Source of the DNA: Candidatus Pantoea edessiphila
GTDB taxonomy: Bacteria > Pseudomonadota > Gammaproteobacteria > Enterobacterales > Enterobacteriaceae
Direction: 5' to 3'
Assembly: GCF_002933355.1 (NCBI RefSeq)
Contig: NZ_PDKU01000004.1
Span: 1 to 64,000 of the forward strand
DNA: 64,000 bases
Part shown: positions 1 to 64,000 of the stretch, one piece after another
Layout of the letters: every line of letters starts with the position of its first letter
How positions within the stretch are numbered: position 1 is the first letter of the stretch
The notes under the pieces: generated by a model
Databases searched by the model: none
What the model was told of the DNA's origin: nothing
What the model saw: only the letters and a program-made list of their open reading frames with translations
Program-made: the position numbers and the translations under genes

Positions 1-126
1 ATTAAACTACGCAATAAATTACGTGTTTATTCGATAGATATTTATAGTCTTATGATTAAAAATCGTTGACACTAAATCTACGAATACCCACATAGATTGT
101 CTGATAAATTTTTAAAGAGCAATAAA
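1..126 (-). ncRNA. rRNA operon leader (5' of a 16S rRNA gene lying off the left edge)
   Basis: Read on the minus strand, this stretch matches the E. coli rrn leader as I know it. It has a boxA-like GCTCTTTAA (112-120), then TTTATCAGACAATCT and GTGGG (about 90-109), and near the edge ACACGTAATTTATTGCG and GTTTAAT. In E. coli these lie a few tens of bases before mature 16S rRNA. Leader RNA normally recruits Nus antitermination factors at boxA and forms the RNase III processing stem. The 16S gene itself is outside the window. E. coli also has an rRNA operon (rrnG) next to clpB, so gene order agrees. Confidence 0.85.
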
Positions 127-132
127 ATTATT

Positions 133-161
133 ATGATATCTCCATTTAGTTTATTAGTCAA
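133..161 (-). promoter_or_regulatory. rRNA operon promoter
   Basis: On the minus strand there is a -35 box TTGACT (161-156), a 17-base spacer and a -10 box TATCAT (138-133). Box sequences, spacing and position just before the boxA leader match the P2 promoter of E. coli rrn operons. I saw no clear second (P1) promoter, FIS sites or UP element further upstream. Confidence 0.75.
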
Positions 162-286
162 GTCTTAACTTAATACCTGTTCTTGATTAACAATATGATT
201 TTAATAATTTTATTTGTTATTAGTTAATTTGAATGTTATATTGTTTATAATATTGGTGAACATTAATTATTATCATTGTTAATGAT

Positions 287-307
287 GATCTTATTCTAGA
301 TAAGATC
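287..307 (-). terminator. Possible clpB terminator hairpin
   Basis: This is a perfect 8-base inverted repeat (GATCTTAT / ATAAGATC) with a 5-base loop. It overlaps the clpB stop codon. A second small hairpin (ATCATT-GTT-AATGAT, about 272-286) follows directly on the minus strand. No strong U-run follows, so this could equally be an mRNA 3'-end stabiliser. It separates clpB from the rRNA promoter. Confidence 0.4.
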
Positions 308-2432
308 AATTTATTTCTATATTATTATTTCTGACAATGATTGTTATCTTTTTGTCAGCTAATAGATTTTTTGAAAGTATCATTTGTGCTAAAGGATTTT
401 CAATTTGCTGTTGAATAGCTCTTTTAAGCAATCTTGCTCCATATGATGGATTATAGTTAATTTTTCCCAATAAATCATATACTTCATGATCAATATTCAA
501 ATGATAGCCTTGTTCTTCTAAGCGTTTTATTAAAATTTTGAGTTGAATTTTTGCAATAGAACTAATATGTTTTTGATCTAATGGATGAAAGACAACTACT
601 TCATCTATACGATTTATAAACTCAGGTCGAAAATAATTATTAACTTTATTCATTATTAAATCTTTCATATTATCATAAGTAAGAATATTAAAATTATCTC
701 TAATCAAATTTGAACCCAAATTAGAAGTCATAATAATAACTGTGTTACGAAAATCAATAGTTCTTCCCTTACTATCAGTTAATCTTCCTTCATCTAGTAC
801 TTGTAATAAAATATTGAAAACATCTACGTGTGCTTTTTCAATTTCGTCCAATAAAATAACTGAATATGGATGAAGTCGAATTGCTTCAGTTATATATCCA
901 CCATTTTCATATCCTACATATCCTGGAGGTGCTCCTATAAGTCTAGATATTGAATGTTTTTCCATAAATTCAGACATGTCGATTCTTACAATTGAGTTAT
1001 CAGTATCAAATAAAAACTGTGCTAATGATTTAGATAATTCTGTTTTTCCTATGCCACTAGGACCTAAAAATAAAAAAGAACCAATAGGGCGATTAGAATC
1101 AGATATACCAGAACGACTGCGACGAATAGCATTAGATATTGCTTTTACTGCTTCATTTTGTCCAATTACTTTTTTGTGTATGTGTTGTTCCATACGTAGA
1201 AGTTTTGTACGTTCACTTTCCATCATTTTAGCTATTGGAATTCCAGTCCAACGAGATACAATATCTGCAATTTCAATCTCAGTAACACGATTACGCAATA
1301 ATTTCATATTATTATCTTCAGAATAAGTAGCTGTAGCAAGCCTTTTTTCTAATTCTGGAATTTTGCCATACTGTAATTTAGACATTCTTGTAAGATCTAC
1401 AGAACGGCGAGCTTGTTCTAAAGATAATTTAGCCTTTTCAAGTTCGGTTTTAATTTTTTGTGTTCCTAAAAGATAAGCTTTTTCGTTTTTCCATTTATCT
1501 TGAAGTTTATTATATTCAATTTCCTTTTGATTCAGTTCTTGTTTTAGTATGTCAAGACGTTTAATACTTGATGAATCTGATTCTTTTTTTAATGCTTGTT
1601 GTTCAATTTTTAATTGTATAATGCGTCTTTCAAGTCTATCAAGAGACTCAGGTTTCGAATCTATTTGAAGACGAATACTAGATGCAGCTTCATCAATCAA
1701 ATCGATTGCTTTATCTGGCAATTGACGTTCTGAAATATATCTTTTTGATAATTTAGCTGCCGCTACAATAGCTGGATCAGTTATCTGGACGTGATGATGT
1801 AATTCATAGCGTTCTTTGAGACCTCTAAGAATAGCTATAGTATCTTCAATATTTGGTTCAGATACGTAGATTTTTTGAAAACGACGTTCTAAAGCCGCAT
1901 CTTTTTCAATATAATATCGATATTCATCTAAAGTCGTTGCTCCTATACAATGAAGCTCTCCTCTAGCTAATGCAGGTTTTAGCAGATTACTTGCATTTAT
2001 TGATCCGTCTCCTTGTCCAGTAGAAACCATATTATGTAACTCATCAATGAATAATATAATATTTCCTTTCAATGTAGATAATTCTTTTAATATACCTTTT
2101 ATACGTTCTTCAAATTCACCCCGATATTTAGCACCAGCTATTAAAGCACCCATATCTAGTGATAATATTTGATTTTCTTTGAGACCTTCTGGTATTTCAT
2201 AATTAACAATACGTTGTGCTAAACCTTCAATAATTGCAGTTTTACCTACCCCAGGTTCACCAATTAGCACTGGATTATTCTTTGTTCTGCGCTGTAATAC
2301 TTGAATAGTTCGACGAATTTCTTCATCACGTCCAATTACTGGATCTAATTTATTATCCTCAGCAAGTTTTGTAATATTAATAGTATATTTGTCTAAATTT
2401 TTACTTTTATCATCTGATGGCTGATTATTCAC
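306..2432 (-). CDS. clpB: ClpB disaggregase, short form lacking the N-domain
   Basis: Hexameric AAA+ chaperone that, with DnaK, pulls proteins out of aggregates in the cytoplasm. Both ATPase domains are present: Walker A GEPGVGKT at 58-65 and GPSGIGKT near residue 455, both Walker B motifs (LFIDE, LLDE), and the coiled-coil M-domain between them at about 250-370. It has 708 residues against 857 in E. coli. The protein begins at a GTG in the sequence context of E. coli Val149, the internal start that makes the natural 80 kDa form there. An in-frame TAA lies two codons upstream (2436-2438) and AAGGG lies just before the GTG. Only 255 bases separate it from rluD, too little for the missing 148 residues. 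Confidence 0.93.
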
Positions 2433-2687
2433 TTTTTAACCCTTGTTAAAATATTCTATAAAATATTTTATAATATATAATAAATATTTGGAATTAAATA
2501 TATTAGTTTTTAATTGGTTATTATATTTTTTGTCATGAATCAAATAAAATAAAAATATAGAATTTTATTGTTTTCTTTCTTAAAAGAAACACCAATTTAG
2601 TATATTTTTCGATTACAGAATAACTTAAATTAACAAATAGTTGTTCAAAGAATTTATTAATATTATAAAAACATAAGTCTTATAAAT
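2433..2687. other. clpB-rluD intergenic region, site of a deletion
   Basis: In E. coli yfiH (pgeF) and the 5' part of clpB lie here. Neither is visible. The stretch is A+T-rich and holds a short palindrome (TTTCTT-AA-AAGAAA, 2576-2589). I could not find a convincing heat-shock (sigma-32) promoter for clpB. A weak TATAAT-like -10 is possible on the minus strand near 2520, without a good -35. Confidence 0.5.
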
Positions 2688-3652
2688 TTAATTTTCAATT
2701 TTTAAATTATCGTCTTTAAGTATGTTGATAAGATTATTCATATCTTGAGGTATGGGAGTTTCTACAGTCATTCTAACATTAGTTATAGGATGATTAAAAC
2801 TTAATTTTATAGCGTGTAATGCTTGACGGTTGAAATTATATATTTTATCAAACGTCAAATTAGTATTTTTTTTCGATCTATTAGTTTTTTTTCCGTAAGT
2901 TTGATCTCCTAGTATTGGATGGTTAATATAAGCCATATGAACACGAATCTGATGAGTACGGCCAGTTTCTATACGTACACGTATACGAGAATGATTACGA
3001 AAATATTCTAATACATTGTAATGAGTTACAGCGGTTTTTCCCTGTAAATTCACTGCCATTTTTGTTCTTTCTATAGTATGTCGAGCAATTGGCATATTAA
3101 TTTTACCAGTGAAGGGTATAATACCGACTACAATTGCTTCATATTCACGAATAATGTCATGTTGTTGTAACATTTTAATTAATTTTAACTGTGTCATGAA
3201 TTTTTTTGCTATAATCATTAATCCAGTAGTATCTTTATCTAGTCTATGCACTATACCTGCACGAGACAAATTAATTAAATGTGGATATTTATATAGTAAC
3301 GCATTTAATAATGTACCATTAACATTATTAACTCCAGGGTGAACTACAAAATTTTCTTGTTTATTTATGATCAATATATACTCATCTTCATATACAATAT
3401 TTAATGGTAAATTTTGTGGTTTTAAAGCTGATTGTTCTTCAATTTGTACATTAATATTTATGACTTCACCTCCTGATATTTTTTTTTTGGTTTTTTTATG
3501 ATGTTACCATTTAATAAGATACATTCATTTAAAATCCATTTTTTTATACAGGAACGTGAATGATTAGTAAAATATTGTTTTAACGCTTGATCTAATCTTT
3601 GTTTTAATTGAGTTTGAGGTAAGATTAAAGTATATTTAATGTTTTTTAACAT
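2688..3652 (-). CDS. rluD: 23S rRNA pseudouridine synthase RluD, frameshifted at an A10 run
   Basis: RluD makes pseudouridines in helix 69 of 23S rRNA. The reading is split. Positions 3652-3489 encode the S4-like RNA-binding domain (QRLDQAL, SRSCIKKWIL) up to KKP, and downstream codons in another frame encode the rest, including the catalytic HRLDKDTTGL and RTHQIRVHMA. The break is a run of ten A on the coding strand (3479-3488). In the genomic frame translation ends soon after (YQEVKS stop). One extra A restores ISGGEV, matching the family. ATG 3652 gives the same N-terminal length as E. coli; a GTG lies six bases upstream. No other damage is visible, so transcriptional slippage could yield some full-length protein. 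Otherwise it is a young pseudogene. Confidence 0.85.
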
Positions 3653-3736
3653 AATCACAACTTATTTTAAAATAAATTATCATAGCAATCAGTAATTGCT
3701 ATCTTGTTTACTGTTTGTAAGGTTAACAATTATAAC

Positions 3737-4471
3737 ATGAAAATCATAAAATATACATTGACTATCTTTACATTAATATTAATGATGACTGGTTGTTCTG
3801 AATTTAATAGAACAGAATCATCCTATTATTCATTAAGTAAAATATATGATTTAGCTCAAAAAAAAATGCGAGAAAATAATTTTAAATCAGCAATTAAATA
3901 TTTAAAAACAATAGAAAATCAAGATTTCATTGGATTATATTCTCAACAAGTACGTCTTGATTTAATATATGCTTATTATAAAAATAGAGACTTACATTCA
4001 GCACAACTAGTAATTCACCATTTCATAAATTTATATCCTAAACATCCTAATTTGGATTATGTAATATATATGAAAGGTGTAATAGAAATGTCAATAGATA
4101 ATCCATCATTAATAATGAAAGTATTAAATTTTGATTATTATGATCGTGATCTTGAACATTCTAATAATGCGTTTGTTGATTTCAAACACATATTACATCA
4201 CTATCCTAAAAGTGTATATGCTAATGATTCTTATAATCGATTAATATATTTACAAAATCGTTTAGCTAAACACGAATTATCTATAGCTTCATTTTATAAT
4301 GAACGTAAAGCCTATGTAGCAGTAATTAATCGTATTAAAAAAATGATAAAATATTATCCCGATACAAAAGCAACTCATGATGCATTATTGTTAATGGAAA
4401 AAGCATATCGTAAATTACAAATTAACGAAAAAGCAGATAAAATAGCTAAAATAATTGCTATGAATACTTAA
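3737..4471 (+). CDS. bamD: Outer membrane assembly lipoprotein BamD
   Basis: Essential lipoprotein of the BAM complex, which inserts beta-barrel proteins into the outer membrane. The protein has 244 residues (E. coli 245). It starts with a lysine, a hydrophobic signal segment and a lipobox ending TGC (Cys at about residue 20), followed by tetratricopeptide-type helical repeats (SQQVRLDLIYAYYKNRDL, DPTH-like and YPDTKATHDAL segments). ATG 3737 was chosen because it places the signal peptide at the N-terminus; an upstream ATG at 3704 would add eleven non-conserved residues. It diverges from rluD as in E. coli. Lipidation would use Lgt, encoded at 49.1-50.0 kb. Confidence 0.95.
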   Translation: MKIIKYTLTIFTLILMMTGCSEFNRTESSYYSLSKIYDLAQKKMRENNFKSAIKYLKTIENQDFIGLYSQQVRLDLIYAYYKNRDLHSAQLVIHHFINLYPKHPNLDYVIYMKGVIEMSIDNPSLIMKVLNFDYYDRDLEHSNNAFVDFKHILHHYPKSVYANDSYNRLIYLQNRLAKHELSIASFYNERKAYVAVINRIKKMIKYYPDTKATHDALLLMEKAYRKLQINEKADKIAKIIAMNT

Positions 4472-4473
4472 TA

Positions 4474-4493
4474 AAAAATAAGTCGTTATTTTT
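4474..4493 (+). terminator. Possible bamD terminator
   Basis: An 8-base inverted repeat AAAAATAA / TTATTTTT with a GTCG loop lies directly after the bamD stop codon. The downstream arm supplies a U-rich end. It is made only of A-T pairs, so stability is low. Confidence 0.4.
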
Positions 4494-4668
4494 CCATAAT
4501 TAATTATTAATACTTATTGTATTAATAATGTTAAATTGTAAAACTAATTACTAGTTTTTTAAGTAATACTATTTCTTTATCATTTAAATTTTATATCAAA
4601 GTAATTGTTGTTACTAAATAAAATAAATGATATATAGTTCAAAAATTTTTTATTTTATGGGTATAAGT

Positions 4669-5838
4669 ATGAATCATAAAAACTTAGAATTGTTAATGCT
4701 GCGTGATAAAATAAATGAAATTGATGATAATATATTAATATTACTATCAAAACGTCAATTACTGTCTGCTAAAATAGCAAAAGTGAAACTGAAACACAAT
4801 AGTCAAATTCGTGATAAAGCTCGTGAACGTTTAATACTAGATCGTTTAATTATATACGGAAAACAATATAAACTAGACTCTAGTTATATCACAAAGTTAT
4901 TCCATCTAATCATTGAAGATTCTATTTTTATACAACAATCAATTTTACAAAAGGATCTTAACTGCGCTTATGCAAATACAGCAAAAATCAGTTTTCTTGG
5001 CCCAAAAGGTTCTTATTCACATATTGCTGCTAGAAAATATTCTATGAGATATTTTGATGATATCATTGAATTTAGTTGTTTAAACTTTCATGATGTCGTT
5101 TATAATGTTGAGAATGGAATTGCAGATTATGCTATATTACCTATTGAAAATACTGCTTCTGGATCTATTAATGAAGTGTATGATTTATTACAAAATACAA
5201 ATTTATCAATTGTTAATGAATTATTTTTACATATAGATCATTGTATATTATCTATACCAGATACAAACTTAGAAAAAATTAAAATAATTTATAGTCACCT
5301 ACAACCTTTTCAACAATGTAGTAATTTCATAAGTTTATTTCCTCACTGGAGTCTTAAATATACGGAAAGCACAGCAGCAGCAATGAAAAAAGTATCTAAA
5401 TTGAATTCATCAGAAATAGCAGCTCTAGGAAGTGAAGACGGCGGAATACTATATACTTTAAAAGTATTAAAGCGTAATATAGCAAATCAACAATATAATC
5501 AAACAAGATTCATTATATTGTCAAGAAAATCTATTGAAGTTTCTAATAACGTTCCGGCTAAAACTACTTTTGTAGTGGAAACAGGTCAAAATGTCAGTTC
5601 TTTAGTTGATATATTATTAGTATTACGCAATTATAGTTTAGTTATAAATAAAATTGAATCGAGGCCTATTAATGGTAACCCTTGGGAGGAAATATTTTAT
5701 ATAGATATAAAAAGCAACCTAAAATCTATAAACATGAAGAATGCAATAAAAGATTTAAATAGTATTACATGTTCATTAAAAATATTAGGATGTTATCCTA
5801 GCGAAAGCTATTTATCGATTGAGTATAATAAACATTAA
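4669..5838 (+). CDS. pheA: Bifunctional chorismate mutase / prephenate dehydratase (P-protein)
   Basis: Converts chorismate to prephenate and on to phenylpyruvate, the last committed steps to phenylalanine. The order is an AroQ-type chorismate mutase (about 1-95), prephenate dehydratase (about 105-285, with FLGPKGSYSH, ENTASGSINEVYD and the catalytic-region TRF) and an ACT regulatory domain. The ACT domain keeps ESRP, but the GALV motif that helps bind phenylalanine reads SSLV (TGQNVSSLVDIL). ATG 4669 gives 389 residues (E. coli 386); ATG 4627 would add fourteen unmatched residues. I found no pheL-like phenylalanine-rich leader peptide in front, so attenuation seems lost as well. Confidence 0.95.
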   Translation: MNHKNLELLMLRDKINEIDDNILILLSKRQLLSAKIAKVKLKHNSQIRDKARERLILDRLIIYGKQYKLDSSYITKLFHLIIEDSIFIQQSILQKDLNCAYANTAKISFLGPKGSYSHIAARKYSMRYFDDIIEFSCLNFHDVVYNVENGIADYAILPIENTASGSINEVYDLLQNTNLSIVNELFLHIDHCILSIPDTNLEKIKIIYSHLQPFQQCSNFISLFPHWSLKYTESTAAAMKKVSKLNSSEIAALGSEDGGILYTLKVLKRNIANQQYNQTRFIILSRKSIEVSNNVPAKTTFVVETGQNVSSLVDILLVLRNYSLVINKIESRPINGNPWEEIFYIDIKSNLKSINMKNAIKDLNSITCSLKILGCYPSESYLSIEYNKH

Positions 5839-5857
5839 AATAGTATTTAACTAAATC

Positions 5858-5875
5858 CAAAAAATTTGCTTTTTG
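5858..5875 (+). terminator. Possible pheA terminator
   Basis: A short hairpin CAAAAA-ATTTGC-TTTTTG lies 20 bases after the pheA stop. The stem is weak (one G-C pair), so the call is tentative. Confidence 0.25.
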
Positions 5876-6312
5876 TTAATAATATATTCTAATGCATTAG
5901 GTATATATATAATTAAATTAATTATTTATTTTTAAGATCTAAATTTAACAATCCTTAATTTTATAATATAAAAATATAAGTAAAAATACTTATTTTTATA
6001 AAGTTTAACATGAAATATAATCAAGCTAAATTACGAATTAATATCTATTATATTTTTAATTTTTATTAAACTAAAGGTAAACATCCCATTTGCTCTAAAT
6101 AATATTTTCTGAATAGTCAGTATAGAGTCAAATTCAAACCACAATTTATAATTATAATTTATATTATTATATATATTTTTAAATCATATAATTATAATTT
6201 TATTTAGTTATTTAATTATATAAATGCTTGTCAATTGTAATGATGAATATTTTTATACGAATAATTATCTATTTTTTAAATACATTGATTTAGCTTTTTA
6301 AAAATTTAATAA
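5876..6312. other. Gap at the ancestral tyrA position, with a possible tyrA 3' remnant
   Basis: In E. coli tyrA lies between pheA and aroF, downstream of aroF. Here 474 bases separate the two genes and no open tyrA is present. On the minus strand at about 6141-6070 one frame reads WFEFDS...ILFRANGM. This resembles the TyrA C-terminus (WFGDY...VLLRQAND) but is a few residues short. The resemblance is weak and may be chance. The remainder is low-complexity A+T sequence. Confidence 0.3.
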
Positions 6313-7395
6313 TCATATTTTAAGACTATAACGATTTACTAATACTCCTTTTAAACTTTCTTGTATATTATATAATAAGTTTTCTGTTGACTCCCAATTT
6401 ATACAAGAATCTGTTACAGATACTCCATATTTCATTTTATTACGTTTTTGTTCAGAAGATTGATTTCCTTCATTAATATTACTTTCTACCATAAGACCAA
6501 TGATAGAATCATTACCTCCTTGTTTAATTTGAGAAATTACTGATTTAGCAACTACAATCTGTCTTTTATGATCTTTATTGGAATTACCGTGACTGCAGTC
6601 TATCATTAGAGCTGGATTTAATCCCGCTTTGATCATTTCTTTTTCGCATTGAGCAACATCAGTAGGACTATAATTAGGTGACTTTCCTCCTCGTAAAATT
6701 ATATGGCTATCTGGGTTACCTTTAGTTTGTAATAAGCAAACTTGCCCAGATTGATTTATACCAACAAAACGATGTGCCATTGAAGCAGCGCACATTGCAT
6801 TAATTGCAGTATCTAAACTACCATCTGTCCCATTTTTAAAACCAACGGGCATTGATAAACCAGATGCCATTTCACGGTGCGTTTGTGATTCCGTAGTACG
6901 AGCTCCGATAGCTGACCAACTAAATAAATCTCCAAGATATTGAGGACAATTGGGATCAAGTGCTTCTGTTGCTAAAGGTAATCCCATCTTTACTAACGAT
7001 AATAGTAAGCTACGTGCTATATGTAATCCAGCTTCTACATCAAAAGAATTATCCATGTAAGGATCATTAATTAATCCTTTCCATCCAATTGTTGTACGAG
7101 GTTTTTCAAAATAAACTCTCATAACAATATACAGTTGATCTTTTAGTATTTCAGATAGATTACGTAATCTATTACCATAGTCAATAGCAGCTTCTGTATC
7201 ATGAATTGAACAAGGTCCACATACTATTAATAATCTTAAATCTCTACCTGAAATAATATCAGAAATTATTTTTCTAGAAGAAGCTATTTGTATTTCTTGA
7301 CTGGATGTTAAAGGAAATTTTGATTTAAGATCTTCTGGTGTAATTAGTATTTGTTCATCAGCAATATGCACATTATTTAGCATGTCTCTTTGCAT
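6313..7395 (-). CDS. aroF: 3-deoxy-7-phosphoheptulonate synthase (DAHP synthase), AroF type
   Basis: First enzyme of the shikimate pathway: condenses phosphoenolpyruvate with erythrose 4-phosphate. The protein has 360 residues (E. coli AroF 356), colinear along its length. Conserved motifs include CGPCSIHD, MRVYFEKPRTT.GWKG, TESQTHR, the KNGTDG loop, DCSHGNSNKD and the C-terminal ESNI.EGNQ. The N-terminus (NNVHIADEQIL) is of the tyrosine-sensitive AroF type and keeps Asn8, linked to tyrosine inhibition in E. coli. The gene sits opposite pheA, as in E. coli, with tyrA gone from the downstream side. Start ATG has a GGAG-type ribosome site about seven bases upstream. Confidence 0.95.
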   Translation of the reverse strand: MQRDMLNNVHIADEQILITPEDLKSKFPLTSSQEIQIASSRKIISDIISGRDLRLLIVCGPCSIHDTEAAIDYGNRLRNLSEILKDQLYIVMRVYFEKPRTTIGWKGLINDPYMDNSFDVEAGLHIARSLLLSLVKMGLPLATEALDPNCPQYLGDLFSWSAIGARTTESQTHREMASGLSMPVGFKNGTDGSLDTAINAMCAASMAHRFVGINQSGQVCLLQTKGNPDSHIILRGGKSPNYSPTDVAQCEKEMIKAGLNPALMIDCSHGNSNKDHKRQIVVAKSVISQIKQGGNDSIIGLMVESNINEGNQSSEQKRNKMKYGVSVTDSCINWESTENLLYNIQESLKGVLVNRYSLKI

Positions 7396-7827
7396 AATTA
7401 ATGCTCCAATTTTAAAAAATTATACAACTATTTATTTTATGGATTTAAAAGATAAGATTTTTATATTTATGTATTATCTATTAGTAATATATAAAATTAA
7501 ATACTACGATTGAATCTAATTTTAATATTAAAGTAATATATATAAATATAAATTTGATTTTATTATTTTTTATTCAATAAGAATGATTATTCATTCATAC
7601 TTTATATGAATTTTATTGTGGATAAATTAACAGTATTTTTATTTATAGTAGTAAATATTATAAAAAATCAATAAATTTAATATTATTTAAAACATATAAT
7701 AAGATAACAAATATTGATAGAAGAATCATATATTACTTATTAGATACTTTATTAGTACATTAGTACATTATAAAGAATAACAATGATTTCTTCTTCTTTA
7801 TGTGCTTAATGTGCTTCAAAAGAATAA
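7396..7827. other. Intergenic region between aroF and rplS
   Basis: No gene is visible in 432 bases. It should hold the aroF promoter and the rplS 3' end, both on the minus strand. A TATAAT-like -10 for aroF is possible at 7424-7419, but no -35 stands out and I could not identify TyrR boxes. Small tandem repeats occur near the rplS end (TTAGTACAT twice at about 7750-7769; ATGTGCTT twice at about 7799-7816). Confidence 0.4.
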
Positions 7828-8175
7828 TTAATTAAGACGTTCTTTGATACGAGCGGATTTTCCAGATAATTTACGTAAATAATATAATTTAGCTCTACGA
7901 ACATCACCATGACGTTTAATTAATATACTATCAATTGCAGGAGAATAAGTTTGAAAAACACGTTCAACCCCTTCTCCATTAGATGTTTTTCGTACAGTAA
8001 AAGCAGAATTAAGACCTCTATTTCTTATAGATATGACTATCCCTTCAAACGATTGAATACGTTTTTTTGAACTCTCAATTACCCAAACCTTTACTTCTAC
8101 AGAATCACCTGGGCGGAAATAAGGTATATCTTTATTCATCTGTTCTTGTTCTAACTGCTTAATAATTTTATTCAT
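7828..8175 (-). CDS. rplS: 50S ribosomal protein L19
   Basis: Large-subunit ribosomal protein at the interface with the small subunit. The 115 residues equal the usual length (E. coli 115). They include the characteristic [12 protein letters not shown], the basic FEGIVI and [10 protein letters not shown] segments, and the C-terminal [13 protein letters not shown] precedes the ATG. It is the last gene of rpsP-rimM-trmD-rplS, separated from trmD by 39 bases, the same order as in E. coli. Confidence 0.97.
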
Positions 8176-8214
8176 AATTAGAAACTCCTATATATTATTA
8201 CAACTGCATAATTT

Positions 8215-8958
8215 TTATTTTTTTGATTCTTTTTGAAACTCTATTAATAATTTTATTTCTTCTTGATTTAAAACTAACTGCTCAAAAAGATCAGGTCTTT
8301 TTAGCCACGTTCGACCTAATGATTGTTTCAATCGCCAACGATAAATTTTATCATGATTTCCAGATAAAAGTATTTCTGGCACTTTCCTTCCGTATGAAAC
8401 ACTAGGTCTAGTATAATGAGGACAATCCAATAATCCATTAACAAACGAGTCTTTTTCAACAGATTCATATGTATTTAATACACCTGGAATTAATCTAGCA
8501 ATTGTATCAATAAATATCATTGCTGGTAATTCTCCTCCACTAAGCACGTAATCTCCTATTGACCATTCTTCATCTATTTTAAATTCAATTACTCTCTCAT
8601 CAATGCCTTTATACCGACCGCATACTAAAATGAATTTACTATTATATTTTAATAAATTATAGGCTTTTTTTTGATCAAGTTTCTTACCCTGAGGGGATAG
8701 ATAAACAACTTTTACTCCTTTACCGGCTTGTGCTATTGCTACAGTAATTGCATCAACTAAAGGCTGTACCATCATGACCATCCCTGGTCCACCTCCATAA
8801 GGACGATCATCTACTATATAATTTTTTTTACGAGTAAAATCACGAGGATTCCAAACATGAATTTCTATGAGTCCTTTTTTTATACCCTTACTAATTACAC
8901 CGTAATTAGTAATAATTTTAAAGACATCTGGAAATAAGCTGATTATACCAAACCACAT
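8215..8958 (-). CDS. trmD: tRNA (guanine-N1)-methyltransferase TrmD
   Basis: Methylates G37 next to the anticodon using S-adenosylmethionine, which prevents +1 frameshifting. The SPOUT trefoil-knot motifs are present: [41 protein letters not shown] and [18 protein letters not shown] 8958 is chosen because it gives the [10 protein letters not shown] start that matches E. coli MWIGIISLFP; an in-frame ATG four codons upstream (8970) is possible. The protein has 247 residues (E. coli 255, with a longer C-terminal tail). It lies between rimM and rplS. Confidence 0.96.
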
Positions 8959-8996
8959 TTTATGATACATGAATATACAATGATTGTTTTATGATG

Positions 8997-9542
8997 TTAT
9001 AGAACAGGCTCCCAATCTACTTGAATGATTTTTGTATTTAAATCTACTGTTTTAATAATTTTATCAATAAATGGAATGAGGAACTCTTTTTTTTTAAATT
9101 GGTTTTTTATTTTTTGTTGCACAACAATAATATAATTTGATATAGTTTCTATGAAATTTATTACAACACCTATAATGAAACCTTCAAGATTAATTACTTG
9201 ACAACCTATTATATCCTTTAAGTAATATTCACCATTATCTAAAGACGGTAGTTGTGTTGCATTAACTATAATGTCATGATTAGTTAACTTACTAGCTGTA
9301 TCTCTGTTATTTATATCTTTTAATTTTATAATTATATTTTTATCTTGGTGTTTCCAATTACTAACTTCTAATTGATACCATAGATTAGCATAATAAACAT
9401 ACCATGGTTGATAGCAAAAAATATTTTCAGATGTTTCAGTGAAAGAAATAATTTTAATCCATCCAAAAATACCATATGCTTTTCCTATTTTTCCTAAAAT
9501 AACAGGATCGTTAGGATAATACTTGACTAATGTTTTATTCAT
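8997..9542 (-). CDS. rimM: 16S rRNA processing / 30S maturation protein RimM
   Basis: Assembly factor for the 30S head that binds S19. It has 181 residues (E. coli 182). The N-terminal barrel holds [15 protein letters not shown] and the second PRC-barrel half holds [12 protein letters not shown] and a closing VDWEP. The gene overlaps rpsP by eight bases, suggesting translational coupling. A run of nine A (9087-9095, encoding Lys-Lys-Lys) stays in frame, in contrast to the ten-A breaks in rluD and ygfA. Confidence 0.95.
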
Positions 9543-9813
9543 TTTTAGATTTTGTTCTATTATTAACTTCAGATGTTTTTACTTTCTTGATTAATGTATT
9601 AACTTTATTGGAAAATTGGGCTCCCTGATGTTTCCAGTATTCTATGCGGTTTAAATTTAGAGATACATTTTTTTCTTTTCCGTAAGGAATTGGATTAAAG
9701 AATCCCACGTTTTCAATAAATAAACCATTACGTGATTTACGACTATCAGCAACAACTACCTGATAAAATGGACGTTTCTTAACACCATGTCTTGCTAATC
9801 TAATTATTACCAT
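9535..9813 (-). CDS. rpsP: 30S ribosomal protein S16
   Basis: Small-subunit protein needed for early 30S assembly. It has 92 residues (E. coli 82), with the conserved [23 protein letters not shown] start and the [21 protein letters not shown] core. The C-terminal tail is lysine-rich and slightly longer than usual. AAAGGA precedes the ATG. First gene of the rpsP-rimM-trmD-rplS operon. Confidence 0.97.
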
Positions 9814-9868
9814 AATATTTTTCCTTTTGTGATAACAGAAAATCCAACGTTTTATTTAAAGAAACCGA

Positions 9869-9893
9869 ATTTTATTCTAATATAGAATAAAAT
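9869..9893 (-). terminator. Hairpin between ffh and rpsP
   Basis: A perfect 11-base inverted repeat ATTTTATTCTA / TAGAATAAAAT with a 3-base loop lies 31 bases after the ffh stop and 56 bases before the rpsP start. It is probably the ffh terminator, though it could be an rpsP leader element. The stem is A-T rich and the U-run after it is interrupted. Confidence 0.5.
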
Positions 9894-9923
9894 ATTATTA
9901 TCATCAATTTCTATAATAATACT

Positions 9924-11285
9924 CTAACGTTTATAAAAATCATATGGAATTATATTTTTTATATATTTGGTTATGTTATTTATTTTGCTTTTTTTTATTT
10001 TTTTCATTATATTTTGCATATCATTAAATTGTTTAAGTAATTTATTAACGTCTTGCACTTTATTACCTGAACCATTGGCAATTCGAAGCTTACGTGCACC
10101 TTTAATGATATTTGGGTTTTTTCTTTCTTTTACTGTCATTGAGCTAATTATAGCTTCCATACGTATTAACATTTCATCATCTATTGCCGGTTTAATATTA
10201 TTTGATATGTTTCCTAAACCTGGTATTTTTTTTACTAAGTCTGATATATTACCTATTTTTCTTATTTGTTTTAATTGTTGAAGAAAGTCAATTAAATTAA
10301 AATTTTCCCCTTTTTTTATTTTCTCACTTAGATTCTCTGCTTGTTCACTGTCAATTTTATTTTCTATATCTTCTATTAATGATATTACATCTCCCATCCC
10401 AAGAATACGAGAAGCGATACGATCAGGATAGAATTGTTCTAAAGCTTCTAATTTTTCACCCGTACCTATAAATTTTATAGGTTTGCCAGTTGTATAGCGA
10501 ATCGATAATGCTGCTCCTCCTCTTGCATCACTATCGGCTTTTGTTAAAATCACACCAGTAAAAGATAATATCTTATCAAAAATTTTTGCAGCATTAACAA
10601 TATCTTGACCCATCATAGCGTCAATCACAAACAAAGTTTCTATTGGGTTAATTGCATTATATATTTGTTTTAATTCTTCCATCATAGAATCATTAATATG
10701 CAGTCGACCCGCAGTATCTACTAATAAAACATCATAAAGTTTAATCGTAGCTTCTTTTAATGCATTTTTTGCAATACAAATTGGTTTTTCATTATAACTA
10801 GATGGATAGAAATCTACATCAATCTGATTTGATAGAGTTTCAAGTTGTTTAATTGCTGCTGGACGGTAAATATCTGTAGACACTATCAGAACTTTTTTTT
10901 TGTGTTTTTCTTTTAAAAATTTAGCTAATTTTCCTGTGCTAGTGGTTTTACCTGTACCCTGTAGACCAATTAATAATACAACTGCAGGCGGTGGTACAGC
11001 TAGATTAAGCGTATTATTTTCTTTACCCATAGCTATAATAAGTTCATTACGAACTATTTTAATAAATTCTTGTCCTGGAGTCATTCTTTTATTTACTTCT
11101 TGACCAACAGCTTTTTCTTTAACGCAATTAATAAAACTACGAACAACAGGTAATGAAACATCCGCTTCTAATAAAGCTATGCTAATATCATGAAGAGTTT
11201 GTTTGATGTTTTCTTCTGTTAATCTTCCTATACCACGAATATTTTTTAAAGTTGTTGATAGACGATTAGTTAAGTTATTAAACAA
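9924..11285 (-). CDS. ffh: Signal recognition particle protein Ffh
   Basis: GTPase subunit of the signal recognition particle; with 4.5S RNA it delivers inner-membrane proteins to FtsY and the translocon. It has 453 residues (E. coli 453). N-domain (about 1-90), G-domain with GLQGTGKTTSTGKLA near residue 100, DTAGR and TKADSDARGG, then the M-domain. The M-domain has few methionines and many Lys and Ile, as expected in an A+T-rich symbiont. The start is TTG (11285), fixed by homology (FNNLTNRLS). It lies upstream of rpsP, as in E. coli. An in-frame nine-A run lies near 10892-10900. Confidence 0.96.
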   Translation of the reverse strand: MFNNLTNRLSTTLKNIRGIGRLTEENIKQTLHDISIALLEADVSLPVVRSFINCVKEKAVGQEVNKRMTPGQEFIKIVRNELIIAMGKENNTLNLAVPPPAVVLLIGLQGTGKTTSTGKLAKFLKEKHKKKVLIVSTDIYRPAAIKQLETLSNQIDVDFYPSSYNEKPICIAKNALKEATIKLYDVLLVDTAGRLHINDSMMEELKQIYNAINPIETLFVIDAMMGQDIVNAAKIFDKILSFTGVILTKADSDARGGAALSIRYTTGKPIKFIGTGEKLEALEQFYPDRIASRILGMGDVISLIEDIENKIDSEQAENLSEKIKKGENFNLIDFLQQLKQIRKIGNISDLVKKIPGLGNISNNIKPAIDDEMLIRMEAIISSMTVKERKNPNIIKGARKLRIANGSGNKVQDVNKLLKQFNDMQNIMKKIKKSKINNITKYIKNIIPYDFYKR

Positions 11286-11960
11286 TTGTATCTCACTTTC
11301 AATGTTAACAATTACTAATTAATGTGATTTAGATTATAACATAATTGCAAAACAATTTATTAGCTTGAAGGACTTAAATGAATATAAAAAAAATAAGTAA
11401 TGTTTTTATTATAGTTTTATATAAATATAATATATTATATAAAAACTTTTTATAATTATTACAAAAATATTTAGTCTACAAAATTTTTATCATTATTTTA
11501 ATATAACATAATTCTTAATATACATGAAAGCAATTATGTAATTATTAAAATAAAATCATATATTTATATAAAAATTTCATCTATTTTAAAAACATCAGAA
11601 ATAAAGGATTGCACATAATCAAAAATTACTTACAACAAATTACTCTTAATCGTTTATTGTTTATTAAAAATGTAATATTTATTTCTTTCAGTCTTTCATA
11701 TTATGCTTTTAAAACATTATTATCATAAATAATGATATTATATTGTTATAATCTGTATCATATGATTTTTTCGATAATCAAAGTATATGATTTATAAATT
11801 GATATTTATTAATTATAGAATGATGGAGAATTGATAATTATATGACCATTATAAAAAATATTAAAATTTTTATTGTTACGTAAATAGTATAACATTATTT
11901 ATATTATGTTCATAACATGAAGTATTTTATTTAAATAACTTAAACAACATAATAAATAAA
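11286..11960. other. 675-base region without a recognisable gene, between ffh and gshA
   Basis: This is the longest empty stretch in the window and marks a break in E. coli-like order: ypjD, grpE, smpB, ssrA and others follow ffh in E. coli and are absent here. The sequence is very A+T-rich with no long open frame. A 25-codon frame at 11378-11455 is probably chance. It should contain the ffh promoter (minus strand) and the gshA 3' end. Confidence 0.5.
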
Positions 11961-13544
11961 TTATGTTATATATTTGTTATTTCTATAATTTAAATTACTT
12001 ATATAATTTTCAAAATCTAGTGAATCACTATTTTCAATTTTTTGTTGTTCAATAATAGAATTTTCTGCTTTAATTCTAAAATCCTCTTCTTTTAATATCT
12101 TTAAAGATTTTGAACAAAAAAAACTGTGGTATTTTTTTGATAATGAAATACCAGTTTTAATTATGCCTTCTTTTTTTATAAGATCTAGAATACGAGCAGA
12201 ATAAGTTAATTCAGGATTATCAAAATATAAAAAAAGTGTATTACAAGTTTTTTGATATTGCATATTATTTTCATTTTTATCTAAAATTTCTGCAATTTTA
12301 TATAAATCGTTAAAAATTTTTTTACCTGTTTCTACTAGAGAATATTTTTTGTTATTGTCTCCTATATAAATTTTTTGATTTGGTTTTCGTCCTTCTAGTG
12401 TTACAATTTTCCAATTTTTATTGTTGTAATAAAGCTCTTTAAAGTTCATTTCAGAAGTATCAGCTAAAATACACCAAATTAAAAATAAATCAAGAAAATA
12501 CACTTGTATATTATCTATACCTACACCTGAAAATGGATTTACATCAATAGATCTTACTTCTACGTATTCAATACCTTTTGTTAGCAGCGTATCTATATAC
12601 GATTGACCAGAAATATTAATACACTTAGGACGTATTGGTGAATACAATTCATTTTCAATCTGAAGAATATTGGTATTAATTTGCATTCTTTTTCCACTTT
12701 TATCTTTAATTCCTATATCTATAAAATTTTTCCATGGTGTTGTTAGTGCTTTTTTCAATGTGTTAACGTATTCTTCAATAGAATTAAATGTTATTTTTAA
12801 TATACTTTGAGCCTTATTATTATATCCTAAATCACTTAAACGTAATGATGTTGCATAAGGTAACCAAAGTGTATTTTTATCATTTTTTTCAAATGGTAAT
12901 TTGATTGGATTATTTTGTAAAAAACTAGAACATATTGCAGGTGAAGCGCCAAAAAGATATGGAATAATCCAACCAAAACGATAATAATTACGAATTAATA
13001 TTAAATATCCCTTTGAAACAGTTTCTGTACAATTTTTCAAGTTTCTAAAATTTGCCCATTCTTGCCAAAACGAAAAGGGTAATGAAAAATTGTAATGAAT
13101 GCCAGATATAATTTGCATCATAGCACCATATCTATTTTTTAAACCTTCACGATAGAGAGTCTTCATCAATCCAACATTAGACGTACCATAACTAGCTAAT
13201 TTAATTTCATTTATATTTTTAATTCTACAAGGCATACTTAAAGACCACATCAACTCTTTGTCTAACTTACGCGCAACATAACAATGAATATCTCTTAAAA
13301 AAGAGAGTGTATATTCTATTCTATTGTCAACTGGTGTCACGAATTCTAATAAAGATTCAGCGAAATCAGTGGTAATCCATTCATTTTTAAGAGAAGACCC
13401 TAATGATAAAGGATGCTCACTATTTGCAATATTACCATTTGGTTCTATTCTTAATGTTTCGCGTTCAATACCTCTATTGATTTTTTTAAAAATATATGAA
13501 TTTTTTCTCAACCAAGATAGTGTATTAGATATATCCGGGAGCAT
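11961..13544 (-). CDS. gshA: Glutamate-cysteine ligase
   Basis: First and limiting step of glutathione synthesis: joins glutamate and cysteine with ATP. It has 527 residues (E. coli 518), colinear throughout. Conserved segments include GIERETLRI, WITTDFAESLLEFVTP, SGIHYNFSLP, RNYYRFGWIIPYLFGASPAICSSF, YATSLRLSDLGY, IEYVEVRSIDVNPFS and LEGRKPN. ATG 13544 follows an AGG-containing ribosome site. It uses cysteine that the cys genes in this window help to make. As in E. coli it lies near the tRNA-Arg/tRNA-Ser/csrA cluster. Confidence 0.96.
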   Translation of the reverse strand: MLPDISNTLSWLRKNSYIFKKINRGIERETLRIEPNGNIANSEHPLSLGSSLKNEWITTDFAESLLEFVTPVDNRIEYTLSFLRDIHCYVARKLDKELMWSLSMPCRIKNINEIKLASYGTSNVGLMKTLYREGLKNRYGAMMQIISGIHYNFSLPFSFWQEWANFRNLKNCTETVSKGYLILIRNYYRFGWIIPYLFGASPAICSSFLQNNPIKLPFEKNDKNTLWLPYATSLRLSDLGYNNKAQSILKITFNSIEEYVNTLKKALTTPWKNFIDIGIKDKSGKRMQINTNILQIENELYSPIRPKCINISGQSYIDTLLTKGIEYVEVRSIDVNPFSGVGIDNIQVYFLDLFLIWCILADTSEMNFKELYYNNKNWKIVTLEGRKPNQKIYIGDNNKKYSLVETGKKIFNDLYKIAEILDKNENNMQYQKTCNTLFLYFDNPELTYSARILDLIKKEGIIKTGISLSKKYHSFFCSKSLKILKEEDFRIKAENSIIEQQKIENSDSLDFENYISNLNYRNNKYIT

Positions 13545-13843
13545 ATTAACCTCCGGCTTAAAAATAATTTATTCTCACTTATAAAATTAATATTAAAAAA
13601 TAAAAGTAGCGGTTTAAATCAAAAATGTTATTTTAAATCAATTTTAATATATATAATTATAAATTTGTCTCTATAGCAGTTTTATGATTTTACAATCATG
13701 AATTTTTAATTCATTGGGATAAATATCGTTTGTACTAATTAATAATTTTCTTTCATATATTAAATTATTTTATAAGTAAGGATAAATAATTAATATTTTA
13801 TGTCAGAGGATAGAAAAATAAATTATTATAATAATTAGATAAT
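13545..13843. other. gshA upstream region and tRNA 3' flank
   Basis: No gene. Two small adjacent hairpins, ATGATT-ttac-AATCAT (about 13684-13699) and ATGAAT-tttta-ATTCAT (about 13698-13714), lie after tRNA-Arg on the minus strand and before gshA. They might end the tRNA transcript, but no U-run supports this. Confidence 0.3.
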
Positions 13844-13917
13844 TGCATCCGGGAGGATTCGAACCTCCGACCGCTCGGTTCGTAGCCGAGTACTCTGTCC
13901 AACTGAGCTACGGATGC
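13844..13917 (-). tRNA. tRNA-Arg (anticodon ACG)
   Basis: The minus strand folds into a full cloverleaf. Acceptor arms GCATCCG / CGGATGC, anticodon stem CTCGG / CCGAG around loop CTACGAA, and GGTTCGAATCC in the T arm. Anticodon ACG (inosine after editing by TadA) reads CGN codons. It is 74 bases without CCA; the following bases ATT show that CCA is not encoded and must be added. Nearly identical to the E. coli argVYZQ tRNA. Confidence 0.97.
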
Positions 13918-13931
13918 ATTAAATAAGATGA

Positions 13932-14020
13932 CGGTGAGAGAGGGATTCGAACCCTCGAGTAGTTTTTAACCACATACTCCCTTAGCAGGGGAGCGCCTTC
14001 AGCCTCTCGGCCATCTCACC
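13932..14020 (-). tRNA. tRNA-Ser (anticodon GCT)
   Basis: Class II tRNA of 89 bases with a long variable arm. Acceptor GGTGAGA / TCTCACC, anticodon stem CTCCC / GGGAG around CTGCTAA (anticodon GCT, reads AGC and AGT). It closely matches E. coli serV. CCA is not encoded (TCA follows). Tandem with tRNA-Arg, 14 bases apart, likely one transcript. Confidence 0.97.
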
Positions 14021-14045
14021 TATAGGTAACTTCCGTTTGAACTTA

Positions 14046-14076
14046 ATTATATTACTTCTCTATTTTAATAAGTCAA
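14046..14076 (-). promoter_or_regulatory. Promoter for tRNA-Ser/tRNA-Arg
   Basis: On the minus strand a -35 box TTGACT (14076-14071) is followed at 16 bases by TAATAT (14054-14049), or at 19 bases by TATAAT (14051-14046). It lies about 25 bases upstream of the tRNA-Ser 5' end and downstream of the csrA terminator, so the tRNAs need their own promoter. Confidence 0.6.
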
Positions 14077-14159
14077 ATATTTTTTGAATATAATTTTAAT
14101 AAAAATATAAAATTTAATTAAAAAATATCATTAATTAGTTGTAATAAAATAAAATTATT

Positions 14160-14185
14160 CGCCTCGCTTTGTTTTGTGCGAGGCG
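14160..14185 (-). terminator. csrA terminator
   Basis: A perfect 8-base stem CGCCTCGC / GCGAGGCG with a 10-base loop, followed on the minus strand by an A+T stretch with short U-runs. Such a G+C-rich stem stands out strongly in this A+T-rich sequence. It lies 24 bases after the csrA stop. Confidence 0.75.
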
Positions 14186-14208
14186 CTAAAATTTAATTAA
14201 ATACTTAT

Positions 14209-14379
14209 TTATTTAGTTTTAGATTGAATACGCTGATAAATTTCTTCACGATGTACGGATATTTCTTTAGGTGCTGTGACACCAATACGCACTTGATTAC
14301 CCTTAACTCCTAATACCGTTACAGTTACTTCATTACCAATTACTAGGGTTTCACCAACTCTACGAGTTAGAATAAGCAT
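14209..14379 (-). CDS. csrA: Carbon storage regulator CsrA
   Basis: Small dimeric RNA-binding protein that controls translation and stability of mRNAs by binding GGA motifs. It has 56 residues (E. coli 61), starting [15 protein letters not shown] and ending at [12 protein letters not shown], with the RNA-binding LTRR strand and Arg44 region (SVHRE) intact; only the C-terminal tail is shorter. ATG 14379 matches the family; an in-frame upstream start at 14397 would run through the ribosome site. The leader has GAGGAGC just before ATG, a plausible self-binding site. It is often lost in strongly reduced symbionts. Confidence 0.96.
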
Positions 14380-14624
14380 TATTTGCTCCTCAAGCAATAA
14401 AAAGAGTCGGGCTTATGTGGTGGATTCCTTTTCTTTATAACTCATTATTTTTATTGTTAAATAGTAATCATCAATGATACATAAAATTATGCATATTGCT
14501 AGTATATAGTACAGTGTATTTTATATAAGTTTAACTGAAGTGCACTATTTAATTAAAATTTATCAAATAAATGTTTCATTAGAGCAAGAAAAATTTTTCT
14601 AGTACTCTTTTCTATAGTAATTGA

Positions 14625-17255
14625 CTATAAACGGTTATAAACCCATGATTTAATACTTGATAATGTATCCTTTAATGCTTTTATATTTTTACCACCGGCC
14701 CTTGCTAAATCTGATTTTCCGCCACCTTTCCCATCAATTTGTTTTGCTAAATAATAAATTAGTTCATGAGCTGGAAAACGGCTAGTTAAATCTTTAGTTA
14801 CACTAGCGATTAATAAAATTTTACTCTGTGTTACTGTTGCTAATACTATAATTGAAGAATGTAATTGATGTCTTAATTGAAGTATTATATTATTCATCAT
14901 TGACGGAGTGGTATTTTCTATTTTATTTACTAAAAGCTTAATTCCCTCTATATTAATAGCATTATTGATTAATATTTTACTATCATTAGAAGCTTTTTCA
15001 TTAAGTAATTGATCTATTTGTTTTTCAAGGATATTAGATTTTTGAATTAAACTCTCAATTTTCTGATCTAGATTTTCAACATTAGTTTTCATCTTATCAG
15101 ATATATTATGTAATGTATTTTTATAAATATTTATCTGATTCAATACAGCTTTGCTTGTTATACCTTCGATTCTACGTATACTTGAAGCTATTCCAGATTC
15201 AGATCTTATAAAACACAAACCAATTTCACCTGTACTTACTGCATGAGTGCCACCACATAATTCTGTTGAAAAACTTCCTATTCTTACAACCCGAACATTT
15301 TTACTATATTTTTGTTTAAATAACATTTTTGCTCCTTGAATTTTTGCTTCTTCAAGATTTGTGGTTTTCGTTATGACAGGTAAATTACAGTAAATTTGTT
15401 CATTTATAATTTCTTCAATTTTATTGATTTCGTTTTTTTTCAGAGCACTATGGTGTAAAAAATCAAAACGAAAATAGCTATCACTTATGAACGATCCTTT
15501 TTGTAATATATGATTACCTAAAACTTTACATAGTGCAGAGTGTAACATATGTGTTGCTGAATGATTCAAAGAAATAAGTCTACGATATGTTGTATCGACC
15601 ATAGTTTCACAAATATCACCAATAGATAAATTACCTGATAATAATATACCTATATGATAAGTTAAATTTCCATATTTTTTGGTATCATTTATAACAAATT
15701 TAGCATTTTGTTTGATTAGAATACCGATATCTCCAATTTGACCACCAGACTCACCATAAAAAGGAGTTTTGTCTAAAATAATTATAGCATTTTGCATATT
15801 AGTAGAAATATTTTCTACTTTTTCATCTAAAACATATATTAATTTTATCACGGATAATGAATTAAGTTGTTCATATCCAATAAAAGAAGATTCAATATTA
15901 TAGTTCATCAAATTATTACGATGAAACTCGAATTGATTTGATTTACGAGCACGTGATTGCTGTGATAACATTGCTTTTTCAAAACATGACATATCTATTG
16001 TAACATTGCGTTCTTTGCATATATCTTTAGTGCAATCAACAGGAAAACCAAAAGTATCATGCAGATAAAAAACAAACTCACCGTTTAAAGTTTTACCCTG
16101 CAAATTTGAAAGTTTTTCATTTAGTAATGAACGACCTCTTTGAAAGATTTTAGCAAACTGCTCCTCTTCAAATTTCAATACTTTTTCTATTTGAGTTTGT
16201 TTATTACTTAAATCGTTTGGTTTTGTATTTATAATTTCAATGAAGGGTTTAACTAATAGATAAAAAAATGATTTTTTAGCACCCAATTTTTTTCCATGAC
16301 GAATTGCGCGACGAATGATACGACGTAGGACATAACCACGGTTTTCATTTGAAGGAAGAACACCATCCGCAATTAAAAAAACAGAAGAACGTATATGATC
16401 TGCAATAACTTTAAGAGAATTATTATGAATGTCTTGAATACCAATAAGTTGTGCTATTTTATCAATTAATTTTTTAAAAAAATCAATTTCATAATTTGAT
16501 CTAACATTTTGAATGACAGAAGTTATGCGTTCAAGACCCATACCAGTGTCAATAGAAGGTTTAAACAAAGGTAACATAATCCCATCAGATTGACGATCAA
16601 ATTGTAAAAAAACTATATTCCATAATTCAAGATAATCATTATTGTGTAATGTTAAATCAATATTAAACAAATCTGAACTGAGATTTCTATAATCATATAT
16701 AATTTCAGTACAAGGACCACAGGGACCAGTATCCCCCATTTGCCAAAAATTATCTGATAAATAAGGTATACCCTGCTGATCTCCAACTTTAATAATACGA
16801 TTATTTGGAATACCAATGTCGTTAGCCCATATATTGTAAGTCTCACTATCTGATATATAAACAGTAACAAATAAACGATTTTTAGGTATGTTAAACCATT
16901 TATTGCTTGTCAGTAATTCCCAAGCAAACAAAATAGCTTCTTTTTTAAAATAATCACCAAAACTAAAATTACCAAGCATCTCAAAAAAAGTATTATGTCT
17001 TTTAGTGTACCCTACATGTTTTAAGTCATTATGCTTACCACCTGCTCTAATACAACGCTGACATGTCACAGCGCGAGTATAATCAACTCGTTCCTGACAT
17101 AGAAAAATTTTTTTAAATTGATTCATTCCAGCATTTGTAAATAATAAAGTCGTATCATTATCTGGAACTAATGAGCTACTATCTATAACTTTATGCCCTT
17201 TACTCTGAAAAAAATCGAGAAACATTTGACGGATCTCATTAGTACTTTTGATCAT
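14625..17255 (-). CDS. alaS: Alanyl-tRNA synthetase
   Basis: Charges tRNA-Ala. It has 876 residues, the same as E. coli. Class II catalytic core at about 1-240 (TNAGMNQFK, RCIRAGGKHNDL, HNTFFEMLGNFSFGDYFK), then the tRNA-recognition helical domain. The editing domain has the zinc/water-coordinating HSATHMLH and CGGTHA motifs, so mischarged Ser/Gly should be cleared. The C-terminal domain ends with GGGGKSDLARAGG. recX, found between recA and alaS in E. coli, is absent; only 117 bases separate the two genes. Confidence 0.97.
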   Translation of the reverse strand: MIKSTNEIRQMFLDFFQSKGHKVIDSSSLVPDNDTTLLFTNAGMNQFKKIFLCQERVDYTRAVTCQRCIRAGGKHNDLKHVGYTKRHNTFFEMLGNFSFGDYFKKEAILFAWELLTSNKWFNIPKNRLFVTVYISDSETYNIWANDIGIPNNRIIKVGDQQGIPYLSDNFWQMGDTGPCGPCTEIIYDYRNLSSDLFNIDLTLHNNDYLELWNIVFLQFDRQSDGIMLPLFKPSIDTGMGLERITSVIQNVRSNYEIDFFKKLIDKIAQLIGIQDIHNNSLKVIADHIRSSVFLIADGVLPSNENRGYVLRRIIRRAIRHGKKLGAKKSFFYLLVKPFIEIINTKPNDLSNKQTQIEKVLKFEEEQFAKIFQRGRSLLNEKLSNLQGKTLNGEFVFYLHDTFGFPVDCTKDICKERNVTIDMSCFEKAMLSQQSRARKSNQFEFHRNNLMNYNIESSFIGYEQLNSLSVIKLIYVLDEKVENISTNMQNAIIILDKTPFYGESGGQIGDIGILIKQNAKFVINDTKKYGNLTYHIGILLSGNLSIGDICETMVDTTYRRLISLNHSATHMLHSALCKVLGNHILQKGSFISDSYFRFDFLHHSALKKNEINKIEEIINEQIYCNLPVITKTTNLEEAKIQGAKMLFKQKYSKNVRVVRIGSFSTELCGGTHAVSTGEIGLCFIRSESGIASSIRRIEGITSKAVLNQINIYKNTLHNISDKMKTNVENLDQKIESLIQKSNILEKQIDQLLNEKASNDSKILINNAINIEGIKLLVNKIENTTPSMMNNIILQLRHQLHSSIIVLATVTQSKILLIASVTKDLTSRFPAHELIYYLAKQIDGKGGGKSDLARAGGKNIKALKDTLSSIKSWVYNRL

Positions 17256-17372
17256 ATGTTTATTTATATCCTACATATTTCATTGATAAATTTTTTCTAA
17301 TTATAATAAAATTATTAAAGATAATCTAAAAAAGCATAATTAATCATTCAATTAAATATATTTAAGGTAAAT

Positions 17373-18431
17373 TTAAACATTATTACTATTACTTAAGGAT
17401 TCATGTTGTTCAAGAGAAATTTCAGATAATGATTTATTATTATTTAATAACATTTCACGTAATTTATTATCAATTTCTTTTGCTATTGTTACATTATTTT
17501 TGAGAAAAATACTGGCGTTTAACTTACCTTGACCAATTTTATTGGATTTATAACTATACCAAGAACCGGACTTATCAATAAGTCCATATTTTACACCTAA
17601 TTCTATTAGTTCACCAAAAATATTAATACCTTCACCATACATAATTTGAAAATCAGCTTGTTTAAATGGAACCGCTATTTTGTTTTTAACAACTTTAACT
17701 CGAGTTTCACTACCAATAATATTATCTCCTTCCTTTATTGAACCAATACGACGAATATCAAGTCGAATAGAAGCATAAAACTTTAATGCATTACCACCGG
17801 TAGTTGTTTCTGGATTACCAAACATAACACCTATTTTCATACGGATTTGATTAATAAAAATTAATAATGTATTAGATTGCTTAAGATTACCAGCTAGTTT
17901 CCGCATTGCTTGACTCATCATACGTGCTGCAAGTCCCATATGTGAAGCACCAATTTCACCTTCAATTTCAGCTTTAGGAGTTAAGGCTGCTACAGAATCA
18001 ACAATTATAACATCGATAGCACCTGACCGCGCCAAAGCATCACAAATTTCTAATGCTTGTTCACCAGTATCTGGTTGTGAACATAATAAATTATCAATAT
18101 CAACTCCAAGTTTTTTAGCATATGTAGGATCTAAAGCATGTTCGGCATCAATGAAAGCACAAGTTTTTCCTTTAAATTGAGCAGCCGCAATAACTTGAAG
18201 AGTCAAAGTCGTTTTACCAGAAGATTCAGGACCATATATCTCAACAATACGACCTAAAGGAAGGCCTCCTGCTCCTAGAGCAATATCTAAAGATAATGAA
18301 CCTGTTGATATGGTTTCTACATCCATTGAACGATCTTCTCCTAAACGCATTATAGAACCTTTGCCAAACTGCTTTTCAATTTGAGATAATGCTGCTGCTA
18401 GTGCTTTCTTTTTATTTTCATCAATTGCCAT
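17373..18431 (-). CDS. recA: Recombinase RecA
   Basis: Forms filaments on single-stranded DNA, drives strand exchange and triggers LexA-type cleavage. It has 352 residues (E. coli 353). Walker [10 protein letters not shown] near residue 66, the L1 loop region ([24 protein letters not shown]) and L2 region ([25 protein letters not shown]) are intact. TAGGAG precedes the ATG. I saw no clear LexA box in the 65 bases upstream. Its presence gives the RecB/RecC proteins of this window a partner. Confidence 0.97.
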
Positions 18432-18496
18432 TTAAGCTCCTATTGTATTTATTATATAATAGATATTAAATTAAGTTATAATGCATGCTTAAATTA

Positions 18497-18991
18497 CTAA
18501 TTTAGTAAAAATTCATTATAAAAAATTTGCAATGCCCAATATACAGATTGACTTCTTATAATGTTACGATTCCCGTTAAATTTGTGATGGTAAGTTAACA
18601 CCTTTTTTTCAGGTGTAGCAAAACCAAACCATACTGTACCTATCGGATTATTAAGATTACTTCCACTTGGACCCGCTATACCGCTAACTGCAATAGAATA
18701 AGAAGATCCAGACTTACACTGAGCTTTTAAAGCCATTTCACTTACAATGATTTCACTAACTGCACCGTATTCTTGTAATAATTTATAATTTATACCTAAT
18801 ATTTTCTGCTTAGCTTTATAACTATAAGTTACAAATCCACATTCAAACCACATAGAACTGCCAATTGTATCCGTAAATATTTTAGAGATCCAACCACCAG
18901 TGCAAGATTCAGCACATGAAACAGTTGATTGTTTAATTTGCAATTGATTACCAATTGCTTTACTAATTATTTGTGATTTAGAACAAAACAT
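18497..18991 (-). CDS. pncC: Nicotinamide-nucleotide amidohydrolase PncC
   Basis: Deamidates nicotinamide mononucleotide, recycling the by-product of NAD-dependent DNA ligase. It has 164 residues (E. coli YgaD/PncC 165). The CinA C-terminal domain motifs are visible: TVSCAESCTGGWISK, FVTYSYKAK, GAVSE, SGIAGPSG and VGTVWFG. AAGGA precedes the ATG. It lies upstream of recA, as in E. coli. Confidence 0.93.
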   Translation of the reverse strand: MFCSKSQIISKAIGNQLQIKQSTVSCAESCTGGWISKIFTDTIGSSMWFECGFVTYSYKAKQKILGINYKLLQEYGAVSEIIVSEMALKAQCKSGSSYSIAVSGIAGPSGSNLNNPIGTVWFGFATPEKKVLTYHHKFNGNRNIIRSQSVYWALQIFYNEFLLN

Positions 18992-19231
18992 AATTCCTTC
19001 TTCGAAGATTTATTTTAAAAAATAATAATTATTATATAAAATCCTTTAGTAGTATAAAAGGGTTATAATATCTATATTGTTTGATTATAATTAAAATTTA
19101 AAAACAAAATACTCAATAATAGATAATATTTATTTTTATTGAATAAATAAAAATAAATATTTTATGTATCAATAAAATATTATTTTCTATATAAAAAATT
19201 AAATATCAATGTTTAAAAAAAGAGAAATATA

Positions 19232-21781
19232 ATGGATCTTTTTGCGCATACACCTATGATGCAACAATATTTAAAAATCAAATCTGAATATCCAGATATC
19301 TTATTATTTTACCGCATGGGTGATTTTTATGAATTATTTTATGAAGATGCTAAACGTGTATCACAAATGTTAGGAATATCATTAACTAAACGTGGAAATT
19401 CAGGTGGTAAACCTATTCCTATGGCAGGTGTGCCTTACTATAATGTTGATAATTATCTATCCAAATTAGTGAAATTCGGTGAATCTATAGCAATTTGCGA
19501 ACAAATACCTAATGCTTTACAAACAAAAGGCTTAGTTGATCGTAAAGTTATTCGTATTATTACACCTGGTACTATTAGTGATGAATCTTTTTTACAAGAA
19601 AAATACGATAATATCATAGCAGCAATTATTCAAGATGAACACAAATGTAACTACGGTTATGCTACTTTGGATATGAGTTCTGGTCGTTTTCTTATTAAAG
19701 AATTGATTAATGCAGAATTTATGGCTATAGAATTATATAAAAGCAACCCATCCGAATTACTTTATCCAGACAATTTTAAAAATATCCATTTAATTAAGGA
19801 TTGTCGTGGATTAAGAAATCGTCCAATATGGGAATTTGACATTGACACTGCAAATCAACAATTAAATCTACAATTTGGTACAAAAGAACTAAAAGGATTT
19901 GGAGTTGAAGATGCCTTTTTATCTTTAAAGGCAGCTGGTTGTTTAATACAATATGTAAAAAATACTCAATGTAATGAAAAGTTACCTCATATAAAATCGA
20001 TAATAATGGAACACCCACAAGATAATATTATAATGGATTCTAATACATGTCGTAATTTAGAAATAACAAAAAACATATATGGTGATACAAAAAATACATT
20101 GAATGAAATATTAAATAAAACAATGACATCTATGGGTAATAGAATGTTAAAAAGGTGGTTGCAAATACCAATCCGCAATATTGCTCTTGTAGAGCAACGC
20201 CAAGAATCTATTTTAGAACTACAACAATTCTATAAAATAATACAGCCCATTTTACAACAAATAGGAGATTTAGAAAGAATAGTAACACGTATAGCTCTTC
20301 GCAATGCACGACCACGTGATTTTGTTCGTATACGTCATGCTTTCCAAATATTACCTGCTTTAAATAAAATCAGCTTACAATTTAAGACGAAACAATTAAA
20401 ACAAATACACGAACATATAGGAGAATTTAAAGAATTATGTAATTTACTTAAACAAGCAATAGTTGAATTACCTCCTATCTTGATTCGTGATGGAGGAGTT
20501 ATTGCTACTGGTTATAATACAGAACTAGACAAATTGCGAATTTTAGCTAAAGGAGCAAACGATTATCTAAATGAAATTGAAAAACAAGAACGAATAAAAT
20601 TAGGATTAGAAACATTAAAAATAGGATTTAATAGTACGTGTGGATATTATGTTCAAGTGAATAAAAGTAAAAGTAATAAAGTTCCAGAACATTATATAAT
20701 TCGTCAGACATTAAAGAATGTTAATCGCTATATTATTCCTGAATTAAAAACATATGAAAGTAAAATAGTTGTTTCAAAAGCAAAGTCTTTATCGTTAGAA
20801 AAAAATCTATATGAATCGATATTTGATTATTTTATGCCTTATATTGAGAGACTACAAATGAGTTCATATTCCATAGCTGAGCTTGATGTACTAAGCAATT
20901 TAGCAGAACGTGCTCTAAATCTTGAATATTGTAGGCCTGTATTACAAAATAAACCAATAATAAATATTATTAATGGTCGACATCCAGTAGTAGAAAAAGT
21001 ATTACAAGAACCATTTATTCCTAATTCATTATCTTTATCAACAGAAAATAGAATGTTAATTATTACTGGACCTAATATGGGTGGTAAAAGCACTTATATG
21101 CGTCAAACTGCTCTAATAGTTTTGATGGCTTGGATTGGAAGTTTTGTCCCAGCTAAAGAAGCATTAATAGGAAATTTCGATCGTATTTTTACTAGAATTG
21201 GAGCATCAGATGATTTAGCTGCGGGTAGATCTACTTTTATGGTCGAAATGACTGAAACAGCAAGTATCTTGCATAATTCAACTAAGAATAGTTTAGTTTT
21301 AATGGATGAAATAGGTAGAGGCACTTCAACATATGATGGTTTATCTCTTGCATGGTCATGTGCTAATTATCTTGTTAATAAAATTAAATCTATTACATTA
21401 TTTGCAACACATTATTTTGAATTAACTTTTTTACAAAAGAAGACAACAGGTGTAATAAATGTATATTTTGATGTAATAGAACATGAAGATAATATTGTAT
21501 TTATGCATACTATTAAACAAGGAAGCATGAATAAAAGCTATGGGTTAGCTGTAGCTTTATTAGCAGGTATTCCTAAAGAAGTTATTAATTTAGCAAAAGA
21601 CAAATTAAATGAGTTAGAGATGGAAAAGCATCTTTCTCCCTCTAACTCAGTAAAAAACAACTCTAGGCTAATAGAAAAAAATACATCAATTATAAGTGAT
21701 ATAATAAAAAAAATAGATCTAAATAATTTAACACCCTATGAAGCTTTAGATTTAATATATTTATTAAAATCAATAACTTAG
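19232..21781 (+). CDS. mutS: DNA mismatch repair protein MutS
   Basis: Recognises mismatches and small loops and recruits MutL and MutH. It has 849 residues (E. coli 853). The mismatch-binding motif GDFYELF (Phe-x-Glu) is near residue 33. The ATPase has Walker [15 protein letters not shown] near residue 613, Walker [17 protein letters not shown] and the ATHYFELT segment. The C-terminal dimer/tetramer region ends [17 protein letters not shown] precedes the ATG. mutH is also in the window; mutL would have to lie elsewhere. Confidence 0.97.
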
Positions 21782-21938
21782 AATATTATAAAATCATCAA
21801 TTAATTTAGTTGATTATAATTTATAAATCAATTGGTTTTTTATATTCTTATAGTTTATTTCATGAATATATTAATAAATAATTAACTTCGATAATGTTAT
21901 AGTAATTAATTAGTAACAGATAGTTATAAAAATTTAAT

Positions 21939-22925
21939 TTACTTGCGAAATAATGCCTCAATATTAAGACCATGAGATTGCAAAATATCGCGTAGACGAC
22001 GTAGTCCTTCAACTTGAATTTGACGAACTCTCTCACGTGTTAAACCAATTTCACGACCAACATCTTCAAGAGTTGCTGCATCATATCCTAATAAGCCAAA
22101 ACGACGTGATAGCACTTCTCGTTGTTTAATACTTAGTTCAAATAACCATTTGATAATACTTTGTTTCATATCGTCATCTTGAGTAGTCTTTTCAGGACCA
22201 TTATCTTTTTCATCTGCCAAAACATCTAACAACGCTTTCTCAGAATCTATACCTAAAGGCATGTCTACTGAAGTTATATGCTCATTAAGTTTTAACATAC
22301 GATTAACATCTTCAACTGGTTTATCTAATTTTTCTGCTATTTCCTCTGCACTTGGTTCATGATCAAGTTTATGAGACAGCTCACGTGCTGTACGTAAATA
22401 AACGTTTAATTCCTTCATAATGTGAATAGGCAAGCGAATGGTACGAGTTTGATTCATAATTGCGCGTTCTATGGTTTGACGAATCCACCAAGTAGAGTAG
22501 GTTGAAAAACGAAAACCACGTTCTGGATCAAATTTTTCTACAGCACGAATCAAGCCAAGATTACCTTCTTCAATTAAATCTAATAATGCCATTCCTCTAT
22601 TACTGTAACGACGAGCGATTTTCACTACTAATCTCAAGTTACTTTCTATCATACGTCGACGAGACGAAGTGTCTCCTTTTAATGCACGTCGGGCAAAGAA
22701 AATTTCTTCTTCTGCAGTTAGCAATGGAGAATAACCAATCTCACCAAGGTATAATTGAGTTGCATCTAAAATACGCTGAGTAGTTCCTGGCAACAATTCT
22801 TCTTCTATAATATCCTCTTCTAATTCATTGTGGATACAATTGTTTTCATCAAAAATTTCATTCTTAGTTTCTTCAAATTCTATATTTTCATGTAGTTCAT
22901 TTAATTTCAGTATATTTTGATTCAT
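21939..22925 (-). CDS. rpoS: RNA polymerase sigma factor RpoS
   Basis: General stress / stationary-phase sigma factor (sigma-38). It is RpoS rather than RpoD by its length (328 residues; E. coli RpoS 330), its N-terminus ([18 protein letters not shown]) and [21 protein letters not shown]. Regions 2 ([21 protein letters not shown], -10 recognition) and 4 ([20 protein letters not shown], helix-turn-helix) are intact. ATG 22925 matches E. coli; a longer frame starting 24 bases upstream is unlikely. nlpD, which carries the main rpoS promoter in E. coli, is gone. Confidence 0.96.
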
Positions 22926-23438
22926 ACTAGGTCCTACCTGTAATTTCAAGGTAAAACACTTTTTCTGCCCGTTTATACTAATTTTTAAAAATTCTCTTAT
23001 AAAAAAATTATTAGATAATTAATCTCTATTGAAATCTAAATTTTATTGAAATTAATATTAACCATAGATTTTAATAGAATTAATTATTATTAATTAATAT
23101 ATAAATTATAAAAAACACCTTACGTTAATATAATAACATAAGTTATTTTTATAATTTTTAACCTTTGATTTTATATCAAAAATTTAATGAATAAAAACAT
23201 AAAAATACAGTTTAATTATCGTATAATTAATTTAATTAACTATTATTAACAATACAATTCAACATTTTACATCAAAGATGCTTCTTCGCTTTATATATTT
23301 AACAACTTCAATTAAGTGTACAAAATATTTTCTTTTAATACAAGAATACATTGTAAATATTTTTGCTTTGCTATCAATTTTTAATTGAAAAACGATTTTT
23401 TATGTGATAGTAATAGTCGATGTAGGATCAAAATTAAC
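22926..23438. other. rpoS upstream region; nlpD-to-truD genes deleted
   Basis: In E. coli nlpD, pcm, surE and truD lie between rpoS and ispF. Here 513 bases with no long open frame remain. The rpoS promoter must be in this stretch or upstream. I could not identify a clear -35/-10 pair. No recognisable remnant of the lost genes. Confidence 0.5.
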
Positions 23439-23912
23439 TTAATTGTTTTTCAATAAAACAATTGATTCACAAGCGATGCCTTCACCTCTGCCGATAAAAC
23501 CTAATTTTTCAGTTGTTGTAGCTTTTATATTAATTTTATCTATTTTACAATCAAGATTTTCTGCAATATTGACACACATTTGTTTAGCATATGGTGTAAT
23601 CTTTGGAACTTGTGCTATGATAGTCAAATCAACATTTCCTATATGATAACCCTTAAAAACAATGCGTTTCCAAGTTTCACGTAATAAATAACAACTATTA
23701 GCCTTTTTAAAATTTAAATCATTATCTGGAAACAACATTCCGATATCACCCATTGCAGCTGCCCCTAAAAGAGCATCGATTAATGAATGTACAACTACAT
23801 CGCCATCAGAATGTGCTACTAATCCGTATTTAAATTTTATATTAACACCTCCAAGGATTAGAGGATTTTTACACCCAAAGGTATGAACATCAAAACCATG
23901 TCCAACACGCAT
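23439..23912 (-). CDS. ispF: 2-C-methyl-D-erythritol 2,4-cyclodiphosphate synthase
   Basis: Fifth step of the non-mevalonate isoprenoid pathway. It has 157 residues (E. coli 159). Metal ligands are in RVGHGFDVH (Asp8, His10 type), and [31 protein letters not shown] is conserved, as is the C-terminal [18 protein letters not shown]. It starts five bases after ispD, with GAAGGA inside the ispD end, so the two are co-translated. Confidence 0.96.
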
Positions 23913-23917
23913 GTTTA

Positions 23918-24622
23918 TTATCCTTCAAATTGTTTGTTAAGATAAAATTCTGCAAGTAATATATCTTCTGAATAAGTAATTTTTATATTGTCACTACGTC
24001 CTTTGATTAGAATAGGATAATAACCACAGTATTCCAATGCATTAGCTTCATCAGTAATATTTACATCGTTAAATAGTGCTTCTTCTAAGCAAGATATTAA
24101 AAGAGAACGGGAAAAAAACTGTGGTGTTAAAGCACGCCATAGATTTTTACGTTCTAATGTCCGATCAATAACATCTTTACCAGTTTTATTAAGCTTGATT
24201 GTATCAGTTAATGGTGCTGCTAATATACCGCCAATATTAGTTTTATCACGTATTTTTATTAAACGAAGCAAATCATCAGTATGTAAGCAAGGTCTAGATG
24301 CATCATGTACTAATACCCAATTTGTTATGGGAGCAATTTTTAATCCAGCTAATACTGATTTAGCTCTAGTATCGCCTCCTATAACACATGATACTTTATG
24401 ATTATTTGCTATTGGTAATGTAGTAAAATATTGATCTTCAGAATTTAAAGCAATAATAATTTGCTTTATATCAGGATGAGTTAATAAACTTGTGATACTA
24501 TGTTCAATAATAGTTTTTTTACCGATAGTAATATATTGTTTCGGATAATTTATTTGCATACGTCTACCAATTCCAGCTGCTGGGACTATAGCAACTATAT
24601 CTTTCTTATATAAATTAATCAT
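23918..24622 (-). CDS. ispD: 2-C-methyl-D-erythritol 4-phosphate cytidylyltransferase
   Basis: Couples CTP to methylerythritol phosphate, third step of the non-mevalonate pathway. It has 234 residues (E. coli 236). The nucleotide-binding [16 protein letters not shown] is near residue 14; [13 protein letters not shown] and [10 protein letters not shown] are conserved. It heads the ispD-ispF pair, 188 bases after cysC. Confidence 0.95.
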
Positions 24623-24810
24623 AATTGTTATTATTTCATTTTATGTTATTTTAAAGATTCATTGATCTAATAATCACATAATTATTATAAAATAATTGCA
24701 ATTGCTTATGATAACATTTTAATATATTCAATTAAATATATTAAAAATAACATATCACTAATTTTAAAATAATTTCATACTGATATTGTTAAATATCTAA
24801 ATAATAATAT

Positions 24811-25416
24811 TTAAATAATATTACGATCATTGAGCAATTTGATTAATTCAATGACAAGTAAACCAACTGGTTGCTGTCCGTTTAATTTAATTTCTGGTTG
24901 TTCAGGAATTTCATACTGACTATCAATACCAGTAAAGTTAATTAATTTACCAGCACGTGCTTTTTTATACAAACCTTTAGGATCTCTAGATTCACAAATC
25001 TTTAGAGGAGTGTTAACAAATATTTCAATAAATTGATCTCTATTAAATAAATTTCTTACTATTCTGCGTTCATTTCGATAAGGAGAAATGAACGCAGTAA
25101 GAACCAATAAACCAGCATCTATCATTAATTTTGTAACTTCACCTATACGACGTATGTTTTCTATCCGATCTAAATCACTAAAACCAAGATCACTACATAA
25201 TCCATGACGCAAATTATCACCATCTAGTAGATAAGTATTTATATTCATTTGATATAATTCTTTTTCTAAAAAATTTGCAATAGTAGATTTACCTGAACCG
25301 GATAATCCTGTAAACCATAAAACTACACCTCTATGTTTATTTTTTATTTCTCTTAATTGACGAGTAATCATGTGATGGTGCCAAACTATATTTTCATGTT
25401 GTTTCATTATTTTCAT
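24811..25416 (-). CDS. cysC: Adenylylsulfate kinase
   Basis: Phosphorylates adenylylsulfate (APS) to PAPS, the substrate of CysH. It has 201 residues (E. coli 201). Walker [10 protein letters not shown] near residue 41, [18 protein letters not shown], the TAFISPY segment carrying the phospho-serine position, and [20 protein letters not shown] are conserved. ATG 25416 overlaps the cysN stop (ATGA), so translation is coupled; an in-frame ATG at 25407 is the alternative. Last gene of cysG-D-N-C. Confidence 0.96.
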
Positions 25417-26846
25417 TTCGTTAATAAATCATTTACATTCCAATGAGGAAAATAATTACGCACTAATGCATTTAATTCTAATTCAAAATTACTATATTTA
25501 TTAGTGTAATTTTTTAAATCAAATTTAGGTTCATTAATCATACCTGCACCCATAGTAGCATTGCTAAAGCGATCTATAAATATCAAACTTCCAGTAATTT
25601 TATTTTGATTATATTTATCTATAAACATAGGTTCTTCAAAATTTATTGTTACTAAACCAATACTGTTTAATGATAATTCATTAACCTTATATGTTTCTAA
25701 TGAATTTATATTGATTTGATGGATTATATCCTCTACATGACTAAGAATTTTTTTACCAGCTATTTTAATATAATAACTATTATTAGATTTCATGGGTTGT
25801 TCTGACATCCATACAACGTTTATAACAGCAGATTGTGCTGGCTTAATAACAGTATTAATATCTACAATTAAATCTCCTCTACTAATATCTATTTCATCTA
25901 CTAGAACTAATGTAATAGATTTACCGGTACTAGCTGACTTTAAATCTCCATTAAAAGTTACAATACGTTTTATATTAGATTCTATACACGATGGAAGAAT
26001 TTTTACACGTTGTCCAACAGAAATAATACCAGAAGCTACAGTGCCAGCATATCCACGAAAATTTGTATTAAAATGATTAACATACTGTACAGGAAAACGC
26101 ATTGAATGATTATTGTTTCTAAAGTTATCTAAATTAGTATTTTCTAATATCTCTAATAAAGTACTTTCAGTGTACCAAGACATTTTTTGACTTTTTGATA
26201 CTATGTTATCACCTCTAAGAGCAGATATTGGAACAAAATTTATTTTTATATCATTTGCTAAATTTTTTGCAAACTCAATATAATCTTTCTTTATATTATC
26301 AAATATATTAAAATCATAACCAATTAAATCCATTTTATTGATAGCTACAATTAAATGTTTAATATTCAATAAAGTAGATATGAAGCTGTGACGACGTGTT
26401 TGGAATACTATTCCTTTACGAGCATCTACTAATATAATAGCTAATTGGCAAGTTGATGCACCAGTGACCATGTTACGTGTATATTGATCATGTCCCGGAG
26501 TATCAGCAATGATAAACTTTCTTTTTTCAGTAGTAAAGTATCGATATGCTACATCTATAGTAATACCTTGTTCACGTTCGGCTTGTAAACCATCTACAAG
26601 TAACGCTAAATTAAGTTTTTCACCTTGAATACTATAACGTTTGCTATCATTATGAAGTAGTGATAGTTGATCTTCATATATGTAACAACAATCATGTAAT
26701 AGACGACCAATAAGAGTACTTTTACCATCATCTACACTACCACAAGTAAGAAAACGTAGAAGATCTTTCTTTTGTTGTGCAAATAACCAAGCTTTAATAC
26801 CTCCTTGCTTAATCATTTGCTTTACATCTTCAATTACAGTATTCAT
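25413..26846 (-). CDS. cysN: Sulfate adenylyltransferase, GTPase subunit
   Basis: Uses GTP hydrolysis to drive APS synthesis with CysD. It has 477 residues (E. coli 475). The G-domain motifs are [26 protein letters not shown] and NKMDL, followed by beta-barrel domains II and III. AAGGAAAT precedes the ATG. It lies 13 bases after cysD and overlaps cysC by four bases. Confidence 0.96.
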
Positions 26847-26859
26847 GATTTATATTTCC

Positions 26860-27768
26860 TTAAAAGTAACCTTGCTTTTTTTTCTGTTCCATTGAATTTG
26901 ATTGGTCTGTATCAATTACACGATTTTTACGTTCACTAGTATTAGATAACAACATCTCTTCTATTATTTTTTCTAATGTTTCTGCCGTTGATTCGACAGC
27001 ACCAGTAAGAGGCCAACATCCTAGTGTACGAAAACGTACCTTACGCGTTTCTATAAATTCATTTTGCTTTAAATTAATTCGATTATCATTTATTACTATG
27101 AGAATGTCATTTCGTTTCAATACAGGACGTAATGCGGAAAAATACAGTGGTACAATTTCAATATTTTCTAAAAAAATATATTGCCAAATATCTAATTCAG
27201 TCCAATTTGATAAAGGAAATACTCGAATATTTTCACCTTTGTTTATTTGCCCATTATAATTATTCCATATTTCAGGTCTTTGATTTTTAGGATCCCAACG
27301 ATGAAATCGATCCCTGAATGAATAAATACGTTCCTTTGCCCTAGATATTTCTTCATCTCTTCTTGCACCTCCAAATGCTGCATCAAATCCATATTTATTC
27401 AAAGCTTGTTTCAAAGCTTCTGTTTTCATAATATCAGTATATTTTGCACTACCATGTATAAATGGATTGATACCCATTTTTATGCCTTTTTCATTACTAT
27501 GAACTAATAATTCAGCTCCTATTGATTTAATAATACGATCACGAAATTCGTACATTTCTTTAAATTTCCAACCTGTATCTATATGTAAGAAAGGAAATGG
27601 AATAGTGGCAGGATAAAAAGCTTTTTGAGCTAAACGTAACATTACAGAAGAATCTTTACCAATAGAATACATCATTACTGGATTAGCAAACTCTGCTATA
27701 ACTTCTCTAATTATATAGATGCTTTCTGCTTCTAGTTGATATATATGATTTAGTTTTTGGCAATCCAT
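26860..27768 (-). CDS. cysD: Sulfate adenylyltransferase, catalytic subunit
   Basis: Makes APS from sulfate and ATP; paired with CysN. It has 302 residues, equal to E. coli. The PP-loop [47 protein letters not shown] and the LGCWPLTGA motif are all present. GAGGA precedes the ATG. It starts nine bases after cysG. Confidence 0.97.
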
Positions 27769-27777
27769 ACTATATCC

Positions 27778-29193
27778 TCAAGATAAATTAAGAATAAAAG
27801 ATTCACGGGGATTATTTTGAATTTCACCTGTGAACCAAGAGAGTTGACTATGCAGTTTAACTACTTCTCCAATAATTAATAGAGCTGGTGTAGAAACAGA
27901 TGCAGCTAGTTCTCCTAGCTGTGCTAAAGTACCAATTAATACTTTTTGATCATATCTCGTTCCTCTACTGATAACAGCTACTGGAGTAGAACCAATACAT
28001 CCTTTACAAATCAAAATTTTACTGATTTCATTTGCATGTATAATACCCATATAAACAACTATTGTTTGATTCTTACGTATTAAAGATTCATAATTTATAA
28101 GACTATTTTTAAAATGACAATGACCTGTAATAAAAACGACACTATGTGCATAATCACGATGAGTTAATGGAATACCAGCATATACAGTAGCACCTACAGC
28201 TGCTGTTATTCCTGGAACAACTTGAAAGGAAATGCCAGCTTTTTTAGCAGCTTGCAGCTCTTCAGCTCCACGTCCAAAAATAAATGGATCTCCACCTTTC
28301 AATCGAACTACATATTTACCTTGTAATGCTAGTTGCACTAGCATTTTATTCGTTTCTTTTTGTGAAAATAATTGAGAACCAATACTTTTACCTACGCAGA
28401 TAAGATCTGCATCTTTACGTATAAGTTCTAATACTTCTTTACTCACTAAATTATCATATAATACTACATCAGCTAATTGTATTACTTGTAAAGCACGTAA
28501 AGTTAGTAAGCTACTATCTCCAGGTCCTGCACCTACTAAAATAATTTTACCTTGGTGATTTGGATTATATTTTAATTCATTTTTTAAGATGAGTTGTGCT
28601 TTATTTATATTGCCTGTCGCTATTTGATTAATGAAAGGTCCGTTAAAAATGCGTTCCCAAAAACGGCGACGATCCGATAGATAAACAAAATGATTTTTAA
28701 CCTTATGACGCCATTTACTAGCCAATAATGCCATTTCATTTATATTATTTGGTAATAATGCTTCTAACTTTTCACGCAATGTTTTAGCTAATACAGGAGC
28801 TGTTCCACTTGAAGATATGGCAATTAATATAGGTGAGCGATTGATGATAGAAGGAAAGATAAAATTACAATTTGATTGATTATCTACTATGTTGACTAAT
28901 TTATATCTGATATTTGCTTCTTGGTAAATTTTTTTATTCAGTATGTTATCATTAGTTGCAGCTACTACTAAAAATACTTTATCTAATTGGATAGGATCAA
29001 ATTTCTTAGATATCCATTCAATTTGATGTATATCAATTAATTTTTTTAGCTCACTACAGATCTCACTAGCAACAATTTTTATGCATGCACCAGCTCGATA
29101 TAGTTGTTCAATTTTCCTTTTAGCGACAATCCCTCCGCCAATAACTAAAACTGCACGGCTATTTAAATTGATAAAAATAGGTAAATAATTCAC
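27778..29193 (-). CDS. cysG: Siroheme synthase (precorrin-2 dehydrogenase / ferrochelatase / uroporphyrinogen methyltransferase)
   Basis: Converts uroporphyrinogen III to siroheme, the cofactor of CysI. It has 471 residues (E. coli 457). The N-terminal half has the NAD-binding VIGGGIVAKRK and SSSGTAPVLAKTLREKLE (dehydrogenase/chelatase). The C-terminal half has the methyltransferase motifs VGAGPGDSSLLTL, RLKGGDPFIFGRGAEEL, VPGITAA and GIPLTHRDYA. The start is GTG 29193, fixed by alignment to E. coli MDHLPIF; AAGG lies upstream. In E. coli cysG sits with nir genes; here it heads cysD-N-C, which fits a sole role in sulfite reduction. Confidence 0.95.
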   Translation of the reverse strand: MNYLPIFINLNSRAVLVIGGGIVAKRKIEQLYRAGACIKIVASEICSELKKLIDIHQIEWISKKFDPIQLDKVFLVVAATNDNILNKKIYQEANIRYKLVNIVDNQSNCNFIFPSIINRSPILIAISSSGTAPVLAKTLREKLEALLPNNINEMALLASKWRHKVKNHFVYLSDRRRFWERIFNGPFINQIATGNINKAQLILKNELKYNPNHQGKIILVGAGPGDSSLLTLRALQVIQLADVVLYDNLVSKEVLELIRKDADLICVGKSIGSQLFSQKETNKMLVQLALQGKYVVRLKGGDPFIFGRGAEELQAAKKAGISFQVVPGITAAVGATVYAGIPLTHRDYAHSVVFITGHCHFKNSLINYESLIRKNQTIVVYMGIIHANEISKILICKGCIGSTPVAVISRGTRYDQKVLIGTLAQLGELAASVSTPALLIIGEVVKLHSQLSWFTGEIQNNPRESFILNLS

Positions 29194-29389
29194 ATTAACC
29201 TTAATATCACGATTTTTTATTACTTTGAATTATACCTCTCTGTATTTATTGAAATTAAATTATGAATTAGCATGAGTAGTTACTGAATAGAATAAATATT
29301 TAGATTTTATTCTATGTTTGATTATTATAATACAAGTACATTTAAAGAAATAATATAAGATTATAGATCTTTATTTATATATCAATTTA

Positions 29390-30124
29390 TTAATTTTCAT
29401 GAATTCCGCATTCTCGTTTAACACCGAAAAAGCGTGTATCTTCTTCTTTCATACCTGGTTTTAAAGTTTGAGTAGTATGTATATCGCCTAAAGATACATA
29501 ACCTTTGTTCCATAAAGGATGGTATTTTAAATTATGTTTTTTTAGATAGTTATGAACCTGACGATTATCCCAATCCACAATAGGTAATACTTTAAAAATA
29601 CCTTTTTGCATATGTAATATAGGTAAATTAGATCTAGAATTAGATTGAGTTCGACGTAGTCCAGCAAACCAAGTTTTGATTTTTAGGTGTTTAATAGCAT
29701 AATTCATTGGATCTATTTTATTTATTTTATTGTATAAGTTAATGCCATCTAAACCCTGTTTCCATAATTGACCATAACGTGATTCTTGCCAAGCTGGTGA
29801 TATTTCAGAACGGAAAACATGCAAATTTAAATTAAATTTATCTACTAAATCGTCAATAAAATTATAAGTTTCTGGAAATAAATATCCGGTATCTATTAAT
29901 ATTATTGGAATATTAGGTTGTAAACTTGTAATTAAATGTAAAGAAACCGCAGATTGAATACCAAAACTAGAAGATAAGATGTGTATTTTTGGTAAATGTT
30001 CTAATGTCCAAATAACACGATCCTCTGCTAAACGTGATTTTAAATTAACATTAATAGAAATTAACATATCTTCACGTTCTAATCTTGACATTTCTGTAAG
30101 CATTGAACAATCTAATTGAATCAT
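29390..30124 (-). CDS. cysH: Phosphoadenylylsulfate (PAPS) reductase
   Basis: Reduces PAPS to sulfite with thioredoxin or glutaredoxin. It has 244 residues (E. coli 244). [36 protein letters not shown] and the C-terminal KRECGIHE with the catalytic cysteine are conserved. There is no second cysteine pair of the APS-reductase type, so PAPS is the expected substrate, matching the presence of cysC. It starts four bases after cysI. Confidence 0.96.
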
Positions 30125-30128
30125 TGTT

Positions 30129-31847
30129 TTAATCCCAAAAGTCTTTTGCTGGATCTAATACTGGTCTGACAATTCCAACTCTTATTGCAAAATCACCAAA
30201 GTCCTCTTCATCAAGACTTTCTTTAGACCAATATTCTATTAATTTGGAAATATTAGCAATAATATCAACTTCATTAATATTTTCACGATATATTTTTGCA
30301 ATTCTCGTACCTATTTTATTGCCTCCAATATATAAATTATAACGACCAATTGCTTTACCTATTAAACCAATTTCAGCAAGCAGAGCACGACCACAACCAT
30401 TAGGACAACCAGTAACTCTAAGTATGATATATTTTTCTTCTATTCCATAAAATTGCATTATTTTTTCAATTTTTGTAATAAAATTTGGTAAAAATCTTTC
30501 AGCTTCTGCCATCGCTAACGGACATGTCGGGAAAGCAACGCAAGCCATGGAATTTTTTCTCTGTGATGAAATGTTATCCATTAAACCATATTTACGAGCG
30601 AGTGATTCAATATGTAATTTTTCACTTTCTAGTACACCAGATACTATTATATTTTGGTTAGCAGTTAGACGGAAATGACCCTGATGACATTTTGCAATTT
30701 CCGAAATGCCTTTTTTTAATTTTTTGTTAGGATAATCAAGAATACGTCCATTTTCAATAAATAATGTTAAATGCCACTTTTCATCTGTTCCTTTAATCCA
30801 TCCTATACGGTCACCACGAGAACTTAATTTATAAGGATAGCTAGGCTTAAATTTTATATTTGCACGTATTTCTATTTCTCTTTTGAAAATCTCAAAACCT
30901 ACGCGTTCTAATGTGTATTTAGTTTTAGCATTTTTTCGATTCGTACGATTACCCCAGTCACGTTGTATAGTGATTACAGCAGTAGTTACATCAATGATTT
31001 TTTCAACTGAAATAAAACCAAAATCTGTTGCTGTACGTGGATAAGTTTCTTTATTACCATGATCTATAGATAAACCACCACCTATTAACACATTGAAACC
31101 AATTAAATTATTATTATTTATAATAGATATAAAATTAAGATCATTTGCATGTAAATCTACCTCATTATGAGGTGGAATTACTATTGTGGTTTTAAATTTT
31201 CTTGGTAGATAAGTTTTGCCTAAAATGGGTTCTACATCTACTGTATCGGTTGTTCTTTTTTTATCTAACCAAATTTCTGCATATGCTTTTGTACGTGGTA
31301 ATAAGTGATCAGAAATTTTTTTTGCTAAATTATACACTGTTTGATGTATAGTAGATTCAAGAGGGTTTGAAGTACATAGTACATTTCGATTGACATCATT
31401 AGCGGTAGCTAATGAATCAAGTCCTATGCGATGTAACATCTTATGAGTAATTTTAATATTATTTTTAAAAATACCATGAAGTTGGAATGTTTGACGATTT
31501 GTTAAACGAATACTACCGTACATGGTATTAGTAGTAGCAAAATCGTCAATAGCTAACCATTGTTTTGATGTAATAAGACCTCCAGGAATTCTGCAACGTA
31601 ACATCATAAAATATAGCGGTTCTAATTTCTGTTTCATTCGTTCCGCTCTAATATCTCTATCATCTTGTTGGTACATTCCGTGAAAACGAATTAATGAAAA
31701 GTTATCTCCACTAAAACCTCCAGTTATTTCATTTTTAAGGTCTTGAAGAATAGTGCCACGCAAATAATTACTTTGATCTTTTATGCGTTCTGCATCTTCT
31801 AATTTACCTTCAATAATTAAAGAATTTTTTAAATGTTTTGTAGTCAT
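30129..31847 (-). CDS. cysI: Sulfite reductase hemoprotein beta subunit
   Basis: Six-electron reduction of sulfite to sulfide at a siroheme / [4Fe-4S] centre. It has 572 residues (E. coli 570). The cluster ligands are in [16 protein letters not shown] and [11 protein letters not shown] near residues 435-485. Substrate-binding RLTNRQTFQ and NVLCTSNP are present. Its ATG overlaps the cysJ stop by one base (TAATG), so the two subunits are coupled. Confidence 0.97.
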
Positions 31848-33640
31848 TAGTAAACGTCTCGTTGATACCGGTGTTCAATACGTAATTTATTTAGAAAATC
31901 TTCAGCTTTTTCAATATTTATTTGACCATATCTAATAATAATTTCTAATAATGCTTTCTCAACATCTTTTGCCATACTATTCGCATTTCCACACACATAA
32001 ATATGTGCACCTTCTTGAATCCAATTCCATATTTTAACTCCGTTAGTGCGAATTTTATCTTGAATATAAACTTTTTCAAATTGATCTCTTGACCATGCTA
32101 AACTAATTTTATTTAAAAGACCTTTTCTTGTGTAATCTTGCCATTCTATTTGATATAAAAAATCTTCTCTAAAGCTATGATTTCCAAAAAACAACCAATT
32201 TTTACCTGAAGCATTATCGTAATCACGTTGTTGCATAAATGAACGAAACGGAGCGATACCAGTTCCAGTACATATCATAATTATTGGTAATGTTTTGTCT
32301 ATAGGTAAACGAAAATTATCATTATTTTGAACAAATATAGGTATATTATCTTCTTCTATACAATTAGATAACCAAGTGGATGCACCACCACCACGACAAT
32401 AATTATCAATACTGAAAGTAACTACATTAACTGTAATATGTATTTCATTTCTCATTTCAGATTGAGAAGAAGCAATTGAATAAAATCTAGGTGTTAATGG
32501 ACGTAATAAGCTAATTAATTGTTCTGCAGTTAACTGATTAGGAGCTAAACGAATCATATCAACAATAGGATAATTATTAACATATTTTTGTAACTTATAT
32601 TTATCATTGATAATAGACAATAAATGTTTATTCTTTGATAAGAAAGCGTATTTTTCAACTATTTTACTGCTATTTTTTGTTAGTTCAAAATATTTTTTTA
32701 GCGCTTTTTTTATTGATATGTTTTTACCATAAATGCTAATTAATTCATTATCATGTAATTTAACTAGATTTAACATTTCATTAATCAAATTATCATTGTT
32801 TTCATACCATACACCAACTGCATCACCTGGTTTATAAACCATTTTTGAGTTACTGATATCAATTTCAATATGACGCACATCCTTTCTTGAATTTTTACCA
32901 GTAATTTTTTGATTTAATAAACAAACTGCATTGAAAGGATTGTTCTTATGATAACTAGAAACATAATCTTTATTTATTATATTTTCTACATTTGTTTTGT
33001 CTTGCTGTATTAATGAAGTTTTTATGTGAATTTTAAGAGTTTTTATTAATGTATTATACCAAATTTTTATTTGATTATCGTAGTTAATATCGGCATCAAA
33101 TCTATTTAATAAACGTTTCGCTCCTAATTCATATAGTCTGTTATCAACATCTTTACCTGCTTGATTAAAGAATTCATAAGAACTATCTCCCAAACCAAAT
33201 ACTGCAAATAAAGTATCAGTCATGTTTGGTGCTCGTTTTGACATCAAAAATTTATATAAGGCAATTGATTCTTCAGGAGGTTCTCCTTCACCTTGAGTAG
33301 ATATTATTATCAATAAAATTTTTTCTTGATCAATATTTTTAAATTTATAATTAGCTGCATTAACTAATTTTACATTAAATTTAATTAATTGAAATTTTTC
33401 AAAAATCCATTTTGCTATACGGCTAGCATTACCAGTTTGTGATGCAGATATAATTGTTATTACAGGTGATTCTTCTTTACATATATTATTTTGTGTCTCT
33501 TGGTTAATTATACCCCAGAGATAACCTGATACCCATAGTAATTGATCTTTTGATAATTTGTTTATAACTAAATTTAATTTGTCTAATTGTTCCAAAGTTA
33601 TTGGAATTTTAATACTTGAAAAGGATGGTCGATTATTCAT
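31847..33640 (-). CDS. cysJ: Sulfite reductase flavoprotein alpha subunit
   Basis: Passes electrons from NADPH through FAD and FMN to CysI. Flavodoxin domain (about 50-200: [30 protein letters not shown]), then the ferredoxin-reductase-like part ([17 protein letters not shown]-terminus). The usual NADPH-site [10 protein letters not shown] reads [10 protein letters not shown], a small departure. ATG 33640 aligns best with E. coli (about 597 residues against 599); ATG 33676 would add twelve residues. Neither has a good ribosome site. First gene of cysJ-I-H, divergent from queD. Confidence 0.93.
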
Positions 33641-33873
33641 CAGATTAAAATTTTTTAATACATTTGAATACAACATTTATGTAATAAATTAAAAATTATC
33701 AAACTATAATTGCACAATGAAATAAACATTAAATATATTAAATAACTAATAATTTAAAATATTTATTTCGAATTTTTAGGTATTATAGGTTATAATTGTA
33801 TCTAGTTTTTAATAAATAAAAATTTTTAGTCTTAATTTTGAAATAACAGTTACTTATTAAGTAAGTATTATAT

Positions 33874-34233
33874 ATGCCAATAACTTTGTTTAAAAAATTT
33901 AAATTTGAAGCAGCACATTTTTTACCTAATGTACCATTAGATCATAAATGTAGTAAATTACATGGTCATTCATTTTTAGTTCAGCTGGAAATAACTGGTG
34001 AGATAAATGAACATAGTGGTTGGGTAATAGACTTTTCTAAAATACAGGATGCATTTAAACCAATTTATAATTGTCTTGACCATAGTTGCCTCAATGAAAT
34101 TTCAGGATTAGAAAACCCAACTAGTGAATTGTTAGCAAAATGGATCTGGAATCAAGTAAAACCAAATTTACCTCTTTTAAGTTCAGTGATAATATATGAA
34201 ACTTGTACATCAGGATGTGTATATAAAGGATAG
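33874..34233 (+). CDS. queD: 6-carboxy-5,6,7,8-tetrahydropterin synthase
   Basis: First dedicated step of queuosine synthesis, from dihydroneopterin triphosphate. It has 119 residues (E. coli 121). Zinc histidines and the catalytic cysteine lie in FEAAHFLP and [11 protein letters not shown]; the C-terminal ETCTSGCVY is also conserved. No clear ribosome site is seen before the ATG. Next to queE, with queF 4 kb away, so assignment to queuosine rather than biopterin is secure. Confidence 0.94.
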
Positions 34234-34293
34234 AAATTATATGATATAAAAATAATATAAATAAAAAGATAACCTAATCATTTTAATGATTAT

Positions 34294-34965
34294 TTATCTG
34301 ATATTTAAATATCTATGTATTTGAATAGATAATTTCCAATTGCGAGCTAAGCAATTTTTGATACAGATATTAGTTGCAATACTATTACAACTAATAGGTT
34401 GTAGAGAAATGATACGTTTTTTATCATCATTAATGTTTAATAGTAATTTATCTAAAATTTCAATATCGAGTTCACTATTTACTAAATATTTAATTTCATC
34501 AGATCTAATTAGTGATTTCATTAATGTCTTGTTATCACTTTTAAGGTCTAGTTTTGGTGAAACTGTTACCCATGTTTTTTCTGAACAATTAATTGCATAA
34601 GTACCACTGGTTTCTAACTGACAGTAAAAGCCGTTTTTTTCTAAAAAAATTGTTAAAGGACGGAGATCATGCATTGAAGGTTCCCCTCCAGTAATAACTA
34701 TATGATTGGCATTCCATTCTTTTTGTACAATTGTACTTAAAACGGTCATACAATCTAAATAACTCCAAATATTACTTACCTTACTTTTCAGTAAGATATC
34801 TTTTAATAAACCCATTTTATTTGATAATTGTTTCCATGTATATTTAGTATCACACCATTGACAACCTACAGAACATCCTTGAAATCGAATAAAGATAGCT
34901 GGAACGCCAGAATAAAAACCTTCTCCTTGTAGACTATGAAATATTTCATTAATTGGATAAAGCAT
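34294..34965 (-). CDS. queE: 7-carboxy-7-deazaguanine synthase
   Basis: Radical SAM enzyme that turns the QueD product into 7-carboxy-7-deazaguanine. It has 223 residues (E. coli 223). The cluster motif is C-x3-C-x2-C in QGCSVGCQWCDTKYTW near residue 30. VITGGEPS and the C-terminal ISLQPIS and NWKLSIQIHRYLNI match E. coli. Convergent with queD. TTA/TTT-rich codon use is as in its neighbours. Confidence 0.95.
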   Translation of the reverse strand: MLYPINEIFHSLQGEGFYSGVPAIFIRFQGCSVGCQWCDTKYTWKQLSNKMGLLKDILLKSKVSNIWSYLDCMTVLSTIVQKEWNANHIVITGGEPSMHDLRPLTIFLEKNGFYCQLETSGTYAINCSEKTWVTVSPKLDLKSDNKTLMKSLIRSDEIKYLVNSELDIEILDKLLLNINDDKKRIISLQPISCNSIATNICIKNCLARNWKLSIQIHRYLNIR

Positions 34966-35083
34966 ATTGTATTTTATCGACCTATTGAATAATCAACTTA
35001 TTAACCAATATTAAATATACATTTTAATATTAGTTAATTCCATATTTAGAATAATTATCAGAATAATATTAAATTGAATTCTG

Positions 35084-36370
35084 TTATCTAATATTTAGTC
35101 TATTTAAAATATGATCATTATAATTCAATCTTTCTTCAATACGAATTAACCGATTATATTTAGCTACACGTTCAGAACGGCTTAAGGATCCAGTTTTAAT
35201 TTGACCTGCTGCTGTACCTACAGCTAAATCAGAAATTGTCGTATCTTCAGTTTCACCTGAACGATGAGATATTATTGTACTATAACCTGCATCTTTTGCC
35301 ATTTTAATAGCTGTTAAAGTTTCAGTTAATGAACCAATTTGGTTATATTTTATTAGTATAGAGTTAACAATACCTTCATTTATACCTTTTCTAAGCATTT
35401 TTGTATTAGTAACAAATAAATCATCACCTACTAACTGAATTTTATTTCCTAAAATTTTAGTTTGATAAGCAAAACCTTTCCAATCAGATTCATCCAATCC
35501 ATCTTCAATAGAAGTTATAGGATATTTTTCAGTAAGTTCTCTTAAAAATTTAGTAAAATTTTTTGAATTAAATGTTTTATTTTCTCCTTTAAGCCAATAA
35601 TAACCTTTATTATATAATTCAGAAGCTGCACAATCTATAGCTAAAGTAATATCCTTACCTAATTTATAATCAGTTAATGATATTGCTTCACTTATAAATT
35701 CTAAAGCTTCTGTATTTGATTTTAAATTAGGTGAATAACCTCCTTCATCTCCTACGTTTGTACTCATACCTTTATTTCTTAAAACGATAAATAAATTATG
35801 AAATATTTCTGATCCCATGCGTATAGCTTCTTTAATATTTTCAGCGCTTACTGGTTGAATCATAAACTCTTGTATATCAACATTATTATCAGCATGTTTA
35901 CCACCATTAATTATATTTATCATTGGTAATGGCATAGAATATTTTTTTGGAGTACTATTTAGCTCTGCAATATGTTCATAAAGCCATAAACCTTTTGAAA
36001 CAGCAGCAGCTTTAGCAGTAGCTAATGAAACAGCTAAAATAGAATTTGCACCAAGATTAGATTTATTTTCTGTTCCATCTAAATTAATCATGATGTTATC
36101 AATATTTTCTTGATTTGTAGCATCTTTATGTTTTATTGCTTGTTTTATGACAGTATTAATTAAATTAACAGCTTTACAGACACCTTTTCCAAAAAAACGG
36201 GATTTATCCATATCACGTAATTCTATTGCTTCAAGAGATCCTGTAGACGCACCTGATGGAACTGATGCTATACCTATAGAACCTTTTTCTAAATGTACTT
36301 CTGCTTCTACAGTAGGATTACCACGTGAATCTATAATTTCACGACCAATTATATTTGTTATTTTAGACAT
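35084..36370 (-). CDS. eno: Enolase
   Basis: Interconverts 2-phosphoglycerate and phosphoenolpyruvate. It has 428 residues (E. coli 432). Conserved segments include [64 protein letters not shown], the catalytic lysine in ILIKYNQIG and [12 protein letters not shown] 36370 is chosen (MSKI start; AAGGAAAA upstream) over an in-frame codon 18 bases earlier. It lies 39 bases after pyrG, as the downstream gene of the pair, as in E. coli. It supplies phosphoenolpyruvate to AroF. Confidence 0.97.
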
Positions 36371-36409
36371 TAAAATTTTCCTTGACATAAAAAAATTGCA
36401 ATATTTTTA

Positions 36410-38506
<2,097 letters not shown>

Positions 38507-39349
38507 ATGATTGTAAACAAAAATAATACAACAATGGATACAATATTGTTAAGTAAAAATACAATTTATACTAGTAAATATAATAACATACTTAAGACAA
38601 TAGCTCGTAGTGCACATCGTAAAATTATTGGTCTAACCGACAACAATTTACCATTTTTTGGTAATGATATATGGACATTATATGAATTATCCTGGTTAAA
38701 CAATAAAGGACTACCACAAGTAAGCATAGGAAAATTAATATTTAATTATGATAGCAAAAATCTGATTGAATCAAAAAGTTTAAAATTATATCTTCATAGT
38801 TTTATGCAAATTAAATTTAATAGTTGGAATGATGTACGTTATGTTATAGAACGTGATTTAAGCATGTGTACAGAAAGTAAAGTTTATTTGTCATTATTTC
38901 GTTTAAATGAAATAAAAGTTCAATCAATAAATCATTTCAACGGTCATTGTATTGATGAACAAGATATAGAGATAAATGATTATCATGTAAATCCTAATTA
39001 CTTGTCAAAAGCAATAAGTACAAAAATAGTTAAAGAAACATTAGTTAGTCACTTATTCAAGTCTAATTGTCCCCTTACTAATCAGCCTGATTGGGGATCT
39101 ATTATGATTTATTATAAAGGATTTAGCATTAACTATGAGTTACTCCTGCGATATCTTATTTCATTTCGTAATCATAATGAATTTCATGAACAGTGTATTG
39201 AAAGAATATTTAATGACATATCAAATTTCTGTAATCCTAAAGAACTAACTGTTTATGCAAGATATACACGTAGAGGAGGCATTGATATAAATCCTTGGCG
39301 TAGTAACATACCTTTTTCTCCAACTTGTTTACGTTTAGTCCGTCAGTAA
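38507..39349 (+). CDS. queF: NADPH-dependent 7-cyano-7-deazaguanine reductase
   Basis: Reduces preQ0 to preQ1, the base inserted into tRNA by Tgt. It has 280 residues (E. coli 282), of the two-domain YqcD/type II form. The catalytic cysteine lies in [17 protein letters not shown], and [21 protein letters not shown] and [17 protein letters not shown] are conserved. A good AGGAG precedes the ATG. It completes a queD-queE-queF set in the window; queC and folE would be needed elsewhere. Confidence 0.96.
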
Positions 39350-39584
39350 CAGATAATAATATCTGTATTTTTACAATCAAAAAATGAATAAAATTATAAT
39401 TACTATTTACAAATACTTCTATGTTTATAGAAAATAAAAACATGAATTCTTGAAATTAATTGACTAATTATATTGAAATGTAATCATTATAGTTTTATAA
39501 TGTTTTTTTATTTGTTAGTTTATTGTTTATTGATATAACACTGTATTAAAAGCAGTAAATCGGTAGATATATAATATCAAAAAT

Positions 39585-39613
39585 TTGCAATAAAACTTAA
39601 CAATAAGTATAAT
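39585..39613 (+). promoter_or_regulatory. Promoter of tRNA-fMet
   Basis: -35 TTGCAA (39585-39590), a spacer of exactly 17 bases and a perfect -10 TATAAT (39608-39613), seven bases before the tRNA 5' end. This is the best sigma-70 promoter in the window. The close spacing means transcription starts at or just before the mature tRNA end. Confidence 0.8.
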
Positions 39614-39620
39614 GTTATAC

Positions 39621-39697
<77 letters not shown>

Positions 39698-39887
39698 ATA
39701 TTAGTATTTATATAAGATTATTTTATTATTTTTTATAGATAATAACCCACTTACGCTTTTTTAATTTTCAAAAAATTTCTATTATAATCCTAAACAAAAT
39801 ATAATATTAAATCAAATTATTATTTCAGTAATGCTAAAAAATTAGATATTGAAGTAATATTATGTTTTGGTATAAAAAGGTTAATTT

Positions 39888-41210
39888 GTGAAGAAACGTG
39901 GTACTGAAGTAGTTCGTAGTCTTCGTCATACAGTTCCCTATATTAATACTCATAGAGGCAAAATATTTGTTATTATGCTTAGTGGAGAAGCGATTTCTCA
40001 TAGTAATTTCTATAATATCATTAATGATATTGGTTTAATTCATAGTCTTGGCATCCGTTTAGTTTTGGTTTATGGTGCACGTCCACAAATAGATTCATGT
40101 ATGTTGGAACATAACATTAAGCCAATTTATCATAAATTTACTCGAATTACCGATAAAAAATCTCTTGAAATAGTAAAAAAAGCTGCAGGACGTCTTCAAC
40201 TTGATATTACTTCTCTTTTATCAATGTCGTTAAATAATACACCTCTGCATGGAGCTAATATTAACGTTGTTAGCGGAAATTTTATTACTGCTCAACCATT
40301 GGGTATAGACGACGGTATAGATTATTGTCATGGTGGGAAAATTCGTCGTATTGATGATAAAGCAATTAAACATCAACTTGACAATAATACAATTGTTTTA
40401 TTAGGACCTGTAGCAGTTTCTGTCACTGGAGAAAGTTTTAATTTAAATTCGGAAGAAATTGCTATCCAATTAGCTATCAAACTGAAAGCAGAAAAAATGA
40501 TTGGATTTTGTTCTGAACAAGGAATTATCAAGAATAATGGTAATACTGTTTCTGAATTATTTCCAAAAAATGCTCAATTATATATAGATAAAAGTAATTG
40601 TTTATTAGAAACAACGCGTTTTTTGAGCGGTGCAATTCAAGCATGTCGTAGTGGAGTTCATCGTTGTCACTTAATTAGTTATCAAGAAGATGGTGCATTA
40701 TTACAAGAATTATTTTCACGTGATGGTATTGGTACACAAATTGTTATGGAATCAGCAGATCAAATTAGGCAAGCTACTATTAATGATATTGGAGGAATAT
40801 TAGAATTGATTCATCCACTTGAAAAACAAGGAATTTTAGTTAGAAGATCTCGAGAGCAATTGGAAATAGAAATTGATAAATTTATAATTATTAAGAGAGA
40901 TAGTTTAACTATTGCTTGTGTAGCATTATATCCTTTCATCGATGATGATATAGGCGAAATGGCCTGTTTAGCAGTACATCCAGATTATCGAAATTCATCT
41001 CTTGGTGAAATACTATTACAACATGTAGAATTACAAGCTTATAAAAAGGGATTAAAAAAAATATTTGTTTTGACTACTAGAAGTATTCATTGGTTTCAAG
41101 AGCGTGGTTTTGAACCAGTAGGTGTTGAATGTTTACCTAAAAGTAAAAAAGAAATGTATAATTATAAAAGACGTTCGAAAGTTCTTATTAAATATTTAAC
41201 CAATAATTAA
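39888..41210 (+). CDS. argA: N-acetylglutamate synthase
   Basis: Acetylates glutamate, the first step of arginine synthesis. It has 440 residues (E. coli 443). N-terminal amino-acid-kinase-like domain ([30 protein letters not shown]), then a GNAT acetyltransferase domain ([41 protein letters not shown]). The start is GTG 39888 with AAGG upstream. The kinase-like domain binds arginine for feedback in E. coli; I see no disruption. No other arg gene is in the window, so whether the pathway is complete cannot be judged. Confidence 0.95.
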
Positions 41211-41272
41211 AATTACTATAAAATAAACATATGTATTAATATTTATCTTAATCATTTAAATTAATAAATAAT

Positions 41273-44200
41273 TCATTGTTTCTTCTTACCAATTAATACA
41301 TCTAGTTTTTCAATTATAGTATTACTAGGATATATATTTAGTATTCCGTTATTAGACGATTCATTTATACCTCTTATAAATAAATAAAATATACCACCAA
41401 AATATTTCTCATAACTATAATCGTGTAATCTTTTTTTCAGATATCGATGAAATGCTAACGTACATAAATTATGTTGCATTGCAGAACTTCTATTAATGAT
41501 TTCATCTTCTAAAGATCTTAATTCGTAGCAATAGTTACTTTCACCTAAACAATTTAATTTATAATATAATAAATAATACTTACCATGCCAAAGAAATACT
41601 AAATCTATACAACCTGTAATAATTCCTTTTACTTGATTGCAATGAATTTTATCTTCATATTCAGATAACACGCACCCATTGTTTGTTGATGTATTAATAT
41701 TTAAAATAATTGAAGAGTTTCTAATAGGAAGAAAAAATTTCATATTTCTCATATGTTTTATATTTTTTATCTCTGCAAGATTTAATCCTTGTAAATTAAG
41801 TGGTTTATTCAATATTAAAGTTAGCCACGCATTTATAACTTCTAATAAAGACAGCGGTAAACCGTATTGATTTAATTTAGATTTAAGCCATTTTTGATTA
41901 ACATATTTATTTAAATCTATGGATGTAAATAAGTTATTCATAAATTGGTTAAATTTTAAATTATTTGGAAAATAATTATTTAATGATAATATTTCTTTTT
42001 TATTTTCTTGTTTTATGATATTTTGTTTTTGGTTTACCATATCTTCTATATCATTAAATGAAGATAAAGAAATATTAAAATTATTTAAAATTAACCAATC
42101 GTCAGAAATATTTCGACTCATTTTAAGACTATCTAATGTCATGTCAACATCAATTTTACTTTGTAAAGCTTCACCATAATTAGTATTAGTAGTGATTAAT
42201 TTAATATCTATTGGATTTAATTTCTTAATACGATCTATTAATTCGTTTAAATTAGTATTTTGATCACAATTTAATAGATAACCAAGTGCACTTTTATACA
42301 AATCATTAGAATCTTTTCTTTTATTTAATCCTTTTACAAAAGTTGCAATACCAATACTACAATGATATATAGATCTAGTCACTGCTACATACAAAAGACG
42401 TAAATCTTCACTAATTCTGTCTTGTTTTTTCATAGTCAGTTTTTTAATATTTTCTTCCGAAAAGATAATATAATTTTCACTAAAACTAACAGCAAAAGGT
42501 AACCATATTATAGGATATTGTAAACCTTTTGATTTATGTATGGTAATAATACGTATAAGGTTATGGTCTTCTTCTAAACGTAATTGTTCATCATCAATAT
42601 GGTTATTTAGATTATTTATTTGTTGTGAAAAAAATATTAAAAGATCATTTGGACCGATTAATGAATTAGATTTTACCTGCAATAATTCAATTATATGCAT
42701 TAAATTTGTTAATCTACGTTTACCATTATATGAAGCTAATATATTTTCAGCTATGTTATAATCTGAAATAATATTACGAAACATTGACATTATGCCATGT
42801 TTTTGCCATAGTTTTTTCCATGCAAAAAATTTCTTTATTAAAATATTTAATTCTATATTATCATTCATTAATAATTCAATATTCTTTGATTCAAATGAAA
42901 AAATAGAAGTTGCCAATGCCGTACGTATTAATCTATTTCTTATTGGATATTGTATTGCTTTTAGTAAATATAATAATTCACGTGCTTCTACAGTATTGTA
43001 AACACAAGTAGTATCAGAAAGATAAACCGATTCAATGCAAAATAAATTAAGTGCATTACGAATTAAACTAGCTTCATGACGATTACGTACTAGTACTACA
43101 ATATCAGAAGCCTGTAAAACACATAAATTATTATCTTTACTTAAAAAAGTATGTTGTTTATTTTTAGCTAATAACCAATGGTTTATATCAGCAGCACACT
43201 GTCTTGCTATATCTTGTTCATAGTCTATTAATTTTATATTTTTATTAGGATGTATCCAAAAACGCATTGCAGGATATTTTTTTTCATTAATAATAAGTTT
43301 TAATGTTTGATTATTAATAGCAGGTTTAATTGGGTAGAATGGAATTTCTGAAGACAAGAAAGGAAAGATTCTTTGTGAAAAAAGACAATTTACACTATTT
43401 ATCATTTCAAATGATGAACGCCAATTTACATCTAAAGTATAAACATCATTAATTTCATTACGCATATTAAAATAAGTAAATATATTGGCACCACGAAATG
43501 AATAAATTGCTTGTTTAGGATCACCAATAATTATTAATATTAGATTTGATTTTGTTGCATAAATTTTATGAAATATTCGATATTGTTGCGGATCTGTGTC
43601 TTGAAATTCATCAATTAATAAGACTGGAAAATAATTTCTAATATTATCTGCTAATAAATCACCATTAGGATGTTTCAATGCTTTATCTAAATTATATAAC
43701 AAATCATCAAAACTAAATAAACCTTGCAAATTTTTTTCTCTATCCATAGCATGAGTTATTTTAGTTAATGCTTCTGAAATAAAGACATATTTTAATGATG
43801 GAGGATCAATTAAAAGTTCATCTATCAATTGAAATAATTTAAAATTAATTGGTTTATCTATTTTATTTTCTTTATTAATTTCAGAATATCTAAATCTTAA
43901 TAACTCATTGGGTATTTGATAATCTATAGTTAAGGTATTAGCCCACACCGTTATTTTATTAATCCAATTATTTAAATTTTTATTATTATAAACACGCTTG
44001 TTAATTTTAAAAGCATTAATAATTTTTGGTATATCCTTATGTAAGGATATCCATATATTTTTTATTGAGTTAATATTAGATAAATTCTTAATGTGTTTTG
44101 AATTTAAATTGTCATCATCTAAAGATAAATATCTTATCTTTCTTTGAAAGAAAGGGTATAAAGTAAATAAAAAATCTTCTGCATTTTTCCATTCATTTAG

Positions 44201-44752
44201 AATTATTTTAGCTATATCCATTGACACAGAACAAAAAAATTTCTGCCAAAAATCTGAAGTAAGTTTTTTTAATAGTATATATTCATCAGATAATATTTCA
44301 TTTTTAAATAATGTATTCAAATCATAAACAAAAGATTTTATTATCTTTCTACAAAACCCGTGCATTGTATAAATAGCTGCATTACTAATATTTTGTTCTG
44401 CAAACAATAGTCTCTCGATAGCTTTATGCCTATCTTGGATCTGTTCGATTAATAATTGATGCATAGGATTAGAACTTTCACCACGTATACAACTTAAACG
44501 TAACTGATGAATATCATTACTAATACGATTACGTAATTCAATTGTAGCTACTTCAGTAAAAGTTACTACTAGAATTTCTTCTATAGAAAAAGGTCGATAG
44601 TATTCATGGTCACCTTTTAGTCCCAATAATAATCTTAAATATAATAAACTAATCGTAAAAGTTTTACCTGTTCCAGCTGAAGCTTCAATAAGTATATTAC
44701 CTTGTAGAGGAACTGTTATAGGATTTAATATTTTAATATCTAATTTATTCAT
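41273..44752 (-). CDS. recB: RecB helicase subunit with degenerate nuclease site
   Basis: Subunit of the RecBC(D) double-strand-break repair enzyme: a 3'-5' helicase that loads RecA. It has 1159 residues (E. coli 1180). Superfamily 1 motifs are intact: ASAGTGKTF, LIDEFQDTD, GDPKQAIYSFRGAN, NWRSS, HKSKGLQYP and LYVAVTRS. In the C-terminal nuclease domain the spacing matches E. coli exactly, but residues equivalent to His956, Asp1080 and Tyr1114 are Asn939, Tyr1063 and Cys1097 (FMNNLF, LLYYKLN, QHNLC). Asp1050, Lys1065 and Gln1093 remain. recD is missing between recB and argA, and ptrA between recC and recB. Confidence 0.95.
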   Translation of the reverse strand: MNKLDIKILNPITVPLQGNILIEASAGTGKTFTISLLYLRLLLGLKGDHEYYRPFSIEEILVVTFTEVATIELRNRISNDIHQLRLSCIRGESSNPMHQLLIEQIQDRHKAIERLLFAEQNISNAAIYTMHGFCRKIIKSFVYDLNTLFKNEILSDEYILLKKLTSDFWQKFFCSVSMDIAKIILNEWKNAEDFLFTLYPFFQRKIRYLSLDDDNLNSKHIKNLSNINSIKNIWISLHKDIPKIINAFKINKRVYNNKNLNNWINKITVWANTLTIDYQIPNELLRFRYSEINKENKIDKPINFKLFQLIDELLIDPPSLKYVFISEALTKITHAMDREKNLQGLFSFDDLLYNLDKALKHPNGDLLADNIRNYFPVLLIDEFQDTDPQQYRIFHKIYATKSNLILIIIGDPKQAIYSFRGANIFTYFNMRNEINDVYTLDVNWRSSFEMINSVNCLFSQRIFPFLSSEIPFYPIKPAINNQTLKLIINEKKYPAMRFWIHPNKNIKLIDYEQDIARQCAADINHWLLAKNKQHTFLSKDNNLCVLQASDIVVLVRNRHEASLIRNALNLFCIESVYLSDTTCVYNTVEARELLYLLKAIQYPIRNRLIRTALATSIFSFESKNIELLMNDNIELNILIKKFFAWKKLWQKHGIMSMFRNIISDYNIAENILASYNGKRRLTNLMHIIELLQVKSNSLIGPNDLLIFFSQQINNLNNHIDDEQLRLEEDHNLIRIITIHKSKGLQYPIIWLPFAVSFSENYIIFSEENIKKLTMKKQDRISEDLRLLYVAVTRSIYHCSIGIATFVKGLNKRKDSNDLYKSALGYLLNCDQNTNLNELIDRIKKLNPIDIKLITTNTNYGEALQSKIDVDMTLDSLKMSRNISDDWLILNNFNISLSSFNDIEDMVNQKQNIIKQENKKEILSLNNYFPNNLKFNQFMNNLFTSIDLNKYVNQKWLKSKLNQYGLPLSLLEVINAWLTLILNKPLNLQGLNLAEIKNIKHMRNMKFFLPIRNSSIILNINTSTNNGCVLSEYEDKIHCNQVKGIITGCIDLVFLWHGKYYLLYYKLNCLGESNYCYELRSLEDEIINRSSAMQHNLCTLAFHRYLKKRLHDYSYEKYFGGIFYLFIRGINESSNNGILNIYPSNTIIEKLDVLIGKKKQ

Positions 44753-44840
44753 TTTTTATTTTATTACATAATAATATTTTTACAAAAAATCATGTGTCAA
44801 TGATAAGATACTAATATATAAAGTTATATATTTTTGCTTT

Positions 44841-47800
44841 TTATAATAATTTAATATCTTTATTTGCTTGAATAACGGGTAAATACCATCTTACTGCAGA
44901 TTCAGTAATTTGTTGTATTTCTGTTGATCCTAAACTACTATATAAGCGTTGCAAATAAGGATCTTCTTTTTCGCCTATTGATACTTTATCTTTTCCGTTC
45001 CAAGCTTCTAGTAAACGATTATGTGCTTTTGTTTTAGTATTGCTATCATTAAGTAAGATTTTATTTTTTTTGTCATAACAACACATTAACCAAGCACTAC
45101 CACTTTTTTTTAATAACAATAAAGGCTGACTCATTCCAAAAAAATAACCCTTAATATATTTATTTAATAGATTAATAGCTTCATGTTTTGGGATGCTGGT
45201 GAAGCACCAAAGGCTTTTAGAAATACCAAATTGTTTGCTAGTACCATATCCTCCCATTGCACAATATATCAAGTGTTCTAACCAAAACAGTAGTCCATCT
45301 CTAATATCAAGAATATTAGGAGACCAACGTAACAATCCATCTTCTTGAACTGTATTTAAATAACCTGTTAATGTTATATCTTGCAATTTTAAATTAATTT
45401 CCCAAACATAGTTATGTTTAATATTATCAATAACTTGCATTGCTACTTGTTGTATTTGTTTCGTTTGATTTTGCCAAAGTAGCTTTGGAAATAAATCTAA
45501 AGGTAAATTATTATTTATTTTGTTTTGGTCCAATACCTTATGTAAGGTATCTATATTATTATTGTGTTCTATCAATGCATTTAATAGTTGAGATTTGTTT
45601 CTATAAATATTGAAACTTTCAAAATCAGATAAATTTTTTTGTAATGGATAATATTTTTTAGGAAAAAATATATTTAACCTTTTTTGAAACCAAGCCCTTA
45701 CTGGATGGTGCCAAAAATATAATAATTGTTTTAAATTTAAACAATTTAACTTAGGTGCGCTTAATATATTAATAAAGCTTAATTGTGATTTACCTAACCC
45801 TTGTGCTGCTGGCAACCATTCTGAGGCAAAACTTTGTGTTTTTGAATTTAATATAAAATTGCTCGATGAAAACGGTGCACGAGTGTGATATTGTACCAAA
45901 TGTTTTTGAATGTTATTACAACTTTTATCTATTTCAATATTTTTATCTCCTTGAATATAAAAATTTTGACCAATATATTCTAATAGATCTGTAATTAAAC
46001 TGGATGGATAATATTCTGTATTATCTTGCATAGATTTGCCAACATAACTTATGTAAAGTTTATTTTTAGCTGCAATTATAGTTTCAAGAAATAAATACCG
46101 ATCTTCATCAGCAATATTACAGTCTCCTTTTCGAGGTTGCTTATACATTAAATTTAATTGAGTTAAATTTGGTTTTCTAGGGTATATATCTTTATTTATA
46201 CCCAATATACATATTACCTTAAAAGGAAAAGAACGCATCGATGTTAAATTACAAAAATTAATTTTGCCAGAAAGAAAAAAATTGCTAATACGTTTTTTAT
46301 CGATATAATTTAAAAACATATTACGTAACAACTTAATTGAAAACTTTTTAATATTAAATTTTATTCCAGATTGTGTTACAATGTTCCAATTTTTTTCTAA
46401 AAATAATAAAATAGATCCAGACTCATTATCTACAATAAAAAAATCGTTAACTAATTGTCTAAATAAGAGATACCAATCTTTTAATGAGTAAGGTTTTATC
46501 AGTATTATAGTCCAACGATGAATTTGCAACATAAGATTAATCAAATTTACAAGTAACATATTTAATAATACTTCTAAATCTAAATCAGATGAAAAATGTT
46601 TTAAATAATCCTTTTTATCTTTATATAAATGATGTAACAATATATTTTTAACATTGCGTAATATTATACTTTTATTAGAGTTATCTTTATTTGTTAATAT
46701 TTTTTTTAATTCATTTAATTTTTTATAAGTATTAGTATTATCAATTATAATATGTAATAAAAATAATTGTTTTTCATCGATTGAAAAATGGTCTGCTATA
46801 GACTTTACATCTAAGATAGCTAATAATTTTTCAAAAAAACAACTACTATTTGATTCAGATAATGAAAGTAGTTTAAAAAAAACAATAATAATTGAGTTCT
46901 CTATACTAACACAACGATCTGAAATCATAAAAGGCAAATACCGATCATTATGTGTTCTAGAAAATGTTGCTTTAATATATGGCATATAAACATTAATATC
47001 AGCTACCATAACTATAATATCACTTAAGTTAATATCCATATTACAATTTATTAATTTTAGTAAATAATCTTGTAGTGCTTCCACTTCACGTTGAATACTA
47101 TAACAAACATTAATTGAAATAGATTGGTCGTTTACAGCAATACAACGCTTTTGATCATTATATTGCAATTCCTTACGATATAATCCGATAACAGCACTAT
47201 TTTTGAAATTAAGGATATCATTTTGTATGCAATGTAATAAATTATCTTCCTTAATATTAACAAATGCATCAATATGGTTAACTAATTCTAATTGATTCAT
47301 AAAATAAAGATTATCACAACCTAATTTACCCCATGATAATAAAAGCTGGTTGTTAGTATGTAGTTCATAAGTTTCTTTAAAAAATTCTGAAATATATTCA
47401 TCATTAATATAATTATTAACATATTTTTGATTATTTTTTGATCTTTTAAAAAATATACTATGATTATAAATATCTCCCCAATAATTTCTACAAGGGTTAT
47501 TGATAAACCAATGGATATCAATATAATGGCTAATAGTATTTAAAACTTTTAAATGATAGGGAGGAATAGTATTGATCCCGTATATAAATAAACGAGAAGG
47601 CAAAAATGATAGATTTGAATTATTCTGTAATTTGTTAATAAAAGAAGAATAAATATCATTAGACTGATATTGATGTGATTTGGCTACATTATAGGAAATT
47701 AAATCTTTCCAAATAATTGATTGCCATAATTGTTCTTCTCCAAGAGCGCTTACTAGTCCACCACATTCCCAAATATGTAACCAATCTGGTCTATATGTTA

Positions 47801-48212
47801 AATATTTTTCAAATATGTTAGCAACACTTAAGCTAAATTTAAATAAATTACTTTCATTATGACAATTATCGAGATAATTTAAGATAAAATCAAATCTATT
47901 ATTCTTTAAAATTACTGGTATACGTGATATTATTTCCCAGACAAGATCTGTTTTGTCAAAAAAATGTTTAACTGTAGTATTCGGTACTATCTTACTAATG
48001 ATATTCCATATAAAAAAAGTTAATCTAGCAAATTTAATGTTTATAGCAACATCAAAATGTGATGCTATTCCTATTTTTATCCATTTTGCTGTATCTAAAT
48101 TTTGAACAAGTATTAAATCTGATTGAAGTATATCATTATACTGATGTTCAATAACTGAATTTAGTAAAGTTCTAAGCACACTAGATTGATTAGAATGATA
48201 TATATAAAACAT
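44841..48212 (-). CDS. recC: RecC, Chi-recognition subunit of exonuclease V
   Basis: Scaffold subunit that splits the DNA strands and scans for Chi. It has 1123 residues (E. coli 1122), full length. Recognised from its N-terminus (FYIYHSNQSSVLRTL), LILVQN...WIK, FIYGINTIPPYHL, the inactive helicase folds, and the C-terminal region (ESAVRWYLPV), together with its place before recB. Sequence is more diverged than in its neighbours, as is usual for RecC. TAGGA precedes the ATG. It starts 103 bases after thyA on the same strand; gap to recB is 88 bases. Four genes lie between thyA and recC in E. coli (ppdA, ppdB, ygdB, ppdC); none is here. Confidence 0.93.
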   Translation of the reverse strand: MFYIYHSNQSSVLRTLLNSVIEHQYNDILQSDLILVQNLDTAKWIKIGIASHFDVAINIKFARLTFFIWNIISKIVPNTTVKHFFDKTDLVWEIISRIPVILKNNRFDFILNYLDNCHNESNLFKFSLSVANIFEKYLTYRPDWLHIWECGGLVSALGEEQLWQSIIWKDLISYNVAKSHQYQSNDIYSSFINKLQNNSNLSFLPSRLFIYGINTIPPYHLKVLNTISHYIDIHWFINNPCRNYWGDIYNHSIFFKRSKNNQKYVNNYINDEYISEFFKETYELHTNNQLLLSWGKLGCDNLYFMNQLELVNHIDAFVNIKEDNLLHCIQNDILNFKNSAVIGLYRKELQYNDQKRCIAVNDQSISINVCYSIQREVEALQDYLLKLINCNMDINLSDIIVMVADINVYMPYIKATFSRTHNDRYLPFMISDRCVSIENSIIIVFFKLLSLSESNSSCFFEKLLAILDVKSIADHFSIDEKQLFLLHIIIDNTNTYKKLNELKKILTNKDNSNKSIILRNVKNILLHHLYKDKKDYLKHFSSDLDLEVLLNMLLVNLINLMLQIHRWTIILIKPYSLKDWYLLFRQLVNDFFIVDNESGSILLFLEKNWNIVTQSGIKFNIKKFSIKLLRNMFLNYIDKKRISNFFLSGKINFCNLTSMRSFPFKVICILGINKDIYPRKPNLTQLNLMYKQPRKGDCNIADEDRYLFLETIIAAKNKLYISYVGKSMQDNTEYYPSSLITDLLEYIGQNFYIQGDKNIEIDKSCNNIQKHLVQYHTRAPFSSSNFILNSKTQSFASEWLPAAQGLGKSQLSFINILSAPKLNCLNLKQLLYFWHHPVRAWFQKRLNIFFPKKYYPLQKNLSDFESFNIYRNKSQLLNALIEHNNNIDTLHKVLDQNKINNNLPLDLFPKLLWQNQTKQIQQVAMQVIDNIKHNYVWEINLKLQDITLTGYLNTVQEDGLLRWSPNILDIRDGLLFWLEHLIYCAMGGYGTSKQFGISKSLWCFTSIPKHEAINLLNKYIKGYFFGMSQPLLLLKKSGSAWLMCCYDKKNKILLNDSNTKTKAHNRLLEAWNGKDKVSIGEKEDPYLQRLYSSLGSTEIQQITESAVRWYLPVIQANKDIKLL

Positions 48213-48315
48213 GAAATTCCTAATTTTTACTAAATTAAATTAATATTGTTTTTAATAAAACTTAAAATAAATACTTCAAAATTAAATATTTAACTTTTTA
48301 GATATCATTTATCCA

Positions 48316-49107
48316 TTAAACAGCGATAGGTGCTTTTATCGCCGGATAGGGATAATAGTTTTTTATTTCAAAATCATTAGCTTGATAGTCAAATATTAAA
48401 TTTGGCTTCCGTTTAATAACTAAATGAGGTAATAAACGTGGTGTCCTAGTTAACTGCAAATTAGCTTGATTTAAATGATTTTTATATAGATGAATATCAC
48501 CACCGCTCCAAATTAGCTCTCCCAAAGTTAAATTACATTGCTGTGCTACCATGTGAACCAATAGAGCATAACTTGCAAGATTAAAAGGTAAACCAAGAAA
48601 AACATCACATGAACGTTGATATAAATGGCATGATAATCTATCATTTGCCACATAAAATTGAAATAAAATATGACAAGGTGGTAATGCCATATACTTTAAA
48701 TCACTCACATTCCAAGATGAAACTATAATACGACGTGAATCAGGAGTTGATTTTAGTTGGTGAATAACTTGTTTTATTTGATCTATTTTTCCTGTTTTGG
48801 TCTCCCAACTGCGCCATTGTTTTCCATAAATTGGTCCTAAATCACCTTGTTCATTAGCCCATTCATTCCAAATAGAAATTTTATTTTTTTTTAAGTATGT
48901 AACATTAGTATCGCCTGTAAGAAACCAAAGTAATTCGTGGACTATTGAATGAAAATGACATCTTTTAGTTGTTATTAAAGGAAATCCACTATTCAAATCA
49001 ATACGCATTTGATAACCAAAAACAGAAACTGTGCCAGTACCAGTTCGGTCAGATTTTATTATTCCTTTATTTAATACATATTTTATTAAATTCAGATATT
49101 GTTGCAT
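48316..49107 (-). CDS. thyA: Thymidylate synthase
   Basis: Methylates dUMP to dTMP using methylene-tetrahydrofolate. It has 263 residues (E. coli 264). The catalytic cysteine is in [12 protein letters not shown], and [31 protein letters not shown] and GDIHLYKNH are conserved. An in-frame nine-A run (48884-48892) encodes Lys-Lys-Asn. It lies four bases after lgt, co-transcribed as in E. coli. Confidence 0.97.
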
Positions 49108-49111
49108 GGAT

Positions 49112-49984
49112 TTAATTTTTATTTTTCATACTAATATTAGCCCAAATAATAATAATTAAGCCTATTATAACCATTGGTAAAGATAAAAGTTGACCCATAC
49201 TGATGGTATCATAAAACAATCCCAATTGAACATCTGGTTGACGAAAAAATTCTGCTAATATTCTAAATATACCATAACAAAACAAAAAAAGACCTGATGT
49301 GCTTCCCATAGGTCTGGACTTATAAATAAATAAATTTAATATAAAAAACAATAATACACCTTCAAGAACAAATTCATATAATTGAGAAGGATGGCGTGGT
49401 AAAGCACCATATTTATTTAATAATAATTGGTATTTTGGATTAGATAAAGAAACTATTAAATCTTCATTATATGAATTCGGAAATAATACCGCCAAGGGAA
49501 AATTTAAGGTTACTCTACCCCATAGTTCACCATTTATAAAATTACCTAAACGACCAGCTCCCAATCCAAATGGAACTAATGGAGCTATAAAATCTGATAT
49601 TGCAAAAAAATTTATTTTGTTTTTATATGAAAAATAAATTATTGTTATAATAACTCCTATTAATCCTCCATGAAAAGACATACCACCATTCCAAATTTTA
49701 AGTAAATATAATGGTTGTTTTATAAATAAGTGCAAATTATAAAACAACATATAACCTATTCTCCCTCCTACAATTGCAGCTAAAAAACAGTAATATAAAA
49801 AATTCTCTATTTCTTTTTCTGTGATTTTTAAGTTACTTTGATAACTATTAATACGATGCTTAGCTAACCATACGGCAAAAATTAATCCTATTAAATACAT
49901 GAAACCATACCAACGAAAAGATATTGGTCCAAAAGAAAAAATAACAGGATTAATTTTAGGAAAAATTATATATTTTGTTATCAT
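49112..49984 (-). CDS. lgt: Prolipoprotein diacylglyceryl transferase
   Basis: Inner-membrane enzyme that attaches diacylglycerol to the lipobox cysteine of lipoproteins such as BamD. It has 290 residues (E. coli 291) with several hydrophobic segments. Key motifs are [11 protein letters not shown] (essential His), [14 protein letters not shown] (essential Arg) and HPSQLYE. ATG 49984 gives [15 protein letters not shown], matching E. coli; the longer frame to 50038 would add eighteen residues with no counterpart. Confidence 0.95.
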
Positions 49985-50121
49985 TATTATTAAGTTTCTT
50001 TGTTTTTGAAAGATTGAAATAACCAGTAATATTATCAAAAAATATTAAATAATATATTATTATGTTATAATAAATGGTATAAACATATGATATTTCTTTT
50101 TGTATTATTAATTATTTATTT

Positions 50122-50601
50122 TTATTTAACTAATTCCATTATATGAAAAAAATTGTTCATTACTATACGATATACTTCACGCTTAAATGATACAATATGA
50201 CTTAAAGGATACCAAAAATTCACCCATTTCCAATCATCAAATTCAGGAAGTTTACTACAATTTATATCGATGTTACTTTCATCAGTTAGCAGTTGTAATA
50301 GAAACCATTGTTGTTTTTGACCTATACACAATGGTTCAACATCATATCTAATTAGTTTTTTAGGTAACTTGTAACTCAACCAATTATCATTATGTGCTAA
50401 TATCCGCACATCTTGTCGATATAAGCCTATTTCTTCAAATAATTCACGATACATCGCTTTTTTTATTGTTTCACCATAATTCACACCTCCTTGTGGAAAC
50501 TGCCAAAATTTTTGCTTAGAACGTTTCGCCCATAACAACTTTTTTTGCATATTACAAATAATAAACCCAACATTTAATCGGTAACCGTAATCATCAATCA
50601 C
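50122..50601 (-). CDS. rppH: RNA pyrophosphohydrolase RppH
   Basis: Removes pyrophosphate from mRNA 5' ends, triggering RNase E decay. It has 159 residues (E. coli 176; the disordered C-terminal tail is short). The Nudix box [22 protein letters not shown] is complete, though I give it only as positions near 38-59. The start is GTG 50601, fixed by alignment ([12 protein letters not shown]). It lies upstream of lgt-thyA, as in E. coli without ptsP. Confidence 0.94.
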
Positions 50602-50806
50602 TAGATTAGCTCAATTATTAATATAAATAAATTTATTTCTCTATTTTCTTATTTGTGAAGTTACGCAACTTTATTTCACAAATCATATCATTAACATAAA
50701 TTATTATAATAATCCATGTTAGAATATAATGGTAAAAATATCTAAAAATATTATAATTAACCATTATATAGATAAACTACAATTAATAAATATTTAAAAT
50801 ATATTA

Positions 50807-51484
50807 ATGAATTACTTATTTAATCCTCCGAAAAATAAAATTACCTTACTAGCACGATCTCAAGCATTAGCTGGATTTACAATAGGAAATTTAGCATCTC
50901 TTGCTGGATTGGTAGTTCCAGAAAATTTAAAAAAGAATAAAGGTTGGATTGGTAAATTAATAGAATTATATTTAGGAGCTAATTCACAAAATAAAGCTGA
51001 ACAAGATTTTGTTCATCTTGGAATAGAATTAAAAACTATACCTATAGATTCATCAGGTAATCCAAAAGAATCTACTTTTATTTGTACAGCTTCTTTGATT
51101 AATAATGTTGGAATTTCCTGGAAAACTAGCAATGTTCGTAATAAGCTATCAAGTATTTTATGGGTTCCTATAGAAAGCAATACTAATATTCCTCTCAAAA
51201 ATCGCAGAATAGGCATATCTTTATTATGGCGTCCAAGTCTTAGAGAAGATATTATGTTGCGTAAGGATTGGGAAGAAATTATTAATATGATTATTTTTGG
51301 TCAGGTTAATTATATTAATAATTTTCATGGTATGCTATTAAAACTTCAACCTAAAGCTCTTAATAAAAACATTTTAACTAAAGGAATAGGTGATAAAGGT
51401 GAAAATATTATGACTATACCAAGAAGTTTTTATTTAAGAAAATCTTTTACTAAAATTATATTATCAAATAATCATATAGTCTAA
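50807..51484 (+). CDS. mutH: DNA mismatch repair endonuclease MutH
   Basis: Nicks the unmethylated strand at hemimethylated GATC when activated by MutS and MutL. It has 225 residues (E. coli 229). The active-site Asp, Glu and Lys are in EQDFVHLGIELKTIP (equivalent to Asp70, Glu77, Lys79). ENLKKNKGWIGKL.E and the C-terminal PRSFYLRKSFT also match. Intact MutH implies that Dam methylation and MutL persist elsewhere in the genome. Divergent from rppH, convergent with lysA. Confidence 0.95.
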   Translation: MNYLFNPPKNKITLLARSQALAGFTIGNLASLAGLVVPENLKKNKGWIGKLIELYLGANSQNKAEQDFVHLGIELKTIPIDSSGNPKESTFICTASLINNVGISWKTSNVRNKLSSILWVPIESNTNIPLKNRRIGISLLWRPSLREDIMLRKDWEEIINMIIFGQVNYINNFHGMLLKLQPKALNKNILTKGIGDKGENIMTIPRSFYLRKSFTKIILSNNHIV

Positions 51485-51524
51485 ATCATATAAATCTTTG
51501 TAGATTATGTATAATAAAGAAATC

Positions 51525-52781
51525 TTATATTAATTCTAAAGACAATAAATCTTTAATTGTCTGAGCACGACGAATTTCTCTATATTGGCCATTTTCAAAT
51601 AATACTTCTGGAATTAATGGACGACTATTATAATTAGATGACATTGATGCACCATATGCACCAGAATCATGAAAGATTAAATAATCTCCTACTTGTGCTA
51701 AAGGAATATCACGGGTTTGCAATATAGATCCTTCTGTTTGAGTAAATATATCACCAGATTCACATAAAGGTCCTGCTACCACACTGTTAGTGGTATTGTG
51801 TTTATCTATGTTACGATTGTCTTTAGTCATTAAAGAAATATGATGATAACAACCATACATTGAGGGACGCATTAAGTCATTAAAACCAACATTAACTAAA
51901 ATAAAATGTTTGTTTCCCATATTTTTTATCGCACGTATCTGAGATACCAAAACACCAGATTCAGCAACTAAAAACCGACCTGGTTCTATTTCTAGTGTAA
52001 TTGAATGACCTAAATAATTAGAAATACACTTTCTAGCTTTATTCCATAAATCAAAATAGCAATTGGTATCAACTTTTTTTTCTCCATAATGATAAGGGAT
52101 TGATAATCCTCCACCTGCAGAGATCTTTGTTATATTTTGACCTAATTCTATGATTATACGAATCATTGAATTACATACTAACTTTAAATGATTATAATCT
52201 ACTCCAGAACCTATGTGTATGTGTAATCCTACTAGACTTAATTTATATTTTTGAATTACTGATAGTGCTGAAAACAAATGTTTATACCAGATTCCATGTT
52301 TGCTATTTTCTCCTCCAGTATTTGTTTTATTACTAAATCCATATCCAAAACCTGGATTTACACGTAACCAAACTTCATGTCCCGGAGATATAGAACCTAA
52401 TTGTTGTAACATATCAATAGATCCAACATTCACTTGTAATTTCAGTTCAACAACACGTTTTAATGTAATTTCATCTAATATGTCAGATGTAAATACAATT
52501 TCATCGCAACAACTCTTGTAACCTGCTGCTAAGGCACGTTCTATTTCTCCTAATGAAACTGAATCAACTTTCACACCTTCTGAACGCATAAGACGTAAAA
52601 TATGGATATTAGAATTAGCCTTTTGTGCAAAACGTATTATATCAAATTTACGTAGTTGAGAAATACGAGATCGTATAATTTGAGCATCATAAGCCCAAAA
52701 TGGACTATTATAATATTTTGCTAAATATAATAAATTATTATAATTAAGTGCATTATTTATATCATTTAAAGAATGAGGCAT
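51525..52781 (-). CDS. lysA: Diaminopimelate decarboxylase
   Basis: Last step of lysine synthesis. It has 418 residues (E. coli 420). The PLP-binding lysine is in RFAQKANSNIHILRLM; HIGSGVDY, SAGGGLSIPY, EPGRFLVAESG, CESGD and FHDSGAYGASM are conserved. TAGGAAA precedes the ATG. The neighbouring divergent regulator lysR of E. coli is gone. Also supplies no substrate to other genes here, since its own substrate is needed for peptidoglycan. Confidence 0.96.
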   Translation of the reverse strand: MPHSLNDINNALNYNNLLYLAKYYNSPFWAYDAQIIRSRISQLRKFDIIRFAQKANSNIHILRLMRSEGVKVDSVSLGEIERALAAGYKSCCDEIVFTSDILDEITLKRVVELKLQVNVGSIDMLQQLGSISPGHEVWLRVNPGFGYGFSNKTNTGGENSKHGIWYKHLFSALSVIQKYKLSLVGLHIHIGSGVDYNHLKLVCNSMIRIIIELGQNITKISAGGGLSIPYHYGEKKVDTNCYFDLWNKARKCISNYLGHSITLEIEPGRFLVAESGVLVSQIRAIKNMGNKHFILVNVGFNDLMRPSMYGCYHHISLMTKDNRNIDKHNTTNSVVAGPLCESGDIFTQTEGSILQTRDIPLAQVGDYLIFHDSGAYGASMSSNYNSRPLIPEVLFENGQYREIRRAQTIKDLLSLELI

Positions 52782-52996
52782 AATTAATTTCCTATAGCAA
52801 TTAACATAATTAGAAGATAAAATCTTATACGCCTAAGAAGCTAAGATATTAGCAATTATACAAAATATTGAAAAATTATATATCATTGATAATATATGCC
52901 AATTAATTTAAAAATTAATTTCTTATATTAAACTGTGCAATCAATTAAATTAATGATTATTTAAACAGTATTACGTGAAATATTTTAATTCCGTAA

Positions 52997-54520
52997 TTAT
53001 TTTTTTGGTTTAAGTGTAGGAAACAATATAACATCACGAATGTTATGACTGTTAGTAAATAACATTGTGATTCTATCAATACCCATACCTAAACCAGCTG
53101 TAGGAGGTAAACCATATTCTAAAGCTGTAATATAATCTTCATCATAAAATATTGATTCAGAATTATTATAATTTTTATTGTCGAACTGTTGTATAAATCT
53201 TTCTGATTGATCTTCTGAATCATTAAGTTCTGAAAAGCCATTACAAATTTCATAACCTCCAATAAACAATTCAAATCTATCTGCTATTTCGGGATTAATA
53301 TCGTTGCGACGTGCAAGAGGAGATACTTCTGATGGATATTCAGTGATAAATGTAGGTTGCATTAAATGAGATACAACATGCTTTTCGAAGATTTCGTTGA
53401 TTATACGACCCATACCCCAATTGTTTTCAACTATTATATCAATAGATTGAGCAACCTTTATTAGTTCAATACGATTTTGCAAATTATTTATATTTATTTT
53501 TGAACAATATTTTATTATTGCATCACGCATTGTTAATATTGTAAATGGACTACCAAAATCAAGTTTTAATTTACCATAAGAAAATTTAGTAGTTCCAAAA
53601 ATATTATTAGCTATAAAAAGAAATAAATCTTCAGTTAATTTAATTAAATCTTTATAATCTGCATAAGCTACATAAAGTTCCATCATAGTAAATTCCGGAT
53701 TATGTTTCGGTGATATCCCTTCATTACGAAAATTTCTATTTATCTCAAATACTTTTTCAAATCCTCCTACAACTAAACGTTTTAAATATAACTCCGGTGC
53801 AATACGTAAATACATGTTAATATTTAATTTATTATGATGAGTAATGAATGGACGCGCTACTGCACCCCCCGGAATTATATGCATCATAGGAGTTTCTACT
53901 TCTATGAAGTTGGATTTCATCATAAAATTACGAATATTATTTATAATTTGAGCTCTTATTTTAAAGATATTAAAAGACCTCTCGTTTACAATGAGATCTA
54001 AATAACGTTGTCGATAACGTAATTCTTGATTATGAATTCCATGAAATTTATCTGGTAGCGGACGTAATGATTTTGTTAATAAATAAATTTTAAAGCAATG
54101 TATAGATAATTCTCCAGTTTTTGTTTTAAATAATTTACCATAAGCACCAATAATATCACCAAGATCCCAATTTTTAAAATAATTATAGTAAACATCATCT
54201 GATATATCTTGACAAGTTATGTACAGCTGAATACGACCACCACAATCTTGTAAAGTAATAAAAGAAGCTTTGCCTAGTATACGACGTGTCATGATACGAC
54301 CAGCTATATTAACTTGAATGTTTAGCTGTTCTATTTCTTTATTAGTACTATTGTCATATTTACTATGTAATTGATCAGATGTAATATCACGTCGAAAATT
54401 ATTAGGAAAAGCTATACCATGTGTACGTAATGTATTTAATTTTTCTCTTCGCAGTCTTAATTCATTAGTTAATTTAAAGTGAGTATCAAATTCAGAAATA
54501 TGTTGTTTTTTTTCAATCAT
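52997..54520 (-). CDS. lysS: Lysyl-tRNA synthetase (class II)
   Basis: Charges tRNA-Lys. It has 507 residues (E. coli LysS 505). N-terminal OB-fold anticodon-binding domain ([23 protein letters not shown]), then class II motif 1 ([17 protein letters not shown]), motif 2 ([23 protein letters not shown]) and motif 3 ([13 protein letters not shown]). TAGGAAA precedes the ATG. It starts eight bases after prfB, the conserved prfB-lysS pair. Confidence 0.97.
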
Positions 54521-54528
54521 ATTTTTTC

Positions 54529-55630
54529 CTATAAGCCTAATTTTAAACTGTTTTTTATGAATGGATCTAAATTACCATTTAATACATCTTGTACATTACG
54601 TATTTCTAAACCGGTTCTTAAATCTCTAATACGAGAATCATCTAATATATAAGAACGAATTTGGCTACCCCAACTTATACAGGATTTATTGTTTTCTAAA
54701 AAACTCTTTTCAGCATTTTTCTTTTTCTCTTCAATCTCATATAATTTAGCTTTCATTTGTCTAATGGCTTGTTCTTTATTTTTATGTTGTGAACGACTAT
54801 TCTGGCATTGAGTTACTGTACCAGAAGGAATATGTGTAATACGAACTGCTGATTCTGTACGATTAACATGTTGACCACCAGCACCAGAAGATCTGTAAAC
54901 ATCTATACGCAAATCTGATAAATTAATGTCGATATTAATATAATCATCGAGTTCAGGATAAATAAATACTGAACTAAATGAAGTATGTCTTCTATGACCA
55001 GAATCAAAAGGACTTTTACGTACTAATCTATGAATGCCACTTTCTGTACGTAACCATCCAAAAGCATATCTTCCAGATACATGAATAGTTGCAGATTTTA
55101 TAGTACCAATAATATCTCCTAAAGATTCTTCTATTATTTTAGTTTTAAAACCTTTGTTGTCTAACCATCGCAAATACATACGTATTAACATACTAGTCCA
55201 GTCTTGTGCTTCAACGCCTCCAGAACCAGATTGAAAATCAATGTAACAATCACATTGATCATTATCACCAGAAAACATTTTACTAAATTCTAGCTTATCT
55301 ATATCATGTTCTAATTCTTCTAACTCTATCATGATATCTTTAATTGTATTCTTATCTTCAATGCTTTTCACTAAATTAAACAGGTCTTTAATATCATTTA
55401 ATCTTAGCAAAATTTGATCAAGATTATTAATAATAGTTTCTAAAGAAGATTTCTGTTTATTTAAAGATCGTGCACGTTTATAGTTATTCCATATATTTGA
55501 TTGTTCTAATTCAATATTTATTTCTTCGAGCTTTTCTTTTTTATTTGTATAGTCAAAAACACCTCCTAAGATTATTATTACGTTCAGTAAGACTGCTAAT
55601 AAGATTTTTAATTAAATGTAATTCAATCAT
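54529..55630 (-). CDS. prfB: Peptide chain release factor RF2, with programmed +1 frameshift
   Basis: Terminates translation at UGA and UAA. Translation starts at ATG 55630 and meets UGA as codon 26 (55555-55553), the same position as in E. coli. Just before it are AGGAGG, TGT and the slippery TTT, reading TTT-TGA-C; a +1 shift gives GAC (Asp) and the full protein of 366 residues (E. coli 365). After the shift the SPFD stop-recognition motif and GAGGQHVN (GGQ) catalytic motif are intact. The in-frame open segment alone begins only near 55554. AAAGAGA lies upstream of the ATG. RF2 shortage should raise shifting, giving autoregulation. lysS follows. Confidence 0.96.
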
Positions 55631-55828
55631 AACTTAATCTCTTTATGTAAAGTTTCAATTAGAAAACCACATATTTTATGAAATTCAATGTCAATATTAA
55701 TTGCCTATATTATATATTTATTATTAATTATCATATGTATGTAAAAGTATAAAAAACATTAAAATAATAATTATTAAAAATAAATAAAAATTCGTGCTAA
55801 ATTCTTTTAAAGAATGCAAATTCTAAAC

Positions 55829-57571
55829 TTACTTTAAAGGACATAAATACTCAATGATTAATTGAACAAAACGTTTACCACGATATTTTTTTATATCAAG
55901 CTTATATACTAATTCAACTTGATTAACATCAGTATTTGGCCAGATATTTGTATCAACGTTAAATAGCAATCCATCAATTAACGGACCATTATCTAAAACT
56001 CGTAATAAAACATGTAAATGTCTCTTATTTATCAAGCGTTGTCTGATTAATTCAAATTTACCGTCAAAAGTAGGTTCTGGAAAGGATGGACCCCAAGGTC
56101 CTGCTTTACGTAATAAATCAGCGGTTTGAATAGAAAAATCAGATGGTTGTAAAGGTCCATCGGACCATATAATGGTTGAAATCATCTTATCTTGAACTAA
56201 ATCATTAACTAAGTCAGAAAAGTTTTTACTGAACTCTTTATAATGTGATTCTTTAATAGACAAACCAGCTGCCATAGCATGACCACCAAATTTTATCATT
56301 AATTTTGGCTTAATAGTATTCAAATGTTCAAGTATGTCTCTCAAATGTAAATTTTCAATCGAACGTCCAGAACCCTTTAATATCCCATCTCCTATACCTG
56401 TCGGTGCAAAAGCAATTACTGGACGATGAAACCGTTCTTTCAAACGCGAAGCTATAATTCCTACAATTCCTTGATGCCATTCAGGATGATAAACAGTTAA
56501 ACCTAAAGGTAAACTACTTTCTTGTTTCTGTAATACAGAACATAATTTCAATGCATCATTTTGCATGACTATTTCAATTTTTTTACGAGCTTGGTTTAGT
56601 GTATTTAATTCGTTTGCTAAAGCACGTGCTTTAGCTAAATCATCTGTCAGTAATAATGCCACTCCTATTGACATATCATGTAATCTTCCTGCAGCATTAA
56701 GACGTGGTCCTAATATATAGCTAAGATCATCTGTTGATAAATCGTGCAAATCACGTTTCGCGATTTCTAATAATGCAATAATACCTGGTCGACATATTCC
56801 TGCACGTATACGGTTTAACCCTTGCCATACTAAAATTCTATTATTTATATCAAGTGGCACTACGTCAACAATAGTACCAAGAGCAACAAGGTCTAATAAA
56901 TTAGCTAGATTTGGTTCAACCCATTTACTATTAAACCATCCTTTTTCACGTAAATAGGTCCTTAAAGCGGTCATTAAATAAAAAGCAACACCTACTCCTG
57001 CTAATGAACATAAAGGTAACGAACAATTTGAAATATTTGGATTAATAATAGCTGTAGCATCTGGTAAATTGTGACTAGGAAGATGATGATCAGTTACGAT
57101 TACTGGAATTCCATATTTTTTAGCACATTTGATTCCTTCATGAGAAGAAATACCATTGTCTACAGTAAGTATCATATCAGCACCTATCATGTGTAAATAT
57201 GTTACCATTTTTCTTGTTAAACCGTAACCATCTACAAATCGATTTGGTATTAAATATTGCACATTTTGACCACCCATACTTCTTAAAGCTAATACTGTTA
57301 ATGCAGTACTAGTCGCTCCATCAGTATCAAAATCTCCTACTACTATAATCTTACGGTTTTTACTTAACATTTCATGTAATAATACTACTGCTTTATCAAT
57401 ATCATATAATAATTTAAATGAAAATAAATGTTTTGTACTACGTTCTAAATCTTTTGGATAACATAAACCACGATTTAAATAAATACGTTTTAGTAATGGA
57501 GGTAAATCTGCTGGAAAATAATCTTTAACAGTTGCGTGACGTCTAACTAATTCAATTTTATAATTTAACAC
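55829..57571 (-). CDS. recJ: Single-stranded-DNA 5'-3' exonuclease RecJ
   Basis: Degrades 5' ends in recombination and mismatch repair. It has 580 residues (E. coli 577). DHH-family motifs: VVGDFDTDGATSTAL, TVDNGISSH, VIVTDHHLP, NPN, GPRLNAAGRL (motif V) and the DHHA1 segment GSGRS...KFGGHAMAAGLS. The start is GTG 57571, as in E. coli. dsbC and xerD, its E. coli neighbours, are missing. It is the one clearly intact recombination nuclease in the window. Confidence 0.95.
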   Translation of the reverse strand: MLNYKIELVRRHATVKDYFPADLPPLLKRIYLNRGLCYPKDLERSTKHLFSFKLLYDIDKAVVLLHEMLSKNRKIIVVGDFDTDGATSTALTVLALRSMGGQNVQYLIPNRFVDGYGLTRKMVTYLHMIGADMILTVDNGISSHEGIKCAKKYGIPVIVTDHHLPSHNLPDATAIINPNISNCSLPLCSLAGVGVAFYLMTALRTYLREKGWFNSKWVEPNLANLLDLVALGTIVDVVPLDINNRILVWQGLNRIRAGICRPGIIALLEIAKRDLHDLSTDDLSYILGPRLNAAGRLHDMSIGVALLLTDDLAKARALANELNTLNQARKKIEIVMQNDALKLCSVLQKQESSLPLGLTVYHPEWHQGIVGIIASRLKERFHRPVIAFAPTGIGDGILKGSGRSIENLHLRDILEHLNTIKPKLMIKFGGHAMAAGLSIKESHYKEFSKNFSDLVNDLVQDKMISTIIWSDGPLQPSDFSIQTADLLRKAGPWGPSFPEPTFDGKFELIRQRLINKRHLHVLLRVLDNGPLIDGLLFNVDTNIWPNTDVNQVELVYKLDIKKYRGKRFVQLIIEYLCPLK

Positions 57572-57981
57572 TGATTAATCGCTATTATTAATTTTTATAT
57601 GATCTTAAAATTATACAAATGTTAAGATATATAATATATTAGATATAAAATATGATTATTACTGATATGAAACGTTTTATACAGAATAATATAATTGCTA
57701 CAGTAATTAACTAACCATATAGTAACACATTAATAATTAAATATTGATATATTTCTATTACAATGATTAATCGTGGTACAAATATTAGTATATTGTTTAT
57801 AGATATCAATACTTATGAATTTAAGATCAAAAATTATTATATTGAATATATTATTTATATTTTAATAAAGCTTTATATAGTGTTTACATAAAATGTTTTT
57901 TAACATTTATTATTAATGATATATTTATATTGAATAATACTACAAAATACTATTTACATAGTAACAATTGAGAAATATTTA
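57572..57981. other. Divergent intergenic region between recJ and ygfZ
   Basis: I see 410 bases of A+T-rich sequence with no gene and no convincing promoter pair. It must drive recJ (minus) and ygfZ (plus). Confidence 0.4.
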
Positions 57982-58959
57982 ATGCTAAATTCAACATTAT
58001 TTGTTAAACAATCTATAAATTCTTATCGCTTACCATTGACTATTATGTATCTTGATGATTGGGCTTTAGTTTTAGTTTCTGGTGCTGATACAACTAAATA
58101 TTTACAAAGCCAATTAACTTTAGATATTACAAAAATTAAAAAAGACACACACTATCTGGCAGCACATTGTAATGCCTCTGGTAAAATGTGGAGTAATTTA
58201 CGAATTTTTTATTATGGAGAATATCTTGCGTATATTATACGGAAAGAAATACTTGAAATTCAATTGATAGAAATTAAAAAATATTCGGTTTTTTCAGAAA
58301 TAAACTTTTTAAGTGATCATGAATTTGTGTTGCTAGGTTTAGCGGGATTAAAAGCAAAAGAATTATTAGGAGATATATTTAAGATAATTCCTAATAATCA
58401 AGTATCACTAGTACAAAACGATGAAACTGCCATTTTATGGTTTAAGGATCCTATTGAACGTTTTTTAATCGTTACTACTAATTATATATGTAATTTTCTA
58501 AAAAAGACATTAATAAACAAGGTACAATTTAATAATAGTCAACAATGGTTATCATTAGATATTGAAGCAGGTATTCCAATAATAGATTTAAAAAATAGTG
58601 GTAAATTCATACCGCAGGATACTAATTTGCATATATTAAATGCTATTAGTTTTACAAAAGGTTGTTATATAGGACAAGAAATTATAGCTCGTGCTAAATA
58701 TCTTAATAAACATAAATATAATCTTTACTGGTTAACAGGAAGAACTAAAAAACTACCTTTAGTAAATGATCCATTGGAGATAAAAATTAATCAAAGTTGG
58801 AGGCGTACTGGAATAGTTTTAGCTGCAGTAAAATTAGATAACAATTTAGTTTCAGTACAAGCAGTAATAAATAAAGATATTTGTTATAATAACGTTATAC
58901 GTGTTTTAGATGATAATGATGGGTTTCTAAACATACAAAAAACTTCTTATCAATTGTAA
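57982..58959 (+). CDS. ygfZ: Folate-binding iron-sulfur cluster protein YgfZ
   Basis: Tetrahydrofolate-dependent protein that supports repair or assembly of some Fe-S enzymes, plausibly relevant to the Fe-S proteins CysI and QueE here. It has 325 residues (E. coli 326). The signature K-G-C-Y-x-G-Q-E is present as KGCYIGQEIIARAKY, with the conserved cysteine. AATTGAGAAA lies upstream of the ATG. Convergent with pepP. Confidence 0.93.
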   Translation: MLNSTLFVKQSINSYRLPLTIMYLDDWALVLVSGADTTKYLQSQLTLDITKIKKDTHYLAAHCNASGKMWSNLRIFYYGEYLAYIIRKEILEIQLIEIKKYSVFSEINFLSDHEFVLLGLAGLKAKELLGDIFKIIPNNQVSLVQNDETAILWFKDPIERFLIVTTNYICNFLKKTLINKVQFNNSQQWLSLDIEAGIPIIDLKNSGKFIPQDTNLHILNAISFTKGCYIGQEIIARAKYLNKHKYNLYWLTGRTKKLPLVNDPLEIKINQSWRRTGIVLAAVKLDNNLVSVQAVINKDICYNNVIRVLDDNDGFLNIQKTSYQL

Positions 58960-59002
58960 TTATACTTACAATCTTTATTTGAAATTAAGATTTAAGTAGC
59001 AT

Positions 59003-60328
59003 TTATAATACATTTTTTAGATTCTTTCTAGATGCCATTAAGAATTCTATTTGGTCTATTTCTTTTACTACACTATCAGTAAAACATTCATTACCATTCT
59101 TAGTAATAATAATATTGTCTTCTATACGAACACCTATACCACGATATTCGATAGGTACATCTGCATCTTTTGAAATATATAACCCCGGTTCCACTGTTAG
59201 TACCATATTTGGTTTTAATATTCTATTATTGATTGAAGTGCCATATGATCCAACATCATGCACATCAAGTCCTAGCCAGTGACCTAAATTATGCATAAAA
59301 AATTGAAGATATGCACCTTCAGAAATCAATTTATTTGGAATACCTTTTAACAATCTTAATTGAACTAAGTGTTTAACCATAATATTTATTACATGATGAT
59401 TTACTTCATTTATATTAATTTCTGGTTTTAACATTAACAACGCACACTTCAATGAAGTTAATACAATATTATATATTTCCCGCTGTTGTTTACTAAATTT
59501 TCCATTGATTGGAAAAGTACGAGTAATATCACTAGCATATCCTTTAAAGCTACATCCAGCATCAACTAATACTAAATCGCCATCACGCATTTTATCTTTA
59601 TTTTTTGTATAATGCAAAATACATGCGTTATACCCTGAACCAATAATAGTATTGTAAGCTAGTTGTCTAGCACCATGGTAGTTAAATTCATGATGAATTT
59701 CTCCTTCTAATTGATATTCAAACATACCTGGATAGCAAGATTTCATAGCTCTAGTATGTGCTAATGAAGTTATTTTACAAGACGTACGTAATAATTTAAT
59801 TTCTTCTGGTTCTTTAAATAAACGCATTTCGTGTACCAAAGGACGCCAATCAATAATCGTATTGGGTGGTGTTGAATCTACACCATTACGAAGACATCTT
59901 AACGTATTAAAAACCAATTTGTCAGCCTCAATATATTCATTCCATGCATGATATAATATTTTTATATTATTTAATAATTTAGAAAGATCTTTATCTATAT
60001 TATCCCAAGATAAAGCATAATCAACACCTATTCTAATTTTAGCAAGATTTTGTCCTAAGCAAGGACCAACCCAAATTTCAGTATTACAATCTTTGGGTTT
60101 ATTAAATAGTATTTGTTGATTATTGAATTCATCTTGTTTAATAAGAACCAGTAAAGCATTTGGTTCATCAAAACAAGTAAAGTACCAAAAATCTTTATTT
60201 TGGCAAAAATGATATTCATTTTGCTTCATTATGTTTTCTGGACTTGCAAATATTAATATAGCACTACACGATGTCATTTTTGATAAAAGCGTTTTTCGAC
60301 GATACTGTAATACAGTGGTTGAAATCAT
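59003..60328 (-). CDS. pepP: Xaa-Pro aminopeptidase II
   Basis: Cleaves N-terminal residues before proline; metal-dependent (pita-bread fold). With ATG 60328 it has 441 residues, identical in length to E. coli. The N-terminal domain has NKDFWYFTCFDEP. Metal ligands are in LVDAGCSFKGYASDITRTF, HNLGHWLGLDVHD, VEPGLYI and GVRIEDN. The longer frame from 60382 adds eighteen unmatched residues. In E. coli pepP follows ubiH; here it is isolated between ygfZ and ygfA. Confidence 0.94.
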   Translation of the reverse strand: MISTTVLQYRRKTLLSKMTSCSAILIFASPENIMKQNEYHFCQNKDFWYFTCFDEPNALLVLIKQDEFNNQQILFNKPKDCNTEIWVGPCLGQNLAKIRIGVDYALSWDNIDKDLSKLLNNIKILYHAWNEYIEADKLVFNTLRCLRNGVDSTPPNTIIDWRPLVHEMRLFKEPEEIKLLRTSCKITSLAHTRAMKSCYPGMFEYQLEGEIHHEFNYHGARQLAYNTIIGSGYNACILHYTKNKDKMRDGDLVLVDAGCSFKGYASDITRTFPINGKFSKQQREIYNIVLTSLKCALLMLKPEININEVNHHVINIMVKHLVQLRLLKGIPNKLISEGAYLQFFMHNLGHWLGLDVHDVGSYGTSINNRILKPNMVLTVEPGLYISKDADVPIEYRGIGVRIEDNIIITKNGNECFTDSVVKEIDQIEFLMASRKNLKNVL

Positions 60329-60438
60329 AGGAAATTCTCTATTGATAAATTTTATTTTAAAAATTATATAATTCGAAATCATTATATATGAATGGTATAT
60401 TAATCAATAAACACATAAACTTTTTATGTAAAATCAAT

Positions 60439-60516
60439 TATATTGAATAAATCAAACTTATAAGTAAAAATATTTTTTATATTGAATAAATCAAACTTAT
60501 AAGTAAAAATATTTTT
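60439..60516. repeat. Perfect 39-bp tandem duplication
   Basis: Two identical adjacent 39-base copies (60439-60477 and 60478-60516), each beginning TATATTGAATAAATC and ending AAAAATATTTTT. They lie between the pepP start and ygfA. In E. coli the ssrS (6S RNA) gene precedes ygfA; I see no 6S RNA-like structure here. Confidence 0.9.
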
Positions 60517-60576
60517 GTTATTATAGATTTCTATATTAATTACATGTTATAATAGCAGTTTTAATTTTATGTCGTT

Positions 60577-61178
60577 ATGAATATTAATATGCTTATAAAA
60601 AAATTATCAGAACGAAATAGCATTAGAAATAAAATGCGATATTTGAGACGTTCAATTTCAGAACAACAAAAAAAAAATTAGCAAATCAATTAACCGAACG
60701 TTTGATTGATTATTGTTCATTGATAAAATCAAAAAATATTGCTTCTTTTTTATCAATAGATGGTGAAATAGATACCAGTTCTGCAATTAAACATTTTTGG
60801 CAACAAAAAAACAATGTTTTTTTACCAGTAATAAATCCTATGATATCAGGAGGTCTTTTTTTTATAAAATATAATTCAAAAACTAATTTGATTTTAAATA
60901 AATTTAATATTTTAGAACCTAAATTAGCTCAGTATAAACCAATAGAACTTAATCAAATAGACGTAATGTTGGTACCATTAGTAGCATTTGATCTTAATGG
61001 ACAACGTTTAGGTTTAGGTGGTGGTTTTTATGATCGCATATTAAAAAATTGGAAAAATAATTCCTTTTTACCTATTGGATTAGCACATGATTTTCAATTA
61101 GTAAATTCATTACCAATTTTACATTGGGATATACCACTACCTGTAGTAATTACTCCATCAAAAATATGGGAATGGTAA
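60577..61178 (+). CDS. ygfA: 5-formyltetrahydrofolate cyclo-ligase family protein, frameshifted at an A10 run
   Basis: Recycles 5-formyltetrahydrofolate to methenyl-tetrahydrofolate. ATG 60577 opens a frame (SERNSIRNKMRYLRRSISEQQ) that matches the family N-terminus but stops at TAG 60679 just after a run of ten A (60668-60677). The rest is in the next frame from there: LANQLTERL, SFLSIDGEIDTS, MLVPLVAFDLNGQRLGLGGGFYDR and VITPSKIWEW at the C-terminus, all typical. One more A would join them into about 200 residues. No other defect is visible, so slippage rescue or a recent mutation are both possible. Convergent with serA, 14 bases apart. Confidence 0.85.
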
Positions 61179-61192
61179 AAAATATAACATGA

Positions 61193-62419
61193 TTAATGTA
61201 ACAGACGAGTTCTGATAGTTCCTGGAATAGATTGTAATGATTTTAACACTCTATCTAATACCTCTTTATTTAAATTTACATCTATTACTACATAACCTAT
61301 ATATGCTGAAGTTTGTAAATATTGTGATGATATATTAATATCATCATCTGCGAAAATTTGATTTATAGCTGTCATAATACCTGGTCGATTTTCATGTATA
61401 TGAATAAAACGACTACTATTATGTTTATGTATAGGTAGAGATACTTCTGGAATATTGACTGCTGATATTGTAGAACCATTATCGCAATATTTAATTAATT
61501 TACTACTAACTTCTACACCAATATTCTCTTGTGCTTCTACTGTTGAACCTCCAATATGAGGAGTAAGAAGTACATTATCAAATTGATTTAACGATGATAT
61601 AAAAGAAGTATTATTAACACTATGTTCATTAGGAAATACATCAATAGCAGCACCACCTATTTTTTCGTGTTTTAATACATCATACAATGCTGAAAGATTA
61701 ACTACATTGCCGCGGGCTGTATTAATTAATATAGATTTTGGTTTCATATGCAAAAGTTCTTTTGTACCAATCATGTTATTAGTTGATTCGTTTTCAGGTA
61801 CATGCAAACTTACTACATCACTAATTTTAAGTAATTCATACATGTTATCAATTTGTATTGCATTACCTAAAGATAGTTTTTTATCTATATCATAAAAAAA
61901 AACATGCATACCTAAACTTTCAGCTAATATACCTAATTGCATACCAATATGGCCATAACCTATTATACCAATATTTTTACCACGTGCTTCAAAGCAATTC
62001 TTTGTGATTTTATTCCATATTTTACAATGCATTTCTACATTAGCTTTAGGCACTCCACGTAACATAACTAACATTTCACCAATTACTAGTTCTGCTACAG
62101 ATCTAGTATTAGAAAACGGTGCATTAAAAACAGGAATACCTCTAATTGTTGCATTATGTAAATCAACTTGATTAGTGCCTATGCAAAAACAACCAATAGC
62201 TAACAATTGTTTTGCTATAGAAAAAATATCTTTTGTAATTTGAGATTTAGAACGAATACCAATAAAATGTGCGTTTCTTAAAGATATTTTTAATTGCTTA
62301 TTACAATGCAATGCATCACTATAAAATTCAATATTGGAATATCCTGCAGCATTTAAATTATTTATTGCACTTTTATGTATATCTTCTAACAATAAAAATT
62401 TAATGTTATTTTTTTCCAT
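61193..62419 (-). CDS. serA: D-3-phosphoglycerate dehydrogenase
   Basis: First step of serine synthesis, feeding glycine, cysteine and one-carbon units. It has 408 residues (E. coli 410). NAD site GYGHIGMQLGILAESLG, catalytic Arg/Glu/His motifs (TARGNVV, TPHIGGSTVEAQ) and a C-terminal ACT domain. The ACT serine-binding residues HIHENRPG and INISSQYLQT are kept, so feedback by serine should persist. Downstream of rpiA, as in E. coli. Confidence 0.96.
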   Translation of the reverse strand: MEKNNIKFLLLEDIHKSAINNLNAAGYSNIEFYSDALHCNKQLKISLRNAHFIGIRSKSQITKDIFSIAKQLLAIGCFCIGTNQVDLHNATIRGIPVFNAPFSNTRSVAELVIGEMLVMLRGVPKANVEMHCKIWNKITKNCFEARGKNIGIIGYGHIGMQLGILAESLGMHVFFYDIDKKLSLGNAIQIDNMYELLKISDVVSLHVPENESTNNMIGTKELLHMKPKSILINTARGNVVNLSALYDVLKHEKIGGAAIDVFPNEHSVNNTSFISSLNQFDNVLLTPHIGGSTVEAQENIGVEVSSKLIKYCDNGSTISAVNIPEVSLPIHKHNSSRFIHIHENRPGIMTAINQIFADDDINISSQYLQTSAYIGYVVIDVNLNKEVLDRVLKSLQSIPGTIRTRLLH

Positions 62420-62484
62420 ATGTTTCTATACCGTTTATAAAAATTATAATTTTATAATAGATTATATTAAGCATAACAAATATA

Positions 62485-63144
62485 CTATGTTATAATAGTT
62501 TCAACACCATTATCATTACTAATCAATACTATATCTGCTTTACGAGATGCAAAAATTCCAACAGTAACTACACCTGGTATACAATTAATGCTTCTTTCTA
62601 ATGAAACAGGATCTGAAATTATTAAATTGTGTACATCTAAAATAATATTTCCATTTTCGGTCACAATTTTATGACGATATCTTGGATTTCCCCCAATTTT
62701 TTCTAATTCACGTATCACAAAATTACGAGCCATAGGAATTACTTCAATAGGCAAAGGAAATTTTCCTAATGTACTTACTTTTTTAGAACTATCTATAATG
62801 CATATAAATTTATCAGCGGCTGATGCTATAATTTTTTCCTGTGTCAAAGCTGCACCTCCACCTTTAATCATACATCTAGCAGAATCAATTTCATCTGCGC
62901 TATCAATATAAAATGGTAAACTATTGATATCATTTAGATCTATAATATTCATTCCAAATTTTTTTAGTTTGTGTGTTGATTTTGCTGAACTAGAAACAAC
63001 ACCTTTGATTCTATGTTTGATAGAACTAAGTGCTTCTATGAAATAATCAACAGTTGATCCAGTGCCTATACCGACAATAATATTAGGTTTTATAAAATCA
63101 ATAGCTGCCCAACCAACAGCTTCTTTTAATTTATTCTGATTCAT
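62485..63144 (-). CDS. rpiA: Ribose-5-phosphate isomerase A
   Basis: Interconverts ribulose- and ribose-5-phosphate. It has 219 residues, equal to E. coli. [38 protein letters not shown] and the active-site [12 protein letters not shown] are conserved. It is 65 bases upstream of serA on the same strand. Confidence 0.97.
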
Positions 63145-63343
63145 AATACATTTAAACTTCCAATAAATAACAAAAATTATTCATAAATAAAAACTAGCAG
63201 TATTAGCTCTTATACACATTTATTACTTTGAGTATTTTAATCAAATATCCTAGAAATATCTTAAAAATCACTGTTGATAATTTTTATTTAGATAGATTTA
63301 GATGAAATTTTCATATACACTGCATGCAAAATATTAAAGCATA

Positions 63344-64000
63344 TTATTTAATATGTTTCGAAAAAGGAATACTAAATTTTTTAGCATCGAGTACAACCTT
63401 AAAATTTTTTAATAAATCCCAGTAAACATTTTGTAAATCATGAGTTTTACACCAACATCTAACTATAAAATTAAGATATGACGTATTTATTTCATGTAGT
63501 CCAATTTGAATTTCTTTATCTTTTAACACACGTTCATCTAATTCAATTACTCCTCTTAATAATGTAATTACTTCATCTATATTTGATTCGTATGCTACAC
63601 TAATAATAAATTCGTTACATCTAGCATGTTCTCTTGAAAAATTAGTAATTACACTGCTAATAATCTTACTATTAGGTAAAATTATTATTTTACCGTCTGA
63701 ACTTTTTAACGTAGTAGAAAAAACTTGAATATTTATAACAGTACCTGTTACACCTGCTATATCAACAAATTCCCCAGAACGAAATGGATAAAATATTATT
63801 AACAGAACCCCAGCTGCTAAATTAGATAAAGAACCCTGTAAAGATAACCCTATAGCTAAGCTAGCTGCACCCAATACAGTTATTATTGATGTAGCCTGTA
63901 TACCAATACGGCTTAACGCAGCACTAACAACACAGGCAACAATACTATATTTTATTAATCCAGCAAGGAAATCTGCAATAGTAAGATCAATTCGACGTAT
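63344..64000 (-). CDS. mscS: Small-conductance mechanosensitive channel MscS (5' end beyond the window)
   Basis: Inner-membrane channel that opens under tension to release solutes after hypo-osmotic shock. The reading frame is open to the right edge, starting IRRIDLTIADFL, so the gene continues past 64000; 218 residues are visible (E. coli total 286). The pore helix TM3 (ITVLGAASLAIGLSLQGSLSNLAAG) carries the Gly/Ala packing pattern, followed by the cytoplasmic beta domain (GTVINIQVFSTTLKSSDGKIIILPN). Missing are the N-terminus and TM1 at least. An internal TTG at 63874 is not the start. Confidence 0.95.
   Translation of the reverse strand: MRRIDLTIADFLAGLIKYSIVACVVSAALSRIGIQATSIITVLGAASLAIGLSLQGSLSNLAAGVLLIIFYPFRSGEFVDIAGVTGTVINIQVFSTTLKSSDGKIIILPNSKIISSVITNFSREHARCNEFIISVAYESNIDEVITLLRGVIELDERVLKDKEIQIGLHEINTSYLNFIVRCWCKTHDLQNVYWDLLKNFKVVLDAKKFSIPFSKHIK

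Follow-up and report, generated by a model that had tools for sequence, protein, structure and literature searches.

Symbionts of the Candidatus Pantoea edessiphila group appear to have lost the RecB nuclease and kept the RecB helicase

The recB gene of Candidatus Pantoea edessiphila, located in the 64,000-nucleotide stretch of DNA analysed here (the window), is predicted to encode a full-length RecB protein in which the helicase is retained and the nuclease active site has been lost. Judged from sequence comparison, this combination of nuclease loss and helicase retention is well supported. The explanation that we consider probable is that RecBC persists as a helicase complex without its exonuclease and probably, where RecB is full length, still serves as RecA loader, with RecJ resecting. 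The loading of RecA by the symbiont RecBC is a step that we infer by analogy with E. coli. The parts of recB are as follows.

41273-44752, minus strand: recB, a RecB-family helicase with dead nuclease site, 1159 aa (open reading frame, family models, PDB match)
42203-44752, minus strand: helicase part, RecB residues 1-850; motifs intact, dN/dS 0.05-0.13 in the 10 pairs of five genus members excluding G003
41276-41977, minus strand: nuclease domain, RecB residues 926-1159; fold predicted intact, active site lost
41936-41938, minus strand: codon 939, AAT (Asn), at the His956 position (this and the next three by alignment and codon reading)
41744-41746, minus strand: codon 1003, AAT (Asn), at an invariant Glu
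41564-41566, minus strand: codon 1063, TAT (Tyr), at the Asp1080 position
41462-41464, minus strand: codon 1097, TGT (Cys), at the Tyr1114 position

The recB frame runs from ATG to TGA, and its translation contains no internal stops. The NCBIfam recB model TIGR00609 matches RecB residues 9-1154 with 935.5 bits against a cut-off of 696.05, placing the protein in the RecB family over its full length; a second recB model, PRK10876, gives 1191.8, below its cut-off of 1697. Residues 7-1153 align with E. coli RecB in PDB. The superfamily 1 helicase motifs are present and, by eye in the alignment, intact in all six genus members, and RecB from the window keeps 45 of the 47 invariant helicase columns. 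An earlier sequence-only reading had described recB as full length with all helicase motifs intact, and this is borne out by the open reading frame, TIGR00609 and the alignment.

The genus was sampled through six genomes: that of the window (837119 bases in 12 contigs), G001, G002 (the Edessa oxcarti symbiont), G003 (the Brachystethus rubromaculatus symbiont), G004 and G005 (Ca. Pantoea edessiphila SoET). The earlier reading had spoken of ant symbionts; the host is a stink bug (Edessinae) and the gut symbiont is Pantoea-related. An origin from the ant symbiont Blochmannia, which has lost recA according to passages of PMC4389277, was rejected: this genus carries recA, and those of its members that have names are symbionts of Edessinae.

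The active-site residues, whose numbers in E. coli RecB we take to be His956, Asp1067, Asp1080, Lys1082 and Tyr1114, were matched by alignment. The row reads N-D-Y-K-Q-C in the window against H-D-D-K-Q-Y, and the set of nuclease residues of RecBCD exonuclease V is incomplete; Asp1050 (GAT), Lys1065 (AAA) and Gln1093 (CAA) are kept. The sequence-only reading had given Asn939, Tyr1063 and Cys1097 as replacements and these last three as retained, and it was right in residues and codons. Its list of losses missed a fourth, Asn1003, at a position that is presumably Glu1020 of E. coli and holds Glu in 111 of 111 outside rows. Relocated catalytic residues, which it had named as grounds for refutation, were not seen elsewhere in RecB by eye in the alignment; a shift of the catalytic residues was also rejected because the predicted nuclease domain superposes on E. 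coli RecB. AlphaFold gave this domain of the window a mean pLDDT of 86.1 and a pTM of 0.83, and the prediction matched E. coli RecB chains with Z of 22.0-26.6 and rmsd of 2.1-3.2 over 227-233 residues (Foldseek was also run), followed by AddA with Z of 11.9-12.8. Sequencing error was likewise rejected, since the change of Asp1080 to Tyr is common to two further assemblies at 61% protein identity, which makes such an error unlikely.

The alignment contained RecB from the window and 116 other rows (24 rows, a further 80 from named records, and 12 stretches, most of them taken from small genomes). Five of these were excluded, namely the genus members L043, L044 and L047, the frameshifted L097 from Providencia, and L133, whose RecB lacks the nuclease domain, leaving 111 rows outside the genus that amount to 104 distinct sequences. 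RecB of L097, a Providencia stuartii record, is broken by frameshifts that may be sequence error. The residues His-Asp-Asp-Lys-Gln-Tyr are found in 111 of the 111 outside rows, several strongly reduced symbionts among them. The 104 distinct outside sequences have 47 invariant columns in residues 1-850 and 23 in residues 926-1157; RecB of the window departs from 2 of the former and 8 of the latter (Fisher p 0.0014). The corresponding helicase and nuclease changes number 2 and 8 in G001 (p 0.0014), 2 and 11 in G004 (p 3e-5), and 2 and 5 in G003 (p 0.035), the four p values coming from related genomes and so not being independent. Ten leave-one-out control rows, each withheld along with its own duplicates, change 0-2 of 47-49 helicase and 0-3 of 23-26 nuclease columns. 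Arg170 and Pro191, two helicase columns invariant in the 111 outside rows, are both changed in all six genus members and perhaps mark a contact that matters only alongside RecD or the nuclease.

Loss of the nuclease extends across all six genomes of the genus: the active site is lost in all four members with full-length RecB, and the working domain in the other two. The His956 position holds Asn in the window, Ile in G001 and G004, and Tyr in G003. Asp1080 has become Tyr in the window, G001 and G004 and is still Asp in G003, where Asp1067 has changed to His and Lys1082, Gln and Tyr are kept as well; Lys1082 has become Arg in G004. A change of the invariant Gly935 to Asn is common to the window, G001, G004 and G003, and Gly931 and Glu1003 are changed in all four, which indicates that the site was probably damaged in the common ancestor and hit again later on separate branches. 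In a RecB tree of 22 rows G003 clusters with the other genus members at a bootstrap of 100. Two independent losses may have occurred despite this value, given a caution about long-branch effects in passages of the paper by the G003 genome authors (PMC8032781). In G002 and G005, RecB stops just past the helicase, near window residue 855, with the helicase frame intact. A decayed remnant of the nuclease domain lies in the 658 bp ahead of argA in G005; in the 248 bp ahead of argA in G002 no remnant was found by tblastn.

The genes that might act together with recB, and the interval in which recD would be expected, are listed below.

44841-48212, minus strand: recC, 1123 aa, open frame intact (open reading frame, family model)
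41211-41272, no strand: 62-bp gap between recB and argA, the recD position in Ca. Pantoea carbekii
17373-18431, minus strand: recA, 352 aa, intact, found in 6 of 6 genus genomes
55829-57571, minus strand: recJ, single-strand exonuclease, 580 aa, proposed partner nuclease

RecC is recognised as the RecC subunit by TIGR01450 (772.5 bits against 582.9), and recC is found in all six genus genomes, split across two contigs in G003. Like the RecB motor, it is under purifying selection. Only 88 bp (44753-44840) separate recC from recB; in E. coli ptrA sits between these genes, and at this place it is therefore absent. Ca. Pantoea carbekii retains recD between recB and argA. In the genus recD, and with it the RecD subunit of exonuclease V, was found in none of the six genomes, nor were recO and recR, the E. 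coli positive control being detected for each of the three. By contrast with these absences recA is strongly conserved in the genus (dN/dS 0.01-0.03), recJ scores above its cut-off in all six genomes with motifs intact by eye in each, and ruvC and ExoI, the latter detected via its C-terminal domain, are also found in 6 of 6. Outside the genus, 14 small or reduced genomes were tested and recJ was found in 3, including the close relative G018, whose RecB nuclease residues are intact. The C-terminal tails of RecA (17373-18431 in the window; L138-L142) are acid-poor across the genus. Those of G002 and G005, with 1 acidic and 2 basic residues, have the fewest acids and offer a weak lead to how RecA might load there without the nuclease domain. 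A change at position 37 or 38 of RecA could replace loaders; this was rejected for the window, where the segment is the same as in E. coli. Elsewhere in the window, mutS (19232-21781) and mutH (50807-51484) are both open and above their family cut-offs in this 0.84-Mb genome, and prfB (54529-55630) seemingly keeps its programmed frameshift: the ATG frame stops at TGA in TTTTGAC after AGGAGG, and release factor 2 carries on in the next frame.

In E. coli strains with a dead RecB nuclease and no RecD, RecFOR contributes in part, a point against the explanation preferred here. Passages of PMC3375238 report that the E. coli RecB1080CD and RecB1067CD enzymes unwind DNA and are without nuclease and RecA loading, that either mutant, once RecD is removed, loads RecA constitutively yet is still nuclease-deficient, and that resection in the recB1080 hybrid pathway is carried out by RecJ; related passages on the RecBCD mechanism are found in PMC2586629 and PMC6212769. 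The sequence-only reading had expected a nuclease-free RecB to act as a helicase and RecA loader. The helicase part of that expectation is supported by sequence, and loading does not follow automatically, because D1080A in E. coli RecBCD impairs RecA loading too (passages of PMC5823372). As recD was found in none of the six genomes, the loader conclusion may nevertheless hold, for a reason which that reading had not given; in G002 and G005, where the domain is gone, it may not hold at all. From the changes at 1080 or 1067, the missing recD, the retained recJ and the missing recO and recR, the likeliest pathway would consist of unwinding by RecBC, resection by RecJ and, where the nuclease domain is still there, loading by RecBC. 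RecBC would bind the double-strand end and unwind it, and RecJ would digest the 5' strand. Where RecB is full length, its nuclease domain, though catalytically dead, would be a RecA-loading platform, freed by the absence of RecD, after which RecA would recombine and RuvC resolve. G002 and G005 have no nuclease domain, and there RecBC would act as a helicase and nothing more, with RecA having to load unaided by the domain; since these two lack the domain yet keep recA, loading by RecBC would not be needed throughout the genus.

Three other explanations must be weighed against a RecBC that has lost its exonuclease and may load RecA. One is ongoing decay, in which recB would be on its way out with the nuclease domain eroding first and neutrally and no function retained. 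It fits the loss of the working domain in two of six species, the decayed remnant in G005, and a nuclease dN (0.36-0.44) that is 1.7-2.1 times the helicase dN (0.21-0.22) in the three pairwise comparisons of the window, G001 and G004. It fits poorly with the helicase, whose dN/dS is 0.026-0.127 in the 15 genus pairs (0.03-0.13 in round figures, the ratios being rough because dS is saturated) and about 0.11 in the pair G002-G005, which has lost the domain, and in which the 2 of 47 changed invariants are the identical two columns in all six species. The nuclease frame, moreover, is open in four species, whereas a neutral simulation of the domain at five distances, from 0.1 substitutions per site upwards, ended each time with 0 of 300 copies open, which argues that the dead domain is still held. 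The nuclease-domain dS is itself saturated (5.4 to 44), so that dN/dS from this domain alone is unusable and dN and the simulation were used in its place; if dS is instead taken as the median over the helicase part, RecC, RecA and RecJ, the ratio comes to about 0.2. The separate dN/dS comparison of the two domains that had been proposed upheld constraint on the helicase and yielded no usable figure from the nuclease domain by itself. The ratio of nuclease to helicase distance is 1.52-1.69 among the window, G001 and G004, above that of Erwinia-Serratia-type rows (0.72-1.32, 10 pairs) and of other reduced lineages (0.52-1.07, 21 pairs), and 1.05-1.09 in pairs with G003 (0.69 on the G003 tip); free-living Pantoea span 1.19-2.05 (10 pairs), a range that takes in the values among the window, G001 and G004 and so speaks against an accelerated domain, and this overlap makes the test partly informative only. 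Decay is on this evidence unlikely, and the earlier view of selective loss of one activity gains from the six genomes, two of which are without working nuclease beside a constrained open helicase.

That the nuclease still works, weakly or via a rearranged active site, would be compatible with the Asp1050, Lys1065 and Gln1093 kept in the window, which include the Asp1067 and Lys1082 equivalents, and with the Asp1080, Lys1082, Gln and Tyr of G003. The equivalents of His956, Glu1020 and Asp1080 are however replaced in the window, His956 and Asp1067 are lost in G003, G002 and G005 have no working domain, and a single change at 1080 or 1067 abolishes the E. coli nuclease (passages of PMC3375238), which leaves this explanation very improbable. 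A stronger competitor, which we regard as tentative and clearly less probable than RecA loading, is that RecBC is only a motor, for example at reversed forks or in the completion of replication, with no RecA loading in any species and the dead domain serving complex stability. In its favour, RecB of G002 and G005 stops where the helicase ends, as does, separately, the 837-aa RecB of G058 (below); the strong conservation of recA, the disappearance of recO and recR, and the dead nuclease domain kept in four species speak against it.

G058, a genome of 348580 bp from another family, carries recC, an 837-aa RecB and then eno and recA (L133:119-8357); the match of its RecB to the two RecB models stops at position 853 of 1175 in one and 863 of 1181 in the other. 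A similar-looking arrangement, partly masked, is present in G060 of the same family, and recJ was found in neither. The case of G058 supports helicase-only RecB as an outcome that recurs, and it weakens the view that RecJ is required. Retention of recJ does not track nuclease loss strictly, being seen in G018 with its intact nuclease and not found in G058, and recJ was rejected as a strict marker of that loss. A division of break repair throughout the genus, with RecBC as motor and RecA loader, RecJ as nuclease, and no RecD, Chi response or RecFOR, and with a bare helicase beside RecA in two species and in a separate 0.35-Mb genome, is a broader proposal to which we give about an even chance.

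In RecBCD three functions are coupled, namely unwinding, degradation and RecA loading, and for which of them reduced symbionts keep the complex is not obvious. This genus separates the functions by evolution, nuclease and RecD going and the motor staying, and offers, in place of a pair of laboratory alleles, a natural experiment whose steps are a point loss, a dead-but-folded domain, a decayed remnant and a clean deletion. If the interpretation is true, selection in small genomes can keep RecBCD for unwinding rather than degradation. RecB nuclease loss in these symbionts is undescribed in the titles and abstract openings of the literature searched, and the words "nuclease", "DNA repair" and "recombination" each occur 0 times in the genome paper on this group (PMC8032781).

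The nearest systems differ from the symbiont RecBC in distinct ways. RecB and RecC are homologous to those of E. coli RecBCD along their length, in a similar recC-recB-argA neighbourhood, but the symbionts have neither RecD nor a complete nuclease site, and so presumably no exonuclease V. A precedent lies inside RecBCD: RecC is a RecB-like protein with inactive helicase and nuclease folds, and it has lost both activities where the symbiont RecB has lost the nuclease only. By analogy with E. coli RecBC (passages of PMC2586629), the symbiont complex presumably does not recognise Chi. Loss of a nuclease domain with the rest constrained is already known from Wolbachia addA, in which, according to passages of PMC4224334, six isopod strains of supergroup B have lost the domain by a stop and the rest shows Ka/Ks of 0.175-0.193. 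There the whole domain is gone and the remainder is under purifying selection, as is the helicase in this genus; the Wolbachia enzyme is however AddAB rather than RecBC, its loss is a truncation rather than a dead-but-folded domain, and recJ, recF, recO and recR are listed for it in those passages. Closest are the E. coli recB1080 recD and recB1067 recD strains. They share with the genus the active-site positions affected, which are 1080 for the window and for G001 and G004, and 1067 for the Brachystethus symbiont; RecD is likewise absent, the helicase is intact, and recJ and recA are present. Their defining combination, a changed catalytic Asp1080 or Asp1067 together with absence of RecD, is found in the genus. 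The symbiont case differs in being natural and in occurring in every genus genome examined, in its residues (Tyr, His), in further active-site losses, and in that recO and recR were not found. By this analogy the RecBC of the genus would be a natural counterpart of the recB1080 recD or recB1067 recD strains, that is, a nuclease-free RecA loader.
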